NCBI GenBank assembly: GCA_019873625.1
Contig: JAIOAW010000018.1
Span: 1 to 49,695 of the forward strand
Reading direction: 5' to 3'
DNA from: Chloroflexota bacterium
GTDB lineage: Bacteria; Chloroflexota; Anaerolineae; UBA1429
Length of the DNA stretch: 49,695 nt
Shown in pieces: positions 1 through 49,695 of this stretch. The notes beneath the pieces are model-generated. The model worked only from the letters and a program-made list of their open reading frames with translations. It searched no databases and had not been told where the DNA came from. The translations under genes were made by a program, and so were the position numbers. Position 1 is the first letter of the stretch. Every line of letters starts with the position of its first letter.

Positions 1-205
1 CTGCCTCGCGTGCGGGCCGGGAGGCCCGCGCTCCGATGAAAGAGGAGGAGGCGCGCCTACGGCATTCCCTCTCCCACGTCGAGTGGGAGAGGGTCAGGGT
101 GAGGGGGGGCGCACCGCGGGCCAGGAGGCCCGTGCGATAGGGAGGGGGAGCGCGAGGCTCCCGCCTCGCACGCAGGCCAGGAGGCCCGTGCTCCCACGGG
201 GGAGC
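1..205. repeat. Intergenic dispersed inverted-repeat block, copy 1
   Basis: No gene is supported here. The stretch holds GC-rich palindromes: GCGGGCC/GGCCCGC arms at 12-18 and 23-29, and an 11-bp perfect inverted repeat with arms at 67-77 and 83-93 around a 5-nt loop. The same palindrome recurs at 6449-6475, and related GGGCC-AGGA-GGCCC text recurs at 46981-47031. This looks like a species-specific REP-like intergenic element. An open frame on the minus strand crosses it but has no gene-like features. Confidence 0.6.
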
Positions 206-214
206 ATCGGCTTC

Positions 215-243
215 TTGGCGCCATAGGCCCTCCTGTGTATAAT
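215..243 (+). promoter_or_regulatory. Sigma70-type promoter for yebC-ruvC-ruvA
   Basis: TTGGCG at 215-220 and TATAAT at 238-243 are separated by 17 nt. Transcription would start near 250. A strong Shine-Dalgarno (AGAGGAGG, 274-281) precedes the yebC ATG at 288. Confidence 0.65.
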
Positions 244-287
244 AAAAGAGCAAATGGGTCTGACGTGGGGTAAAGAGGAGGTGCAGG

Positions 288-1049
288 ATGTCTGGACATA
301 GCAAGTGGGCCACCATCAAAAGGACCAAGTCGGCGAACGACGCCAAGCGTGGTCAACTGTTCACCCGCTTGGGGCGCGAAATTATGATCGCCGTGCGCGA
401 AGGCGGCCCGGACCCCGAAAGTAACTTCCGCCTGCGCCTTGTCATTGATAAGGCGAAACGCGCTAATATGCCCAAAGAGAACATCGAACGCGCCATCAAG
501 CGCGGTGCTGGCGAGGGCGGCGATGCCGCGGAACTGTACGAATGCATTTACGAGGGGTACGGCCCTAACGGCACGGCCATCTTGGTGCAGGCGTTGACCG
601 ACAACCGCAACCGCACGGTCTCGGAGGTGCGGCATACCTTCTCGCGCTATGGGGGCAACCTCGGCGCTGACGGCTGCGTATCGTGGATGTTCTCTCGCAA
701 AGGGTATATCACCGTCCGCGTGGGCGATGCCGACCCCGACGAGATCGCCTTAGCGGCGATTGACGCCGGCGCCGAAGACGTCGAAACCGAGGGCGAATTC
801 GTCAACATCTATACCCAGCCCAACGATTTCAAGGCCGTGCAGGAGGCTCTAGAGGCCGCCGGCTATGAAATCGAAGATGCGCAACTTTCCTGGGTGCCCC
901 AAAGCAGCCTCACCCTCGATGAGCAATCCACCCTCAAGACGATGAAACTCATCGAGGCCCTGGAAGATCTCGAAGACGTCCAGCAGGTCTATACCAATTT
1001 GGATATCCAGGATGAGGTCATCGCCAAGTTTGAGAGCCAAGCGGCGTAA
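288..1049 (+). CDS. yebC: YebC/PmpR-family DNA-binding/translation factor
   Basis: The 253-residue product matches the usual ~250-residue length of the YebC/TACO1 family. It opens with the typical MSGHSKWATIK start, followed by the basic N-terminal domain with the GREI segment. The middle carries the family's conserved YEGYGPNG stretch and the NRTVSEVRH segment. Family members have been described as transcriptional regulators and as factors easing translation of proline-rich stretches; which applies here cannot be told. It is first in a row with ruvC and ruvA, a common bacterial order (yebC-ruvC-ruvA-ruvB), with only 6 bp before ruvC. The start is fixed by an AGAGGAGG ribosome-binding site 6 nt upstream. 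Confidence 0.95.
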   Translation: MSGHSKWATIKRTKSANDAKRGQLFTRLGREIMIAVREGGPDPESNFRLRLVIDKAKRANMPKENIERAIKRGAGEGGDAAELYECIYEGYGPNGTAILVQALTDNRNRTVSEVRHTFSRYGGNLGADGCVSWMFSRKGYITVRVGDADPDEIALAAIDAGAEDVETEGEFVNIYTQPNDFKAVQEALEAAGYEIEDAQLSWVPQSSLTLDEQSTLKTMKLIEALEDLEDVQQVYTNLDIQDEVIAKFESQAA

Positions 1050-1055
1050 GGCGCG

Positions 1056-1559
1056 ATGTTGGTGCTGGGCCTTGACCCAGGGCTGGCCACAACGGGTTAC
1101 GGCTTGGTGCAGAAGGATGGCCGCGACCTCAAGGCCGTGGCCTATGGCGTGTTGAAAACGCCGGCCGACCTCCCCGTGGCGGAGCGGCTGGCGCTCTTGC
1201 ATCGGGCTTTGCTCGATCTCCTCGCGGCGTATCGCCCCCAGGCAGCGGCCGTCGAGGAACTTTTTTTCAGCACAAATGCGCGCACGGCCATCGTCGTGGG
1301 CGAGGCGCGGGGCGTTATCCTCCTCACGTTGGCCCAGGCCCAGGTGCCCATTGCGGAATATACGCCCCTGCAAGTGAAGCAGGCCATCACGGGCTATGGC
1401 CAGGCCGAAAAGGCTCAAATGCAGCAGATGGTGCGCCTCCTCTTGAACCTAGAACACCTCCCCCAGCCCGATGACGCCGCCGATGCACTCGCCGTGGCCA
1501 TCTGCCATCACCATACGGCGCAAACGCTCTCGTTTATTCGGCAAGAGGATTCTCTTTAA
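1056..1559 (+). CDS. ruvC: Crossover junction endodeoxyribonuclease RuvC
   Basis: RuvC resolves Holliday junctions left by recombination, working with the RuvAB branch-migration motor. The 167-residue product has the RNase-H-like fold markers: GLDPGLATTGYG at the N terminus (first catalytic Asp), VEELFFSTN (catalytic Glu) and DDAADALAVAICH near the C terminus (last catalytic Asp residues). Length is normal. It lies 6 bp after yebC and 11 bp before ruvA, so the three are almost certainly co-transcribed. ruvB is not in the window. Confidence 0.96.
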   Translation: MLVLGLDPGLATTGYGLVQKDGRDLKAVAYGVLKTPADLPVAERLALLHRALLDLLAAYRPQAAAVEELFFSTNARTAIVVGEARGVILLTLAQAQVPIAEYTPLQVKQAITGYGQAEKAQMQQMVRLLLNLEHLPQPDDAADALAVAICHHHTAQTLSFIRQEDSL

Positions 1560-1570
1560 GGAAGGGGACG

Positions 1571-2149
1571 ATGATCGCCAGCCTCGAGGGGTGCGTCAAG
1601 GCCATCCGCTCGCATTCGCTCATCCTCGACGTGGCCGGCGTGGGGTTTGAGGTGTATCCCCCTGCCCCCCTGCTCGAGGCGGTGCGCGTTGGCCAACCGC
1701 TCACCCTCTATACCTATATGCACGTGCGCGAAGGGAACATCGCCCTGTATGGCTTTCTCACCTTGGAGGAACATGACCTCTTTGAGACCCTCCTCGGCGT
1801 GAACGGCATCGGCCCTCGGACGGCGCTCTCTGTGCTTTCGATGCTCTCTCCGGACGCGCTGCGGGCCATCATCGCCCAAGGGAATGCCGCCGCCCTGGCA
1901 CGCATCCCCGGCATCGGCGCCAAGACGGCCCAACGCCTCATCCTCGACCTCAAAGATAAAATCGGCCTCCCCCTGGGGAACGTTTCGCTTTCCCCCCTGC
2001 AAGAGGCCGATGTGGATGTCATCAACGCCCTAACGGCCCTTGGTTACAGCCTGGCCGAGGCACAAAGGGCGCTCCAGGCCATCCCACCCGAGGCGAAAAA
2101 CCTGGATGAGCGGATCCTGGCGGCTTTGCGTTCGCTGGCGAGAGGATGA
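1571..2149 (+). CDS. ruvA: Holliday junction branch migration protein RuvA
   Basis: RuvA binds the four-way junction as a tetramer and loads the RuvB motor. The 192-residue protein has the N-terminal OB-like domain (starting MIASLEG), two helix-hairpin-helix motifs (GVNGIGPRTA and IPGIGAKTA) in the centre and a C-terminal domain III (residues ~145-192) that contacts RuvB. A GGAAGGGG ribosome-binding site precedes the ATG. The gene ends 6 bp from the stop of a convergent gene. I see no hairpin terminator in that gap, so transcripts from the two sides may overlap. Confidence 0.96.
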   Translation: MIASLEGCVKAIRSHSLILDVAGVGFEVYPPAPLLEAVRVGQPLTLYTYMHVREGNIALYGFLTLEEHDLFETLLGVNGIGPRTALSVLSMLSPDALRAIIAQGNAAALARIPGIGAKTAQRLILDLKDKIGLPLGNVSLSPLQEADVDVINALTALGYSLAEAQRALQAIPPEAKNLDERILAALRSLARG

Positions 2150-2155
2150 GGAAAG

Positions 2156-3511
2156 TCAGGGCACGGGCGGGCGATAGGTCAGCATCTGGAGCCACTCGCC
2201 GGGCACCCAGTTCAGAACCTGCGGCGCCAACCCCACCCCAATGAGCAACGCCCCCAATAAGAGGACCAAGATGGCCGGCGCGATCATCTCTCGCCGGCTG
2301 CCGGGCAAAGGCGCTGGCTCCAGGCCATGGATCAGCAACCGCACGAACCCCCAGGCCGGGCCAAGGCTCAACAGGGCCAAGGCCGCTGCCCACCCCGAAA
2401 ACCGATCGGCCAAGAGGCGATATAGCCCCAGGCGCCCCCAAAAGCCGGCCATCGCCGGCATCCCCGCGAGCGAAAGCCCCCCTGCGACCGCGCTCAAGAG
2501 GGCAAACGGCGCGCGCCGTGCGGCCCCATAGAGGCTTGAGAGGGCATCTTCGCCAAAAGAGCGGCGCAAAAGGCCGCTTGCCAGGGCCGCGGTGGCCAGG
2601 GCGATGTTGTGGAACGCCAGGTGAAGCATCGCGGCGTCTATCGCGGCGCCTTGGCGTAGGCTCACCCCCACGAGGATAAGCCCCCAATCGGCAAGGGCCG
2701 CATAGGCCAAGAGGCGCCCAAGGCGCCTTTGGGCCGCCGCGGCCAGGCAGGCCCCTCCAAAGGTGCCCATCCCCAGGATGCGCAGGAGGTCAGCCATCTG
2801 CACCTGCCCAAGTGGCGCCACGAGGAAGGAGGGATCGCCAAAGCGCAGGAGGGCCGTTGTGCTCATCATCGCGCCCAGCACGATGACGGCCACCGGGGCG
2901 CCCTCGCCGGCCACCTGGGGGAACCAGAGGGAAAAAGGGAAAAGCCCCGTCAGGAGCGCGAGGGCCAGGGTCAAGATGAAAGCGACTCCCTCCGGCGGGA
3001 GGCCCGCGCTCCTCCCGGCGGCCAGTGCCTCGGCGCCCTGGGCGGCCATCAGGAGCAAAATGCCCCCCAACACGAGGAGCGTCAAAGTGCGGCTGCCGAT
3101 CATCGCCGCCTCTCCGTGGGGGCTGGGCACGAGCATAGCCGCCGAGAGCGCCCCCCCTAGGAAGAGCAACCCAGCCACGACGGCGCTCGTGGCCATCAGC
3201 GCCGCCGCCCAAAATCCCAAGGCCACCAATCCCAAAGGCCAAACAAGGCTCCCCTGGGGGAGCGCGTAGGCATACAAAAAGGCTGCCGCCATCAAGAGGG
3301 CGAGGAGGGCCAAGTGCGCTGCCGAGGTGGCGGGCAGGCTGAACGGCCTCCCCAAGATCACGATGGGCGCTGCGCCCGAGGAAGACATAGCCAGCACGGC
3401 CACCACCATACAGGCCGCGGCGCTGAGCGGGGCGGCGAGTAAGCGCGCCTTGCGAAGGACCCACACGAGGAGACCTACCCCAAAGGGCACCAGGAATAGC
3501 CCGAGCATCAT
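2156..3511 (-). CDS. NuoN/HyfF-like proton-conducting membrane subunit, degenerate
   Basis: A 451-residue polytopic membrane protein of the antiporter-like family shared by complex I (NuoL/M/N), Mrp antiporters and hydrogenase-4. The family fingerprint is recognisable at LFPFSLWFPQV (residues ~190-200), which aligns with the conserved PFHxWLPxA loop after TM7. The ion-pathway residues appear lost. The TM5 glutamate position reads LFLGGALS (116-123), and the TM7 lysine normally about seven residues before the PFH motif is absent. ATGA overlap with the HyfE-like gene (the ATG ATG start shares its stop) means translational coupling. No catalytic hydrogenase or Nuo peripheral arm is adjacent. It could be a structural subunit of a membrane complex rather than a pump. 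The start could be either of the two consecutive ATGs. Confidence 0.7.
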   Translation of the reverse strand: MMLGLFLVPFGVGLLVWVLRKARLLAAPLSAAACMVVAVLAMSSSGAAPIVILGRPFSLPATSAAHLALLALLMAAAFLYAYALPQGSLVWPLGLVALGFWAAALMATSAVVAGLLFLGGALSAAMLVPSPHGEAAMIGSRTLTLLVLGGILLLMAAQGAEALAAGRSAGLPPEGVAFILTLALALLTGLFPFSLWFPQVAGEGAPVAVIVLGAMMSTTALLRFGDPSFLVAPLGQVQMADLLRILGMGTFGGACLAAAAQRRLGRLLAYAALADWGLILVGVSLRQGAAIDAAMLHLAFHNIALATAALASGLLRRSFGEDALSSLYGAARRAPFALLSAVAGGLSLAGMPAMAGFWGRLGLYRLLADRFSGWAAALALLSLGPAWGFVRLLIHGLEPAPLPGSRREMIAPAILVLLLGALLIGVGLAPQVLNWVPGEWLQMLTYRPPVP

Positions 3512-4158
3512 AGGGCGCTCGCCTCCCGTTGGGCCTCAAGCCACATCTCCGTGGTATAGACGAGGGCTAAGGCCAGCATCACGTCTAGGATGCTCACCAA
3601 ACCGATGACGAGAAGCCCTCTCTCCACCGCCAAGTAAAGGCCTTCGCAGCCAGAGACGATCAAGATCAGGCCGATGCCGCGCCGCAAAGGGCCCTCCCCC
3701 ACCAAGGCCACCACCAGGCCCAACGCGGCGACCCAATATCCCGCCAGGGCCAAGGGGCGCGGCACGAGCGCCAAGGGGTAAGCGCTCCACACGCCATAAG
3801 CCAGCAGCCCCCCAAGCGCTAGAGCCGAAAGGTTGAACAGCATCCCAGGCCTTCTGCGCCCTCTTTGAGCGAGTGCCGCTTCCCGTTCGCGGCGGGCCAT
3901 CTGCCGCTGGGCGCGCCAGGCGCTGAGGTAAAGCATCATCGAAATCCCCACGGCAAGCACCCCCCGCGCCAGGGCCACTGCCGCATATACGTGCGGCAAA
4001 GTGAGCAGGCCGAGAAGGGCATATTGCACCAAGAGGGCCAAACTGCTCACCCGGCGATCTTCAAAGGCGAGGAAGATCATCAAAAGCGCCAAGACGGCCC
4101 CCACCTGGATGGGGCGCAGCCCTTGGGCGATGCGAGCAAGCCACTCGAGCGCTACCAT
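3508..4158 (-). CDS. Hydrogenase-4 component E-like (HyfE/NuoK-related) membrane protein
   Basis: With the start at the ATG in 4158-4156 (4 bp after the upstream gene's stop) the product is 216 residues, the length I recall for E. coli HyfE. It is almost entirely hydrophobic, with about six to seven membrane spans, a basic cytoplasmic loop (residues ~75-100, rich in Arg) and a NuoK-like distribution of segments. HyfE-type proteins combine a NuoK-like part with extra helices and sit between the antiporter subunits and the rest of a membrane hydrogenase. Assignment rests mainly on length, hydropathy and position between two antiporter-like subunits; no diagnostic motif was seen. A longer start (4182 or 4260) would overlap the upstream gene. 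Confidence 0.55.
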   Translation of the reverse strand: MVALEWLARIAQGLRPIQVGAVLALLMIFLAFEDRRVSSLALLVQYALLGLLTLPHVYAAVALARGVLAVGISMMLYLSAWRAQRQMARREREAALAQRGRRRPGMLFNLSALALGGLLAYGVWSAYPLALVPRPLALAGYWVAALGLVVALVGEGPLRRGIGLILIVSGCEGLYLAVERGLLVIGLVSILDVMLALALVYTTEMWLEAQREASAL

Positions 4159-4162
4159 CCGC

Positions 4163-5812
4163 TCACCGACGCCTTTCGACATACAACAAGATAATCGCGA
4201 TACCCCAAACGAGGGTCCAGGCCAAATAAAAACGCCTCTCGATGGCGGCGAGGATGTCATCGGCCAAGGTCTGAAGGCGGATGAGGACCTCCTCGATGAG
4301 GTAGATGAGCCAATCGAGCAGGAGGAGGCCGCGAAGAACCCGTAAGGCGCGCCCCCACAGGTCGGGCAACCCCTCTAAAATGCGCCCCAGCCCATAGCCG
4401 CCTAAGAAAGGCCCCAAAAGGGCGAGATACGTCAGCGTGCCGAGGAGTTCGGAAGAACCCTCCCAGACGGGGGTGAGGCGCATTCCGCCCCACACCCCCA
4501 AGGCCAGGCGGGGGGCTATGCCCAAGGCGAGGTCCCCCGCGATCAAGATCGCTATGCCCCCTACCGCCGCCCAGCGCGGCCAACGCTTCCGGTCAACAGG
4601 GGCAGCCGAGGCCTCGATAGGCGCCGTCAGGCAGCGCCAAATGGGAACCGCCGTCAATAAGAGCGAGAAGGACCCCCAGAAAAGAACGGGCGGCAGGCCC
4701 CCTAGCCAGGCCTGGCGCAGAAAGGCCCAATGGGCAAGGAACCCCGGCGTGAGGGGCACTCCCAAAAGGGCGAGGAGCGCCCAAACCCTGGCCACCTGCC
4801 CCCAGCTGCTTCCACCTTGGAGGGACGCTACGCTAGCGCGCCAGAGCGCGGCGATGAGAATTATGTTGAGGATCGCAACCCAGGCGATGGCCGGCCCCTC
4901 CATAGGGGCTAGAAACGGCGCCAAAAGGGCCATAACCAGCCGATTGAGAACGATATAGGCAAAGGCCACCGAGAAATCGGGCGTGAGCGCGGCGAGAAGG
5001 CCCGTCCCCCCCAAGGTAATGGCGCCAAGGGCAGCCCAAGGCCCTTGTGGAGCCAAGGGCTGTGGAGATAGGGTGAACAGCCTCCCCCATAGAAACGCGC
5101 CCATCACGAGGGAAGGGAAATAGGTCTCGGCGCGTTCCAAGAGGCGCCCCGAAAGGGAAGGGATGGCCATCTTGAGGAGGGCGCTGAAAAGAAGGATCCT
5201 CAACGCCCAAGGCGAGGCGGGCACGTTGGCCCAGGTCGTCCTCCCCTGCGAGGCGGTGAGGGAGGCCGCCGCACTGATGAGGAGGAACAGGGCGGCCAAG
5301 CCACCCCAGGCGTTCCATAGGGTGCGGCGCCGCTCTTCGCCGAAGGCGCGCACGGCATGGATCGAGGCCGTAGCCATCTCGCCCACTGCCCAAGCGAGGC
5401 AGAGCATCGGCAGATTCCCCGCGCTCAAGGCCGCCAGGCTCGCTCCATAGAGCACCAGGAGCGCGGCCATCTCCAGGCGGCCACGGGAAAGTATCTGCCC
5501 CATCAGGAGGGGGATGGCGTTCATCAGGGCATTCACGCCTAAAAGGAAAGCGGCCCCCCACCGGGCTGGGGCATCCCACTGGATGATAAGGCCTTCTGAG
5601 AGAAAGGAGAGGGGAGAAGGCACAGGCGCGGCTATCTCGTGCCTAGCCGTCGTCGCCCAAAGGCTGAAGGCGGTGAGGAAAAGCCACCCGACGTACATCC
5701 CCTCTCGGCCGCGCTTGGGCAAAATCCGCTCGGGCCAAAGGCCTACCCCGCATGCCCCCACGAGGGAAATGAGAAGGGGAAAGAGAGGCAAAAGGTTCGC
5801 CGCTTTTGTCAT
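4163..5812 (-). CDS. NuoL/HyfB-like proton-conducting membrane subunit
   Basis: A 549-residue multi-spanning membrane protein of the antiporter-like family (NuoL/M/N, HyfB/F, MrpA/D). In contrast to its downstream paralogue it keeps candidates for the two key ion-pathway residues: Glu145 in LAWAVGEMATAS (TM5-like) and Lys214 in SALLKMAIPSL (TM7-like). The usual PFHxWLP loop after the lysine is replaced by PSLSGRLLER. The C-terminal ~100 residues hold a long amphipathic stretch before a last helix, reminiscent of the NuoL lateral helix. It is the first of three coupled membrane subunits. The partner soluble enzyme is not visible beside it. Confidence 0.72.
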   Translation of the reverse strand: MTKAANLLPLFPLLISLVGACGVGLWPERILPKRGREGMYVGWLFLTAFSLWATTARHEIAAPVPSPLSFLSEGLIIQWDAPARWGAAFLLGVNALMNAIPLLMGQILSRGRLEMAALLVLYGASLAALSAGNLPMLCLAWAVGEMATASIHAVRAFGEERRRTLWNAWGGLAALFLLISAAASLTASQGRTTWANVPASPWALRILLFSALLKMAIPSLSGRLLERAETYFPSLVMGAFLWGRLFTLSPQPLAPQGPWAALGAITLGGTGLLAALTPDFSVAFAYIVLNRLVMALLAPFLAPMEGPAIAWVAILNIILIAALWRASVASLQGGSSWGQVARVWALLALLGVPLTPGFLAHWAFLRQAWLGGLPPVLFWGSFSLLLTAVPIWRCLTAPIEASAAPVDRKRWPRWAAVGGIAILIAGDLALGIAPRLALGVWGGMRLTPVWEGSSELLGTLTYLALLGPFLGGYGLGRILEGLPDLWGRALRVLRGLLLLDWLIYLIEEVLIRLQTLADDILAAIERRFYLAWTLVWGIAIILLYVERRR

Positions 5813-5899
5813 GCCATCGGCTCACTGCCAGGATACGGCGCCCCTCCATGATGGGCGCCCGGAGCCTGAACGCTCATAGCCCAGCGCCCGCAGGGCGCT

Positions 5900-6271
5900 T
5901 TAGGCCATGGCCACTTGGATATCGGGGCGGTCAATGTACAAGAGCACCACGCCCGAGAGGATGATCGAAACGACCGTCGTGCCTACGAGCCAGTAATCCA
6001 CAGGGTTGCCGGGCTTACCTCCCTGCACGGCATGGCTCACCGTGACGAGCACCCGCACGATGATATTGAACCCTTGGAGGAAAATCGAGGCCACGCGGCT
6101 CCAGGCCTGGCGTCGCAAAAGGCTCACCCCGAGCAAGGCAAAGAGCGCGGCGATCACCGCCCAAAGGGCTGGGCTGATGGCGCGCAGCGTCTGTGGGGGG
6201 AGGATCAAAGGCGGCACCCACTGCAACAGCGCCACGACAAACAATCCGCGAGGCAAAGGAGCCCTTTTCAT
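5900..6271 (-). CDS. Small four-helix membrane protein of unknown function
   Basis: The 123-residue product has about four hydrophobic segments (residues ~8-24, 33-50, 62-80, 95-115) joined by short loops. I do not recognise a family. An AGGAGGGG ribosome-binding site lies upstream of the ATG at a long spacing. It precedes the three antiporter-like genes on the same strand (88 bp from stop to the next start), so it may be the first gene of that operon. Confidence 0.6.
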   Translation of the reverse strand: MKRAPLPRGLFVVALLQWVPPLILPPQTLRAISPALWAVIAALFALLGVSLLRRQAWSRVASIFLQGFNIIVRVLVTVSHAVQGGKPGNPVDYWLVGTTVVSIILSGVVLLYIDRPDIQVAMA

Positions 6272-6354
6272 CTCTCAGATCCCCTCCTAGGATGCCCCGA
6301 TTATAGCGAGAGGAAGGGGCCGCGTCAAAAGGGGGTGCGCATTATGGAATGCCG

Positions 6355-6482
6355 TGTGGCAGGCGCCTCGCGCTCCCCTCTCACCCCGGAGTGCGGGCCT
6401 CTGGCCCGCGACGCGAGGCGGGAGCCTCGCGCTCCCCCCTCACCCTGGCCCTCTCCCACTCGAGGTGGGAGAGGGAACGCCG
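6355..6482. repeat. Intergenic dispersed inverted-repeat block, copy 2
   Basis: GC-rich non-coding stretch sharing text with the block at 1-205, on the opposite strand. It holds the same perfect 11-bp inverted repeat (arms 6449-6459 and 6465-6475, 5-nt loop) and GCGAGGCGGGAGCCTCGC-type palindromes before it. It lies between divergent genes, just upstream of the promoter of the BFN gene. Confidence 0.6.
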
Positions 6483-6532
6483 TATGCGCGTGCCTCGCGC
6501 CTTTCCGCCAACATACATCCCGCCCCCTTTTG

Positions 6533-6541
6533 TGGTATAAT
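6533..6541 (+). promoter_or_regulatory. Extended -10 promoter upstream of the BFN-dnaB operon
   Basis: TGGTATAAT at 6533-6541 is an extended -10 element; the -35 position (6513-6518) is poor. A ribosome-binding site AAAGGAGGG (6554-6562 region) follows, and translation starts at 6569. Confidence 0.55.
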
Positions 6542-6568
6542 GACCTTGCTCGAAAGGAGGGATGCCTT

Positions 6569-7060
6569 ATGATAGAGCTCAACGTGTACGCGGTGCTCTA
6601 TAGCCTGCTCTCGCGGCATCGCATCGTACTCCTGAAAGAAGTCCTCGGAGAGCGCTATTTGCCGGTCTGGATCGGCCAGAATGAGTCGGAGGCCATCGCG
6701 ATGCGCCTGCAAGGGGCCGTGGTGCCCCGCCCTTTGACCCATGATCTCTTGGCGAACGTCATCGCCGAGTTGGGCGGAGATGTGCAGTACGTGCTCATCA
6801 ACGATTTACAGAACAGCATCTTTTACGCCCGGCTCGCCATCCAGCACGATGGCGCCCTTCAGATGATTGACTCGCGCCCCAGCGATGCCATTGCCCTTGC
6901 CGTGCGCGTGGATGCGCCCATCTATGTGGCCGAAGAGGTGTTGGATAAGGCCGGCATTACCCCCTCGCCGGATATCCGCCACGGGGGCGGCGGGGAAGAT
7001 GATCTGGACGTCTTTCGCGATTTCGTAGATAACCTCGATTTGGGTGATTTGGAGAATTGA
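6569..7060 (+). CDS. Bifunctional nuclease (BFN, DUF151) domain protein
   Basis: The 163-residue product is a stand-alone BFN domain, a family reported in plants as a bifunctional DNase/RNase and widespread in bacteria as DUF151. The family signature is clear: [19 protein letters not shown] near residues 30-48 and [20 protein letters not shown] near 98-120, ending in an acidic tail. The frame is open far upstream, but the ATG at 6569 follows an AAAGGAGGG site and a TATAAT promoter, so the longer reading is rejected. It lies 4 bp before dnaB and is probably co-transcribed with it. Its role in bacteria is not established. Confidence 0.9.
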
Positions 7061-7064
7061 CGCT

Positions 7065-8429
7065 ATGACCGCAGATCGCCTTCCCCCGCAGAATATTGAG
7101 GCGGAGCAGTCGGTGCTGGGCAGCCTGCTGATTGATCCCGACGCGATCCTCAAAGTCTCGACCTTCCTTCGCCCCGAGGATTTTTACCGCGAAACCCACC
7201 AGCGCATCTACAACGCCATCCTGCAACTCCACGAGCGGCGTATGCCCGCCGATTTCATCACCGTGGTAGACGAACTCGAGCGCCAAGGGCAACTCGAGTT
7301 CGTGGGAGGGGCGGCGTACATCACCTCCCTCATCAATATGGTGCCCACCTCCATCCACGTGGAGCACTATGCGCGCATCGTGGAGCGCGCCGCGATGATG
7401 CGCCGCCTCATCACGGCCGCTGGGCAGATCGCCGCTCTGGCTTATGAGGAGCGCGACGATGTGGACGCGGTGATTGACGAGGCCGAACGCATCCTGTTCG
7501 AGGTCTCTCAACGGCGAATCAGCCGGTCGCTCGTGCCCATCAGCGAAATCATCAAATCGTACTATGATCGTATCGAGTTCCTCGTGGAGCACCGCGACCA
7601 GACCCTGGGCGTGCCCACGGGCTTTGCCGATTTGGATCGCCTCTTGGGCGGGTTGCAGCCTTCGGACCTCATCATCATCGCGGCCCGCCCCAGTATGGGC
7701 AAGACGAGCCTGGCCGTCTCCATCGCGATGAATGCGGCGCTCAAACACAACGCCGTGGTAGCCATCTTTACGTTGGAGATGGCCGCTGAGCAACTCGTCC
7801 AGCGAATGATCTCCGGCCAGACGGGCATTGACTCCCAGCGCCTGCGCTTGGGGCGCATCGAGGATATCGAGTGGGAAAAGTTCACCCACGCTAGCGGCGT
7901 CCTTTCGGAAGCGGCCATCTTTATTGATGACACGCCCTCGCCCTCGCCGATGGAGATCCGCACCAAGGCGCGCCGCCTGGCCGCCGAATATGACCTCGAC
8001 CTCATCATCGTGGACTATTTGCAGTTGATGCAGGCCGGCGACCGGCGCGTGGAGAACCGCGTGCAAGAGATTTCCTATATTTCGCGTTCGCTCAAGAGCC
8101 TGGCGCGCGAACTCAAGGTGCCCGTCGTGGCCCTCTCGCAACTCTCGCGCGCCGTCGAGGCCCGGCAGGATAAAATCCCGCAACTGGCCGATCTACGCGA
8201 GAGCGGTTCCATCGAGCAGGATGCCGACGTGGTGATGTTCATCTACCGGGACGAGATGTACAACCCCGATACAGAACGCGCGCACATCGCGGATATCATC
8301 GTCGCCAAGCACCGCAATGGGCCTACGGCGCGCGTTTCCTTGCGCTTCGAGCCGTCGCTCACGCAATTCCAAGATCTCGACTTGCAGAGCGAAGAGTTCT
8401 TTGTCGAAGAAGATTTCGGGCCGCTATGA
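7065..8429 (+). CDS. dnaB: Replicative DNA helicase DnaB
   Basis: DnaB is the hexameric 5'-3' helicase that unwinds DNA at the replication fork. The 454-residue protein starts with the N-terminal DnaB domain ([16 protein letters not shown], residues ~6-21) and has the RecA-like C-terminal domain with Walker [10 protein letters not shown] (~206-214), Walker [13 protein letters not shown] and the family motif [12 protein letters not shown] followed by [17 protein letters not shown]. The ATG at 7065 is chosen because GGAG at 7051-7054 precedes it and the sequence from there matches the family N terminus. The stop overlaps the next start by ATGA, coupling the helicase to the DnaD-like protein and the loader. 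Confidence 0.96.
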
Positions 8430-9094
8430 GGACGTTCGTTGGGTTCCCTGCGGGCAAATTGCGCTTTACGCCGATACCGGATCTCTTTTTTACCGAGGTC
8501 CTGCCCAACATCGAGGACCCGGCCGAACTGTGCGTTACGCTCTATATGTTCTTCTTCACGCACCGTCAGCGCGGCTACCCGCGTTATATGACCTTGGCGG
8601 AGTTGAGCGCCGAAAGCGCCCTGCTCACGGCCCTTGCGGCCAGGGGCGGCGAGGATGCCCAGAACCCCCAAGCGGCGCTCGAGCGGGGCGCCGCCAAGGC
8701 CGTGGCGCGGGGCACATTGCTCCAACTCGTCGTCGAAGGCGCGGAGGGGCCGGTCACGTATCTCTTTGTGAATACGGCCTCCAGCCGCAAGGCCGTGGAG
8801 GCTATCAAGGCGGCGGAATTGGTCCTCGAGGTGCGCGGCCCTGTGCGCGAACCGCGCCCAGCCGCGCCGCGGCCCAACATCTTTGAACTGTATGAACAGA
8901 ATATCGGCCTCTTGCAACCCCTGCTCGCCCAAGAATTGGAAGAGGCCGCGCGAGACTATCCGCCCGAATGGATTGAGGACGCCTTCCGCATCGCGGTGGA
9001 ACGCAATGTGCGCCATTGGCGCTATATTCGCGCCATCTTGGAGCGGTGGGCCACCGAAGGGCGCGATGCGAAACCTAGGCTGGAACACGGATGA
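8426..9094 (+). CDS. DnaD-domain primosome-type protein
   Basis: The 222-residue product ends with a DnaD/DnaB2-type helical domain: [17 protein letters not shown] followed by [12 protein letters not shown] (residues ~176-210), the hallmark YYxxxIxxW-like segment of Bacillus DnaD and phage replication initiators. The N-terminal ~120 residues would be the winged-helix oligomerisation part. DnaD proteins remodel origin DNA and help recruit helicase and loader. Coupling by 4-base overlaps on both sides (dnaB before, the DnaC-like gene after) supports a role in loading this DnaB. Confidence 0.85.
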
Positions 9095-10446
9095 GCGATA
9101 AACCCGAACCGGCACCCTCGCCCAATTTTCCCAAGCCCGAAGGCCAAGAGGGCGTTTGCCCCATTTGCCACGGGGCGGGGTACGTGCGCCTGAACGTGCC
9201 GCCCACCGACCCGCGCTTTGGGCGGGCCGTGCCCTGCATCTGCAAGCGCCGCGAAATCGCCGAACGCCGCCTGGCGCGCCTGCGCCGCGCCAGCAACTTG
9301 GAGCATCTGCGCCAAATGACCTTCGACACCTTCCGGGTGGATGGCCCCGAGGACCCGGAAATCTCGTTCATCCTGCGAGATGCCCTAGAGACGGCCCGCG
9401 AATTCGCCGAGCACCCCAAGGGTTGGTTGGTGCTCACAGGCCCCTTCGGCTGTGGGAAGACGCACCTGGCGGCGGCCATCGCGAACTATGCCATTGAGCA
9501 CGGCATCTTTGCGCTGTTCGTGGTGGTGCCGGACCTTCTCGACTATCTCCGCGCGGCCTACGCGCCCACCAGCCCCGTAACCTATGATGAACGCCTTGAA
9601 CAGGTGCGCAACGTCGAACTCCTCATCCTCGATGACCTGGGCACCCAGAACACCACCCCTTGGGCCGCTGAAAAACTGTATCAGATTCTCAACTATCGCT
9701 ACAATGCCGAACTCCCCACGGTCATCACGACGAACCAATCCCTTCTGGATATTGACCCGCGCTTGGCCTCGCGCCTAAAGGACCAGCGCATGGTGCGGAT
9801 GATCTCGCTTTACGTGGCCGACCACCGCGCCCAGGGCAAAGACGCAACCTTTGGCAGCCTGGACCTCTATTCGGCCTTTACGCTGGAGACTTTTTCTGAC
9901 CGGCGGGGTGAACTCGAACCCGCGCAGGTAGCCCTCTTGCGGCGCGCCCTCCAGGCCGCTCAGGCGTATGCGGAACAGCCCAAGAACTGGCTCCTCCTGC
10001 GGGGGCCTTATGGCGTGGGCAAGACGCATCTCGCCGCGGCCATCGCCAACAAGATCGCCCGCAGTGGGCGCACGGTGAAGTTCGTGGTCGTCTCCGATTT
10101 GCTCGATCATCTGCGCGCCACGTTCCAGCCGGGCAGTTCCGTCTCGTACGATCAGCGTTTCAACGAGGTGCGCCAGGCGATGTGCCTGGTGCTAGATGAC
10201 CTTGGCGTGCAAAATACGACGCCCTGGGCGCGCGAGAAACTGTTCCAGATTTTGAACTACCGCTATGTGGCGGGGCTGCCGACGATCTTTACGGTGGCCA
10301 CGGCCGATTGGGATGCCCTCGATGAGCGCCTCAAGAGTCGCTTGCTCGATCGTTCCGTGTGCACCATCCTCGACCTGGACGTGCCGAGTTACCGTGGCGC
10401 GCCCGAACCCAAAACCCCGCGCCGCACCACGCGGCAGCGCACCTAG
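9091..10446 (+). CDS. Helicase loader-like AAA+ ATPase with two tandem DnaC/IstB domains
   Basis: The 451-residue protein contains two successive DnaC/DnaI-type AAA+ domains. Domain 1 (~residues 90-255) has Walker A GPFGCGKT (117-124), Walker B LILDD (178-182) and a sensor ITTN (212-215). Domain 2 (~275-430) has Walker A GPYGVGKT (305-312) and Walker B LVLDD (366-370), but the sensor position reads TVATAD. Both share the motif VxDLLDxLRA and the NTTPWAxEKL-QILNYRY block, so they arose by internal duplication. The N-terminal 60 residues carry four cysteines (C23, C26, C49, C51), a probable zinc site as in DnaI. Usual DnaC/DnaI proteins have one AAA+ domain in ~250-310 residues. Overlap with the DnaD gene and nearness to dnaB identify it as the likely helicase loader. 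Confidence 0.88.
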   Translation: MSDKPEPAPSPNFPKPEGQEGVCPICHGAGYVRLNVPPTDPRFGRAVPCICKRREIAERRLARLRRASNLEHLRQMTFDTFRVDGPEDPEISFILRDALETAREFAEHPKGWLVLTGPFGCGKTHLAAAIANYAIEHGIFALFVVVPDLLDYLRAAYAPTSPVTYDERLEQVRNVELLILDDLGTQNTTPWAAEKLYQILNYRYNAELPTVITTNQSLLDIDPRLASRLKDQRMVRMISLYVADHRAQGKDATFGSLDLYSAFTLETFSDRRGELEPAQVALLRRALQAAQAYAEQPKNWLLLRGPYGVGKTHLAAAIANKIARSGRTVKFVVVSDLLDHLRATFQPGSSVSYDQRFNEVRQAMCLVLDDLGVQNTTPWAREKLFQILNYRYVAGLPTIFTVATADWDALDERLKSRLLDRSVCTILDLDVPSYRGAPEPKTPRRTTRQRT

Positions 10447-10459
10447 GGCACCTTGACCG

Positions 10460-12205
10460 ATGCCTCGCCTTCGTCCTTTGCCCGCAAAGGATGCCCCTCG
10501 GCCCAAAAAGGCCCTCTGGGCGCGCTGGGGCGTTGCCCTAGGGATCATCCTCTTGGGTGCGGCGCTCCTATGGCTCAATGAACGGCCCATCCGCCAGGCT
10601 ATGGCCTCCTGGACGGGCGAAGAGGACCCTTGGGAACAGGTGAAAGGCACGGTGGCGCTTGCTCTCCTCCGCCTTCAGCACGGCCTGCCGCGCACGGAGC
10701 CGTTCATCCCCATAGCCCACACGGGGGTGCCGCCTTACGGCGTGAACACTTTTCTCGAACAAGAGGTGGAGGAAGAAAAGGTCGAGCGCTCCCTTCAGAT
10801 GATCTCCGCCGCCGGGTTTCGCTGGATCCGCCAAGAGTTCCCCTGGGAGGATATCGAAATCTCGGCCAAGGGCGATTTTTGGGACCACCGCTGGAACCGT
10901 AGCGCTTGGGAAAAGTACGACCGCATCGTCGCCCTGGCCGAAAAATACAACCTCCAAATCATCGCCCGGCTGGATAATCCCCCGGCCTGGTCGCGCGCCG
11001 TGGGCAACGCGCCGGGGTGGGAAAAGGCCCCACCCGATGACTATGCCGATTTCGGCGATTTCGTCTATGCCGTGGTGAGCCGCTATCGGGGGCGCATTCG
11101 CTACTACCAAATCTGGAACGAACCGAACATCTTCCCCGAATGGGGTGACCAGCCCGTCAACCCAGAGGGATACGTCGAACTCCTCAAGATCGCCTACACC
11201 CGCGCCAAAGAGGCCGACCCCGATTGCGTCATCCTGGCTGCCGGGTTGGCGCAGACCGTCGAGACCGGCCCGCGCAACCTGAGCGACCTCATTTACCTCG
11301 AGCGAATGTACCAGGCCGGCGTAAAGGGCTATTTCGATATTATGGGGGCGATGGTGTACGGCCTATGGACCGGGCCGTATGATCGGCGGGCCAGCCCCGA
11401 CCGCACCAACTTTGCGCGCGCCCAACTCATCCGCGAGATTATGGTGCGCTATGGCGATGGCGATAAGCCTATTTGGGCCACGGAGGTGGGCTGGAATGCC
11501 CTACCGGAAGATTTCCCGGCCTTCCCGAATTATGGCCGCGTCACGCTGGAAAAGCAGGCCGAGTACGCCATCCAAGCCTACGAGCGCGCCAACCGCGAGT
11601 GGCCCTGGATGGGCGTGATGAATTACTGGTTCTTCCGCCGCCCATCGGACGCGGAACGGAACCAGACGTGGTATTACTTTCGCCTGGTGGAGCCGGATTT
11701 CACGCCCCTACCCGTTTATGATGCCCTGGCCGAATGGCTGCGCCGCCCGCCGGCGGTGGGCCTGGGGTTCCACCAGGAGGATCATTGGGCGCTCCACTAC
11801 GAGGGCCATTGGGCCTCCGTGCAGGATGAAGGGGCCGTCTTGGGTGCCTACCGGCGCGGCGCACCCGGAGACCGGCTCGCCTTCGACTTTGAGGGGACGG
11901 CGCTCGACATCGTGGTGCGCTCGCCAAGTGACGGCGCGCACATCCAGGCCTGGGTAGATGGCCGGCCGCGCCGCCTGCGCGCCGTGGGGCTGGCCCCCTA
12001 CACCCAAGCGCCTTGCCTTCGCGTGGCACAGGGATTGCAAAATGGGCGCCACCACGTGGAACTTGCGGTGAAAGACGGGGCATTTGCCCTGGATGGCCTC
12101 ATTGTGCGGCAAGAGGCGCCGCGCTGGCCCCTGTGGGCGGCCCTGGCTGTGGCCACTATGGCAGGGGGCGCGGCCCTCGCCAAAAGGCTGAGGAGGGCAC
12201 GATGA
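10460..12205 (+). CDS. Membrane-anchored GH39/GH5-like glycoside hydrolase
   Basis: The 581-residue product has a basic N terminus and a membrane helix (~22-39), an extracytoplasmic (beta/alpha)8 hydrolase domain (~90-430), a beta-sandwich-like region (~440-555) and a C-terminal helix (~560-575) with a basic end. The clan-A catalytic pair is visible: acid/base Glu221 in YYQIWNEPN and nucleophile Glu342 in IWATEVGW. This arrangement resembles GH39-type and related cellulase-superfamily enzymes; the substrate cannot be assigned. The stop overlaps the start of the following glycosyltransferase by ATGA, so the pair likely acts on the same cell-surface glycan. It begins 13 bp after the helicase loader without an obvious promoter or strong ribosome-binding site. 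Confidence 0.78.
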   Translation: MPRLRPLPAKDAPRPKKALWARWGVALGIILLGAALLWLNERPIRQAMASWTGEEDPWEQVKGTVALALLRLQHGLPRTEPFIPIAHTGVPPYGVNTFLEQEVEEEKVERSLQMISAAGFRWIRQEFPWEDIEISAKGDFWDHRWNRSAWEKYDRIVALAEKYNLQIIARLDNPPAWSRAVGNAPGWEKAPPDDYADFGDFVYAVVSRYRGRIRYYQIWNEPNIFPEWGDQPVNPEGYVELLKIAYTRAKEADPDCVILAAGLAQTVETGPRNLSDLIYLERMYQAGVKGYFDIMGAMVYGLWTGPYDRRASPDRTNFARAQLIREIMVRYGDGDKPIWATEVGWNALPEDFPAFPNYGRVTLEKQAEYAIQAYERANREWPWMGVMNYWFFRRPSDAERNQTWYYFRLVEPDFTPLPVYDALAEWLRRPPAVGLGFHQEDHWALHYEGHWASVQDEGAVLGAYRRGAPGDRLAFDFEGTALDIVVRSPSDGAHIQAWVDGRPRRLRAVGLAPYTQAPCLRVAQGLQNGRHHVELAVKDGAFALDGLIVRQEAPRWPLWAALAVATMAGGAALAKRLRRAR

Positions 12206-14592
12206 AGCGCCGCCTGTGGGAGGGCCTCGCCCTGGCTGTGCTCTTTTCCCTCGCCTTGGGGTTGCGCCTTTACCGGCTTGATGCCCAGAGCCTGTGGAAC
12301 GACGAGGGCACCAGCGTGGCCCTGGCCCAAAGGAGCCTCGCCACCATTGCGCGAGATGCCTCGCACGATATCCATCCCCCGCTTTACTATTTCCTCCTCC
12401 ACGATTGGGTTCGCCTGGTTGGCACGTCGGAGCGGGGCGTGCGTAGCCTCTCGGCCTTGATGGGCGCCGGCGCAGTGGTGGCCACGTATTTCTTGGGCAA
12501 AAGGCGCTTCGGCTCTGCCGTGGCGTTTGGGGCGGCCTGGCTCACGGCCCTCTCGCCGTATCACATCTACTATTCCCAAGAGGCGCGGATGTACATCGGC
12601 GTGACCCTCGCCGGCCTCCTCTCGATGCTCGCTTACGATGGCCTCCTCGAGGCCCTGAGCCGCCCGCGCCGCTTCCCCTGGGGCCTGGCTCTCGCCTACC
12701 TCGCCTCGACGTGCGCTATGGTGTATATGCACTATTTCGGCTTCACGGTGCTCTTGGCGCAGGGCCTCGGCGTGCTCCTTTGGGCTGGGCGCAAGGCTTT
12801 CCTTCGCCGTGGCGAGGGTGCCCCTGGGCGAAGGGCTATCCCCTGGCGGGCCGGGGGCCTTTGGGCGGCGCTCTTTGCCCTGGTACTCGGGGCCTATGTG
12901 CCCTGGCTGCGCCTTTCTTGGCCGGCCCTGCGCCACTGGCCCTCGGTGAGCGCCCCCTTTACCCTTTTGGCCCTTTTGGCGCGCCTAACGCGCCTCTTCC
13001 CCTTGGGGGTCACAGCCCCCTCTTCCGCGGCGAGTATGGCCATCGGCGCCCTGTGGGTGGGCTTGGCCCTCTGGGGGCTGATCAACCCCTATTTCCATCG
13101 GCGCGACCTCGCCCTTACCCAGGGATTATGGCAGACCGCCCTTTACTGGCTCACGCCCGTACTGACGATGTACCTCGCCTCGCTGCGCCGCCCGATGTAT
13201 AACCCCAAGTTCTTGCTCTTGGCCAGCCCGGGGTTTTATCTGCTCGTCTCAGCAGGGGTCATCGCCCTCGCCCAAGCGGCTGGGCGCTTGGTGCGCAAAG
13301 GGTGGGCTATGCCGCTTTTGGCCGCGTGCGGGCTGGCCGCGCTGGGCGCCTCGGCCCTCCCCTCGCTCAGGAACCTCTACTTCAACCCTGCCTTCGCGCG
13401 AGATGATTATCGCGGCATCGTGGCCACCATCAACGCCTCCGCCCGGCCGGATGACGCCATCCTTATCAACGCACCTTCGCAGGTGGAGACGGTGGGCTAC
13501 TATTACCACGGGCCTTTGCCGCTCTATCCCTTGCCGCTCCAGCGCCCGCCCGATCGCGCCCAGACCGAGCAGGCCCTCGCCGAAATCGCCGCGCGCCACG
13601 GGCGCATCTGGGCCATCCTCTGGGCTACGCGCGAAAGCGACCCCGAGGGTATCGTCATCCACTGGTTGAACGGCCACTGCTACCCGGTATTTGACCGCTG
13701 GTACGGCAACCTCCGCTTGGCCCTGTACACGGTGGCGCCGGTCTCCCCTGGCGAGGAACGGCCGGTGGGGGCCGTTTTCGGCGGGCAGATCCGTTTGCAG
13801 AGTTATGCGCTCCTCACGCCCTCGGCCACAAGCGGCGAGGTGGTGCAGATTCGCCTCACGTGGCAGGCCCTGCGCCCCATCGAACGGCGCTACAAGGTGT
13901 TCATCCACATCGTGGATGAGCGCGGGCACATCGTGGGCCAGCACGATAGCGAACCCGTGGGCGGCACGCGCTTGACCACCCTCTGGCCAATAGGCGAGGC
14001 CATTCAGGATCCCTACGGCGTGCTCGTGATGCCCGGCACGCCGCCGGGGTTGCACACCGTGCGCGTGGGCCTTTATGGCCTGGAGGACGGCCGCCGCCTG
14101 GAGATCACGGAGGGCGGGAGCGGCCTGGCCGACGCGGTGGATTTGACGACCCTCACCATAGGCCGCGCCCCCCAGCCGCCGGCGGTCGAGAGCCTGGATA
14201 TGGACGCGGCCGCTAACCTCTCCTGGGGCGCCCTGCGCCTTCTGGGGCATAGCCTATACCCCCTGGGCGAACGGCATAACCCCGAACGACGGCTGGCCCC
14301 TGGGGGGCTGGCAGAACTCCTCCTCTTTTGGCGCAAAGAGCGTATGGGCGAGGCCCCTTCGGCCTGGGCCATCGCCCTCCTCGACCGTAAGGGGCGCGCC
14401 ATATGGCAGGGGGCGTTCGATATCGTCGGCGGGGCCTACCCTCCCAGCGCCTGGGAAGAGGGCGAGATCGTGCGGGATATCCAACACCTGGCGCTCCCGG
14501 CAGACCTCGCGCCCGGCGTGTATCGGCTCGCCCTCCGCGCGGAGGGGGAGAACACGTGGCGCCCCTTGGGCGAGGTGGAGATTAGGCGCTAG
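12202..14592 (+). CDS. Polytopic GT-C glycosyltransferase (PMT/ArnT-like) with C-terminal domain
   Basis: The 796-residue protein starts at the ATG overlapping the upstream stop. The first ~430 residues carry about ten to twelve membrane spans. The first extracytoplasmic loop has the family motif LWNDEGTS (acidic DE pair), as in protein O-mannosyltransferases and ArnT, which move a sugar from a lipid phosphate carrier. HDIHPPLYYFLLH and YYSQEARMY are further family-like segments. The C-terminal ~330 residues are soluble and beta-rich, with two repeats beginning VGAVFGGQIRLQSY and LSWGALRLLGHSLYP, like carbohydrate-binding or stalk domains. Acceptor unknown; co-expression with the glycosidase suggests surface glycan building and trimming. 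It is convergent with fdhD, with the two stop regions overlapping by 11 bp. Confidence 0.82.
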   Translation: MKRRLWEGLALAVLFSLALGLRLYRLDAQSLWNDEGTSVALAQRSLATIARDASHDIHPPLYYFLLHDWVRLVGTSERGVRSLSALMGAGAVVATYFLGKRRFGSAVAFGAAWLTALSPYHIYYSQEARMYIGVTLAGLLSMLAYDGLLEALSRPRRFPWGLALAYLASTCAMVYMHYFGFTVLLAQGLGVLLWAGRKAFLRRGEGAPGRRAIPWRAGGLWAALFALVLGAYVPWLRLSWPALRHWPSVSAPFTLLALLARLTRLFPLGVTAPSSAASMAIGALWVGLALWGLINPYFHRRDLALTQGLWQTALYWLTPVLTMYLASLRRPMYNPKFLLLASPGFYLLVSAGVIALAQAAGRLVRKGWAMPLLAACGLAALGASALPSLRNLYFNPAFARDDYRGIVATINASARPDDAILINAPSQVETVGYYYHGPLPLYPLPLQRPPDRAQTEQALAEIAARHGRIWAILWATRESDPEGIVIHWLNGHCYPVFDRWYGNLRLALYTVAPVSPGEERPVGAVFGGQIRLQSYALLTPSATSGEVVQIRLTWQALRPIERRYKVFIHIVDERGHIVGQHDSEPVGGTRLTTLWPIGEAIQDPYGVLVMPGTPPGLHTVRVGLYGLEDGRRLEITEGGSGLADAVDLTTLTIGRAPQPPAVESLDMDAAANLSWGALRLLGHSLYPLGERHNPERRLAPGGLAELLLFWRKERMGEAPSAWAIALLDRKGRAIWQGAFDIVGGAYPPSAWEEGEIVRDIQHLALPADLAPGVYRLALRAEGENTWRPLGEVEIRR

Positions 14593-15430
14593 CGCTCGAA
14601 CGGACGCGCTCCGCGTGGGCATAGAGGATCATCCGCTCCCCGCGCAAGTAGCCGATAAGCGTCTGCCCAAAGCGCTCGGCCAGGGCCACGGCGAGGGCCG
14701 TGGGCGCGGAAAGGGAAATGAGGATGGGGATGCGCATCCGCAGCGCCTTCGAGACCATCTCGTAACTCAAACGGCCCGAGCAAAGCAGGATTTTATCTCC
14801 CAAGGGGATGCCTTTGAGCACACAGTGGCCGATCACCTTATCCACCGCGTTATGGCGGCCCACATCCTCCGCCAGGGCGATGAGCGCGCCAGAGGCATCA
14901 AAGAGGGCAGCGGAATGGACGCCCCCTACCGCCTCGTGGAGAGATGGCCCTTGGCGCAGGGCGCGCCCCAAACCCAAGAGGAGTTCGGCGGGCACGGTCA
15001 AATGAGCGGAGAGCGGTTCAAGGGGCAGTTCGGCGCGGGCCACATCCACCGCGCCGCATCCTGCGCGGATGAGGCGCACCACCTCCAGCCGCGCCGAAGG
15101 GTCAAGCCCCTCCGGCGCCACGCGCACATCCACGCGGTTGCGCGAGAGGAGGCCCTCGTCTTGTACCTCCGTCCCTGGTTCGGGCAGGCCCTGGCCGCAG
15201 TGGTGCACCATCAAGATATCCGCAAAGCGGCGCACCAAGCCCTCGCTCAGGCAGAACCCTACGGCGAGTTCCTTCTCCATCCCCGGCAGGCGCATCAAAA
15301 CAGCCGCCTGTTGGCCGTTGATATAAAGCGCCAAGGGTTCTTCGAGCACGACGGGCCGCTCTTCGAGGCGAGGCCCTTCCTTGCTCACCGCCCAAACGGG
15401 CCGTTTGACGATGGGCCATTCCCCTTCCAT
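14582..15430 (-). CDS. fdhD: Formate dehydrogenase accessory sulfurtransferase FdhD
   Basis: FdhD passes sulfur from the cysteine desulfurase IscS to the molybdenum/tungsten cofactor of formate dehydrogenases. The 282-residue protein shows the family blocks EEPLALYING (~30-39), ELAVGFCLSEGLV (~54-66), the GCG loop (C125), GGVHSAALF and EDVGRHNAVDKVIG, and CSGRLSYEMVSKA. In E. coli the loop is CxxC and both cysteines matter; here it reads CGAV, so the second cysteine is missing. No formate dehydrogenase gene is in the window. A separate TATAAT and a terminator between it and the hydrogenase genes suggest it is its own transcription unit. Confidence 0.93.
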   Translation of the reverse strand: MEGEWPIVKRPVWAVSKEGPRLEERPVVLEEPLALYINGQQAAVLMRLPGMEKELAVGFCLSEGLVRRFADILMVHHCGQGLPEPGTEVQDEGLLSRNRVDVRVAPEGLDPSARLEVVRLIRAGCGAVDVARAELPLEPLSAHLTVPAELLLGLGRALRQGPSLHEAVGGVHSAALFDASGALIALAEDVGRHNAVDKVIGHCVLKGIPLGDKILLCSGRLSYEMVSKALRMRIPILISLSAPTALAVALAERFGQTLIGYLRGERMILYAHAERVRSSASA

Positions 15431-15462
15431 CGGATCACGCTCCCTCTCGAGGTGTTTGGCCC

Positions 15463-15468
15463 ATTATA
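15463..15468 (-). promoter_or_regulatory. -10 box upstream of fdhD
   Basis: TATAAT on the minus strand, about 33 bp upstream of the fdhD ATG. The matching -35 region is GC-rich and poor, so an activator may be needed or the element may be weak. Its position after the hydrogenase terminator supports separate transcription of fdhD. Confidence 0.45.
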
Positions 15469-15483
15469 CTACAGCCCTATGGC

Positions 15484-15520
15484 AAAGGCCCCCGCGGAGA
15501 ATAACCCCACGGGGGCCTTT
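15484..15520 (-). terminator. Hairpin terminator after the hydrogenase operon
   Basis: Perfect 11-bp stem with arms at 15484-15494 and 15510-15520 and a 15-nt loop. It lies 18 bp past the stop of the NiFe large subunit. The stem ends in TTT on the minus strand without a longer T-run. It would end the 10-kb hydrogenase transcript. Confidence 0.7.
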
Positions 15521-15537
15521 CGCCTTGGCGCCGAGAG

Positions 15538-16956
15538 TTAATCTCGCCGGAACTCGCGGAGCAGGCTGCCTTGGGCATCTCGAATCTCGACGATGAGCGG
15601 CATCTCGCCCAAGGCATGGGTGGAGCAAGAAAGGCACGGGTCATAGCAGCGGATGGCCGCCTCCACGCGGTTGAGCATCCCCTCGGTGAGGTTCTTGCCA
15701 TCCACAAAGGCCTTGGCCACCAATTCCACGGAATGGTTCATCGCATAGTTGTTGTTGCCCGTGGCCACGATGAGGTTCACCTTGGTGATGAGGCCATCCT
15801 CATCCGTCCAGTAGTGATGCCAAAGGACGCCGCGCGGCGCCTCGATGACGCCCACGCCCTCGCCGGTGATCTGCGTGTGCGTGTTCAAGACGTCCTCCGA
15901 AAGGATATCCGGGTCTTCGCACAGTTCGCGCGCGCGTTCCACGGCGTAGAGGTCCTCGATGAGCCGGGCATAGTGGTAGTAGAGCGAAGGCTCCACGGGG
16001 CCTTCGGATAGGGCCTTCCACTCTTGGAACTCGGCGTTCGCCAAGGGCGTGGAGATGCGATCGGCCACGTTCAGCCGCGCCAAGGGCGCCACGCGATAGA
16101 CGCCCTCCGGCCACCCCAGGCTCTTGTAATAGGGGAATTTCAGGTAAGACCAATCTTCCACGTGCTCGGCGATGTAGTTCAGATACTCGCGGCCGTCGAA
16201 CTCGTTGATGAGGGCGCCCTTTTTATCCACGATGCGCAGGGGGCCTTCGTAAAGTTCCAAGGCGCCGTCCTTCACCATCCCCATATAGTTCGAGGGGAAA
16301 TTGGCAAAGGCCCGCACCAGGGCCTGATTCTGCTCCAGCCACCCCTTGCAGATTTGGATGCCCTCTTGGATGTAGCCGATCATCTCGTCCACTTCGCTCA
16401 GGATGGCATCGCGATCTTCCACCGCGAGCGGCACGCTCACGCCCCCCGGCACGGCCCAGTGCATATGGATGCGGCGCCCGCTGAGGCGGCGGATGATCTC
16501 CTGGCCATATTTGCGCAGTTTGACGGCCTTGAGAGCAAGCGTCGGGTTCACCTCGATGAGGCCCACCACGTTGCGGATGGCCGGGTCGGCATCGAACCCC
16601 AGGAGGAGGTCCGGCGAGGCGAGGTGGAAAAAGTGCATCGAATGCGACTGGATCATCTGCCCCATATGGAGGAGTTCGCGCAACAGGTGCGCGGGGCGGG
16701 GCGGTTCCACGCCGGCCACGCGGTCGCACGCCTTGGCCGAGGCCAAGTGGTGGCTCACGGGGCAAATGCCGCAGATGCGCGGCGTGATGACCGGCATTTC
16801 AAAATACATACGGCCTTCGGAAAATTTCTCAAAGCCGCGGAATTGGTCAATATGCAGATAACTCCGCTCGACCTTACCCTCGTCATCGAGGTGAATCGTG
16901 ACACGGGCATGGCCTTCGATGCGCGTAACGTTATCTATCGTGATCTTTTGGCCCAT
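15538..16956 (-). CDS. [NiFe]-hydrogenase large subunit, group 3-like (HydL/HoxH-type)
   Basis: Catalytic subunit binding the Ni-Fe(CN)2CO centre that interconverts H2 with protons and electrons. All four cysteine ligands are present: RICGIC (C62, C65) followed by H69/H70 near the N terminus, and DPCLSC (C441, C444) near the C terminus. The early RIEGHARV motif is intact. DPCLSCSTH is followed by 25 residues, so a maturation protease would cut after H447. At 472 residues it is normal for group 3 (cytoplasmic, cofactor-coupled) enzymes. It is the last gene of the operon, 38 bp after the small subunit, with a TAAGGAG ribosome-binding site. Confidence 0.93.
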   Translation of the reverse strand: MGQKITIDNVTRIEGHARVTIHLDDEGKVERSYLHIDQFRGFEKFSEGRMYFEMPVITPRICGICPVSHHLASAKACDRVAGVEPPRPAHLLRELLHMGQMIQSHSMHFFHLASPDLLLGFDADPAIRNVVGLIEVNPTLALKAVKLRKYGQEIIRRLSGRRIHMHWAVPGGVSVPLAVEDRDAILSEVDEMIGYIQEGIQICKGWLEQNQALVRAFANFPSNYMGMVKDGALELYEGPLRIVDKKGALINEFDGREYLNYIAEHVEDWSYLKFPYYKSLGWPEGVYRVAPLARLNVADRISTPLANAEFQEWKALSEGPVEPSLYYHYARLIEDLYAVERARELCEDPDILSEDVLNTHTQITGEGVGVIEAPRGVLWHHYWTDEDGLITKVNLIVATGNNNYAMNHSVELVAKAFVDGKNLTEGMLNRVEAAIRCYDPCLSCSTHALGEMPLIVEIRDAQGSLLREFRRD

Positions 16957-16994
16957 GGTCCCTCTCCTTAGGCGGTGTGTGATCGTACGGGCGT

Positions 16995-17540
16995 TCAGTC
17001 ATAGGTCAAGAGGTCGTCGGTGAGCACGGGGGTGCGCCCGGCCAACAGTTCCGTAATGGCGAACCAAATCGCCTTGGCCGGGGGCGGGCAGCCAGGGATG
17101 TAGACATCCACCTTGACCACCTGATCCACCGCCCTAACCTGCGGAAAGAGTTTGGCGATTTCGGGCGAACGGGGCACCGCCGAACCAGGCTCGACGCTTT
17201 CCGCCTCGACGTAAGCGCGCTCCAACACCTTGTTCACGTCGAAAAAGTTGCGCATCGTGCAGATGCCGCCCGTCACCGCGCAATCGCCAATGGCGATGAG
17301 GATCTTGCAGCGCTGACGCATCTCTTTGGCGACGTGCTCTTGGTGATCGTTGCTCACCGCGCCGGTGAGGATGCCGATATCCACGCCCGATTCAGGCGGA
17401 TGTTTGAGGTCGGTGATCGGCGTCGAGAGAATCTGCACGTGCTGAGCCAATTCGACGATCTTTTCATCAATATCCAATAGCGACATATGGCAGCCCGAGC
17501 AAACGTCCAGCCAATCGCTCGCGAGCGTTACTTTGGCCAT
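16995..17540 (-). CDS. [NiFe]-hydrogenase small subunit (HydS/HoxY-type)
   Basis: Electron-transfer subunit carrying the proximal [4Fe-4S] cluster next to the NiFe site. The 181-residue protein is short, as in cytoplasmic group 3 enzymes, with no Tat signal peptide. Cluster ligands are visible as C14 and C17 (DVCSGC), C87 (IGDCAVTGG) and C151 (IPGCPP). An in-frame TTG lies one codon upstream, but the ATG at 17540 is placed 5 nt after GGAGGT and is preferred. It sits 36 bp after the NuoG-like subunit gene, which should take the electrons. Confidence 0.93.
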   Translation of the reverse strand: MAKVTLASDWLDVCSGCHMSLLDIDEKIVELAQHVQILSTPITDLKHPPESGVDIGILTGAVSNDHQEHVAKEMRQRCKILIAIGDCAVTGGICTMRNFFDVNKVLERAYVEAESVEPGSAVPRSPEIAKLFPQVRAVDQVVKVDVYIPGCPPPAKAIWFAITELLAGRTPVLTDDLLTYD

Positions 17541-17576
17541 CAAAACCTCCTTACATCATCCCTGAGTAAACGGCCG

Positions 17577-19265
17577 TCATAGAAGGCTGCCCAATTGGGC
17601 GGCCATCTCTTGGACGCTCGGCAGCGTCACCTTGACGGCGGCGGAGAGGGCATACGCGTGCCCTTCGGTATTCACCATCGTGCCAGATTTCTCAAACGTG
17701 GTGGGCATCGGCAGGAGCACATCGGCCACCTGATCCCACGGCTCGCGGTAACTCGCCTGCGCCACCACAAAATCCGCCTTGTCGAGGGCGCTCGCCAAGG
17801 GCGCCGGCATCGCGGGCGCTTCGCCGGCCACCACCACATAGGCCGCGGCCTTTTGCCCGTCAAACCCCTGAGAGATGCCCGCTTGGGCCAGGCCCAAGGC
17901 ATTGCCCAAGGGCGCGAGGGCCACGCGCTTGGCGCGCGGGAGTTGGGCGGCGAGGGTCTCGGCCAAGGCAGCCCCTTCGGGGGTATAGATAATCGCCGGC
18001 ATCTGGGCCTCGGCGGCCAGGCGAACGGCGCGATCGGCCTCGGCGAGCGTCCACCGGGCGATGGCCCAATCATCCATCTTGGTGGGTTGATCGGAAAGGA
18101 CGACGAGCCGCGCCCCACGATGGCGCACACTCCGCTTGATGGCGAACCCAGCCACCTGATGATCCTTGGCGAGATCGGTGTTCACCATAATGTACACATC
18201 GGCCTCGTCCAGCACGCCCAGGCAGGAGCCATCCCCCGCCACGGGTGCGCTGCCCATCAACGCCTTGGCGCCGGGCAGGGCCTGCAAAGCGGCCGCCTCT
18301 TCGTTCGTCACAAAGCCCGAGGCCACCGTGCACACCTCTTGCCCCGCGGCCTTGAGGCCTTGCGCCGCGGCGCGAAGGGCCTCTTCCCACGTGGCTTCCA
18401 CGAGGATGCCTTCGCGGCGCACAAGCGGTTTGCGCAAGCGGTGGCGCTCTTCGTGCAAAGGATGGAAGCGGCCGATTTCGCACAGAAGCCCTTTATTGGG
18501 CGCGGCCTCCCAATCTCCCTCGACGCGGATCACGCGGTTATCGCGCACGACGAGTTCCACCCCACAGCCCACGCTACAGGCCATGCAGCGCGATTTAACG
18601 CGGGTGATCTCGTTCTTGGCGCCCATATAGGCGCTGGCGCGATCCATCAATGCACCGGTGGGGCAAATCTGCAGGCACGTGCCGCAAGAGACGCAACTCG
18701 ATTCGCCAAAGGGCACGTCCAAATCGGCGATGATGATCGTGTTCGCCCCGCGATTCTTGAGGCCCAAGGTCCCGTTGCCCACGAGTTCATCGCAGGCGCG
18801 GATGCACCGCCGGCACAGGATGCAGCGATTGTGATCCATCGCGAAATACTTGCGCGAGGCATCCACCGAGAATTTGGTAAAGGCGCGGTCAAACTCCCAG
18901 TGATCGAGGCCGTTCTCATAGGCCAAAGATTGGAGTTCGCAACTGCCGCTCATCTGGCAGAACATACAAAAGTGGTTGCGTTCCGAAAAGAGGAGTTGGA
19001 GCACGAACCGCCGCGACTCTTGGACCCTCTCCGAATTCGTATGGACGACCATCCCTTCTGAGACGGGGAAGGTGCACGCCGGCTGGAGCACGCGCTGTTT
19101 TTCGATTTCGACGAGGCATACGCGGCAAGCGCCAATCGGCTCGATGGCGGGGTGATCGCAAAGGGTTGAGATCTTGATACCGGCCAAGCGCGCTGCCTCC
19201 AGCACCGTGCTGCCCGCCGGCACCAATACCTCTTGGCCGTCTATCGTAACGCGCACATTGGTCAT
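17577..19265 (-). CDS. NuoG-like iron-sulfur subunit of the hydrogenase (HydA-type without H-cluster)
   Basis: The 562-residue protein links the NiFe dimer to the flavin subunit. In order it has an N-terminal [2Fe-2S] domain (C36, C47, C50, C64), the HxC-type [4Fe-4S] site NHFCMFCQMSGSC (C100, C103, C109), two ferredoxin [4Fe-4S] motifs (C148/151/154/158 and C191/194/197/201), a further four-cysteine site (C227, C230, C234, C262) as in NuoG and formate dehydrogenases, and a truncated molybdopterin-oxidoreductase-like domain (~270-562) that ends with FEKSGTMVNTEGHA. HoxU proteins stop at ~240 residues, so this is the longer NuoG/HydA type. No [FeFe] H-cluster motifs are present. A strong GAAGGAGGG site precedes the ATG. 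Confidence 0.88.
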   Translation of the reverse strand: MTNVRVTIDGQEVLVPAGSTVLEAARLAGIKISTLCDHPAIEPIGACRVCLVEIEKQRVLQPACTFPVSEGMVVHTNSERVQESRRFVLQLLFSERNHFCMFCQMSGSCELQSLAYENGLDHWEFDRAFTKFSVDASRKYFAMDHNRCILCRRCIRACDELVGNGTLGLKNRGANTIIIADLDVPFGESSCVSCGTCLQICPTGALMDRASAYMGAKNEITRVKSRCMACSVGCGVELVVRDNRVIRVEGDWEAAPNKGLLCEIGRFHPLHEERHRLRKPLVRREGILVEATWEEALRAAAQGLKAAGQEVCTVASGFVTNEEAAALQALPGAKALMGSAPVAGDGSCLGVLDEADVYIMVNTDLAKDHQVAGFAIKRSVRHRGARLVVLSDQPTKMDDWAIARWTLAEADRAVRLAAEAQMPAIIYTPEGAALAETLAAQLPRAKRVALAPLGNALGLAQAGISQGFDGQKAAAYVVVAGEAPAMPAPLASALDKADFVVAQASYREPWDQVADVLLPMPTTFEKSGTMVNTEGHAYALSAAVKVTLPSVQEMAAQLGSLL

Positions 19266-19349
19266 GGTCTATAGCCCTCCTTCAATCCCTGGCGAAATGT
19301 GAGGATCCGACGCACCTGTGAAATCGCGAGGCATTCACCCCTCCTTTCT

Positions 19350-19874
19350 CTATGGCCACAACTCCGCCTCCAAAAACCGCACAAGCCGTTCAACGGCCTC
19401 GTCGGCCAAAGCCAAAGTGGCCGGCGAGAGGTCTTCGCCAAAGTCGAAATCATGCCCCAAGATGGAAAGGGCGTACCCCTGCGGATGGGCGCCATACAGC
19501 GTCTCGCATAAGGCTAACACCGCGGCGGGCTTGAGGTGATGGCTCACCAGGCTCGGCGCGTAGGTCGGTTCGATGGGGCGCCACTCGACGGGCGCCCAAC
19601 CCTGGCCTTCGACGTGCGCGTCTATAAAGATGACGGCGTCATATTGCGCCAACGTCTCGGCCAATTCCGGCGCCAATTGGTGCAGGCGCAGGACGTTCAG
19701 CCGTTCATCGAGCGCGCCATCTTCCGCCTCGAGCCTTTCCGGCGGCAGGCCAAGCCGTGCGCAGAGCCTCTGCACCACATAGTAGGCCACACCATCATCC
19801 CGGCGGCTCGTATTGCCGTAGGCGATGAGCAAGAGAGAGCGCTTCCCCGTCCCGGCCTTATCGAGAGATGTCAT
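19350..19874 (-). CDS. Hydrogenase maturation endopeptidase (HyaD/HybD/HoxW family)
   Basis: Cuts the C-terminal extension of the NiFe large subunit once nickel is inserted. The 174-residue protein has the family's AYGNTSRRDDGVA motif near residue 18, FIDAHVEG (~80) with the second metal-site Asp, and SHHLKPAAVL (~111-120) with the His. These correspond to the three nickel-sensing residues of HybD-type proteases (Glu/Asp, Asp, His). It lies inside the hydrogenase operon between the NuoF-like and NuoG-like genes, and its expected substrate is the large subunit encoded at 15538-16956. Other Hyp maturation genes are absent from the window. Confidence 0.88.
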   Translation of the reverse strand: MTSLDKAGTGKRSLLLIAYGNTSRRDDGVAYYVVQRLCARLGLPPERLEAEDGALDERLNVLRLHQLAPELAETLAQYDAVIFIDAHVEGQGWAPVEWRPIEPTYAPSLVSHHLKPAAVLALCETLYGAHPQGYALSILGHDFDFGEDLSPATLALADEAVERLVRFLEAELWP

Positions 19875-19921
19875 CTGGGTGCCCTTTTCGCGACTTCACA
19901 GGAACTCATCCGCAAGGCCCT

Positions 19922-21793
19922 TTAGGCTTGCGTCTCTACTGGCTTGAACGTGCCCACCGGGATGGGCGCTTCAGGCACAGGAATCGTCTCTCCGGATACT
20001 TTGACCACCGCGTCAAACGGGCACACCTCATAGCAGGTGCCGCACTTGATGCAGCCCGCCTGGTTGATGACGTGGATCATACGGCGATCCCCGGCGATGA
20101 CCTGCACCGGGCAAGCGCGTCGGCAGCGCCCGCAGCCCGTGCACTTGTTCGGGTCAATCACATACTGGATGAGCGCGGTGCACTGCTTGGCCGGGCAGCG
20201 ATGTTCCGTAACGTGCGCCTCGAACTCCTCACGGAAGTAGCGCAGCGCGCTGCGGATGGGGCCGGGCGTCAACTGGCCCAGGGCGCACAGCGAGCCGTTC
20301 TCCATCCCCGTGGCGATTTCCTCGATCTTGGCAATATCTTCCAGGGTGCCCTCGCCGTTGGTGATCTTGGTGAGGAGTTCGAGCATACGGCGGCCGCCCA
20401 CGCGGCAGGGCACGCACTTGCCGCACGATTCGGCCGTGGCAAAGGTCAAAAAGTATTTGCTGAACTCGACCATGCAGGTGTCTTCATCCACCACGATCAT
20501 ACCGCCCGAACCCATCACGGCGCCAGCCTGGCGGAGGGAGTCAAAATCCACCTTCAGGTCGAGGCCCGATTCGGGCAAGCAGCCGCCCAAGGGGCCACCC
20601 GTCTGCACGGCCTTGAAGCGCTTGTTATTCAGGATACCCCCGCCCACGTCAAAGATGATCTCGCGCAACGTGATGCCCATAGGCACCTCAACGAGGCCGG
20701 TGTGGCGCACCTTGCCCGTGAGGGCAAAGATGGCCGTGCCAGGGCTGCGCGGCGTGCCGATCTTGGCGAACCATTCGGCGCCGTTCGCGATGATCTGCGC
20801 GATGTTCGCATAACTCTTGACGTTATTGTTGTTGGTGGGTTTGCCCCACAGGCCCTGCACGGCCGGGAAGGGCGGCCGAGGGCGCGGCTCGCCCCGGCGC
20901 CCCTCGATGGAGGCGATGAGCGCCGTCTCTTCGCCGCACACAAAGGCGCCGGCCCCCTCTTTGATCTTGAGGCGGAAGGAGAAATCCGTGCCCAAGATGT
21001 TCTCGCCCAACAGGCCATATTCCTCTGCCTGCTGAATGGCCAGTTTCAGGCGCTTGATGGCCAGGGGATACTCGGCGCGACAGTAGATGTACCCCTCATG
21101 GGCGCCCACGGCATAGCCGCAGATGATCATCCCCTCGATCACCGAGTGGGGGTCCCCTTCCAAGATGGAGCGATCCATAAAGGCGCCGGGGTCGCCTTCG
21201 TCCGCATTGCAGACGACGTATTTCACATCGCCCGGAGCCTTGGCGGTGAACTCCCACTTGAGGCCCGTGAGAAAGCCCGCGCCGCCGCGCCCGCGCAGGC
21301 CCGAGGCCTTGACCTCTTCGATGACCTGCTCGGGGGTCATCGTCGTCAGGGCCTTGGCCAGGGCCTCATAGCCGCCTCGCGCGATGTATTCCTCGATGCG
21401 CTCCGGGTCAATAATGCCACAGTTGCGGAGCGTTACGCGCTGCTGTTTCTCGTAAAAGGGGATATTCTCATAGAGGGGCACGTTGGTATGGCTCTCCGGC
21501 TCGGAGTAGACCAAGCGCTGGACTATGCGCCCTTTTAGAAGCGTCTCTTCGACGATGACGGGCACATCCTCCGGTTTCACCTGGCAGTAAAAGATGCCAT
21601 CCGGGTAGATCACCATAATCGGCCCCTGGGCGCAAAAGCCTCGGCAACCCGTCTCGACGACGCGCACTTCCTGGCTCAGGCCCACGCGTTCGAGTTCGGC
21701 GCGCAGGACCTCCATCACCTTAAGCGACCCCGAAGAGACGCACCCCGTGCCGCCGCAGACCAAAACATCCGCCCGATAAATCGGCTCAGTCAT
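19922..21793 (-). CDS. NuoF-like flavin subunit of the hydrogenase (HydB/HndC-type)
   Basis: The 623-residue protein binds FMN and NAD(P)H. Order: thioredoxin-like [2Fe-2S] domain (C13, C18, C50, C54), the NuoF core with GRGGAGFLTGLKW (FMN/NADH loop), GAGAFVCGEETALIASIEG and the SCGKCVPCRVG [4Fe-4S] site, then a C-terminal 2x[4Fe-4S] ferredoxin (CTGCGRCRRACP and CIKCGTCYEVCP). NuoF of complex I lacks both extra ends. This long form is the one found in electron-bifurcating HydB and in HndC. It is therefore the probable flavin site where H2 or NADH and ferredoxin electrons meet. AGGAGG precedes the ATG. Confidence 0.92.
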   Translation of the reverse strand: MTEPIYRADVLVCGGTGCVSSGSLKVMEVLRAELERVGLSQEVRVVETGCRGFCAQGPIMVIYPDGIFYCQVKPEDVPVIVEETLLKGRIVQRLVYSEPESHTNVPLYENIPFYEKQQRVTLRNCGIIDPERIEEYIARGGYEALAKALTTMTPEQVIEEVKASGLRGRGGAGFLTGLKWEFTAKAPGDVKYVVCNADEGDPGAFMDRSILEGDPHSVIEGMIICGYAVGAHEGYIYCRAEYPLAIKRLKLAIQQAEEYGLLGENILGTDFSFRLKIKEGAGAFVCGEETALIASIEGRRGEPRPRPPFPAVQGLWGKPTNNNNVKSYANIAQIIANGAEWFAKIGTPRSPGTAIFALTGKVRHTGLVEVPMGITLREIIFDVGGGILNNKRFKAVQTGGPLGGCLPESGLDLKVDFDSLRQAGAVMGSGGMIVVDEDTCMVEFSKYFLTFATAESCGKCVPCRVGGRRMLELLTKITNGEGTLEDIAKIEEIATGMENGSLCALGQLTPGPIRSALRYFREEFEAHVTEHRCPAKQCTALIQYVIDPNKCTGCGRCRRACPVQVIAGDRRMIHVINQAGCIKCGTCYEVCPFDAVVKVSGETIPVPEAPIPVGTFKPVETQA

Positions 21794-21830
21794 ACATCCT
21801 CCTGGATGGTAAATTGCAGAGTGAACCGCT

Positions 21831-22217
21831 CTAGTGCGTTTCTTGGTCGGTGGGCAGGCGCCCCACCACCCATTCTGTTACGACATTGCCCTTGATCAGG
21901 TGCTCCTCAATAAGGCGGGGCACCATAGCGGCCGTGATATTCCCATACGTGATGCGCGGCTTGCCGGCCTGCTCGATATCCACGAGCGGCTCGCGCGCGC
22001 ACATACCGATGCACCCCACGGTGGTCACGTGGGCCTCGATGTTGCGGGCCTTGAGTTCCTCCAAAATGGCCCGCATCGTCTCACGCGCGCCAGCGGCGAT
22101 GCCGCACGTGCCCATCCCCACGATGATGGTCGTGCCCGTCTCCGTGCGCGTGGCCATTTCCTCCTGGACCTTTTCCCGGAGTTTGCGCAACTCCTCGACA
22201 GACGTAATCTTTGGCAT
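21831..22217 (-). CDS. HndB-like thioredoxin-fold [2Fe-2S] ferredoxin
   Basis: A 128-residue protein with the thioredoxin-like ferredoxin pattern GMGTCGIAAGA (one cysteine) and TVGCIGMCAREP (two cysteines). It resembles HndB of the Desulfovibrio NADP-reducing hydrogenase and small ferredoxins found between nuoE- and nuoF-like genes. Only three cysteines are obvious in these two motifs, so one ligand of the usual four may be missing or non-Cys. An upstream GTG (22223) would overlap the HATPase stop by GTGA, but GGAGAGG is correctly spaced only for the ATG at 22217. Likely an electron carrier or accessory subunit. Confidence 0.82.
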   Translation of the reverse strand: MPKITSVEELRKLREKVQEEMATRTETGTTIIVGMGTCGIAAGARETMRAILEELKARNIEAHVTTVGCIGMCAREPLVDIEQAGKPRITYGNITAAMVPRLIEEHLIKGNVVTEWVVGRLPTDQETH

Positions 22218-22219
22218 GC

Positions 22220-22798
22220 TCACCTCTCCGATGGATGTGAATGTTCCTCAGCAGTCTCGGCATACAGCGATTGGATCCCCTCTCGGAGATAATCCTCCAG
22301 CCAAGCGCGCACCTGCGGATGGCTGAGGGGAAGGCCCCCCAGCGCCTCGCGCAATTCGGCCGTATCCACCTCAAAGGTTTGGCCATTGACGCGATGGCGG
22401 TAAACGATATCGCAGGCGCGGTGCGAAAGGATAGCCCCCAGCAGGGTCGAAGGCATATCGCCCAAAGGCGCCCGATCAATATGGTCGTATTGAAAAACGG
22501 CGCGTACCTCTGTGCCCTTGCCGGGCTGGGAGGCGATGGTCAGGCTCCCATTGCAGCGTTCGGCCGCCGCTTTGAAAAGGGGCAAACCCAACCCCACGTG
22601 GCGCGTTTGCCGCGTGGTAAAGAAGGGATCGGTTACCCGTCGGAGCGTCTCTTCATCCATCCCCCGGCCGTTATCGGCCACGCGAAGGACGAGCACATTC
22701 CGCGCCACATCTTCGTCAATCTCCACCTCGATGCGGCTGGCGCCCGCCTCGATCGCATTTTCGATGACATCCAAGAGATGAAGAGACAACTCGCGCAT
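22220..22798 (-). CDS. Stand-alone HATPase (histidine-kinase-type ATP-binding) protein
   Basis: The 192-residue protein is a GHKL ATPase domain without a phosphoacceptor helix or sensor. N box ENAIEAGAS (~13-21), G1 box DNGRGM (~42-47), F box FFTT and G2 box GLGLPLF are present. The last ~80 residues form a separate domain (from DRAPLGDMP) with no motif I know. Proteins of this kind are regular neighbours of nuoE-like genes in [FeFe]-hydrogenase operons of anaerobes; their task is not established (inference: regulatory or anti-sigma-like). It lies 5 bp after the NuoE-like gene. Confidence 0.82.
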   Translation of the reverse strand: MRELSLHLLDVIENAIEAGASRIEVEIDEDVARNVLVLRVADNGRGMDEETLRRVTDPFFTTRQTRHVGLGLPLFKAAAERCNGSLTIASQPGKGTEVRAVFQYDHIDRAPLGDMPSTLLGAILSHRACDIVYRHRVNGQTFEVDTAELREALGGLPLSHPQVRAWLEDYLREGIQSLYAETAEEHSHPSER

Positions 22799-22803
22799 CG
22801 TGA

Positions 22804-23292
22804 TTACTCGAGTTCCCGCACTAGCCTTGCGGCCTTATCGGGCACCAAACGACCGACGATTTGCCCATCGAGCACAGCCACCGGCGCCAGGGCACAGGAG
22901 CCAAGGCAAAAGACCACCCGCAGCGTCACGCGCCGGTCGGGGGTCGTTTCACCGGCCTTGATGCCCAGTTCCTGCTCCAAGACCTTGATGATCTGCGCGG
23001 CCCCGCGCACGTGGCACGCCGTGCCATCGCAGATTTCCACCGTATGACGGCCTTTGGGCATCATCGAAAACTGGGCGTAAAAGGTGGCCACCCCGTACAC
23101 CTGGCTGACGGGCACGTTCATCCGCTTGGCGATGTGCTTGAGAACCTCTTTGGGCAGATAGCCATAAATCTCCTGGGCCCTCTGCAAGACGGGGATGACT
23201 GCGCCTCGTTCTGAGGCGTACTCATCGAGCACCTTGTCAAGCGGAGCGAGATCCACACTTTCGTTCACCTCAACGACTTCCTGCAGCGGCAC
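22804..23292 (-). CDS. NuoE-like [2Fe-2S] subunit of the hydrogenase (HydC/HndA-type)
   Basis: The 162-residue protein carries the thioredoxin-like [2Fe-2S] domain of NuoE. Ligands are visible as C-x4-C in EICDGTAC and C-x3-C in VFCLGSC. The N-terminal helical part has the family text VLQRAQEIYGYLP. It forms the outer electron-transfer module with the NuoF-like subunit. The frame opens at a TTG in 23334, but a GTG at 23292 lies 8 nt after GGGAGGA and gives the normal family length, so that start is used. Confidence 0.92.
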   Translation of the reverse strand: MPLQEVVEVNESVDLAPLDKVLDEYASERGAVIPVLQRAQEIYGYLPKEVLKHIAKRMNVPVSQVYGVATFYAQFSMMPKGRHTVEICDGTACHVRGAAQIIKVLEQELGIKAGETTPDRRVTLRVVFCLGSCALAPVAVLDGQIVGRLVPDKAARLVRELE

Positions 23293-23323
23293 GTTGATTC
23301 CTCCCAATGAGATTATCCATTGC

Positions 23324-24070
23324 TCAAGGCGCAAGGAGGAGATCGAGAGATCGCCCCCCTTCGCCCCGAAAAGCCTTTTTCAACTCGGCCACCGTGGGCG
23401 CCTCGAGCCGCACGCGCATCCGAGGGTGTAAATCGGCCAGGCGATGCGCATCGCTCGAGACGATGACGGGCCACAATGCCAAATCAGGATGCTGCGCCCA
23501 AAAGCGCGCTGGCGGCGTGCGCGGCGTCAGTTCCAGGGCATCCAAGGCCAACCCTGGGGGGATGAACCCCAAGTTGGCGAGCAAACTAAAAGCCGAACGA
23601 TCCACATGGGCGGCGATGGCCAGCCCGCCCAGGGTATGCACGCCCTCGACCATCTCTTCTACGGTGAGCGACGTGGCCGCCTGGAGCAGACGGTCATTCG
23701 TGCGCACGTAATCGCCCTCCTCATCCACCACAAGTTGCATCCCCCAGAGGGCCTCATCGTTTTTCAAAGGGGGCAGGTGGCCATAAAGGACCTCCTGCCA
23801 GGCCAGCGCCTGCTCTGCCGTATCGAACAGGCAGAGGATGTGCGCCTCTTCGCGCGTTTGCGCCTCGATCCCCGGCCAGACGTGCAGCCCCCTGCCCTGG
23901 GCCGCGCGCATCACGGCGGGCACATTCTCGGCCGTGTTATGATCTGTAACCGCAATGGCCCCCAGCCCCACGGCGAGCGCCCGCTCAACGATAAGCGGCG
24001 GGATCATCTCCAACTCGGCGCAGGCGGAGGCCACCGTGTGCACGTGGAGATCAACCGACGCCTCCCACAC
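23324..24070 (-). CDS. PHP-domain metal-dependent phosphoesterase-like protein
   Basis: The 248-residue product is a PHP-family protein with the metal-binding motifs in order: DLHVHTVAS (~7-15), AVTDHNTAEN (~40-49), PGIEAQTREEAH (~67-78), AAHVDRSAF (~153-161) and SSDAHRL (~210-216). PHP proteins hydrolyse phosphoesters; the substrate is unknown. The GTG start lies 1 bp after the stop of the DRTGG gene, indicating tight coupling. PHP genes occur beside DRTGG and HATPase genes in hydrogenase operons of fermentative anaerobes, suggesting a nucleotide-handling or regulatory role (inference). Confidence 0.85.
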   Translation of the reverse strand: MWEASVDLHVHTVASACAELEMIPPLIVERALAVGLGAIAVTDHNTAENVPAVMRAAQGRGLHVWPGIEAQTREEAHILCLFDTAEQALAWQEVLYGHLPPLKNDEALWGMQLVVDEEGDYVRTNDRLLQAATSLTVEEMVEGVHTLGGLAIAAHVDRSAFSLLANLGFIPPGLALDALELTPRTPPARFWAQHPDLALWPVIVSSDAHRLADLHPRMRVRLEAPTVAELKKAFRGEGGRSLDLLLAP

Positions 24071-24071
24071 G

Positions 24072-24428
24072 TTAGGCTGCGCTTTCGTCGTTCCCCCGGA
24101 TGCCCAAAGCCGCCAAGCGCCCGACGATGGTAAACGAATCTTTGGGGCTGAGGAGAAGCGGGATGCCGTGCTCCTCGGCCCGAGCGATCGTCTCCTCCGA
24201 GGGGGCCATCCCCTCGGTGATGACGACCGCCGCCAAGTTCAAGAGAGAGGCCACGGCGACGACATTGGGGTGCGCCTGGAGCGTTACCCAAATATTGCCG
24301 GCGCGCGCCTTGGCCATGACGCAACTCAACAGGTCCGATGTATACCCCGCCGTGATCTCGCGATCCAGCGCCCCCGCGCCGGCCGCCACGTGCAAACCCA
24401 ACGCCGAGACGACCTCTTGAACCCTCAC
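24072..24428 (-). CDS. DRTGG-domain protein 2
   Basis: A 118-residue single-domain protein of the DRTGG type. The start MRVQEVVSALGLHV and the pattern of a DLLSCVMAKA segment followed by WVTLQAHPNVVAVA and VVITEGMAPSEETI match the family. DRTGG domains also occur in phosphotransacetylase-related and CBS proteins and are thought to bind ligands. The GTG start overlaps the preceding CBS-HATPase stop by GTGA and has an AAAGGAG site. Its paralogue is the first gene of the operon. Confidence 0.8.
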   Translation of the reverse strand: MRVQEVVSALGLHVAAGAGALDREITAGYTSDLLSCVMAKARAGNIWVTLQAHPNVVAVASLLNLAAVVITEGMAPSEETIARAEEHGIPLLLSPKDSFTIVGRLAALGIRGNDESAA

Positions 24429-25360
24429 GACGCTCCTTTAGGTGCCCCTGTTAGGTAAAAAACCATCTCCAGCCGCGTGCCCACGCCCACCTCGGAGGTG
24501 AGGCGCATCTCATCGGCGCAGTTCTTGATGTTCGTCAGGCCCATCCCCGCGCCAAAGCCCAATTCGCGGATCCAATCTGGCGCGGTGGAAAACCCCGGCT
24601 GCATGGCCTTCTCGATATCGGGAATGCCCGGGCCGGTGTCCGTCGCCGTCACCAAGACGCGCTCTGGGCGCGCCTCGGCCACGATCTCGCCGCCCTCGCT
24701 GTGAATCATAATGTTCACTTCGGCCTCATAGGTGGCCACGGCAATGCGGCGGATGATCTGCGGATGGGCGCCGAGGCGTTCCAGCGCCCGCTTGACTTTG
24801 CCACTAGCCTGGCCCCCGTGCACAAAATCGCGCGGCTTGACCTTGTACCGCAGGATGAGCGCCGTCTCGTCGGATTCGATATCCTCAAAGATATGCGTGT
24901 ACTGCCGCCGAGATTCCTTGGCGTGCCACAATTGCTCTAACTGTTTGAGCAAGCCGCGGACGATATCCCCTTTGGTAATGATCCCGACGACGTTGCCCTC
25001 GCCATCCACCACCGGGAAGCGGCCGTAACTGTAACGCGCAAACAGGTTGATAGCGCTGATCACCGTCTCCTCCGGGCGCAGAGAGACGACCTGGCGCGTC
25101 ATATGCTGGGCCACGGTCGAGGATCCCTCTCCCCGCTCTAGGGCGCGGAAGAGGTTATCTACGCTGACCATCCCGATGAGTTTGGAACCGACCACCACCG
25201 GCACGCCCGAGATGCGCCTAGTGCGCAGAATCTCTTTGAGTTCCTGCATAGTGCACTCGGGCGAAACGGTGATGACGTTATGCGTCATCACCTGGTCCAC
25301 CTTGAGTTCGTAAATCAGTTCATGGACGATGGTCAGGTCGGTATGTGTTCGTTCCACCAC
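24425..25360 (-). CDS. CBS-pair protein with C-terminal HATPase domain
   Basis: The 311-residue protein has two CBS motifs at the N terminus (VDQVMTHNVITVSPECTM and VAQHMTRQVVSLRPEETV, residues ~22-135), each ending in the typical GVPVV or GRFPVVD segment. It is followed by a GHKL ATPase-like domain (~175-305) with TDTGPGI as G1 box and GAGMGLTNIKNCAD as G2 region. CBS pairs usually bind adenosine nucleotides, so this may read energy charge and pass it to the kinase-like domain. No phosphoacceptor histidine domain is evident. The start is one of two consecutive GTG codons after AAGAGAG. Confidence 0.85.
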   Translation of the reverse strand: MVERTHTDLTIVHELIYELKVDQVMTHNVITVSPECTMQELKEILRTRRISGVPVVVGSKLIGMVSVDNLFRALERGEGSSTVAQHMTRQVVSLRPEETVISAINLFARYSYGRFPVVDGEGNVVGIITKGDIVRGLLKQLEQLWHAKESRRQYTHIFEDIESDETALILRYKVKPRDFVHGGQASGKVKRALERLGAHPQIIRRIAVATYEAEVNIMIHSEGGEIVAEARPERVLVTATDTGPGIPDIEKAMQPGFSTAPDWIRELGFGAGMGLTNIKNCADEMRLTSEVGVGTRLEMVFYLTGAPKGAS

Positions 25361-25392
25361 GCGCTCTCTTGGGCGCCGCGCCGCCCCTCACC

Positions 25393-25794
25393 CTAGGCTG
25401 TGGGGCAGGCGGTCTGCGCCCCCTGCTGACAAGGCGCCGAAAAATCGAACAAACCACAACTCGGCAAACCCGCCTTGTAGAGGCGCCCGCAACACTCGTA
25501 CATCGTATAGCGAGACCTCAGCAGGGGGATGTTCATCTCCTCTGCCAGGGCGATCGTCTCAGGCGGGGGATACTTGCCGCGCACAAACACGATGGCCGAA
25601 ATGCCCGCCGTATCTGCCGTGCGGATCACTTGGGGGTTCGTGAGGCCGGTGAGGAGCAAAGTGCCTGCGTGGGTGAAGGTGAGCACATCGCTCATCAGGT
25701 CTGCCCCGCAGGCCATCGCAACGGATTGGGTCGGGTCAACATCACGGGAGATGATCTCGGCATCGAGCAGTTTGGCGATTTCTTCAAGCGTCAC
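25393..25794 (-). CDS. DRTGG-domain protein 1, first gene of the hydrogenase operon
   Basis: About 133 residues. The DRTGG pattern is recognisable in VTLEEIAKLLDAEIISR, ADLMSDVLTFTHAGTLLLTG and GISAIVFVRGKYPPPETI. The C terminus is unusually cysteine-rich (YECCGRLYKAGLPSCG and APCQQGAQTAC), which hints at a metal or Fe-S site, or redox sensing. The frame is also open from a TTG at 25806, but that has no ribosome-binding site; the GTG at 25794 follows a GGGGAA stretch and gives the family-like start. It is the first gene after the operon promoter. Confidence 0.75.
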   Translation of the reverse strand: MTLEEIAKLLDAEIISRDVDPTQSVAMACGADLMSDVLTFTHAGTLLLTGLTNPQVIRTADTAGISAIVFVRGKYPPPETIALAEEMNIPLLRSRYTMYECCGRLYKAGLPSCGLFDFSAPCQQGAQTACPTA

Positions 25795-25843
25795 GCTGTT
25801 CCCCAACTTGGCAGGATGAATACGGCGACGAGCCTATCGGGCC

Positions 25844-25884
25844 TCACAACTTGTGAAGTATATCACATTCACGCGCTGTGTCAA
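25844..25884 (-). promoter_or_regulatory. Hydrogenase operon promoter with a Rex/CRP-type palindrome over the -10
   Basis: On the minus strand TTGACA (25884-25879) and TATACT (25862-25857) are spaced by 16 nt. The -10 box is exactly the N6 core of TGTGA-N6-TCACA (25852-25867). A second perfect palindrome, TCACAA-C-TTGTGA, occupies 25844-25856 around the expected transcription start (~25850). TTGTGAA-N4-ATCACAT differs from the Rex operator TTGTGAA-N4-TTCACAA at two positions, and TGTGA-N6-TCACA is also the CRP consensus. A -10 overlap fits a repressor, so I favour Rex. Confidence 0.72.
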
Positions 25885-25898
25885 AGGCAAATCATCGC

Positions 25899-25916
25899 TT
25901 GTGAACGTTCTCGCAA
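25899..25916. promoter_or_regulatory. Second Rex/CRP-like operator between divergent promoters
   Basis: TTGTGAA-CGTT-CTCGCAA is an imperfect palindrome with the same left half as the site over the hydrogenase -10. The two centres are 48 bp apart. It lies upstream of both the hydrogenase -35 and the uxaA-side -35, so it could serve either gene set. Confidence 0.5.
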
Positions 25917-25931
25917 ACGATGACGCCTCGT

Positions 25932-25960
25932 TTGACGCCCCTCGCCGCCCGTGGTAAAAC
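25932..25960 (+). promoter_or_regulatory. Promoter for the split UxaA-type genes
   Basis: TTGACG at 25932-25937 and TAAAAC at 25955-25960 are spaced by 17 nt. Transcription would start about 25 nt before the ATG at 25992. Confidence 0.5.
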
Positions 25961-25991
25961 GCGCACCATCCACTGCGGGAGTGAAAGGTCT

Positions 25992-26270
25992 ATGGTCAAT
26001 GCACTGCGCATCCACCCCAAGGATACCGTGGCCGTGGCCCTTGCCGACCTGGCGCCGGGCACTTGGGTGGAGATAGAAGGCGGGCTGGAGCCGCCCGTGG
26101 TTACGGTTCAGGCCATCCCCTTTGGCCACAAGGTGGCCATCGCGCCCATCAAAAAGGGAGAGCACGTCATCAAGTATGGGGCCAGCATCGGCGTGGCCGT
26201 AAAGGATATCGCGCCGGGCGAGCACGTCCACACCCATAACCTCACGAGCGTACGCGGGAGGGCACAATGA
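25992..26270 (+). CDS. UxaA-family dehydratase small subunit (SAF domain)
   Basis: The 92-residue product is a stand-alone SAF domain, the N-terminal part of altronate/galactarate dehydratases and the small subunit (SuyA-like) of split lyases. Motifs GHKVAIAPIKKGEHVIKYGASIG and DIAPGEHVHTHNL are typical; the His residues would join the metal site. The following gene supplies the catalytic part. Their ATGA overlap means coupled translation. Substrate undetermined: sugar acid or sulfolactate-type hydroxy acid are possible. Confidence 0.85.
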   Translation: MVNALRIHPKDTVAVALADLAPGTWVEIEGGLEPPVVTVQAIPFGHKVAIAPIKKGEHVIKYGASIGVAVKDIAPGEHVHTHNLTSVRGRAQ

Positions 26271-27430
26271 GCGACTTTTTTATGGGCTACCCACGCCAAG
26301 ATGGTTCCGCTGGGGTGCGCAACCTCGTCGCCGTCATCCCCTCCTGCGGGTGCGCGCTCCATACGGCCTCGCTCATCGCCTCGCAAGTGCCGGGGGCGGC
26401 GCTCCTTTCGTACACGGGCGGGTGCAGCGAGACGGAGGCCGATACCGAACTCGCCACGCGCCTTCTGGCCCAATATGGCCGCCATCCGAATGTGGTGGGG
26501 AGCATCGTCGTGAGCCTAGGGTGCGAGATGTTGAACGCCGCCGATTTGGCGGCGCGCATCGCGCGCGGGGTGGCGCCCGTGGAACTCTTGACCATCCAAA
26601 AACTGGGGGGCACGCGCCCCACCGTGGAACGGGGTGTGGCCTTGGCCCGGCAGATGCTCGCGCCCTATGCAGGGGCCGCGCGTCAAAAGTGCCCCGTGGC
26701 GGCGCTGACCGTGGGGTTGGAATGCGGCGGTTCTGACGCGACCTCCGGCCTGGCGGCCAACCCCGCCGTGGGCGCCTTCAGCGACCTCATCGTGGCCCAA
26801 GGGGGCAAAGTCATCCTCGCCGAGACGAGCGAACTCTTGGGCGCGGAGCACGTCCTCCGCGAGCGCGCGGCCTCGCCCGAAGTGGAGGCGCGCCTGATGG
26901 CCACGCTGGCCCAATGCGAGCGTACCCTCAAGGCCACCGGCGAGGACTTTTTCGGCAAACAGCCCACGCCCGGCAACGTCCAGGGCGGCATCACCACGGT
27001 GGAGGAAAAGGCCCTCGGCGATGTGCGCAAAGGGGGCACCTCGCCCATCGTGGATGTGTTGACCTACGGCGAACCCCCCAAACGGCCGGGCCTCTCGTTT
27101 ATGGATACCCCCGGCAACGACCTCGCCTCCGTCACGGCGCTCGTGGCCGCCGGGGCGCATCTGGTGGTCTTTACCACGGGGCGGGGCAACCCTATGGGGA
27201 ACGCCATCGCGCCCGTCATCAAGGTAACGGGCAACGCCGAGACCTTTGCCCGTATGCGCGAAGATATGGATCTCGACGTGAGCGCCATCCTTCGCGGCGA
27301 AGAGACCTGGGAAGAGGCCGGACGGCGCATCTACGCCTTCGCCCTGCGCGTGGCCTCCGGCGAACCGACCGCCGCCGAGGCGCTCGGCCATGCGGAGTTT
27401 GTCCTCCTGCGAAGCGGGCCGATTTACTAG
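26267..27430 (+). CDS. UxaA-family dehydratase/lyase large subunit
   Basis: The 387-residue product matches the C-terminal domain of altronate dehydratase and SuyB-like sulfo-lyases. Family markers: GYPRQDGSAGVRN at the start, AALTVGLECGGSDATSGLAANPAVG in the middle (~145-170), MDTPGNDLASVTALVAAGAHLVVFTTGRGNPMG (~285-318) and an acidic tail region with MDLDVSAIL. Cysteines in SCGCALH, GGCSETE and GLECGG could be Fe ligands. The pair is divergent from the hydrogenase operon. It ends before a strong bidirectional terminator. Confidence 0.87.
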   Translation: MSDFFMGYPRQDGSAGVRNLVAVIPSCGCALHTASLIASQVPGAALLSYTGGCSETEADTELATRLLAQYGRHPNVVGSIVVSLGCEMLNAADLAARIARGVAPVELLTIQKLGGTRPTVERGVALARQMLAPYAGAARQKCPVAALTVGLECGGSDATSGLAANPAVGAFSDLIVAQGGKVILAETSELLGAEHVLRERAASPEVEARLMATLAQCERTLKATGEDFFGKQPTPGNVQGGITTVEEKALGDVRKGGTSPIVDVLTYGEPPKRPGLSFMDTPGNDLASVTALVAAGAHLVVFTTGRGNPMGNAIAPVIKVTGNAETFARMREDMDLDVSAILRGEETWEEAGRRIYAFALRVASGEPTAAEALGHAEFVLLRSGPIY

Positions 27431-27443
27431 AACGGTTGTAGAC

Positions 27444-27477
27444 AAAGAGGCTCGGCCTTGCTTGGCCGAGCCTCTTT
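27444..27477. terminator. Perfect 14-bp bidirectional intrinsic terminator
   Basis: Arms at 27444-27457 and 27464-27477 are perfectly complementary with a 6-nt loop. The stem ends in AAA/TTT, and TTTTCTTT follows on the plus strand. It separates the convergent uxaA-type large subunit and lysS. Confidence 0.92.
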
Positions 27478-27498
27478 TCTTTGGCAAGACCCTCGGGA

Positions 27499-28968
27499 TT
27501 ATTCTTCGCCCCGCAGTTGGGGGAAGAGGATCACCTCTCGAATGGACGATTGGTCGGTAAAGAGCATCACCAAACGGTCTATGCCGATGCCCAAGCCCCC
27601 CGTGGGCGGCATACCGTGCTCCATCGCCGTGATGAAATCCTCGTCCATCGGGTGGGCCTCCTCATCGCCGGCCTGGCTGGCCCTCCCTTGGGCGACAAAG
27701 CGCTCCCGCTGGTCGAGGGGATCATTCAATTCCGTGAAGGCATTGCCGCACTCCATCGCCCCGATAAAGAACTCGAAGCGCTCCACCAAGCGGGGGTCTT
27801 CGGGCTTTTTCTTGGCCAAGGGAGAAATCTCTACGGGATAATCCAAGATGAAGGTGGGCTGAATGAGGGTCGGCTCCACGCACTCTTCGAACAGTTTCTC
27901 GACGAGTTTGCCCCAGTTCCGTTGAGGGGGCAGGTCTAGCCCCTTGGCCTGCACGGCGGCCCAAAGGCTCGCGTAATCGGCATACTCGAGGATATCTATC
28001 CCGCTGTGTTCTAAAATGGCGTCGCGCATCGTGATGCGCCGCCAGGGGGGCGTGAGGTCTATCGTGTTCCCCTGGTAGGTTATGGTCAGGCCCCCCATCA
28101 CCTCTTGAGAGATGGTCTCATACAGGCGCTCCACCAGGCGCATCACGTCGTGATAATCGGCGTAGGCCTGGTAGGCCTCCAACACGGTAAACTCGGGGTT
28201 GTGGCGCGTGGAGATGCCCTCATTGCGAAAGTCGTGCCCGATCTCATACACGCGGTCGAACCCGCCGATGATCAGCCGCTTGAGATAGAGTTCGTCGGAG
28301 ATGCGCAAATAGAGCGTGCGGTCGAGCGCGTTATGATAGGTGGTAAAGGGGCGCGCCGCCGCGCCGCCGTAAAGGGGCTGGAGGATGGGCGTTTCCACCT
28401 CGAGGAAGCCCTGGGCATCAAAAAAGCGGCGGATGGCCGTGATGAGGCGCGCCCGCCGGATAAAGATTTCGCGCACTTCGGGGTTGGAAAGGAGGTCGAG
28501 GTAGCGCTGGCGGTAGCGCGTCTCGACATCGCGCAGGCCATGCCATTTATCGGGGAGGGGCAAAAGGGCCTTGGCAAGCGGCCTCCAGGCCACAGCGTGC
28601 ACCGTGATCTCGCCCGTGCGCGTGCGAAAGAGGTGCCCCTCCACCTGGATGAAATCGCCGACGTCCATCGCCTTGTGAAAGAGGGTATAGCCTTCCTCGC
28701 CGAGATCGTTCTGGCGCAGGTAAATTTGCAGGCGGCCCGTACCATCGGCAATGTGGCAAAAGGTGGATTTGCCCATATCGCGGATGGCCATTAGCCGCCC
28801 CACCACCTGCACGGGCTGATTTTCCTCCGGCGAGGCCTCAAAAGCGGCCAGGGCCTGGGCGCAGGTGTGCGAATACGAGACGCGCGCAGGGTAGGGGTCC
28901 AACCCCAGTTGGCGCAGGAGCATCAATTTGGCCAGGCGCTGCTCGCGGCGTTCGTTACTCTCCGGCAT
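27499..28968 (-). CDS. lysS: Lysyl-tRNA synthetase, class II
   Basis: Charges tRNA-Lys. The 489-residue protein has the N-terminal OB anticodon-binding domain (~50-140) and the class II catalytic core with motif 2 (FRNEGISTRHNPEFTVLEAYQAY) and motif 3 (GGLGIGIDRLVMLF) near the C terminus. Length is normal. An AAGGAGGGTT site precedes the ATG. It follows greA by 17 bp on the same strand, a gene pair seen in many bacteria, so the two share a promoter and the attenuator-like leader described for greA. Confidence 0.97.
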   Translation of the reverse strand: MPESNERREQRLAKLMLLRQLGLDPYPARVSYSHTCAQALAAFEASPEENQPVQVVGRLMAIRDMGKSTFCHIADGTGRLQIYLRQNDLGEEGYTLFHKAMDVGDFIQVEGHLFRTRTGEITVHAVAWRPLAKALLPLPDKWHGLRDVETRYRQRYLDLLSNPEVREIFIRRARLITAIRRFFDAQGFLEVETPILQPLYGGAAARPFTTYHNALDRTLYLRISDELYLKRLIIGGFDRVYEIGHDFRNEGISTRHNPEFTVLEAYQAYADYHDVMRLVERLYETISQEVMGGLTITYQGNTIDLTPPWRRITMRDAILEHSGIDILEYADYASLWAAVQAKGLDLPPQRNWGKLVEKLFEECVEPTLIQPTFILDYPVEISPLAKKKPEDPRLVERFEFFIGAMECGNAFTELNDPLDQRERFVAQGRASQAGDEEAHPMDEDFITAMEHGMPPTGGLGIGIDRLVMLFTDQSSIREVILFPQLRGEE

Positions 28969-28985
28969 AACCCTCCTTGGGTCGG

Positions 28986-29462
28986 TCAGGATGGCAGATT
29001 GAGCGACACGATGCGAATACGCAAGACGCCCCCCGGCGTCATCGCCTCGACGACATCGCCCACGCGGTGCCCCATAAGGGCCTTGCCCAAAGGGGATTCG
29101 TAGGAAATGCGCCCGGCGGAAGGGTCCGCTTCGGCCACGCCGACGATTTGATAGGTTTCGGGCGCTCCCCCATCTTCCACGATAGTCACGCGCGAACCGA
29201 GGCTCACGCGGTCGGCCCGCACGTCGTCATCGAGGAGTTGGGCATTGGCCAAGATCGCCTCGAGGCGCTGGATGCGCCCGACCACGAAACTTTGCTCCCG
29301 CTTGGATTCGGAATACCCCGCATTTTCGGAGAGGTCTCCCTCTTCCACGGCCGCTTTGAGGCTCGCGGCCACTTGGGGGAGCCGCACCTCGCGCAGATAG
29401 CGAAGTTCCTCCTCGATCTTTTGTTTGCCTTCTTGGGTGAGATACTGCGTCTTTTCTGCCAT
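28986..29462 (-). CDS. greA: Transcription elongation factor GreA
   Basis: GreA rescues backtracked RNA polymerase by stimulating transcript cleavage. The 158-residue protein has the N-terminal coiled-coil (~1-75) with the acidic tip motif GDLSENAGYSESK (usually GDLSENAEYxxAK, so one position after ENA differs) and the C-terminal FKBP-like domain with ISYESPLGKALMGHRVGD. Normal length. It is co-transcribed with lysS. Confidence 0.96.
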   Translation of the reverse strand: MAEKTQYLTQEGKQKIEEELRYLREVRLPQVAASLKAAVEEGDLSENAGYSESKREQSFVVGRIQRLEAILANAQLLDDDVRADRVSLGSRVTIVEDGGAPETYQIVGVAEADPSAGRISYESPLGKALMGHRVGDVVEAMTPGGVLRIRIVSLNLPS

Positions 29463-29486
29463 AGCCAGCCTCTCAAGGACGATACC

Positions 29487-29514
29487 AAAAAAGGCGCCTC
29501 AGGGCGCACTTTTT
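29487..29514 (-). promoter_or_regulatory. Terminator-like attenuator in the greA leader
   Basis: On the minus strand a hairpin (5-bp GC core GCGCC/GGCGC, 4-nt loop, extended by A-T pairs) is followed by CTTTTTT. It lies between the greA promoter and its ATG. Most transcripts could end there, giving a ~45-nt RNA. E. coli greA has a comparable leader terminator that yields the GraL small RNAs (established for E. coli; inference here). Confidence 0.6.
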
Positions 29515-29536
29515 ACAGGGGATAATATGTGAATAT

Positions 29537-29565
29537 ATTATAACCCCATTCGCCCAGTTGCCCAA
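29537..29565 (-). promoter_or_regulatory. greA-lysS promoter
   Basis: TTGGGC (29565-29560) and TATAAT (29542-29537) on the minus strand with 17-nt spacing. Start near 29530. The start region is AT-rich with an interrupted inverted repeat (GGGG...TAATAT...ATATTA...CCCC) around 29518-29547. Confidence 0.65.
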
Positions 29566-29586
29566 AATACGCACCCACAGGTGAAG

Positions 29587-30504
29587 ATGGCCCCTTCTCA
29601 GCGCACAACCGACCCCTCTCCCAAGGGCGCTTTGCGCCCCTTTGGCCTCAGCCGGGTGGCCCAAAGGCAGCCCTTGGGGCGCATCCTCCTTTCGACGGGC
29701 CGTTGGCGGGCCTCGCAGGTCCCCCGGCTTCTCGCCGATGGGCAAGTGGCCGTCGCGGGGCGCATCGTCACCGACCCCGGCCTGCACGTCAACCCGTGGA
29801 AAGAGGCAATCACCGTCTCCGGAAGGCCCCTGGCGCCGCTTCGGCCCTGCCGCTATGTGATCTTTAACAAACCGTACCAGGTGTTGAGCAGTTTCACCGA
29901 CCCCGAAGGGCGCAAAACCCTCGCGGAGTATATCCCCATCCCCGATATCTATGCCGTGGGGCGGCTCGATTACGATAGCGAAGGCCTCCTGCTCCTCACC
30001 GATGACGGCTGGCTCAACCACCGCCTCACGCATCCGCGTTACGAACACCCCAAGACGTATCTCGTGCAGGTGGAGCGCATCCCCGACGAAAAGGCCTTGG
30101 AGGCGCTTCGGCAAGGCGTCATCATCCAGGGGAGGCGCACCCGCCCCGCAGAGGTTGTGCGCCTTACGGAGGATGAACTACCGCCGCTCCCCGATCGCCC
30201 CGTGCCCATCCGCTATCGGGCCAACGTGCCCACGTGCTGGCTGCGCATCACCCTCTATGAGGGGATGAAGCGGCAGATCCGCCATATGACGGCGGCTGTG
30301 GGCTTCCCCACGTTGCGGCTCATCCGTATCGCCATCGGCCCCCTCTCTTTGGAGGGCCTGGCCCCCGGCGCTTGGCGCTTTTTGACGGAAGAGGAACTCG
30401 CCGCCCTCGCCCGGTGGATTCACGAGCGCGAGGCGGCCCATCCGCCCCGTCAGCGCCGCAGCCCCTCCAAGGGGCGCACCAGGAACCGCCTAACCCCCTC
30501 ATAA
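29587..30504 (+). CDS. RsuA/RluB/E-type pseudouridine synthase
   Basis: Isomerises a uridine in rRNA. The 305-residue product has an S4-like RNA-binding domain (~28-75, LGRILLSTGRWRASQVPRLL) and the catalytic domain with YVIFNKPYQVLSSF, the catalytic-Asp motif GRLDYDSEGLLLLTDDG and the KRQIRHM motif near residue 233. This motif set is that of the RsuA/RluB/RluE/RluF branch; the exact target cannot be read. The last ~25 residues are basic and low-complexity and overlap the end of the convergent VanZ-like gene by 55 bp. An in-frame GTG lies two codons upstream. Confidence 0.9.
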   Translation: MAPSQRTTDPSPKGALRPFGLSRVAQRQPLGRILLSTGRWRASQVPRLLADGQVAVAGRIVTDPGLHVNPWKEAITVSGRPLAPLRPCRYVIFNKPYQVLSSFTDPEGRKTLAEYIPIPDIYAVGRLDYDSEGLLLLTDDGWLNHRLTHPRYEHPKTYLVQVERIPDEKALEALRQGVIIQGRRTRPAEVVRLTEDELPPLPDRPVPIRYRANVPTCWLRITLYEGMKRQIRHMTAAVGFPTLRLIRIAIGPLSLEGLAPGAWRFLTEEELAALARWIHEREAAHPPRQRRSPSKGRTRNRLTPS

Positions 30505-30902
30505 CGCGGCGCCCACAGGCCCAGCAGGGCCAGCGCCAACCCGATGCCCACGAGGTCAACGGCCCAATCCCACGCGCTACACGTGCGCCCCGGCACGAAA
30601 TGCTGGTGCCATTCGTCGCTCGCGGCATAGAGGGCGGCCCAGAGGCCCGAGGTAAGGTAGGGAGAGCGCTTGACCCACTCGGGCAGCCAGGGCGTGCCCC
30701 CTAAGGCCAGCCGCCACCCCCAAAAGGCGAGAAGGCCAAAGATCGCCGCATGAGCGCCATAGTTAAAAAGATCGCGAATGAGGCTATCCTTTTCGCCGGG
30801 GCCGGGCACCTCCGGCTGAGAGGAGAGCCAGAAGATCAGGCCCATCCACCCTACAAAGAGCGCCCAATCTCCCACGTAGCGGTAGCGCAGAATCCCTCTC
30901 AT
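30450..30902 (-). CDS. VanZ-like membrane protein
   Basis: About 150 residues with four membrane spans. The VanZ-family pattern is present: IFWLSSQPEVP near the N terminus, NYGAHAAIFGLLAFWGWRLAL, LYAASDEWHQHFVPGRTCSAWDWAVDLVGIGLAL. VanZ confers low-level teicoplanin resistance in enterococci, but most homologues have unknown roles. The frame opens at 30914, but AAAGGGG is spaced for the ATG at 30902. It overlaps the pseudouridine synthase tail-to-tail. Confidence 0.85.
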   Translation of the reverse strand: MRGILRYRYVGDWALFVGWMGLIFWLSSQPEVPGPGEKDSLIRDLFNYGAHAAIFGLLAFWGWRLALGGTPWLPEWVKRSPYLTSGLWAALYAASDEWHQHFVPGRTCSAWDWAVDLVGIGLALALLGLWAPRYEGVRRFLVRPLEGLRR

Positions 30903-30920
30903 AGCCCCTTTCATCGGCCG

Positions 30921-31103
30921 TTATGAGCGCCGTCGGCGGTTCTGGAGGCGATCGGCCAGGTTGAGGATGAGGAGACCGATCCCCAAGGCGATGACATAAT
31001 CCCACTGGCCCATCAACACCAAAAGGGCGATGATCAGGAGGATGCCGAGGTCAACCCAAAAGATCAAACGCGTCCCGTCTCGCAACATCGGTTTTTCATC
31101 CAC
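30921..31103 (-). CDS. Small two-helix membrane protein
   Basis: A 60-residue product with two hydrophobic segments (~13-31 and 33-48) and a basic C terminus (LQNRRRRS). No family recognised. It may start at GTG 31103 or ATG 31088; neither has a strong ribosome-binding site. It ends 18 bp before the likely VanZ start, suggesting co-transcription. Confidence 0.5.
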   Translation of the reverse strand: MDEKPMLRDGTRLIFWVDLGILLIIALLVLMGQWDYVIALGIGLLILNLADRLQNRRRRS

Positions 31104-31188
31104 CGCACGGCATAGATACGTCGGCCGGCGCTACGAAACCCCTCCTCACGCCCCCTGCGGGCGAGAGGCCCCTTACAGGCGCGCCGTG

Positions 31189-31217
31189 TTGGTAACTTCT
31201 ACCAAATCGGTTACAAT
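31189..31217 (+). promoter_or_regulatory. Promoter with an overlapping 17-bp palindromic operator
   Basis: TTGGTA (31189-31194) and TACAAT (31212-31217) are spaced by 17 nt. The -35 box is the left arm of a perfect inverted repeat, TTGGTA-acttc-TACCAA (31189-31205). A repressor bound there would block the promoter of the membrane-protein/GH5 operon; a sugar-responsive regulator is plausible but not shown. Confidence 0.6.
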
Positions 31218-31259
31218 GTCAAGTAGCGCAAGCCCTTTACCCCAGAAGGAGTCCGCCCA

Positions 31260-31988
31260 ATGCTCATTCGAGAGGCCATGAGTGCGTTTTGGCAAACCCT
31301 CAAGGATACGTGGGAGGAACTGTTCCCGCTGGCCATCGTCAACCTCGTTTGGCTGCTTGCCTGGGCTGTGCCCCTCAGCTTAGGGTCGGTGGCCGCGAGC
31401 ATCCCAGCCTTGGCCATCCCACTCTTTCTCATCGGCATCTTGGCCTTCCCCGTGGGCACGGCGGGCATCTATTATGTTACAAATCGCGTGGCCCATGCCA
31501 AAACGTTCCACTTTTCGGATTTCCTCGAGGGCGTCCAGCAGTATTGGTGGCGGAGCCTCTTGTGGTTCTTGGCGAACCTGCTGGTCATCTTTCTCATCTC
31601 GGTAAACATCTGGTTCTACCCGCGCGCCTTCGAGGGGGAATGGACTATCTTTGTGGCCATTTTTTGGCTCTTTCTTCTCCTTTTTTGGGTCGCTATGCAG
31701 ATTTATTTTTGGCCCATCCTCATCGAGATGGAAGCGCCGCGCCTGTTCTTGGCCTGGCGCAATGCCCTTTACCTCATTTTGGCCAACCCCTTTTACGCCT
31801 TTTTCATCGCCTCGTTCACCTTGGTCCTCCTGGCGGCCAGCGTGCTCACCACGCTTCCCTTCATCTTTGCCGGGATGACCCTGCAAGGGCTGTTGGGCAA
31901 TAACGCCGTGCTGATCCTGCTCTCCCATTTCGGCCTCATCCAGCCGCCGCGCCCCAAGGCCACGGGCGGGGGCGAATTCGGAGAATGA
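31260..31988 (+). CDS. DUF624-like multi-spanning membrane protein
   Basis: The 242-residue protein has about five to six membrane spans. The start (FWQTLKDTWEELFPLAIVNLVWLL) followed by small-residue-rich helices and a central FxDFLEGVQQYWWRS segment resembles DUF624/YesL-type proteins, which are often neighbours of glycoside hydrolases and sugar transporters in Firmicutes and Chloroflexota. Function is unknown. AGAAGGAG precedes the ATG. Its ATGA overlap with the GH5 lipoprotein gene means coupled expression. Confidence 0.7.
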   Translation: MLIREAMSAFWQTLKDTWEELFPLAIVNLVWLLAWAVPLSLGSVAASIPALAIPLFLIGILAFPVGTAGIYYVTNRVAHAKTFHFSDFLEGVQQYWWRSLLWFLANLLVIFLISVNIWFYPRAFEGEWTIFVAIFWLFLLLFWVAMQIYFWPILIEMEAPRLFLAWRNALYLILANPFYAFFIASFTLVLLAASVLTTLPFIFAGMTLQGLLGNNAVLILLSHFGLIQPPRPKATGGGEFGE

Positions 31989-33043
31989 GGCACCGCATAG
32001 TGCCCCTAGAGAGATGGCTCGAGCGCCTCGGGCGGGCGCTTGGGGTGGCCCTCGTCATCGGCGGGATGCTCGGAGGTTGTAGGATGCGCGCCAGGCCGGC
32101 AGATATTATGGCCTTTTCGATAGATCCCCCGCTCCGAGGCATCAACCTCGGCAACGCCTTGGAGGCGCCCGTCGAGGGGGCCTGGGGGGTTACCTTGCAA
32201 GAGGAGTATTTTGCGCTCATCCGCGAGGCCGGCTTTACGGCGGTGCGCATCCCCATCCGCTGGTCGGCCCATGCCCTGCCGCAGGCGCCCTACACCATCA
32301 ACCCCGCCTTTTTCGACCGCGTGGATTGGGCCGCCAAGCACGCCCTGGGGCAGGGGTTGGTAACCATCCTCAACATCCACCACTATGACGAACTAGTGAA
32401 CGACCCGCCCGCCGAATATGAGCGCTTCTTAGCCCTGTGGCGGCAGATCGCCGAGCACTACCGAGGGTACAGCGCGAATCTTTGGTTTGAAATCCTCAAC
32501 GAACCGCACGACCGGCTGGGCGGCGCACTTTGGAACCGCTATGCCCGCGAGGCGCTGGCCGTCATCCGCGAGACGAACCCGACGCGGCCAGTGGTCATCG
32601 GGCCGGGAGATTGGAACGGCATCGGCGCCCTGCGCGCGTTGGAACTCCCCCCAGAGGATCGGCGCATCGTGGTTACTTTCCACTACTATGCCCCCTTTGA
32701 GTTCACCCATCAAGGCGCCGAGTGGGTAGCGGGCAGCCAAAAGTGGCTGGGCACGGCCTGGCAAGGCACCGAGGCCCAACAGGCGGCCGTGCGGCGCGAC
32801 CTGGATCGGGCCGCCGAATGGGCACGCGAACAGGGCCGCCCGCTCTTGATGGGCGAATTTGGCGCCTATAGCAAGGCCGATATGGATTCGCGCGCCCGGT
32901 GGACGGCTTTTGTGGCGCGCGAGGCGGAGGCCAGGGGCATTTCTTGGGCCTATTGGGAGTTCTGCGCGGGGTTTGGCGCCTATGACCCCGCACGGGGAAC
33001 CTGGCGCGAACCGCTCCTCAAGGCGCTCATCCCCGCTCCGTGA
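31985..33043 (+). CDS. GH5-family endoglucanase-like lipoprotein
   Basis: A 352-residue glycoside hydrolase of family 5 type. The N terminus is a lipoprotein signal: Arg-rich start, hydrophobic core and a lipobox-like MLGGC with C32 as the lipidated residue. The catalytic barrel starts at LRGINLGNALE and has HHYDE, the acid/base Glu173 in FEILNEPHD, the HYYAPF strand and the nucleophile Glu291 in LLMGEFGAYS. Probable beta-1,4-glucan or mannan hydrolysis on the outer face; the exact substrate is unknown. It overlaps the convergent hpt gene by 17 bp. Confidence 0.9.
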   Translation: MRHRIVPLERWLERLGRALGVALVIGGMLGGCRMRARPADIMAFSIDPPLRGINLGNALEAPVEGAWGVTLQEEYFALIREAGFTAVRIPIRWSAHALPQAPYTINPAFFDRVDWAAKHALGQGLVTILNIHHYDELVNDPPAEYERFLALWRQIAEHYRGYSANLWFEILNEPHDRLGGALWNRYAREALAVIRETNPTRPVVIGPGDWNGIGALRALELPPEDRRIVVTFHYYAPFEFTHQGAEWVAGSQKWLGTAWQGTEAQQAAVRRDLDRAAEWAREQGRPLLMGEFGAYSKADMDSRARWTAFVAREAEARGISWAYWEFCAGFGAYDPARGTWREPLLKALIPAP

Positions 33044-33608
33044 CGGGGTGCGGCATCAACTTGGGGTGAAGCGTGCCGACGAAGGGCAGGTTGCGGTAGT
33101 AACCATCCGCATCGAGGCCGTAGCCCACCACGAAGCGATCGGGCAATTCTAGGCCACGATAATCGAGGGGAACGTCAATCAAGCGCCGATAGGGCCGGTC
33201 GAATAGGACGCACACCTTGAGGCTGGCCGGCTGGCGGGTGCGCAGCGTGCGCAGGAGATAGTCGAGCGTCAGGCCGGTGTCAATGACATCCTCCACAAAG
33301 AGGACGTGCCGCCCGGTAATCGAATGATCCAAGTCTTTGGTGATGCGCACCGTGCCCTTGCCCGCCGAATCCCCATAACTGGAGATGGCCATAAAATCCA
33401 CCGTGACGGGGATGGTGATTTGGCGCAGCAAGTCGGCCATCAAGATCACCACACCGTTGAGCACCCCCACGAGGACGGGATCCAGCCCCGCATAATCGCG
33501 CGAGATCTCAGCGCCCAGCCGCGCGATGACCCCTCGAATCTCCTCCGAGGTATAGACCACCTGGGCGATATCATCCACGATCCGTTTACTCGGCGTTCGT
33601 ACGGCCAT
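33027..33608 (-). CDS. hpt: Hypoxanthine(-guanine) phosphoribosyltransferase
   Basis: Salvages hypoxanthine and guanine to IMP and GMP using PRPP. The 193-residue protein has the type I phosphoribosyltransferase signature VLFVEDVIDTGLTL (~101-114), the VLNGVVILMADL loop and MAISSYGDSAGKG (flexible catalytic loop). Normal length, with a short C-terminal extension. Its start lies 23 bp inside the end of the nuclease-like gene, so the two are co-expressed. Confidence 0.95.
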   Translation of the reverse strand: MAVRTPSKRIVDDIAQVVYTSEEIRGVIARLGAEISRDYAGLDPVLVGVLNGVVILMADLLRQITIPVTVDFMAISSYGDSAGKGTVRITKDLDHSITGRHVLFVEDVIDTGLTLDYLLRTLRTRQPASLKVCVLFDRPYRRLIDVPLDYRGLELPDRFVVGYGLDADGYYRNLPFVGTLHPKLMPHPVTERG

Positions 33609-34050
33609 TCTCTATTGCCTCTTTGCCCACCAGGGCGACGCTCCGTTCGGCCATGCCGTAACGCTCCAACAGGCGCACGACGTCATGGCGATCCCACAGG
33701 CGGATGCGCACCCATGGGTATAGTTCTTGCAGGCGCCGAATCTTGCGGTGCTTCATCCGCACCAACTTTTGGCGCAGAGTCGTCAACTCCACATAGAGAT
33801 CGTGCTCGACGAGGTAAAAATCGGGCGTAAAGGCCTCGATGACGTGGCCTTTTTCATCCCACCGCAAGGGGAAGGTCGTCGGTTCGTAGCGCCAAGAGAC
33901 GCCGTAGAAATCGAGGATGCGTGCGAACTCCTCTTCGCTGGGGTGAGAGAAGACGATGGCCTCGCGCGGGATTTCGGGATGATGGATGGGCTGAGGTTGC
34001 ATCGCACCGCTTGTTGGCGAATCGCTTGATGAGCGCCCCATATGGTTCAT
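33586..34050 (-). CDS. Hypothetical protein with PD-(D/E)XK nuclease-like core
   Basis: Up to 154 residues. The centre reads WRYEPTTFPLRW then AFTPDFYLVEHDLYVELTT, which looks like a PD-(D/E)XK core with the final Lys replaced by Thr (ELT instead of EVK). It is followed by a basic helix (LRQKLVRMKHRKIRRLQELYP). Function unknown; nucleic-acid binding is plausible. Start is uncertain: ATG 34050 would give a leaderless mRNA, ATG 34041 is close behind, and ATG 34002 (138 residues) gives a short leader but lacks a ribosome-binding site. Confidence 0.7.
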   Translation of the reverse strand: MNHMGRSSSDSPTSGAMQPQPIHHPEIPREAIVFSHPSEEEFARILDFYGVSWRYEPTTFPLRWDEKGHVIEAFTPDFYLVEHDLYVELTTLRQKLVRMKHRKIRRLQELYPWVRIRLWDRHDVVRLLERYGMAERSVALVGKEAIENGRTNAE

Positions 34051-34058
34051 CCAGGCGC

Positions 34059-34086
34059 ATTATACACGGCCCGTGGGGGCTGTCAA
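34059..34086 (-). promoter_or_regulatory. Full-consensus promoter giving a near-leaderless hpt-operon mRNA
   Basis: TTGACA (34086-34081) and TATAAT (34064-34059) on the minus strand are both perfect, spaced 16 nt. The expected start (~34052) is 1-3 nt from the ATG at 34050. Confidence 0.75.
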
Positions 34087-34124
34087 CCTTTTCCGCAAAA
34101 CCTCGCCCAAATGTTCGAATGGGG

Positions 34125-35048
34125 TTATTTGAACACCCAAATGCCGTTCTCGCGCGGCCAAAAGGCGCCGCAGGCCGCACAGCGTGCGCCACCCTCCGCG
34201 TTCTCCAGGGGCCAGTGCCCGCACGCTGGGCACAAAAAGAGGCGCTCGCGCGGCACCCAGTCAGCCGGCTCCTCTTTGTTGAGGCGCGCGTGGACGAATT
34301 GGCTCGGCCCCACAGCCAAACGGGCCGTGGGGCGCTGCAGGCATCCATCCATCGTGACGAGCGCCCCAAGCGGCACGTGCCGTTTGAGCCAGGGGTGGCG
34401 CAGGAGCGAGACGGAGCGGCGTTGCGCGATGGTAAACCCGGCCTCGGCCAGGCGGGCCTCCACCCAGGCGGGGTGAAAGTCATAGTGCAAGGGCGAGAAC
34501 TCGTAAGGCGAGGGGGCAAAGGGGTCTGGGCCGCGCCGCAGGAGGTAGCGCAGGATGTTCTTAAGATGGCGCTTGTTGGCAAACTCGAGCACAAAGGCGC
34601 CGCCGGGGCGGAGCACGCGGGCGATTTGCCGCAGGGCAGCGGGCACATCGGCCAGGTGATGGAGGACGCGCACCATAACGATCGCCTCGACGGCGTGAGA
34701 GGCCAAGGGCAAGCGGTAGAGGTCCGCCGCCACGTAAATAAAGCGTTCATCGCCCCACGTCGCGCGGGCGTACTCCAGTTGCGACCGGGAATAATCGAGG
34801 AGAATCACCTCCTCATAGCCCTCATAGAGAGAGGCCAGGCGGCCGAACCCCGCGCCCACATCGAGGAGGCGCCGGCCCCTAGGGGGGAGGAGGGCCTTGA
34901 GGGCCAGGCGTTCGACGGCGTCTTCATACTCACGGCCTTGGCCTTCCCAGAAATCCGTGCGGTAGGTGCTCCCCTCGTAATCGCAGATGGGGGGCCGGGA
35001 GGGGTCCTCAGCGCGTTGGTTAGAGGGCGAATGTTTCACGTCAAACAT
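34125..35048 (-). CDS. Class I SAM-dependent methyltransferase with zinc-ribbon tail
   Basis: The 307-residue protein has a Rossmann methyltransferase domain with SAM motif I RLLDVGAGFGR (~60-70), motif II ILLDYSRSQLEYA and post-motif VMVRVLHHLADVP. A C-terminal treble-clef or zinc-ribbon-like segment has C273, C276, C290 and C293, as in Trm112-like or DUF-type tails. The substrate is unknown; the architecture is common among methyltransferases acting on small molecules or lipids. No strong Shine-Dalgarno is seen before the ATG. Confidence 0.82.
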   Translation of the reverse strand: MFDVKHSPSNQRAEDPSRPPICDYEGSTYRTDFWEGQGREYEDAVERLALKALLPPRGRRLLDVGAGFGRLASLYEGYEEVILLDYSRSQLEYARATWGDERFIYVAADLYRLPLASHAVEAIVMVRVLHHLADVPAALRQIARVLRPGGAFVLEFANKRHLKNILRYLLRRGPDPFAPSPYEFSPLHYDFHPAWVEARLAEAGFTIAQRRSVSLLRHPWLKRHVPLGALVTMDGCLQRPTARLAVGPSQFVHARLNKEEPADWVPRERLFLCPACGHWPLENAEGGARCAACGAFWPRENGIWVFK

Positions 35049-35135
35049 ACCTTATGTCAAGTTCAACTCGGGCTACCCCCATTCTAGAGGGGGAAAAGGG
35101 CCCTGTCAAAATACCCTCCAACCCCCGAAGGCCTC

Positions 35136-35164
35136 TTGCCTACTTGGCCCCCTTGGATTATACT
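35136..35164 (+). promoter_or_regulatory. Promoter of the rel/spoT gene with a very short leader
   Basis: TTGCCT (35136-35141) and TATACT (35159-35164) are spaced by 17 nt. The start would be near 35171, only ~4 nt before the ATG at 35175, and no ribosome-binding site is present, consistent with a leaderless mRNA. Confidence 0.6.
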
Positions 35165-35174
35165 TGACGTAGTT

Positions 35175-37337
35175 ATGAGCGAGACTTTGACGACAGCCCC
35201 CCCAATTGCAGAGGAACTCATCCATCAGGTCGAGGCGCTTCACCCTGAGGCCGTGGACCTGGTGCGCAAGGCCATTGCCTTTGCCATCTCGGCCCACGAT
35301 GACCAGAAAAGGGCCTCCGGGGACCCTTATTACGTCCACCCGCTGGAGGTGGCCGCCATCCTCGTAGACCTCAAGATGGACGTGGCCTCCATCCTGGCCG
35401 GCATCCTGCACGACGTGCTTGAGGATACGCAGTGCACCTATAAAGACCTCGAGCGTGAGTTCGGCGAGACCGTAGCCAAACTCGTGGATGGCGTGACGAA
35501 ACTGCGCCGCGTCAAGCGCAAGAGCAAAATCGAAGAGGTGGACCTGGACGAAACCCAGGCCGAGAACCTGCGCAAAATGGTCCTGGCGATGGTGGATGAC
35601 ATCCGCGTGGTGATCATCAAACTGGCCGACCGCCTCCACAATATGCGCACGCTCTCTTACCTGCCCGAGGAACGGCAGAAGCGCATCGCGCGAGAGACGC
35701 TGGATATCTTTGCCCCCTTGGCCAACCGCCTCGGCATCTGGCAACTCAAGTGGCAGTTGGAGGACCTCGCCTTCCGCTATCTGGAGCCGGAAACCTACCG
35801 GCAGATCGCCAACCTCCTCGCCGAACGGCGCACGGAACGCGCCGCCTACCTGGAGCGCGTCATCGCCGTCTTGCGGCAGAGGCTCGACCAGGAGGGCATC
35901 CATTACCGCATTATGGGGCGGCCCAAACACATCTATAGCATCTACCGCAAGATGATGGACAAGGGCCGCGAATTCGACGAGATTTACGATATCCACGGCG
36001 TGCGCATCATCGTGCGCGAAAAGAGCGAATGCTACCAAGTGCTGGGCATCGTGCACAACCTCTGGCGGCCCATCCCAGGGGAGTTCGACGATTACATCGG
36101 CAACCCCAAAGATAACCTCTACCAATCCTTGCACACCGCCGTCATCGCCCTCGATGGCAAGCCCTTGGAGGTGCAGATCCGCACGGAGGAGATGCACCAG
36201 ATCGCCGAATACGGTGTGGCCGCCCACTGGCGCTATAAAGAGGGCCTGCGCCGCGACCCGATGTTGGAGCAAAAGGTCAACTGGCTGCGCCAGGCCACCG
36301 AATGGCGCGAAGAGGTGGCCGACGCCCGCCAGTTTATGGATTCGCTCAAGAGCGACGTCTTTAGTGAGCGCGTGTACGTCTTTACGCCCAAGGGCGATAT
36401 CATTGACCTGCCCAAAGGCTCCACGCCTGTGGATTTTGCCTATGCCATCCACAGCGATATCGGCCACCGCTGCCGAGGCGCCAAGGTGGATGGCCGGCTC
36501 GTCTCGCTCGATTACCCACTGCAAAACGGCGAGCAAGTCGAGATCATCACGGCCAAGCAGGGCGGCCCCAGCCGAGATTGGCTCAACCCGCACCTGAACT
36601 TTGTGGCCACCCAGCGCGCGCGCCAAAAGATCCGCCAGTGGTTCCGCCGCCAAGAACGCGAACAGGCCATCAACGCCGGCCGCGAGATTCTGGAGCGCGA
36701 ATTGCGCCGCTTGGGCCTTGGGCAGGAATCCTATACCTATATCGCCACCAAGGTTTTCAAGTATAGCACGGTAGATGATTTCCTCGCCGCGTTGGGATAT
36801 GGGGATGTCGCCCCGATGCAGATCGCCAACAAGTTGGAAGATGCGGCCAAAGAGGATGAGGAACTCAAGATCAAGACCATCCCCGAGCAGGCCGTCTCCG
36901 ACATACAGGTGCGGGGTGTGGGCGATCTCCTGACCCGCTTGGCCCCCTGCTGCAAACCCGTGCCGGGCGACCCCATCGTGGGGTACATCACCCGTGGGAG
37001 GGGCGTAACCGTCCACCGCACCGATTGCCCCAACGTCATCAACCTGCGCGATACGGAGCGGCTTATCGCCGTCTCGTGGGGGCCTTCGTATCAGGAATAC
37101 CCCGTCGAGATTCAAGTGGAGGCCTTTGACCGCAAGGGCCTCCTGCGCGATGTCGCCGCCATCGCCACCGACTTGGGCCTCAATCTGAGTTCGGCGAGCG
37201 TTACCACGAGCGCCGAGCATACGGCCATCATCAACCTGACCGTAGGCGTCCAGGGGTTGAGCCAACTCTCGGCGCTGATGAGCCGCCTCGAGAGCGTGCC
37301 CAACGTCATCGAGGTGCGCCGCCGGAGGCCCTCGTAA
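35175..37337 (+). CDS. Bifunctional (p)ppGpp synthetase/hydrolase, Rel/SpoT type
   Basis: Makes and degrades the stringent-response alarmone. The 720-residue protein has the HD hydrolase domain (YYVHPLEV, LHDVLEDT, DRLHNMRTL, so hydrolase residues are intact), the synthetase domain (GRPKHIYSIYRKM, EFDEIYDIHGVRIIV, PKDNLYQSLHTAV), TGS (VYVFTPKGDIIDLPKG), a helical and zinc-finger region (LAPCCKPVPGD, HRTDCPN) and a C-terminal ACT domain. Both activities should be present. The in-frame extension upstream to 35136 overlaps the promoter and is rejected. It converges with the peptidyl-prolyl isomerase gene at a terminator. Confidence 0.95.
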   Translation: MSETLTTAPPIAEELIHQVEALHPEAVDLVRKAIAFAISAHDDQKRASGDPYYVHPLEVAAILVDLKMDVASILAGILHDVLEDTQCTYKDLEREFGETVAKLVDGVTKLRRVKRKSKIEEVDLDETQAENLRKMVLAMVDDIRVVIIKLADRLHNMRTLSYLPEERQKRIARETLDIFAPLANRLGIWQLKWQLEDLAFRYLEPETYRQIANLLAERRTERAAYLERVIAVLRQRLDQEGIHYRIMGRPKHIYSIYRKMMDKGREFDEIYDIHGVRIIVREKSECYQVLGIVHNLWRPIPGEFDDYIGNPKDNLYQSLHTAVIALDGKPLEVQIRTEEMHQIAEYGVAAHWRYKEGLRRDPMLEQKVNWLRQATEWREEVADARQFMDSLKSDVFSERVYVFTPKGDIIDLPKGSTPVDFAYAIHSDIGHRCRGAKVDGRLVSLDYPLQNGEQVEIITAKQGGPSRDWLNPHLNFVATQRARQKIRQWFRRQEREQAINAGREILERELRRLGLGQESYTYIATKVFKYSTVDDFLAALGYGDVAPMQIANKLEDAAKEDEELKIKTIPEQAVSDIQVRGVGDLLTRLAPCCKPVPGDPIVGYITRGRGVTVHRTDCPNVINLRDTERLIAVSWGPSYQEYPVEIQVEAFDRKGLLRDVAAIATDLGLNLSSASVTTSAEHTAIINLTVGVQGLSQLSALMSRLESVPNVIEVRRRRPS

Positions 37338-37342
37338 AAAAA

Positions 37343-37373
37343 CGCGCCCCGGCGCATATGCCGCCGGGGCGCG
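37343..37373 (-). terminator. Intrinsic terminator of the isomerase gene
   Basis: Perfect 11-bp GC stem (arms 37343-37353 and 37363-37373, 9-nt loop) followed on the minus strand by TTTTTTT. It lies between the convergent rel/spoT and isomerase genes and mainly stops minus-strand transcription. Confidence 0.88.
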
Positions 37374-37392
37374 AACCGTCCAAGGGGCCTTT

Positions 37393-38556
37393 TCAGCGGC
37401 TGGCCGTACTCTCCGCCGGAATCATACTCGAATTCCAGGAGCGCACCACATCGGGCGAGGTGCGCCGCGCGTTGAACCAATCCTCCACGGCTTTCTCTTG
37501 GGCCACTCGAAGCGCGGTGCCCTCCAACGGGCGGTTGGGGTCGCGCTCGTCCACGCGGATGATGTGAAAGCCGAAACTCGTCTCCACAATGTCGCTGATC
37601 TGCCCAGGCTCCAGGGCAAACGCCGCCTCCTCAAAGGCCTTGACCATCATCCCTCGCCCGAACCAGCCGAGATCGCCGCCGTTCTCCTTGTTGCTCTCAT
37701 CGGTCGAGAACTCTTTAGCGAGCGCCTCGAAGGATTCGCCGGCCTTGAGGCGGGCGAGCACCTGCTCGGCCTCTTCGCGCGTCTTGACCAAGATGTGGCG
37801 AGCGTGCACCTGTTCGCCCGTGGTGGGCGCCTCGGCCTTGAGGGCCGCCTCCAGTTTCTCGCGGAGAATATCCGTCTCGATAAGGTAGCGGAAATCCTGT
37901 TCGGTAAAGCCCGCCTCCTGCTGAAGGCGATCGAAATAGGCCCGCGATTGCTCTAGGAACTGCTCCTCCGTCATCGGGGCCGTGGTGGGCGTGGGCGTTA
38001 TCGTGATGGGCACGGTGGCCGTGATGGGGGTCGGTTCGGGCGTGGGCGGGTTGCGATCGTAGCCGAACTGCTCCTCCAGCCGCCGTTGCACCTCATCCGC
38101 CGAGGCGGTGATGCCGCGCCGCGCACACTCGTGGCGGATGATCTGATCGTCAATAAGTTCCTCCAGCACAGTCGTGGAAACGCTCATCAACTGCTGCTTC
38201 ACTTGCTGAATCTGCTGATCAATATACTGGAGGAGAATCGTCTGATCGCCGCCGGAGGCATTGATGCTCTGACGGTACGATTCCAGCCGCTGGAGATAGT
38301 TGCGGTAATCGGCACGCCGGTAACGCACGTATTTCTGATAGGTATCCAGCCGGATAACGGTGCCTTCCACCGTGGCGACGGGCTGGCGCGGCCGCAAGAC
38401 GTACTGATCATACAGCCCCCAGGCGACGATCAGCACGACGAGCGCAAAGAGAGCGGCCGTGCCGATAAGGAGCCAGCGGCGCTGTTTTTCCTCCTTGGCG
38501 CGGCGCGAGAGTTGCTTGCGGCTCAGCGGGCTAGGGGGAGCAAGACGTTTGGGCAT
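37393..38556 (-). CDS. Membrane-anchored parvulin-type peptidyl-prolyl isomerase (PrsA/SurA-like)
   Basis: Folds secreted proteins outside the membrane. The 387-residue protein has a basic cytoplasmic start, one membrane helix (~28-48), a SurA-N-like helical chaperone region (~60-240) and a parvulin domain (~249-338) with ARHILVKTREEAE, LAKEFSTDESNKENGGDLGWFGRGMMVKAFEEAAF and SFGFHIIRVDER. A proline/threonine-rich insert (residues ~170-194) interrupts the chaperone region and may be a flexible linker. There is no lipobox, so it is anchored by the helix and not by lipid as in PrsA. It follows rpsR on the same strand. Confidence 0.9.
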   Translation of the reverse strand: MPKRLAPPSPLSRKQLSRRAKEEKQRRWLLIGTAALFALVVLIVAWGLYDQYVLRPRQPVATVEGTVIRLDTYQKYVRYRRADYRNYLQRLESYRQSINASGGDQTILLQYIDQQIQQVKQQLMSVSTTVLEELIDDQIIRHECARRGITASADEVQRRLEEQFGYDRNPPTPEPTPITATVPITITPTPTTAPMTEEQFLEQSRAYFDRLQQEAGFTEQDFRYLIETDILREKLEAALKAEAPTTGEQVHARHILVKTREEAEQVLARLKAGESFEALAKEFSTDESNKENGGDLGWFGRGMMVKAFEEAAFALEPGQISDIVETSFGFHIIRVDERDPNRPLEGTALRVAQEKAVEDWFNARRTSPDVVRSWNSSMIPAESTASR

Positions 38557-38583
38557 AACGGTCTCCTAAAGCCAATTCGGCAT

Positions 38584-38619
38584 AACGGGGGTACAGAGGG
38601 TGCCCCCTATACCCCCGTT
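38584..38619 (-). other. Hairpin between rpsR and the isomerase gene
   Basis: Perfect 10-bp arms (38584-38593 and 38610-38619) with a C/G-rich loop that could extend the stem. No T-run follows on either strand, so it is more likely an mRNA-processing or partial-terminator element than a full terminator. Confidence 0.5.
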
Positions 38620-38647
38620 GGGCAGCCCATTAGGGCACACGCTTCAT

Positions 38648-39001
38648 CTAACGGGCGCTGTGCGTGTGAGACGCGGTAAACGGCAACAGCGCGATGTGCC
38701 GCGCGCGTTTGATGGCCCGCGCCACCATGCGCTGGTGCTTGGCGCACGTGCCCGCCTTGCGCCGGGCGACGATGCGGCCGCTGCGCGAGATGAATTGGCG
38801 CAGGAGCATCGTGTTCTTGTAATCAATGGTCTTGACGTTTTCGACGCAGAAGGGGCACAGGCGGCGCTTGCGCCGCTGGTCGGCAGCCGGCCGGCCACCG
38901 CCGCGCCTTGCCTCGCCACGCCGTTCCTCGGTGCGGGCTTCCGAAGGCTCCTCGGCATCCACGTCGTTCTCTACGTCCTCGCGATCGTAATCCTCTACCA
39001 C
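38648..39001 (-). CDS. rpsR: Small ribosomal subunit protein S18 with acidic N-terminal extension
   Basis: The 117-residue product contains the complete S18 core from RRKRRLCPFCVENV to HIALLPFT. C49, C52 and C86 with H89 form the zinc-type site seen in Cys-containing S18 variants. The first ~45 residues are an extension rich in Glu, Asp, Arg and Gly not found in the usual ~75-residue S18. GTG start after GAGGAGG at proper spacing supports the long form. It lies 71 bp after rpsF; the ssb gene usually located between them is missing. Confidence 0.93.
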   Translation of the reverse strand: MVEDYDREDVENDVDAEEPSEARTEERRGEARRGGGRPAADQRRKRRLCPFCVENVKTIDYKNTMLLRQFISRSGRIVARRKAGTCAKHQRMVARAIKRARHIALLPFTASHTHSAR

Positions 39002-39072
39002 AGTCTATGCCTCCTCAAAGGCCCAAGGATGGGCCTACGAAATGTCTGTTAGGGGAATCGGGCGTGCGCTAC

Positions 39073-39366
39073 CTAAGCGACTTCGTCCAACCGCACGATG
39101 AGATGCCGGAGGACGTCCTCTGAGAGCTTGAGCCGGCGCTCCAATTCGTTCAAGGCCGGCCGCTCCAGGCTGGCGTGGAGCAGGACATAATGCCCTTCTT
39201 CGTAGCGCCTGATGGGGTAAGCCAACTTGCGGCGGCCCATCATCTCTTCTTTGACGATTTCGCCGCCATTCTCCGTGACCGCGCGCTTGACGGTCTCCAC
39301 CAAAGAGGCCAGGCCCTCATCATCCAGGCCTGGCTGCGCGATGAACACGACCTCGTAAGTACGCAA
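39073..39366 (-). CDS. rpsF: Small ribosomal subunit protein S6
   Basis: The 97-residue product is a standard S6: MRTYEVVFIAQPGLDD start, GRRKLAYPIRRYEEGHYVLLHASLERPALNELERRLKLSEDVLRHLIVR. S6 binds S18 on the 30S platform. It starts at a TTG preceded by GGAGAGGAGG with correct spacing. A GC-rich leader hairpin and a good promoter lie upstream. Confidence 0.95.
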   Translation of the reverse strand: MRTYEVVFIAQPGLDDEGLASLVETVKRAVTENGGEIVKEEMMGRRKLAYPIRRYEEGHYVLLHASLERPALNELERRLKLSEDVLRHLIVRLDEVA

Positions 39367-39404
39367 TGTAGCCTCCTCTCCATGGGTATGCCCCCGATCT
39401 CATC

Positions 39405-39427
39405 GCGGCCGGCGGCAACCCGGCCGC
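39405..39427 (-). promoter_or_regulatory. Leader hairpin upstream of rpsF
   Basis: Perfect 8-bp palindromic arms (39405-39412, 39420-39427) with a 7-nt loop lie in the ~115-nt leader between the promoter and rpsF. In other bacteria the S6:S18 pair binds a structured rpsF leader and represses its own synthesis; whether this hairpin is that element needs a structural-model search. Confidence 0.4.
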
Positions 39428-39487
39428 CCGTCGGGAGCAGAAAGGGATATGCGCCCTACGCACCCTGCGGGGCGCGAAGCGGCGCAA

Positions 39488-39516
39488 AGTATAGCATAAA
39501 ATTGCAAGTTGCCCAA
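39488..39516 (-). promoter_or_regulatory. rpsF-rpsR promoter
   Basis: On the minus strand TTGGGC (39516-39511), 17-nt spacer and extended -10 TGC-TATACT (TATACT at 39493-39488). It lies just after the stop of the aminotransferase gene. Start near 39481. Confidence 0.7.
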
Positions 39517-39522
39517 ATCACC

Positions 39523-40800
39523 CTATCGGATGAGCGCCTGGGCGACTTTTCGCACGCCTTCGACGATGGTATCCGCATCCTCCAGCGTGAAGAACTGGTC
39601 AATAAAGATCATAATGGCCCGCCCCAGGTAATCGAGCGACTTGGGGCACTGGGTGGGCGAGTAGCCCTGCACATCGCCCTTGTAGAAGGGGTTCTTCCAC
39701 GGGGCGCGGCGATCTTCGGCTAGGCCGCTCATCATAAAGGGCCAATGGCTGTAGATGTGCCGGTCGGGGATGGTGTTATCGTACACGGTGCCGCAGGCGA
39801 TATTTTCCGCCTTGAGCGCCGCCGCAAAGCGCCGCGCCAATGCCGCCTCGGGCACGAAAAAGGCAAAGGTGATGCCGCAATCCCCCTCGGGGTCGGGCAC
39901 ATCCTGCAATTGGAGGCCCGGCACATCCTTCAACCCCTCCACGATGCGCCGCTTGACGGCTCGGCACCGCGCCAAGATGGGGTCCAGCCGCTCGCGCTGC
40001 GCCCATACGAGCGCGGCCGAGAGTTCCGAGAGGCGGTAGTTCTCGCCCGAGATGACGAACGGGTAACGCGGATGGTCGGCACTCCCCTCCCAAAAGCGCG
40101 CCGCGCAGTCATGCTGCATCCGGGCGCGGTCGTACACCGTCTCATCGTCCGTCGCGACGAGGCCCCCTTCGCCGGAGGTGATCACCTTGTACTGCTGAAA
40201 ACTAAAGCACCCCACCAGGCCCAGCGTGCCCAAGGGTTTGCCCTTGTAGGTGCCCCCGTTGGATTGGGCCACATCTTCCACCACGATGAGGTTGTGCTCG
40301 CGGGCTACCGCCATAATCTCGTCCATACGAGCGGGCACGCCCCGCATATGCACGGGCATAACCGCCTTGGTATAGGGCGTGATCTTGGCCTCCAGGTCGG
40401 CCGGGTCCATATTGAGCGAGGCGTCAATCTCGGCGATGACGGGCACGGCCCCCGCCGCGATGACCGCCGCCGCCGTGGCCACATAGGTATAGGCCGGGAT
40501 GATCACCTCATCGCCCGGCCCTACATCCACGCCGAACAGGGCCGCGATGAGCGCCGAGGTGCCGCCGTTCACGGCGAGGGCATATTTGCGCCCCAATCGC
40601 TCACAGTACCAGCGCTCGATGAGCGCCACTTTCGAGGCTTCAGCCCCCTCGGCGAGGAAGCGAAACAGGCGCTTGGCCCGCAAAACCTCCAATACTGACT
40701 CGATCTCATGGTCATTGATCTCCGCCGAGCCGTGAAAGCCAGCCCGCAGCATCGTAGGGCGGACGGGCTTACCCCCATCTATGGCAAGCATCGCGCACAT
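39523..40800 (-). CDS. DegT/DnrJ/EryC1/StrS-family PLP aminotransferase
   Basis: PLP enzymes of this family aminate keto-sugars or related compounds. The 425-residue protein has the fold type I pattern: NGGTSALIAALFGV (~78-91), VEDVAQSNGG (~174-183) and the PLP-binding Lys205 in FSFQQYKVITSGEGG, followed by YRLSELSAALV. It is longer than typical sugar aminotransferases (~370-390) because of a loop and C-terminal region with CxxxYDN and FYKGDVQGYSPTQCPKSLD. Start chosen at ATG 40800, which has AGGAGG 6 nt upstream. It is 25 bp after the homocysteine methyltransferase gene, so they are co-transcribed. Substrate unknown. Confidence 0.87.
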   Translation of the reverse strand: MCAMLAIDGGKPVRPTMLRAGFHGSAEINDHEIESVLEVLRAKRLFRFLAEGAEASKVALIERWYCERLGRKYALAVNGGTSALIAALFGVDVGPGDEVIIPAYTYVATAAAVIAAGAVPVIAEIDASLNMDPADLEAKITPYTKAVMPVHMRGVPARMDEIMAVAREHNLIVVEDVAQSNGGTYKGKPLGTLGLVGCFSFQQYKVITSGEGGLVATDDETVYDRARMQHDCAARFWEGSADHPRYPFVISGENYRLSELSAALVWAQRERLDPILARCRAVKRRIVEGLKDVPGLQLQDVPDPEGDCGITFAFFVPEAALARRFAAALKAENIACGTVYDNTIPDRHIYSHWPFMMSGLAEDRRAPWKNPFYKGDVQGYSPTQCPKSLDYLGRAIMIFIDQFFTLEDADTIVEGVRKVAQALIR

Positions 40801-40825
40801 CGGAACCCTCCTCATAATGCAAAAA

Positions 40826-41707
40826 TCATCCCACCTTGCGCACGGCAGCCACAATCGCGGCGATATGGGCCGGCGTGGTGCCGCAGCACCCACCGATGAA
40901 GCGCGCCCCCAACGCGATGAATGTTTTGATGTGCTCCGCGAGTTGTTCGGGCGTTACATCCCATACCGTCTCGTGAGAGGCGCCCACCTGCGGAATGCCC
41001 GCGTTGGATTGGGCGATGAGCGGCAGATCCGTGGCGCCGTGCATCTTTTCCAGCGCGACCAGGATGGCCCCCGGGCCGCTCCCGCAGTTGGCGCCCACGG
41101 CATCCCCGCCTTCCTCTTGGATGCGCCGCGCCGCCGCCTCCGGGCGCAGGCCCATCATCGTGCGGCCCCGCGCGTCAAAGGCAAAGGAGCAAAAGACGGG
41201 TAGGTTCGTATGGGCCTTGGCCATGCGTAGGGCACAGCAGGCCTCTTCGATATCGTGATGCGTTTCCAGAAGGATCACATCGGCGCCGGCCTCGGCAAGG
41301 AGCGCGATCTGCTCGGCATAGACGGCCTCGGCCTGGGCGATAGAAAGATCGCCGAACGGTTCGAGGAGGTGCCCTGTGGGGCCGACGGAGGCGGCGACCC
41401 AGGCGCGGTCGCCGGCCGCCTCTTTGGCCAGGCGCACGGCGCGCCGGTTGATCTCCTCCAACCGGTCCGCCAGGCCGCCCTCTTGCAGGCGGATGCGGTT
41501 CCCCCCAAAGGTGTTCGTGGTGATGGATTGGGCGCCCGCCGCGATGTAGGCGCGGTGCACCTCCAGCACGGCCTCGGGGTTTTCCAAATTCCAAGCCTCC
41601 GGCATAGTGCCGCCGGGCAGACCCTTGGCTTGGAGCATCGTGCCGATGGCGCCATCGCTGATGACGATCTCGCCGCGCCTGAGGACCTCTGTGATCTTTT
41701 CGCGCAT
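40826..41707 (-). CDS. Homocysteine S-methyltransferase-family protein
   Basis: Transfers a methyl group to homocysteine (BHMT/MetH N-terminal family) using a thiol-bound zinc. The 293-residue protein has the Zn ligands C208 (GANCGSGP) and C274/C275 (GGCCGTTP), the N-terminal SDGAIGTMLQ and TNTFGGNR blocks and VILLETHHDIEEA. As a stand-alone unit it lacks the cobalamin and folate domains of MetH. The methyl donor (betaine, S-methylmethionine or a corrinoid protein) cannot be decided. GGAGGAGGG precedes the ATG. Confidence 0.9.
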   Translation of the reverse strand: MREKITEVLRRGEIVISDGAIGTMLQAKGLPGGTMPEAWNLENPEAVLEVHRAYIAAGAQSITTNTFGGNRIRLQEGGLADRLEEINRRAVRLAKEAAGDRAWVAASVGPTGHLLEPFGDLSIAQAEAVYAEQIALLAEAGADVILLETHHDIEEACCALRMAKAHTNLPVFCSFAFDARGRTMMGLRPEAAARRIQEEGGDAVGANCGSGPGAILVALEKMHGATDLPLIAQSNAGIPQVGASHETVWDVTPEQLAEHIKTFIALGARFIGGCCGTTPAHIAAIVAAVRKVG

Positions 41708-41745
41708 CGTGCCCTCCTCCGTACCCTATCTGCAGCGTCTCGGGC

Positions 41746-41774
41746 ATTCTACGCCACCCCGGCCATTTTGCCAA
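41746..41774 (-). promoter_or_regulatory. Promoter of the homocysteine methyltransferase/aminotransferase operon
   Basis: TTGGCA (41774-41769), 17-nt spacer and TAGAAT (41751-41746) on the minus strand. Start near 41739, about 30 nt before the ATG. Confidence 0.6.
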
Positions 41775-41793
41775 GCCCAATGCGCCCCGCAAC

Positions 41794-41822
41794 TTGCGGC
41801 CGAGGGGCGCTCCCCATACAAT
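41794..41822 (+). promoter_or_regulatory. Promoter of the YjjX-like gene
   Basis: TTGCGG (41794-41799), 17-nt spacer and TACAAT (41817-41822). Start near 41829, 25 nt before the ATG at 41854. Confidence 0.45.
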
Positions 41823-41853
41823 GAGGCCAGATTTCACGCGGAGCGAAAAGGGA

Positions 41854-42399
41854 ATGCGCGTTGCCGTAGGCTCCACAAACCCCGCCAAGGTGCGCGCCGT
41901 GCGGCGCGCCGTACGAAAGGCCTGGCCCGATGCGGAGATCATCGCGGTGGACGTGCCCTCTGGCGTGAGCGAAATGCCCCTCTCGGCGGAGGAGGGCAAA
42001 CGGGGTGCCCTCCAGCGTGCTGCCGCTGCCCGCCGGGCCGCCGATGCGGACCTGGGCCTCGGCCTAGAGGGGGCGGTGGAAGAGCGCCCCGAAGGACTTT
42101 ACCTCACGGGCTGGGTGGCGGCGGTGGATCGCACGGGGTTTGCCAGCCTGGTCCAGACGGCGGCGATGCCCCTGCCCGCGCCCATCGCCGAGGAGATTCG
42201 CGCCGGCGCCGAGTTAGGTCCGGTGATGGATCGCTACTCCGGCCAGAATAACAGCAAACAGCACTTGGGGGCGGTAGGGTTCCTCACGCGAGGGCTGGTG
42301 CCCCGTTCGTTGGGGTTTTACGTCGGCGTGGGCCTGGCCCTGGCGCCATGGCTACGCCCCGAACTGTATCGAGAGGCCAAGGATATTCCGGCAGGATAG
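41854..42399 (+). CDS. YjjX-type inosine/xanthosine triphosphatase (DUF84)
   Basis: Hydrolyses non-canonical purine nucleotides (ITP/XTP). The 181-residue protein has the family start MRVAVGSTNPAKVRAV, ADLGLGLEGAVE in the middle and GPVMDRYSGQNNSKQHLGAVGFLTRGLVPR near the C terminus. The ATG at 41854 follows AAAGGGA and matches the family N terminus; the longer frame is dismissed. Confidence 0.87.
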   Translation: MRVAVGSTNPAKVRAVRRAVRKAWPDAEIIAVDVPSGVSEMPLSAEEGKRGALQRAAAARRAADADLGLGLEGAVEERPEGLYLTGWVAAVDRTGFASLVQTAAMPLPAPIAEEIRAGAELGPVMDRYSGQNNSKQHLGAVGFLTRGLVPRSLGFYVGVGLALAPWLRPELYREAKDIPAG

Positions 42400-42441
42400 C
42401 CCTTATTGTGAGCGTGCTTTCGATGGAGAAAGGGGGCCACC

Positions 42442-43449
42442 ATGCTCAACTTGGTGACCGGCGCGACGGGTTTTATCGGGAGCCATCTCGTCGAGGCGCT
42501 CCTCTTGCGCGGCGAACAGGTGCGCGCCTTTGTGCGGCCCACCAGCAACGCGCGTTCGCTGCGCGCCCTGGGGGTGGAGGTACGCATCGGCACCCTGCGC
42601 GATAACGCTAGCCTGGTGGCCGCGGCGGAAGGGGCGGATCGCATCTTCCACTGTGCGGCCCTCGTGAGCGATTGGGGAGACCCCATGGCCTTTCAAGAGG
42701 CCAATGTGAACGGCGTCCTAAACGTCCTCGCGGCGGCCACACGGGCCAAGGTGAGCAAGTTCATCCACCTGAGCACGAGCGACGTGTACGGCTTTTCGGG
42801 GCGGCCTATGGATGAATCGGAGGCGCTCTCGCCGCGCGGCTTCCCCTATGCGGATAGCAAAATCGAGGGCGAACGCCTGGTCTGGAACCACTATCGGCGC
42901 GTGGGCCTGCCGGTGTGCGTCATCCGCCCGGCCACGGTGTACGGGCCGCGGGGCACACTCTTGGTGAGCGGCCTGGTCGAGGCCATCCGCAAGCGGCGCC
43001 TCTTTTTCATAGATGAGGGGCGCCATATCGCCGGGCTGACCTACGTGGGGAACCTGGTGGATGCCCTCATCCTCGCGGCGGATAGCCCCGCCAGCGTGGG
43101 CCAGGCCTACAATATCTCCGATGGCACGGACATCACCTGGAAGCAGTATATTGATGCCCTTTCGGACCTGTGCCAGGTGCCGCGCATCACGCGGAGTTAT
43201 TCGCACAGCCGCGCCTACCTGATGGCCACCTTCTATGAGGCGTGGTACCGCCTCCTGGGGCGCTCGGAAAGGCCGCCCCTCACGCGCTGGTTTGTGGAGA
43301 TGATGGGCACGGATCAGATCTTTCCCATCGAAAAGGCGCGCCGGGAACTGGGCTATCGCCCCCGCGTGAGTTTCGAAGAGGGTATCCGTTACACGGGGGA
43401 TTGGCTGCGCCAAGTGGGCATCCTCGGCGATGGCTTCTTTCAAGATTAG
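42442..43449 (+). CDS. NAD-dependent epimerase/dehydratase (extended SDR, 3beta-HSD-like)
   Basis: The 335-residue oxidoreductase has the Rossmann motif VTGATGFIGSHL (~5-16), the catalytic Tyr/Lys pair in YADSKIEGER (~136-145), the downstream RPATVYGPRG block and the NISDG/YIDAL region typical of the 3-beta-hydroxysteroid-dehydrogenase-like and sugar epimerase group. Substrate unknown. An AAAGGGGG ribosome-binding site precedes the ATG, 42 bp after the YjjX-like gene. Confidence 0.87.
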   Translation: MLNLVTGATGFIGSHLVEALLLRGEQVRAFVRPTSNARSLRALGVEVRIGTLRDNASLVAAAEGADRIFHCAALVSDWGDPMAFQEANVNGVLNVLAAATRAKVSKFIHLSTSDVYGFSGRPMDESEALSPRGFPYADSKIEGERLVWNHYRRVGLPVCVIRPATVYGPRGTLLVSGLVEAIRKRRLFFIDEGRHIAGLTYVGNLVDALILAADSPASVGQAYNISDGTDITWKQYIDALSDLCQVPRITRSYSHSRAYLMATFYEAWYRLLGRSERPPLTRWFVEMMGTDQIFPIEKARRELGYRPRVSFEEGIRYTGDWLRQVGILGDGFFQD

Positions 43450-43479
43450 GCACCCTTTTTACCACAAGGGCCGTAAATG

Positions 43480-43488
43480 TGCTATCCT
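43480..43488 (+). promoter_or_regulatory. Extended -10 promoter before the GlpA-like trio
   Basis: TGC-TATCCT at 43480-43488 is an extended -10 element without a good -35 (43460-43465 is TACCAC). It lies ~70 bp before the GlpA-like ATG. Confidence 0.35.
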
Positions 43489-43557
43489 AGGCGTGCGGTC
43501 AGCCGCCCACCGGCAGCCTGAGCCATACCGCGCACATCACCCATAAAGGCTTGGCGA

Positions 43558-45033
43558 ATGCCCTCGGAACTCTATGACGTCATCATCATCGGCGCTGGCG
43601 TGGTCGGCAGCCTCATCGCACGGGCGCTGGCACGTTACGAGGCGCGTATTCTCCTCCTCGATAAGGCTTCAGACGTCGGCGAGGGGACGACGAAAGCGAA
43701 CACGGCCATCGTCCATGCCGGCTACGATGCGAAACCCGGCTCCTTGAAGGCCAAACTGAACGTAGCCGGCAACGCCTTGTTTGACCAAGTGTGCGGCGAA
43801 CTCGACGTGGCCTTTGAACGATGCGGCACCTACGTGGTGGCCACCTCGCCGGAAGAGACGGCCACCCTGCATACCCTCTATGAGCGGGGACGCGAGAACG
43901 GCGTGCCGGGGTTGCACCTCCTCAGCGCCGAAGAGATGCGCCGGCGCGAGCCGGCCATCACGCCCCACGTGGCGGGCGCCCTTTGGGCCGAGACGGGCGG
44001 CATCGTAGACCCCTTTGCGCTCTGCTACGCGGCGGCGGAAAACGCCGTTACGAACGGCGTGAGGCTCCTTCTGGAGACGGAGGCCATCGGCTGGCTAAAG
44101 GAAGACCATCGCATCGCCGGCGTCATCACGAATCGGGGCCTCTTTCGGGGGCGCTGGTTCGTCATCGCGGCCGGCCTGTGGGCCGACGATCTGTTGCACC
44201 GCGCCGGCTTGGACGGGTTCGCCATCACCCCCCGTAAAGGGGAATATTTCGTCCTCGACCGCGAGGCTGCCCAGCAGGTGCGGAGCGTGCTCTTCCCCTG
44301 CCCTACGCCCATCAGCAAGGGTATCCTTGTCACGCGCACCATCCACGGGAACGTGATGCTCGGGCCAAATGCCCAGGATGTTACGGATAAAGAGGACCTC
44401 CGCACCACGCCCGAAGGGCTGGAGGAGGTTATGACCGGCGCGCTGAAACTGGTGCCCGGCCTTGAGCGGCGCCATATCATCCGCACCTTTGCCGGCCTGC
44501 GCGCCACGGGGAACACGGGGGATTTCTACATCGCCCAGCCGCCCGAGGCGCCGGGGCTGATCGTCCTCGCGGGGATCGAATCGCCCGGGTTGACGGCCTC
44601 TCCGGCCATCGCCGAATACGTGGTGGAGATGCTCCGAGAGGCGGGTCTGCGCCTCGCCGAACGGCGCGACTACAACCCCATCCGCAAGGGCACGCCGCGC
44701 TTTGCCGATTTGAGCGATGCCGAGCGCGAGGCGCTCATCGCCCAAGACCCCCGTTGGGGGCGCATCATTTGCCGCTGTGAGATGGTTACCGAGGCCGAGG
44801 TCGTGGCCGCCTGCCATGCGCCTATCCCCGCGCGCACGTATGACGCGCTCAAGCGCCGCACGCGCATCGGCACCGGCCGCTGCCAGGGCGGGTTCGATAC
44901 GCCGCTCGTCCTGAATATTATGGCGCGGGAATTGGGCCTCTCTCCGCTGGAGATCACCCAGAAAGGTGGCGCCTCGCGGATGGTCGTGCGCCACACCAAG
45001 GACCCCCTCCAGGGCAAGGAGGGCGAACGATGA
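43558..45033 (+). CDS. GlpA-like FAD-dependent dehydrogenase with BFD-type [2Fe-2S] domain
   Basis: The 491-residue flavoprotein begins with the FAD motif VIIIGAGVVGSLIARAL and continues with a DAO-type domain (GTTKANTAIVHAGYDAKPGSLKA, the glycerol-3-phosphate dehydrogenase-like loop) and ESPGLTASPAIAEYV. The C-terminal ~100 residues form a BFD-like [2Fe-2S] domain: IICRCEMVTEAEVV and GTGRCQGGF supply the cysteines. It resembles GlpA of anaerobic glycerol-3-phosphate dehydrogenase and related enzymes of unknown substrate. It is coupled by ATGA overlap to a GlpB-like partner. Confidence 0.87.
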   Translation: MPSELYDVIIIGAGVVGSLIARALARYEARILLLDKASDVGEGTTKANTAIVHAGYDAKPGSLKAKLNVAGNALFDQVCGELDVAFERCGTYVVATSPEETATLHTLYERGRENGVPGLHLLSAEEMRRREPAITPHVAGALWAETGGIVDPFALCYAAAENAVTNGVRLLLETEAIGWLKEDHRIAGVITNRGLFRGRWFVIAAGLWADDLLHRAGLDGFAITPRKGEYFVLDREAAQQVRSVLFPCPTPISKGILVTRTIHGNVMLGPNAQDVTDKEDLRTTPEGLEEVMTGALKLVPGLERRHIIRTFAGLRATGNTGDFYIAQPPEAPGLIVLAGIESPGLTASPAIAEYVVEMLREAGLRLAERRDYNPIRKGTPRFADLSDAEREALIAQDPRWGRIICRCEMVTEAEVVAACHAPIPARTYDALKRRTRIGTGRCQGGFDTPLVLNIMARELGLSPLEITQKGGASRMVVRHTKDPLQGKEGER

Positions 45034-46310
45034 AGGCCCTCTCTTGCGATGTGTTGGTCATCGGCGGCGGCCCGGCGGGGCTGGCCGCGGCGGTCTCGGC
45101 CCGCGAGGCCGGCGCGGAGGAGATCATCCTCCTCGAGCGCAACAACGAACTGGGGGGCATCTTGCCGCAGTGCATCCATACCGGGTTCGGGGTGCGCGTG
45201 TTCGGCCAAGACCTCAGCGGCCCCGAGTACGCCTGGCGGTGGATCCGCCGCGCCCGCGAGGCCGATTTGCGCCTCCTTTCGGAGACGATGGTCCTCTCGC
45301 TCTCGCCCGAGCGGCGCGTCATCGCCACGAACAGCCGAGACGGCCTTTTGGAAATCTCGGCGCGTGCCATCGTCCTGGCGATGGGCTGCCGTGAGCGGCC
45401 CCGTGGGGCGCTCTCCATCCCCGGCACGCGGCCAGCAGGGGTTTATACGGCGGGCACGGCCCAACGCTTGGTGAACATCGAGGGCTATATGCCCGGCGAG
45501 CGCTTTGTCATCCTTGGCTCGGGGGATATCGGGATGATTATGGCGCGGCGCCTCACCTTGGAGGGGGCCACCGTCGTGGAGGTGCTGGAGATTCAGCCCT
45601 ACTTGAGCGGGCTGCGGCGCAACCTGGTGCAATGCATCCGCGATTTCGGCATTCCCCTCAGCCTGTGCACCACGGTGACCGAGGTGCGCGGGCGCGACCG
45701 CGTAGAGGCCGTGGTGGCGAGCCAGGTGGATGCCCAGTGGCGCCCCATCGCCGGCACCGAACGCATCATCCCCTGCGATACGCTGCTCCTCTCGGTAGGC
45801 CTCATCCCCGAAAACGAGATTTCCCGTATGGCGGGCGTGCCCATAGACCCCGTCACCGGCGGGCCTTATGTGGACCAAGATTTCTCCACCCGCCTGCCGG
45901 GCATCTATGCGGCGGGGAACGTCGTCCACGTGTATGATTTGGTGGATGACGTCACCGAGAGCGCCCTGCGCGCCGGGCGGTGTGCGGCGCGCTTTGCCCA
46001 GCAAGGCACAAAGGAGCGCGGCCCCGGCGTGCGCACCGAGGCCGGGGAGAACGTGCGCTATGTGGTGCCCCACACCCTCTACGCGGAGGCCCTGGCCGAG
46101 GAGCCGATCACGCTCCATTTGCGCGTGCGCCAGCCCATCGAACGCGCCGTGCGGTTGGAGGCGACGTTGGGAGGGCGCGTGCTGGCCTCTCGCCGGCTGC
46201 GCTACGTGCGCCCTGGCGAAATGGCCTCGCTCGTGCTCCCCAGCGAGGCGGCGCCTCACCTGGCCGCCGCACGGGAGGGCGACGCGTTACGCATACGCGT
46301 CATCGCCTAG
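45030..46310 (+). CDS. GlpB-like NAD(P)/FAD-dependent oxidoreductase
   Basis: The 426-residue protein has two dinucleotide folds: the FAD motif VLVIGGGPAGLAAAVSAREAG at the N terminus and FVILGSGDIGMIMARRL near residue 155 for NAD(P). It also has a GCRERPRG loop and the second FAD motif GIYAAGNVVHVYDLVDDV. The C-terminal ~85 residues form a separate beta-rich domain. Such proteins pair with GlpA-like enzymes and a DUF1667 protein in many anaerobes. It probably passes electrons between the GlpA-like flavin and a pyridine nucleotide or thiol partner (inference). Confidence 0.85.
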   Translation: MKALSCDVLVIGGGPAGLAAAVSAREAGAEEIILLERNNELGGILPQCIHTGFGVRVFGQDLSGPEYAWRWIRRAREADLRLLSETMVLSLSPERRVIATNSRDGLLEISARAIVLAMGCRERPRGALSIPGTRPAGVYTAGTAQRLVNIEGYMPGERFVILGSGDIGMIMARRLTLEGATVVEVLEIQPYLSGLRRNLVQCIRDFGIPLSLCTTVTEVRGRDRVEAVVASQVDAQWRPIAGTERIIPCDTLLLSVGLIPENEISRMAGVPIDPVTGGPYVDQDFSTRLPGIYAAGNVVHVYDLVDDVTESALRAGRCAARFAQQGTKERGPGVRTEAGENVRYVVPHTLYAEALAEEPITLHLRVRQPIERAVRLEATLGGRVLASRRLRYVRPGEMASLVLPSEAAPHLAAAREGDALRIRVIA

Positions 46311-46321
46311 GAGGAAGGGAT

Positions 46322-46693
46322 ATGGCCGAACAGCGGGAGTTCATCTGCGTCGTCTGCCCGGTGGGGTGCACCATCCGGGCCACCGTGGAGGGCAAGGAAA
46401 TCGTCTCCCTCGAAGGGCAGGCCTGCAAGCGCGGCGAGGCCTTTGTCCGCGAGGAGTTGACGGCCCCCAAGCGTATGCTCACCACCACGGTGCGCGTGCG
46501 CGGGGGCCAATATCCCCTCCTGCCGGTGCGCTCTTCGGCCCCTCTGCCCAAAGACAAACTCCTCGCCGCTGCCGCGCTCCTGCGCCAGGTCGAGGTGCAG
46601 GCCCCCGTTGAGGATCACCAGGTCATCGTGCCCAACATCCTTGGGACGGGCGTGGATATCATCGCCAGCCGCCCGCTCGAGGCCGCGCCCTGA
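46322..46693 (+). CDS. DUF1667 protein with CxxC-type cysteine site
   Basis: The 123-residue protein has ICVVCPVGC near the N terminus (C9, C12, C16) and a fourth cysteine at C35 (QACKRG), a probable Fe-S or zinc site. It ends with the segment DHQVIVPNILGTGVDIIASR. This is the third member of the conserved GlpA-like/GlpB-like/DUF1667 set. It is placed 11 bp after the second gene with an AGGAAGGG site. Likely a small electron-transfer subunit, GlpC-like in role only (inference). Confidence 0.85.
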   Translation: MAEQREFICVVCPVGCTIRATVEGKEIVSLEGQACKRGEAFVREELTAPKRMLTTTVRVRGGQYPLLPVRSSAPLPKDKLLAAAALLRQVEVQAPVEDHQVIVPNILGTGVDIIASRPLEAAP

Positions 46694-46897
46694 TCAACGC
46701 GCCCCCCGCGCCGGCTCGCGGAACCACCAGTAGGCGGCCGTCCGCCTGGGGCTGATGCTCGAGGCTGGCCCCAAAAGAGCACCCCCTTTGCGACGCCTCA
46801 CCCCCCGCCGAGGGGCGATGATGAGGCGTCCCTTGGGGGCGCGGTGAACCCCTGCGAGGATGACGAGCGCGACCACAGCTCCGATGAGGACTTCCAT
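46694..46897 (-). CDS. Small single-span membrane protein under LexA-type control
   Basis: The 67-residue product has one membrane helix at the very N terminus (residues ~3-17, VLIGAVVALVILAGV) and a strongly basic cytoplasmic-type tail (APRRGVRRRKGG, then SPRRT and FREPARGAR). An AAGGAGGG ribosome-binding site with normal spacing and a promoter overlapped by two LexA-type boxes lie directly upstream. I know no family for it. Small single-span proteins controlled by LexA in other bacteria (SidA in Caulobacter, YneA in Bacillus) halt cell division; a similar role here is only inference. The stop adjoins the stop of the convergent DUF1667 gene. Confidence 0.68.
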   Translation of the reverse strand: MEVLIGAVVALVILAGVHRAPKGRLIIAPRRGVRRRKGGALLGPASSISPRRTAAYWWFREPARGAR

Positions 46898-46912
46898 CCG
46901 ACCCTCCTTGTG

Positions 46913-46962
46913 GAACGTTTGTTCTATATTTTGAATATAGCACAAACGTTCTAAAGAATCAA
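46913..46962 (-). promoter_or_regulatory. Promoter with two LexA-type boxes in a 39-bp near-perfect palindrome
   Basis: GAAC-GTTT-GTTC at 46913-46924 is an exact GAAC-N4-GTTC box. The second half, 46940-46951, is the same box inverted with one mismatch; the 18-nt arms differ at one base around TTG (46931-46933). On the minus strand TTGATT (46962-46957) and TATATT (46939-46934) are spaced 17 nt. The second box fills the spacer and the first covers the likely start (~46927), the arrangement of a repressed SOS promoter. Confidence 0.75.
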
Positions 46963-46980
46963 GCGGGACGAAAATCCCCC

Positions 46981-47031
46981 TTGGAGCGCGAGGCGCCCGC
47001 CTCGCCACGGGCCAGGAGGCCCGCGCTCCAA
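46981..47031. repeat. Intergenic nested inverted-repeat element, copy 3
   Basis: Perfect 10-bp outer arms (46981-46990 and 47022-47031) enclose two further perfect hairpins: AGGCG-CC-CGCCT (46991-47002) and GGGCC-AGGA-GGCCC (47009-47022). The latter recurs in the 1-205 block. This is the shortest and cleanest copy. Confidence 0.62.
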
Positions 47032-47046
47032 AAGGACGGCATGCGT

Positions 47047-47074
47047 TTGACAGGCTCCCCCCAAGCCCTATAAT
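47047..47074 (+). promoter_or_regulatory. Full-consensus promoter of the HAD/ABC-F leader
   Basis: TTGACA (47047-47052) and TATAAT (47069-47074) with a 16-nt spacer. Start near 47081, giving a ~175-nt leader before the HAD gene. Confidence 0.8.
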
Positions 47075-47101
47075 GTGCTCAACCGTTCGGGAGGTTTGGG
47101 A

Positions 47102-47134
47102 ATGGGGATCGCCATCGCGTGCCGGCTTGGGTAA
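47102..47134 (+). CDS. Candidate 10-residue leader peptide
   Basis: ATG at 47102 opens a 10-codon frame (MGIAIACRLG) ending in TAA at 47132-47134. GGGAGG (47089-47094) lies 7 nt before the ATG, an excellent ribosome-binding site in an otherwise untranslated leader. Together with the hairpin terminator at 47203-47235 it fits ribosome-mediated attenuation, as known for several ABC-F resistance genes. The peptide itself matches nothing I know. Confidence 0.55.
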   Translation: MGIAIACRLG

Positions 47135-47202
47135 GAAGGGGTTGCCCTTTGAGGGCGCGTACGCGGCGGCAAACGCAGGGTTGATGTGCGCTTTCAAAAA
47201 GA

Positions 47203-47235
47203 GGCCATGGGCACCCCCATGGCCCTTTTGCTTTT
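47203..47235 (+). terminator. Leader terminator before the HAD/ABC-F genes
   Basis: Perfect 9-bp stem (47203-47211 and 47216-47224, 4-nt loop) followed by CTTTTGCTTTT. It lies between the leader peptide and the HAD gene, so read-through must be regulated or partial for expression of the two genes. Confidence 0.75.
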
Positions 47236-47255
47236 ATAAGGAGCGTCGAGGCGGT

Positions 47256-47897
47256 ATGGGCATCAAGGTCGTTCTGTTCGATTGTGGGGGCGTCCTCCTG
47301 CGCGAGCGGGGTTCTTCTTCGGCCTACCCCACCTGGGAGGCGCGGTTAGGCCTTCAACCCGGCGAACTACGCCGCCTTTTGTGGCAGGGCGAGGCCTGGG
47401 CCTTGGCCGAACGTGGGCAGTTGGACGAGCAAACCTTCTGGGAGCGCGCCGGCGCCTCTTTGGGGATTACGGATCCGCACGAGGTGCGCGCTCTGAGCGA
47501 AGACCTGTGGTACTCCTGGGGGGTGGACCCCCAGGTGCTCGCCCTGGTGGATCGCGCCCGCACGCGCTACCGCGTGGCGATGCTCAGCAACTCGACGAAC
47601 GCCCTGGAGGAATATCTGGAACGCCGCTTTGGCATCGCCGATCGTTTTGAGGTGATTTTCAACTCGGCGCGGCTGGGGGTAGCCAAGCCCGAAAGGGCTA
47701 TTTATGAAGAGGTCTTACGGCGGTTGGGCGTCAAGCCTTCGGAGGTCTTGTTCATTGACGATCAGCCGGCAAATATCGCCGCAGCGGCCGCCTTGGGGAT
47801 GCACGTCATCTGGTTCGTCAGCCCCGAGGAACTGGAACGCCAAATGGCCGCCTATCTCGATCATAATGCCTTAGGCCCCCCCGAAACGCCCCAATAG
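47256..47897 (+). CDS. HAD-superfamily hydrolase (subfamily IA)
   Basis: The 213-residue protein has the HAD motifs: I, VVLFDCGGVL with nucleophile Asp9 or 10 (the second Asp of DxD is replaced by Gly, as in the FDxGGVL branch); II, MLSNSTN; III, the Lys in GVAKPERAIYEE; IV, VLFIDDQPANIAAAAALGM. The cap region (~15-95) is helical. The phosphatase substrate is unknown. AAGGAG lies 12 nt upstream of the ATG. It precedes the ABC-F gene by 14 bp. Confidence 0.88.
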   Translation: MGIKVVLFDCGGVLLRERGSSSAYPTWEARLGLQPGELRRLLWQGEAWALAERGQLDEQTFWERAGASLGITDPHEVRALSEDLWYSWGVDPQVLALVDRARTRYRVAMLSNSTNALEEYLERRFGIADRFEVIFNSARLGVAKPERAIYEEVLRRLGVKPSEVLFIDDQPANIAAAAALGMHVIWFVSPEELERQMAAYLDHNALGPPETPQ

Positions 47898-47911
47898 AAA
47901 CGGGGTTTGGT

Positions 47912-49594
47912 ATGTTGCACGTTTCCGGTTTGAGCAAACGGTTTGGAGAGAACCTCCTCTTTGAAAAGGCCCACTTTGTGATCAACGCGGGCGAGCGCGT
48001 GGGGTTGGTCGGCCCCAACGGCTGTGGGAAGACGACCCTCTTGCGCATCGTAACGGGCGAGGAAAGGCCCGATGCGGGGGCCGTGCGTTGGACCATCCCC
48101 CGCGAGCGGGTGGGTTACCTTCCACAGGCGCTCCGTTGGGCGCCGGGGGCGCGCGTGGGAGACATCCTGCGCGGCTCTCAGCACCTGGATGAGGCCCATT
48201 GGGCGCGGGAGGTCGAGCGTTTGGCCGTGGCGATGGCTAGCGCCCCCGCAAGCGAGCGCGAGGCCCTCGAAGAGGCTTATACGGTGGCCTTGGAACGCCT
48301 GAGTTTTGCGGCCACGTTCGCCTCAGAGCACCTTTTGGAGCGCGTGCTGGCCGGCCTGGGCCTGGAAGACGTGCCCCCCGATACGCCGGTGGCCATCCTC
48401 AGCGGCGGCCAAAAGACGCGCCTCAGCCTGGCCAAACTCCTTTTGAGCGAACCGGCCTTCCTCATCCTCGACGAGCCGACGAACCATCTCGACATCGGCG
48501 CCCTCGAATGGCTGGAGGGCTACCTGGCGAGTTACGACGGGGCCATCCTCCTCGTCTCCCATGACCGCGCCTTTCTCGATCGCCTGGTCACGCGCATCTT
48601 GGAGATAGACCCGCAGACCCACGCCGTGCGCGATTACGCGGGGAACTATAGCGCCTACGTTCAGGCGCGCGAGCGCGAACGCGAAAAGGCCTGGGAAGTC
48701 TATCAAGACCAAGAGGAGCGCATCGAGCAATTGGAGGAAGCCGTCCGCCGCTTAAAGACGCAGGCCAAAGGCATCGAGCAAGAGACGATCCATTATCACT
48801 ATCGCAAAGTGGCCAAGAAACTGGCGCGCAAGGCCGTCGTCCACCAAAAACGCCTCCAGCGGCTCATCGAGTCGGAGGAACACCTCGAGAAACCTATCCA
48901 AGGCTGGCAGGTAGCCATCGCCTTCGACCAGGTGCCCCCTAGCGGGCAAGATGTGCTCCTCATCGAGGCCTTAACCAAGCGCTTTGGCGAACGCACCCTC
49001 TTTGAGGGGGTCAACCTGACGCTACGCCAAGGGGAGCGCGTGGTGCTCATCGGCCCTAACGGCTGTGGGAAGACCACCCTCCTGCGCATCCTCGTGGGCG
49101 CAGAACCGCCGACCGAGGGCCTGGTGCGCTGGGGGGCCAATGCGCGCGTGGGCTATCTCGCCCAAGAGCAGGAGGCCCTCCCCCAGGGGAGCACGCCGCT
49201 CGAGGCCGTGCGCCAGGTGGCCGCGATGACGGAGACGGAAGCGCGCACCTTTCTCCATCGCCTCCTTTTCAGCGGCGATGAGGTCTTTACGCCCATCGAG
49301 CGGCTCAGTTTTGGCGAGAGGGCGCGCCTCCATTTGGGGTTACTGATGCTCCAAGGGTGCAACGTCCTCCTCTTGGATGAACCGATCAATCCCCTCGATA
49401 TCCCCTCGCGGGAGCGCTTTGAGCGCGCTTTAGCCTCGTTTGAGGGGACGGTGCTCGCCGTGGTGCACGATCGCTATTTCATCCAGCGCTTTGGGCAGGC
49501 CGTGTGGGCCTTTGCCCACGGCACAGTGCGCCGCTTTGCGGACCTGGCCGACGCCCGTCGCGTCGGCGCCGCCTTAGGCGCCTACGAGGAGTGA
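47912..49594 (+). CDS. ABC-F family ATPase (ribosome-acting)
   Basis: The 560-residue protein has two ABC domains and no membrane spans. NBD1: Walker A GPNGCGKT (34-41), signature LSGGQ (163-167), Walker B LILDE (184-188) in DEPTNHLD. A ~85-residue charged helical linker (~245-330, the P-site tRNA interaction motif region) follows. NBD2: Walker A (381-388), signature LSFGE (465-469) and DEPINPLD (489-496), both slightly off the consensus LSGGE and DEPTNHLD, while the catalytic Glu and the HDR switch remain. ABC-F proteins act on the ribosomal E site, aiding translation or protecting from antibiotics. The leader-peptide/terminator region upstream favours an inducible, perhaps antibiotic-linked, role. 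Confidence 0.9.
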   Translation: MLHVSGLSKRFGENLLFEKAHFVINAGERVGLVGPNGCGKTTLLRIVTGEERPDAGAVRWTIPRERVGYLPQALRWAPGARVGDILRGSQHLDEAHWAREVERLAVAMASAPASEREALEEAYTVALERLSFAATFASEHLLERVLAGLGLEDVPPDTPVAILSGGQKTRLSLAKLLLSEPAFLILDEPTNHLDIGALEWLEGYLASYDGAILLVSHDRAFLDRLVTRILEIDPQTHAVRDYAGNYSAYVQAREREREKAWEVYQDQEERIEQLEEAVRRLKTQAKGIEQETIHYHYRKVAKKLARKAVVHQKRLQRLIESEEHLEKPIQGWQVAIAFDQVPPSGQDVLLIEALTKRFGERTLFEGVNLTLRQGERVVLIGPNGCGKTTLLRILVGAEPPTEGLVRWGANARVGYLAQEQEALPQGSTPLEAVRQVAAMTETEARTFLHRLLFSGDEVFTPIERLSFGERARLHLGLLMLQGCNVLLLDEPINPLDIPSRERFERALASFEGTVLAVVHDRYFIQRFGQAVWAFAHGTVRRFADLADARRVGAALGAYEE

Positions 49595-49648
49595 GGCGGC
49601 GAGGAACTCTTTAAGTAAGCGAAGCGTCTTGATAACGGGAGGGAAGGC

Positions 49649-49695
49649 GTGTCATCTTTTCAGCCCGTGTGGGAACCCCTAGAAGGGGTTCGGCC
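49649..49695 (+). CDS. Start of a gene running off the window edge
   Basis: A GTG at 49649 follows GGGAGGGAAGG (strong ribosome-binding site) and stays open for 15 codons (MSSFQPVWEPLEGVR...) to the window edge. The 50 bp before it hold no other clear feature. Product unknown. Confidence 0.45.
   Translation, partial: MSSFQPVWEPLEGVR

Follow-up and report, generated by a model that had tools for sequence, protein, structure and literature searches.

The 67-residue open reading frame that lies behind two LexA-type boxes in the window (the whole 49,695-nucleotide stretch of Chloroflexota DNA analysed here) is well supported, by its promoter and by its relatives, as the gene of an SOS-regulated, single-span protein. 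Our best single guess, to which we give a probability of about 0.45, is that this protein acts as an SOS checkpoint that blocks cell division. An earlier note, made from the letters of the window, had proposed a promoter, two boxes, a ribosome-binding site and a 67-residue frame, and all of these were confirmed, on the minus strand (Table 1).

Table 1. Features of the small-gene locus in the window
Feature	Position	Strand	Remark
DUF1667 gene (PF07892)	46322..46693	+	convergent neighbour; its stop codon abuts the stop of the small ORF
Small ORF, 67 aa	46694..46897	-	predicted helix at residues 2-18 and Arg-rich tail; ATG at 46897, stop codon 46694-46696 included
Shine-Dalgarno AAGGAGG	46903..46909	-	5 nt before the ATG
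LexA-type box 2, exact GAACAAACGTTC	46913..46924	-	downstream of the -10; box kept in 12 promoters
39-bp inverted repeat containing both boxes	46913..46951	.	spacing not kept in relatives
-10 hexamer TATATT	46934..46939	-	directly preceded by box 1
LexA-type box 1, GAACGTTTGTGC	46940..46951	-	in the spacer, abuts the -10; TG forms the extended -10
-35 hexamer TTGATT	46957..46962	-	17 bp spacer to TATATT

The two boxes, which are separated by a gap of 15 bp, were originally described as parts of a near-perfect palindrome. Such an inverted repeat is indeed present (18-nt arms matching at 94%, a 3-nt loop, 39 bp in total), but it is not kept as a unit in relatives, where the boxes lie as little as 7 bp (G002) and as much as 16 bp (G005 and G009) apart. 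Since the spacing varies, we rejected the palindrome as a single operator and regard it as two pseudo-palindromic operators.

Two further elements lie nearby. Upstream of the small-gene promoter, at 46981-47031, there is an imperfect inverted repeat with 24-nt arms (75%); further occurrences in the genome (L061 and L049) mark it as a dispersed GGAGCGCGGGC-type repeat. On the plus strand, at 47047-47236, an intrinsic-terminator-like hairpin (47203-47224) occurs about 130 bp downstream of a perfect TTGACA-16-TATAAT promoter and precedes a HAD gene at 47256; this promoter and hairpin could possibly specify a small RNA or an attenuated leader, for which neither an Rfam match nor a copy among the other loci compared was found.

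The boxes by themselves are weak evidence, and it is their context that decides. The exact GAACNNNNGTTC occurs a single time in the whole window, one-mismatch boxes are present there at chance level (14 seen against 13.2 expected), and exact boxes are mildly enriched in the whole 2.76-Mb genome (49 against 37 in the reversed control). One LexA was detected in the genome (PF01726 together with the PF00717 peptidase), encoded on contig C13. Its gene has a TTGACA...TATAAT promoter, the spacer of which contains an exact box, GAACATCTGTTC, 67 bp ahead of the start codon. Exact boxes also occupy promoter-like positions upstream of the genes for a UvrD-type helicase and a HerA/FtsK-type ATPase, and another one separates a recN-like gene from a divergent TPR gene. 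The GAAC-N4-GTTC motif is best read as the LexA operator of this genome, and the operator type of the genome's own lexA overlaps the promoter of the small gene. In the comparison of lexA and recA promoters suggested by the earlier note, lexA has the motif, whereas the recA promoter of this genome contains two-mismatch sites only and no exact box. Within the taxonomic family of uncultured Anaerolineae bacteria to which this genome belongs, an exact box before recA is present in G009 only, but in other families of the class GAACNNNNGTGCTA...GAACNNNNGTTC is found before recA (L065, L066, L067, L076, L091 and L097-L099) and before lexA (L103-L106). LexA control of the small gene is supported by the box in the lexA promoter, by the boxes at repair-type genes and by the double box that is kept together with the small ORF across the family.

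The architecture of the promoter is the same in all 12 promoters available: the -35 is followed by GAACNNNNGTGC, which merges with an extended -10 (TGCTAnnnT), and then by the exact GAACNNNNGTTC, the Shine-Dalgarno sequence and the start codon. A search for the double-box pattern in the 15 genomes of the family gave 29 strand-matches and 0 in the reversed control, and the arrangement is therefore not due to chance; in the window's own genome the pattern search returned no second site with the double form. The first box had been called a one-mismatch copy of the second. It ends in GTGC instead of GTTC in 12 of 12 promoters, the G yielding the TGCTA... of the extended -10. The departure from the LexA consensus would thus seem to be what a strong -10 costs, and the invariant first box would be constrained by this -10. 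Judged from the promoters compared, the double operator with GTGC is a recurring design in the class.

Double operators were also observed before other genes. Double LexA boxes precede a gene for a product of about 70-86 aa of the VGMLWYDD...DVLPHHFWLG type in other genomes of the family (L125, L130, L132, L133 and L136), and in L051 (box G000:C6:82622); the gene is divergent from a cyclophilin-like gene in some genomes, and the one product scanned had no Pfam match. A candidate for an SOS-controlled enzyme of DNA modification or repair is a radical-SAM protein (weak PF04055 match), whose gene stands behind a GTGC double operator in L116 (G005) and L126 (G003). The GTGC double operator and a good ribosome site also precede a 72-aa ORF in another family of the class (L080 in G312 and L107 in G137); it is not similar to the small protein described here, was not counted as a relative, and perhaps encodes an unrelated SOS small protein.

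Relatives of the small gene were found by the double-operator pattern first and then by a profile, in genomes that are mostly drafts. The pattern is present in 13 of the 15 family genomes, and in 12 of those 13, the window's own genome included, it is followed after 15-30 bp by a small ORF that has a ribosome-binding site. The profile identified the gene in 12 of the 15 genomes, each time behind the double operator, so that operator and gene are kept together in 12 of 12 profile-found members with a visible promoter. Among 396 genomes of the class the 12 members were recovered by the profile search (E from 1e-6 to 1e-27), and outside the family nothing convincing emerged, perhaps because profiles this short have little power. 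In a leave-one-out HMM test with 2,406 frames as background, all 12 members outscored every unrelated frame, and the protein of the window ranked first (E=3.6e-4). The small ORF and operator of G003 are identical in L167, from Anaerolineae bacterium CSSed165cm_48, by which the window can be assigned to the Anaerolineae of the Chloroflexota. By position, two further cases can be recognized, both convergent with DUF1667: a fragment at a contig end in G001, and in G008 a copy with a single exact box and no ATG start, which was missed by the profile. G013 (77% complete) also lacks the neighbouring oxidoreductase gene. Profile matches beyond the family (best E=0.0014) were rejected, as they had internal stops or lay inside longer frames, and a second weak match in G006 (C573, E=2.6e-5) was left aside, there being no LexA box within 150 bp upstream. 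Searches with the single protein gave no more than background-level matches in whole genomes and nothing usable in genome_contigs; one match in viral_contigs, to residues 18-58 of the basic tail, was taken as compositional, and a DNA search of plasmids found nothing.

The statement that the small protein has no recognised relative is thus true of the libraries (Pfam, NCBIfam, PHROGs, PADLOC and PDB gave no match that rose above noise), but relatives do exist, being too divergent for database searches. A Pfam Conotoxin match of two members (E=0.004) was dismissed as chance arising from composition. The earlier expectation that the small ORF should be conserved together with its operator was borne out, and the proteins apparently form a new, family-restricted group of SOS small proteins.

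In most members with readable surroundings the small gene is convergent into DUF1667, the last gene of a GlpA-like / FAD-NAD oxidoreductase / DUF1667 set. This layout would fit a reading in which the transcript and not the protein matters, with SOS-induced convergent transcription or antisense RNA acting against the DUF1667 operon. We consider this highly improbable, since the ribosome site, start, frame, helix and WWWE end are conserved with synonymous changes, and the two stops in the window abut with no overlap. Moreover, in G011 (the same genome as AUK174) the small gene and its operator are located on a contig other than that of DUF1667, which is not followed there by such an ORF, so the pair persists in the absence of this neighbour. 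The neighbourhood also bears on the possibility that the product is an SOS-induced small membrane adaptor that modulates a transporter, a protease or an envelope enzyme and takes no part in division. Such a mode of action is common among small single-span proteins, and a conserved helix with variable tails would fit a helix-helix partner. There is, however, no fixed partner gene (glycerol-phosphate-type operon neighbours in most genomes, other genes in G011), and an adaptor role appears unlikely.

The products of the family are 60-85 aa long, one being cut by a contig end, and in all of them about 15 hydrophobic residues at the N-terminus are followed by an Arg-rich tail. AlphaFold2, run with 12 sequences, predicted a helix at residues 2-18 (mean pLDDT of 97 for residues 1-10 and 85 for residues 11-20), whereas the tail is unstructured in the model apart from a helix at 50-59 of low confidence. 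The protein was originally described as basic and single-span, and the member sequences and the predicted helix support this. An aspartate ends the helix in every member except the window's own protein. The exact WWWE C-terminus is present in 5 of 11 complete members, whereas the window's protein has YWWFRE near its end; the codons of WWWE vary (GAA or GAG, stop TAG or TAA), as expected for selection at the protein level. The positive-inside rule is an established rule of membrane topology, and by this rule the acidic N-terminus and basic tail predict that the tail is inside, so that the Arg-rich tail is probably cytoplasmic.

A tail predicted on the cytoplasmic side, with 7-16 Arg/Lys in complete members and recurring S/T/A-P-R-R patterns (RRRSPRRITPRRR in G006, RRRSPRRVTPRR in G004, TRRAPQRRAPQRRRARR in G003), is what would be expected of a membrane-tethered nucleic-acid binder that would hold on to DNA and so anchor the damaged nucleoid at the membrane, either aiding repair or blocking septation over it. 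Arg-rich disordered tails, however, bind acidic lipids, RNA or proteins too, and the tail of G009 has only 7 basic residues while that of G010 has 6 acidic ones; this reading seems improbable to us.

We prefer the division block, because single-span damage-induced inhibitors stop late division and the family has the machinery that would be the target, FtsZ and FtsW-type SEDS proteins being present in 15 of 15 family genomes. The evidence in the sequence covers the promoter, the boxes, the family-wide conservation and the helix, whereas LexA binding, induction and topology are inferred. The division block is deduced from SOS control, the size of the protein, its single helix, a repression that appears to be tight, and the FtsZ and FtsW present in the family. 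LexA dimers bound to the two operators, in the spacer and over the start region, would keep the extended -10 promoter shut until DNA damage leads to RecA-stimulated self-cleavage of LexA and the promoter opens. The strong ribosome-binding site would then allow a burst of the 60-85-residue protein, whose one N-terminal helix would insert in the membrane, the Arg-rich disordered tail probably remaining in the cytoplasm. The helix may dock on the late divisome, for which FtsW provides a precedent, and septation would be blocked until repair is done.

No SOS checkpoint effector in Chloroflexota was found in the literature searched, and the small gene is one concrete, family-wide candidate. The double LexA operator with the extended -10 joined to it also occurs at recA and lexA in the class and can be used for mapping of SOS regulons there.

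Comparison with known SOS small proteins shows which features are shared, although Pfam and NCBIfam searches gave no sequence similarity to any known inhibitor. SulA is a soluble protein that binds FtsZ; there is no Pfam match for the small protein, for which a single helix with a disordered tail is predicted instead. TisB of Escherichia coli is, like the product of the small gene, a LexA-controlled small hydrophobic peptide; it is 29 aa long, has charged residues in its helix and is paired with an antisense RNA. A membrane-active peptide of this kind, induced by SOS, would lower membrane potential and growth and thereby produce dormant, damage-tolerant cells. The small, basic products with their hydrophobic N-terminus would suit this role, and a double LexA operator is expected for a toxic product. 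The helix here is, however, free of charge (zero charged residues at positions 3-17), no Rfam RNA or antisense partner was recognised at the locus, and the long conserved tail with its WWWE end speaks against such a peptide, which makes this explanation rather doubtful.

YneA of Bacillus subtilis is controlled by LexA through the GAAC-N4-GTTC box type that also precedes the small gene. YneA and ChiZ of Mycobacterium tuberculosis are small and induced by DNA damage and have one N-terminal transmembrane helix; unlike the protein described here, they have a LysM domain, located outside the membrane, and their genes are near lexA, whereas the small protein has no Pfam or NCBIfam match and no LysM, and its basic tail is predicted inside. 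SosA of Staphylococcus (77 aa) is, like the protein proposed here, LexA-controlled and has one helix and no LysM, but its C-terminus is extracellular and its locus lies beside lexA (PMC6851548), as is the case for the Gram-positive inhibitors (PMC6851548); here the tail is predicted inside, the small gene (contig C18) is not adjacent to lexA (C13), and no sequence similarity to SosA was detected. The outside domains of YneA and SosA are needed for activity (PMC13396833, PMC6851548), and the doubt about a division block comes mainly from the opposite predicted topology and the absence of an outside domain. The protein may even represent a new class of SOS checkpoint protein, of inverted topology, in which an N-terminal membrane anchor and a cytoplasmic, DNA-gripping Arg-rich tail, often WWWE-ended, link a damaged nucleoid with the membrane or with FtsW at the septum and thereby stop division from inside, but this elaboration is quite unlikely.

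SidA of Caulobacter is likewise a LexA-controlled small single-span protein, and it inhibits division via FtsW/FtsI/FtsN; no similarity to it was detected through family libraries, and SidA is not known to have an Arg-rich tail. SidA, DidA, YneA, ChiZ and SosA are all SOS- or damage-induced single-span proteins that stop late division (PMC13396833, PMC4211646, PMC6851548), FtsW was proposed as a common target of such inhibitors, and the convergence of single-span SOS inhibitors of division on FtsW is a known theme (PMC13396833). If the division block is true, the small protein would add one more single-span inhibitor to those of the SOS response, apparently unrelated to the others, by which convergence on FtsW can be tested.
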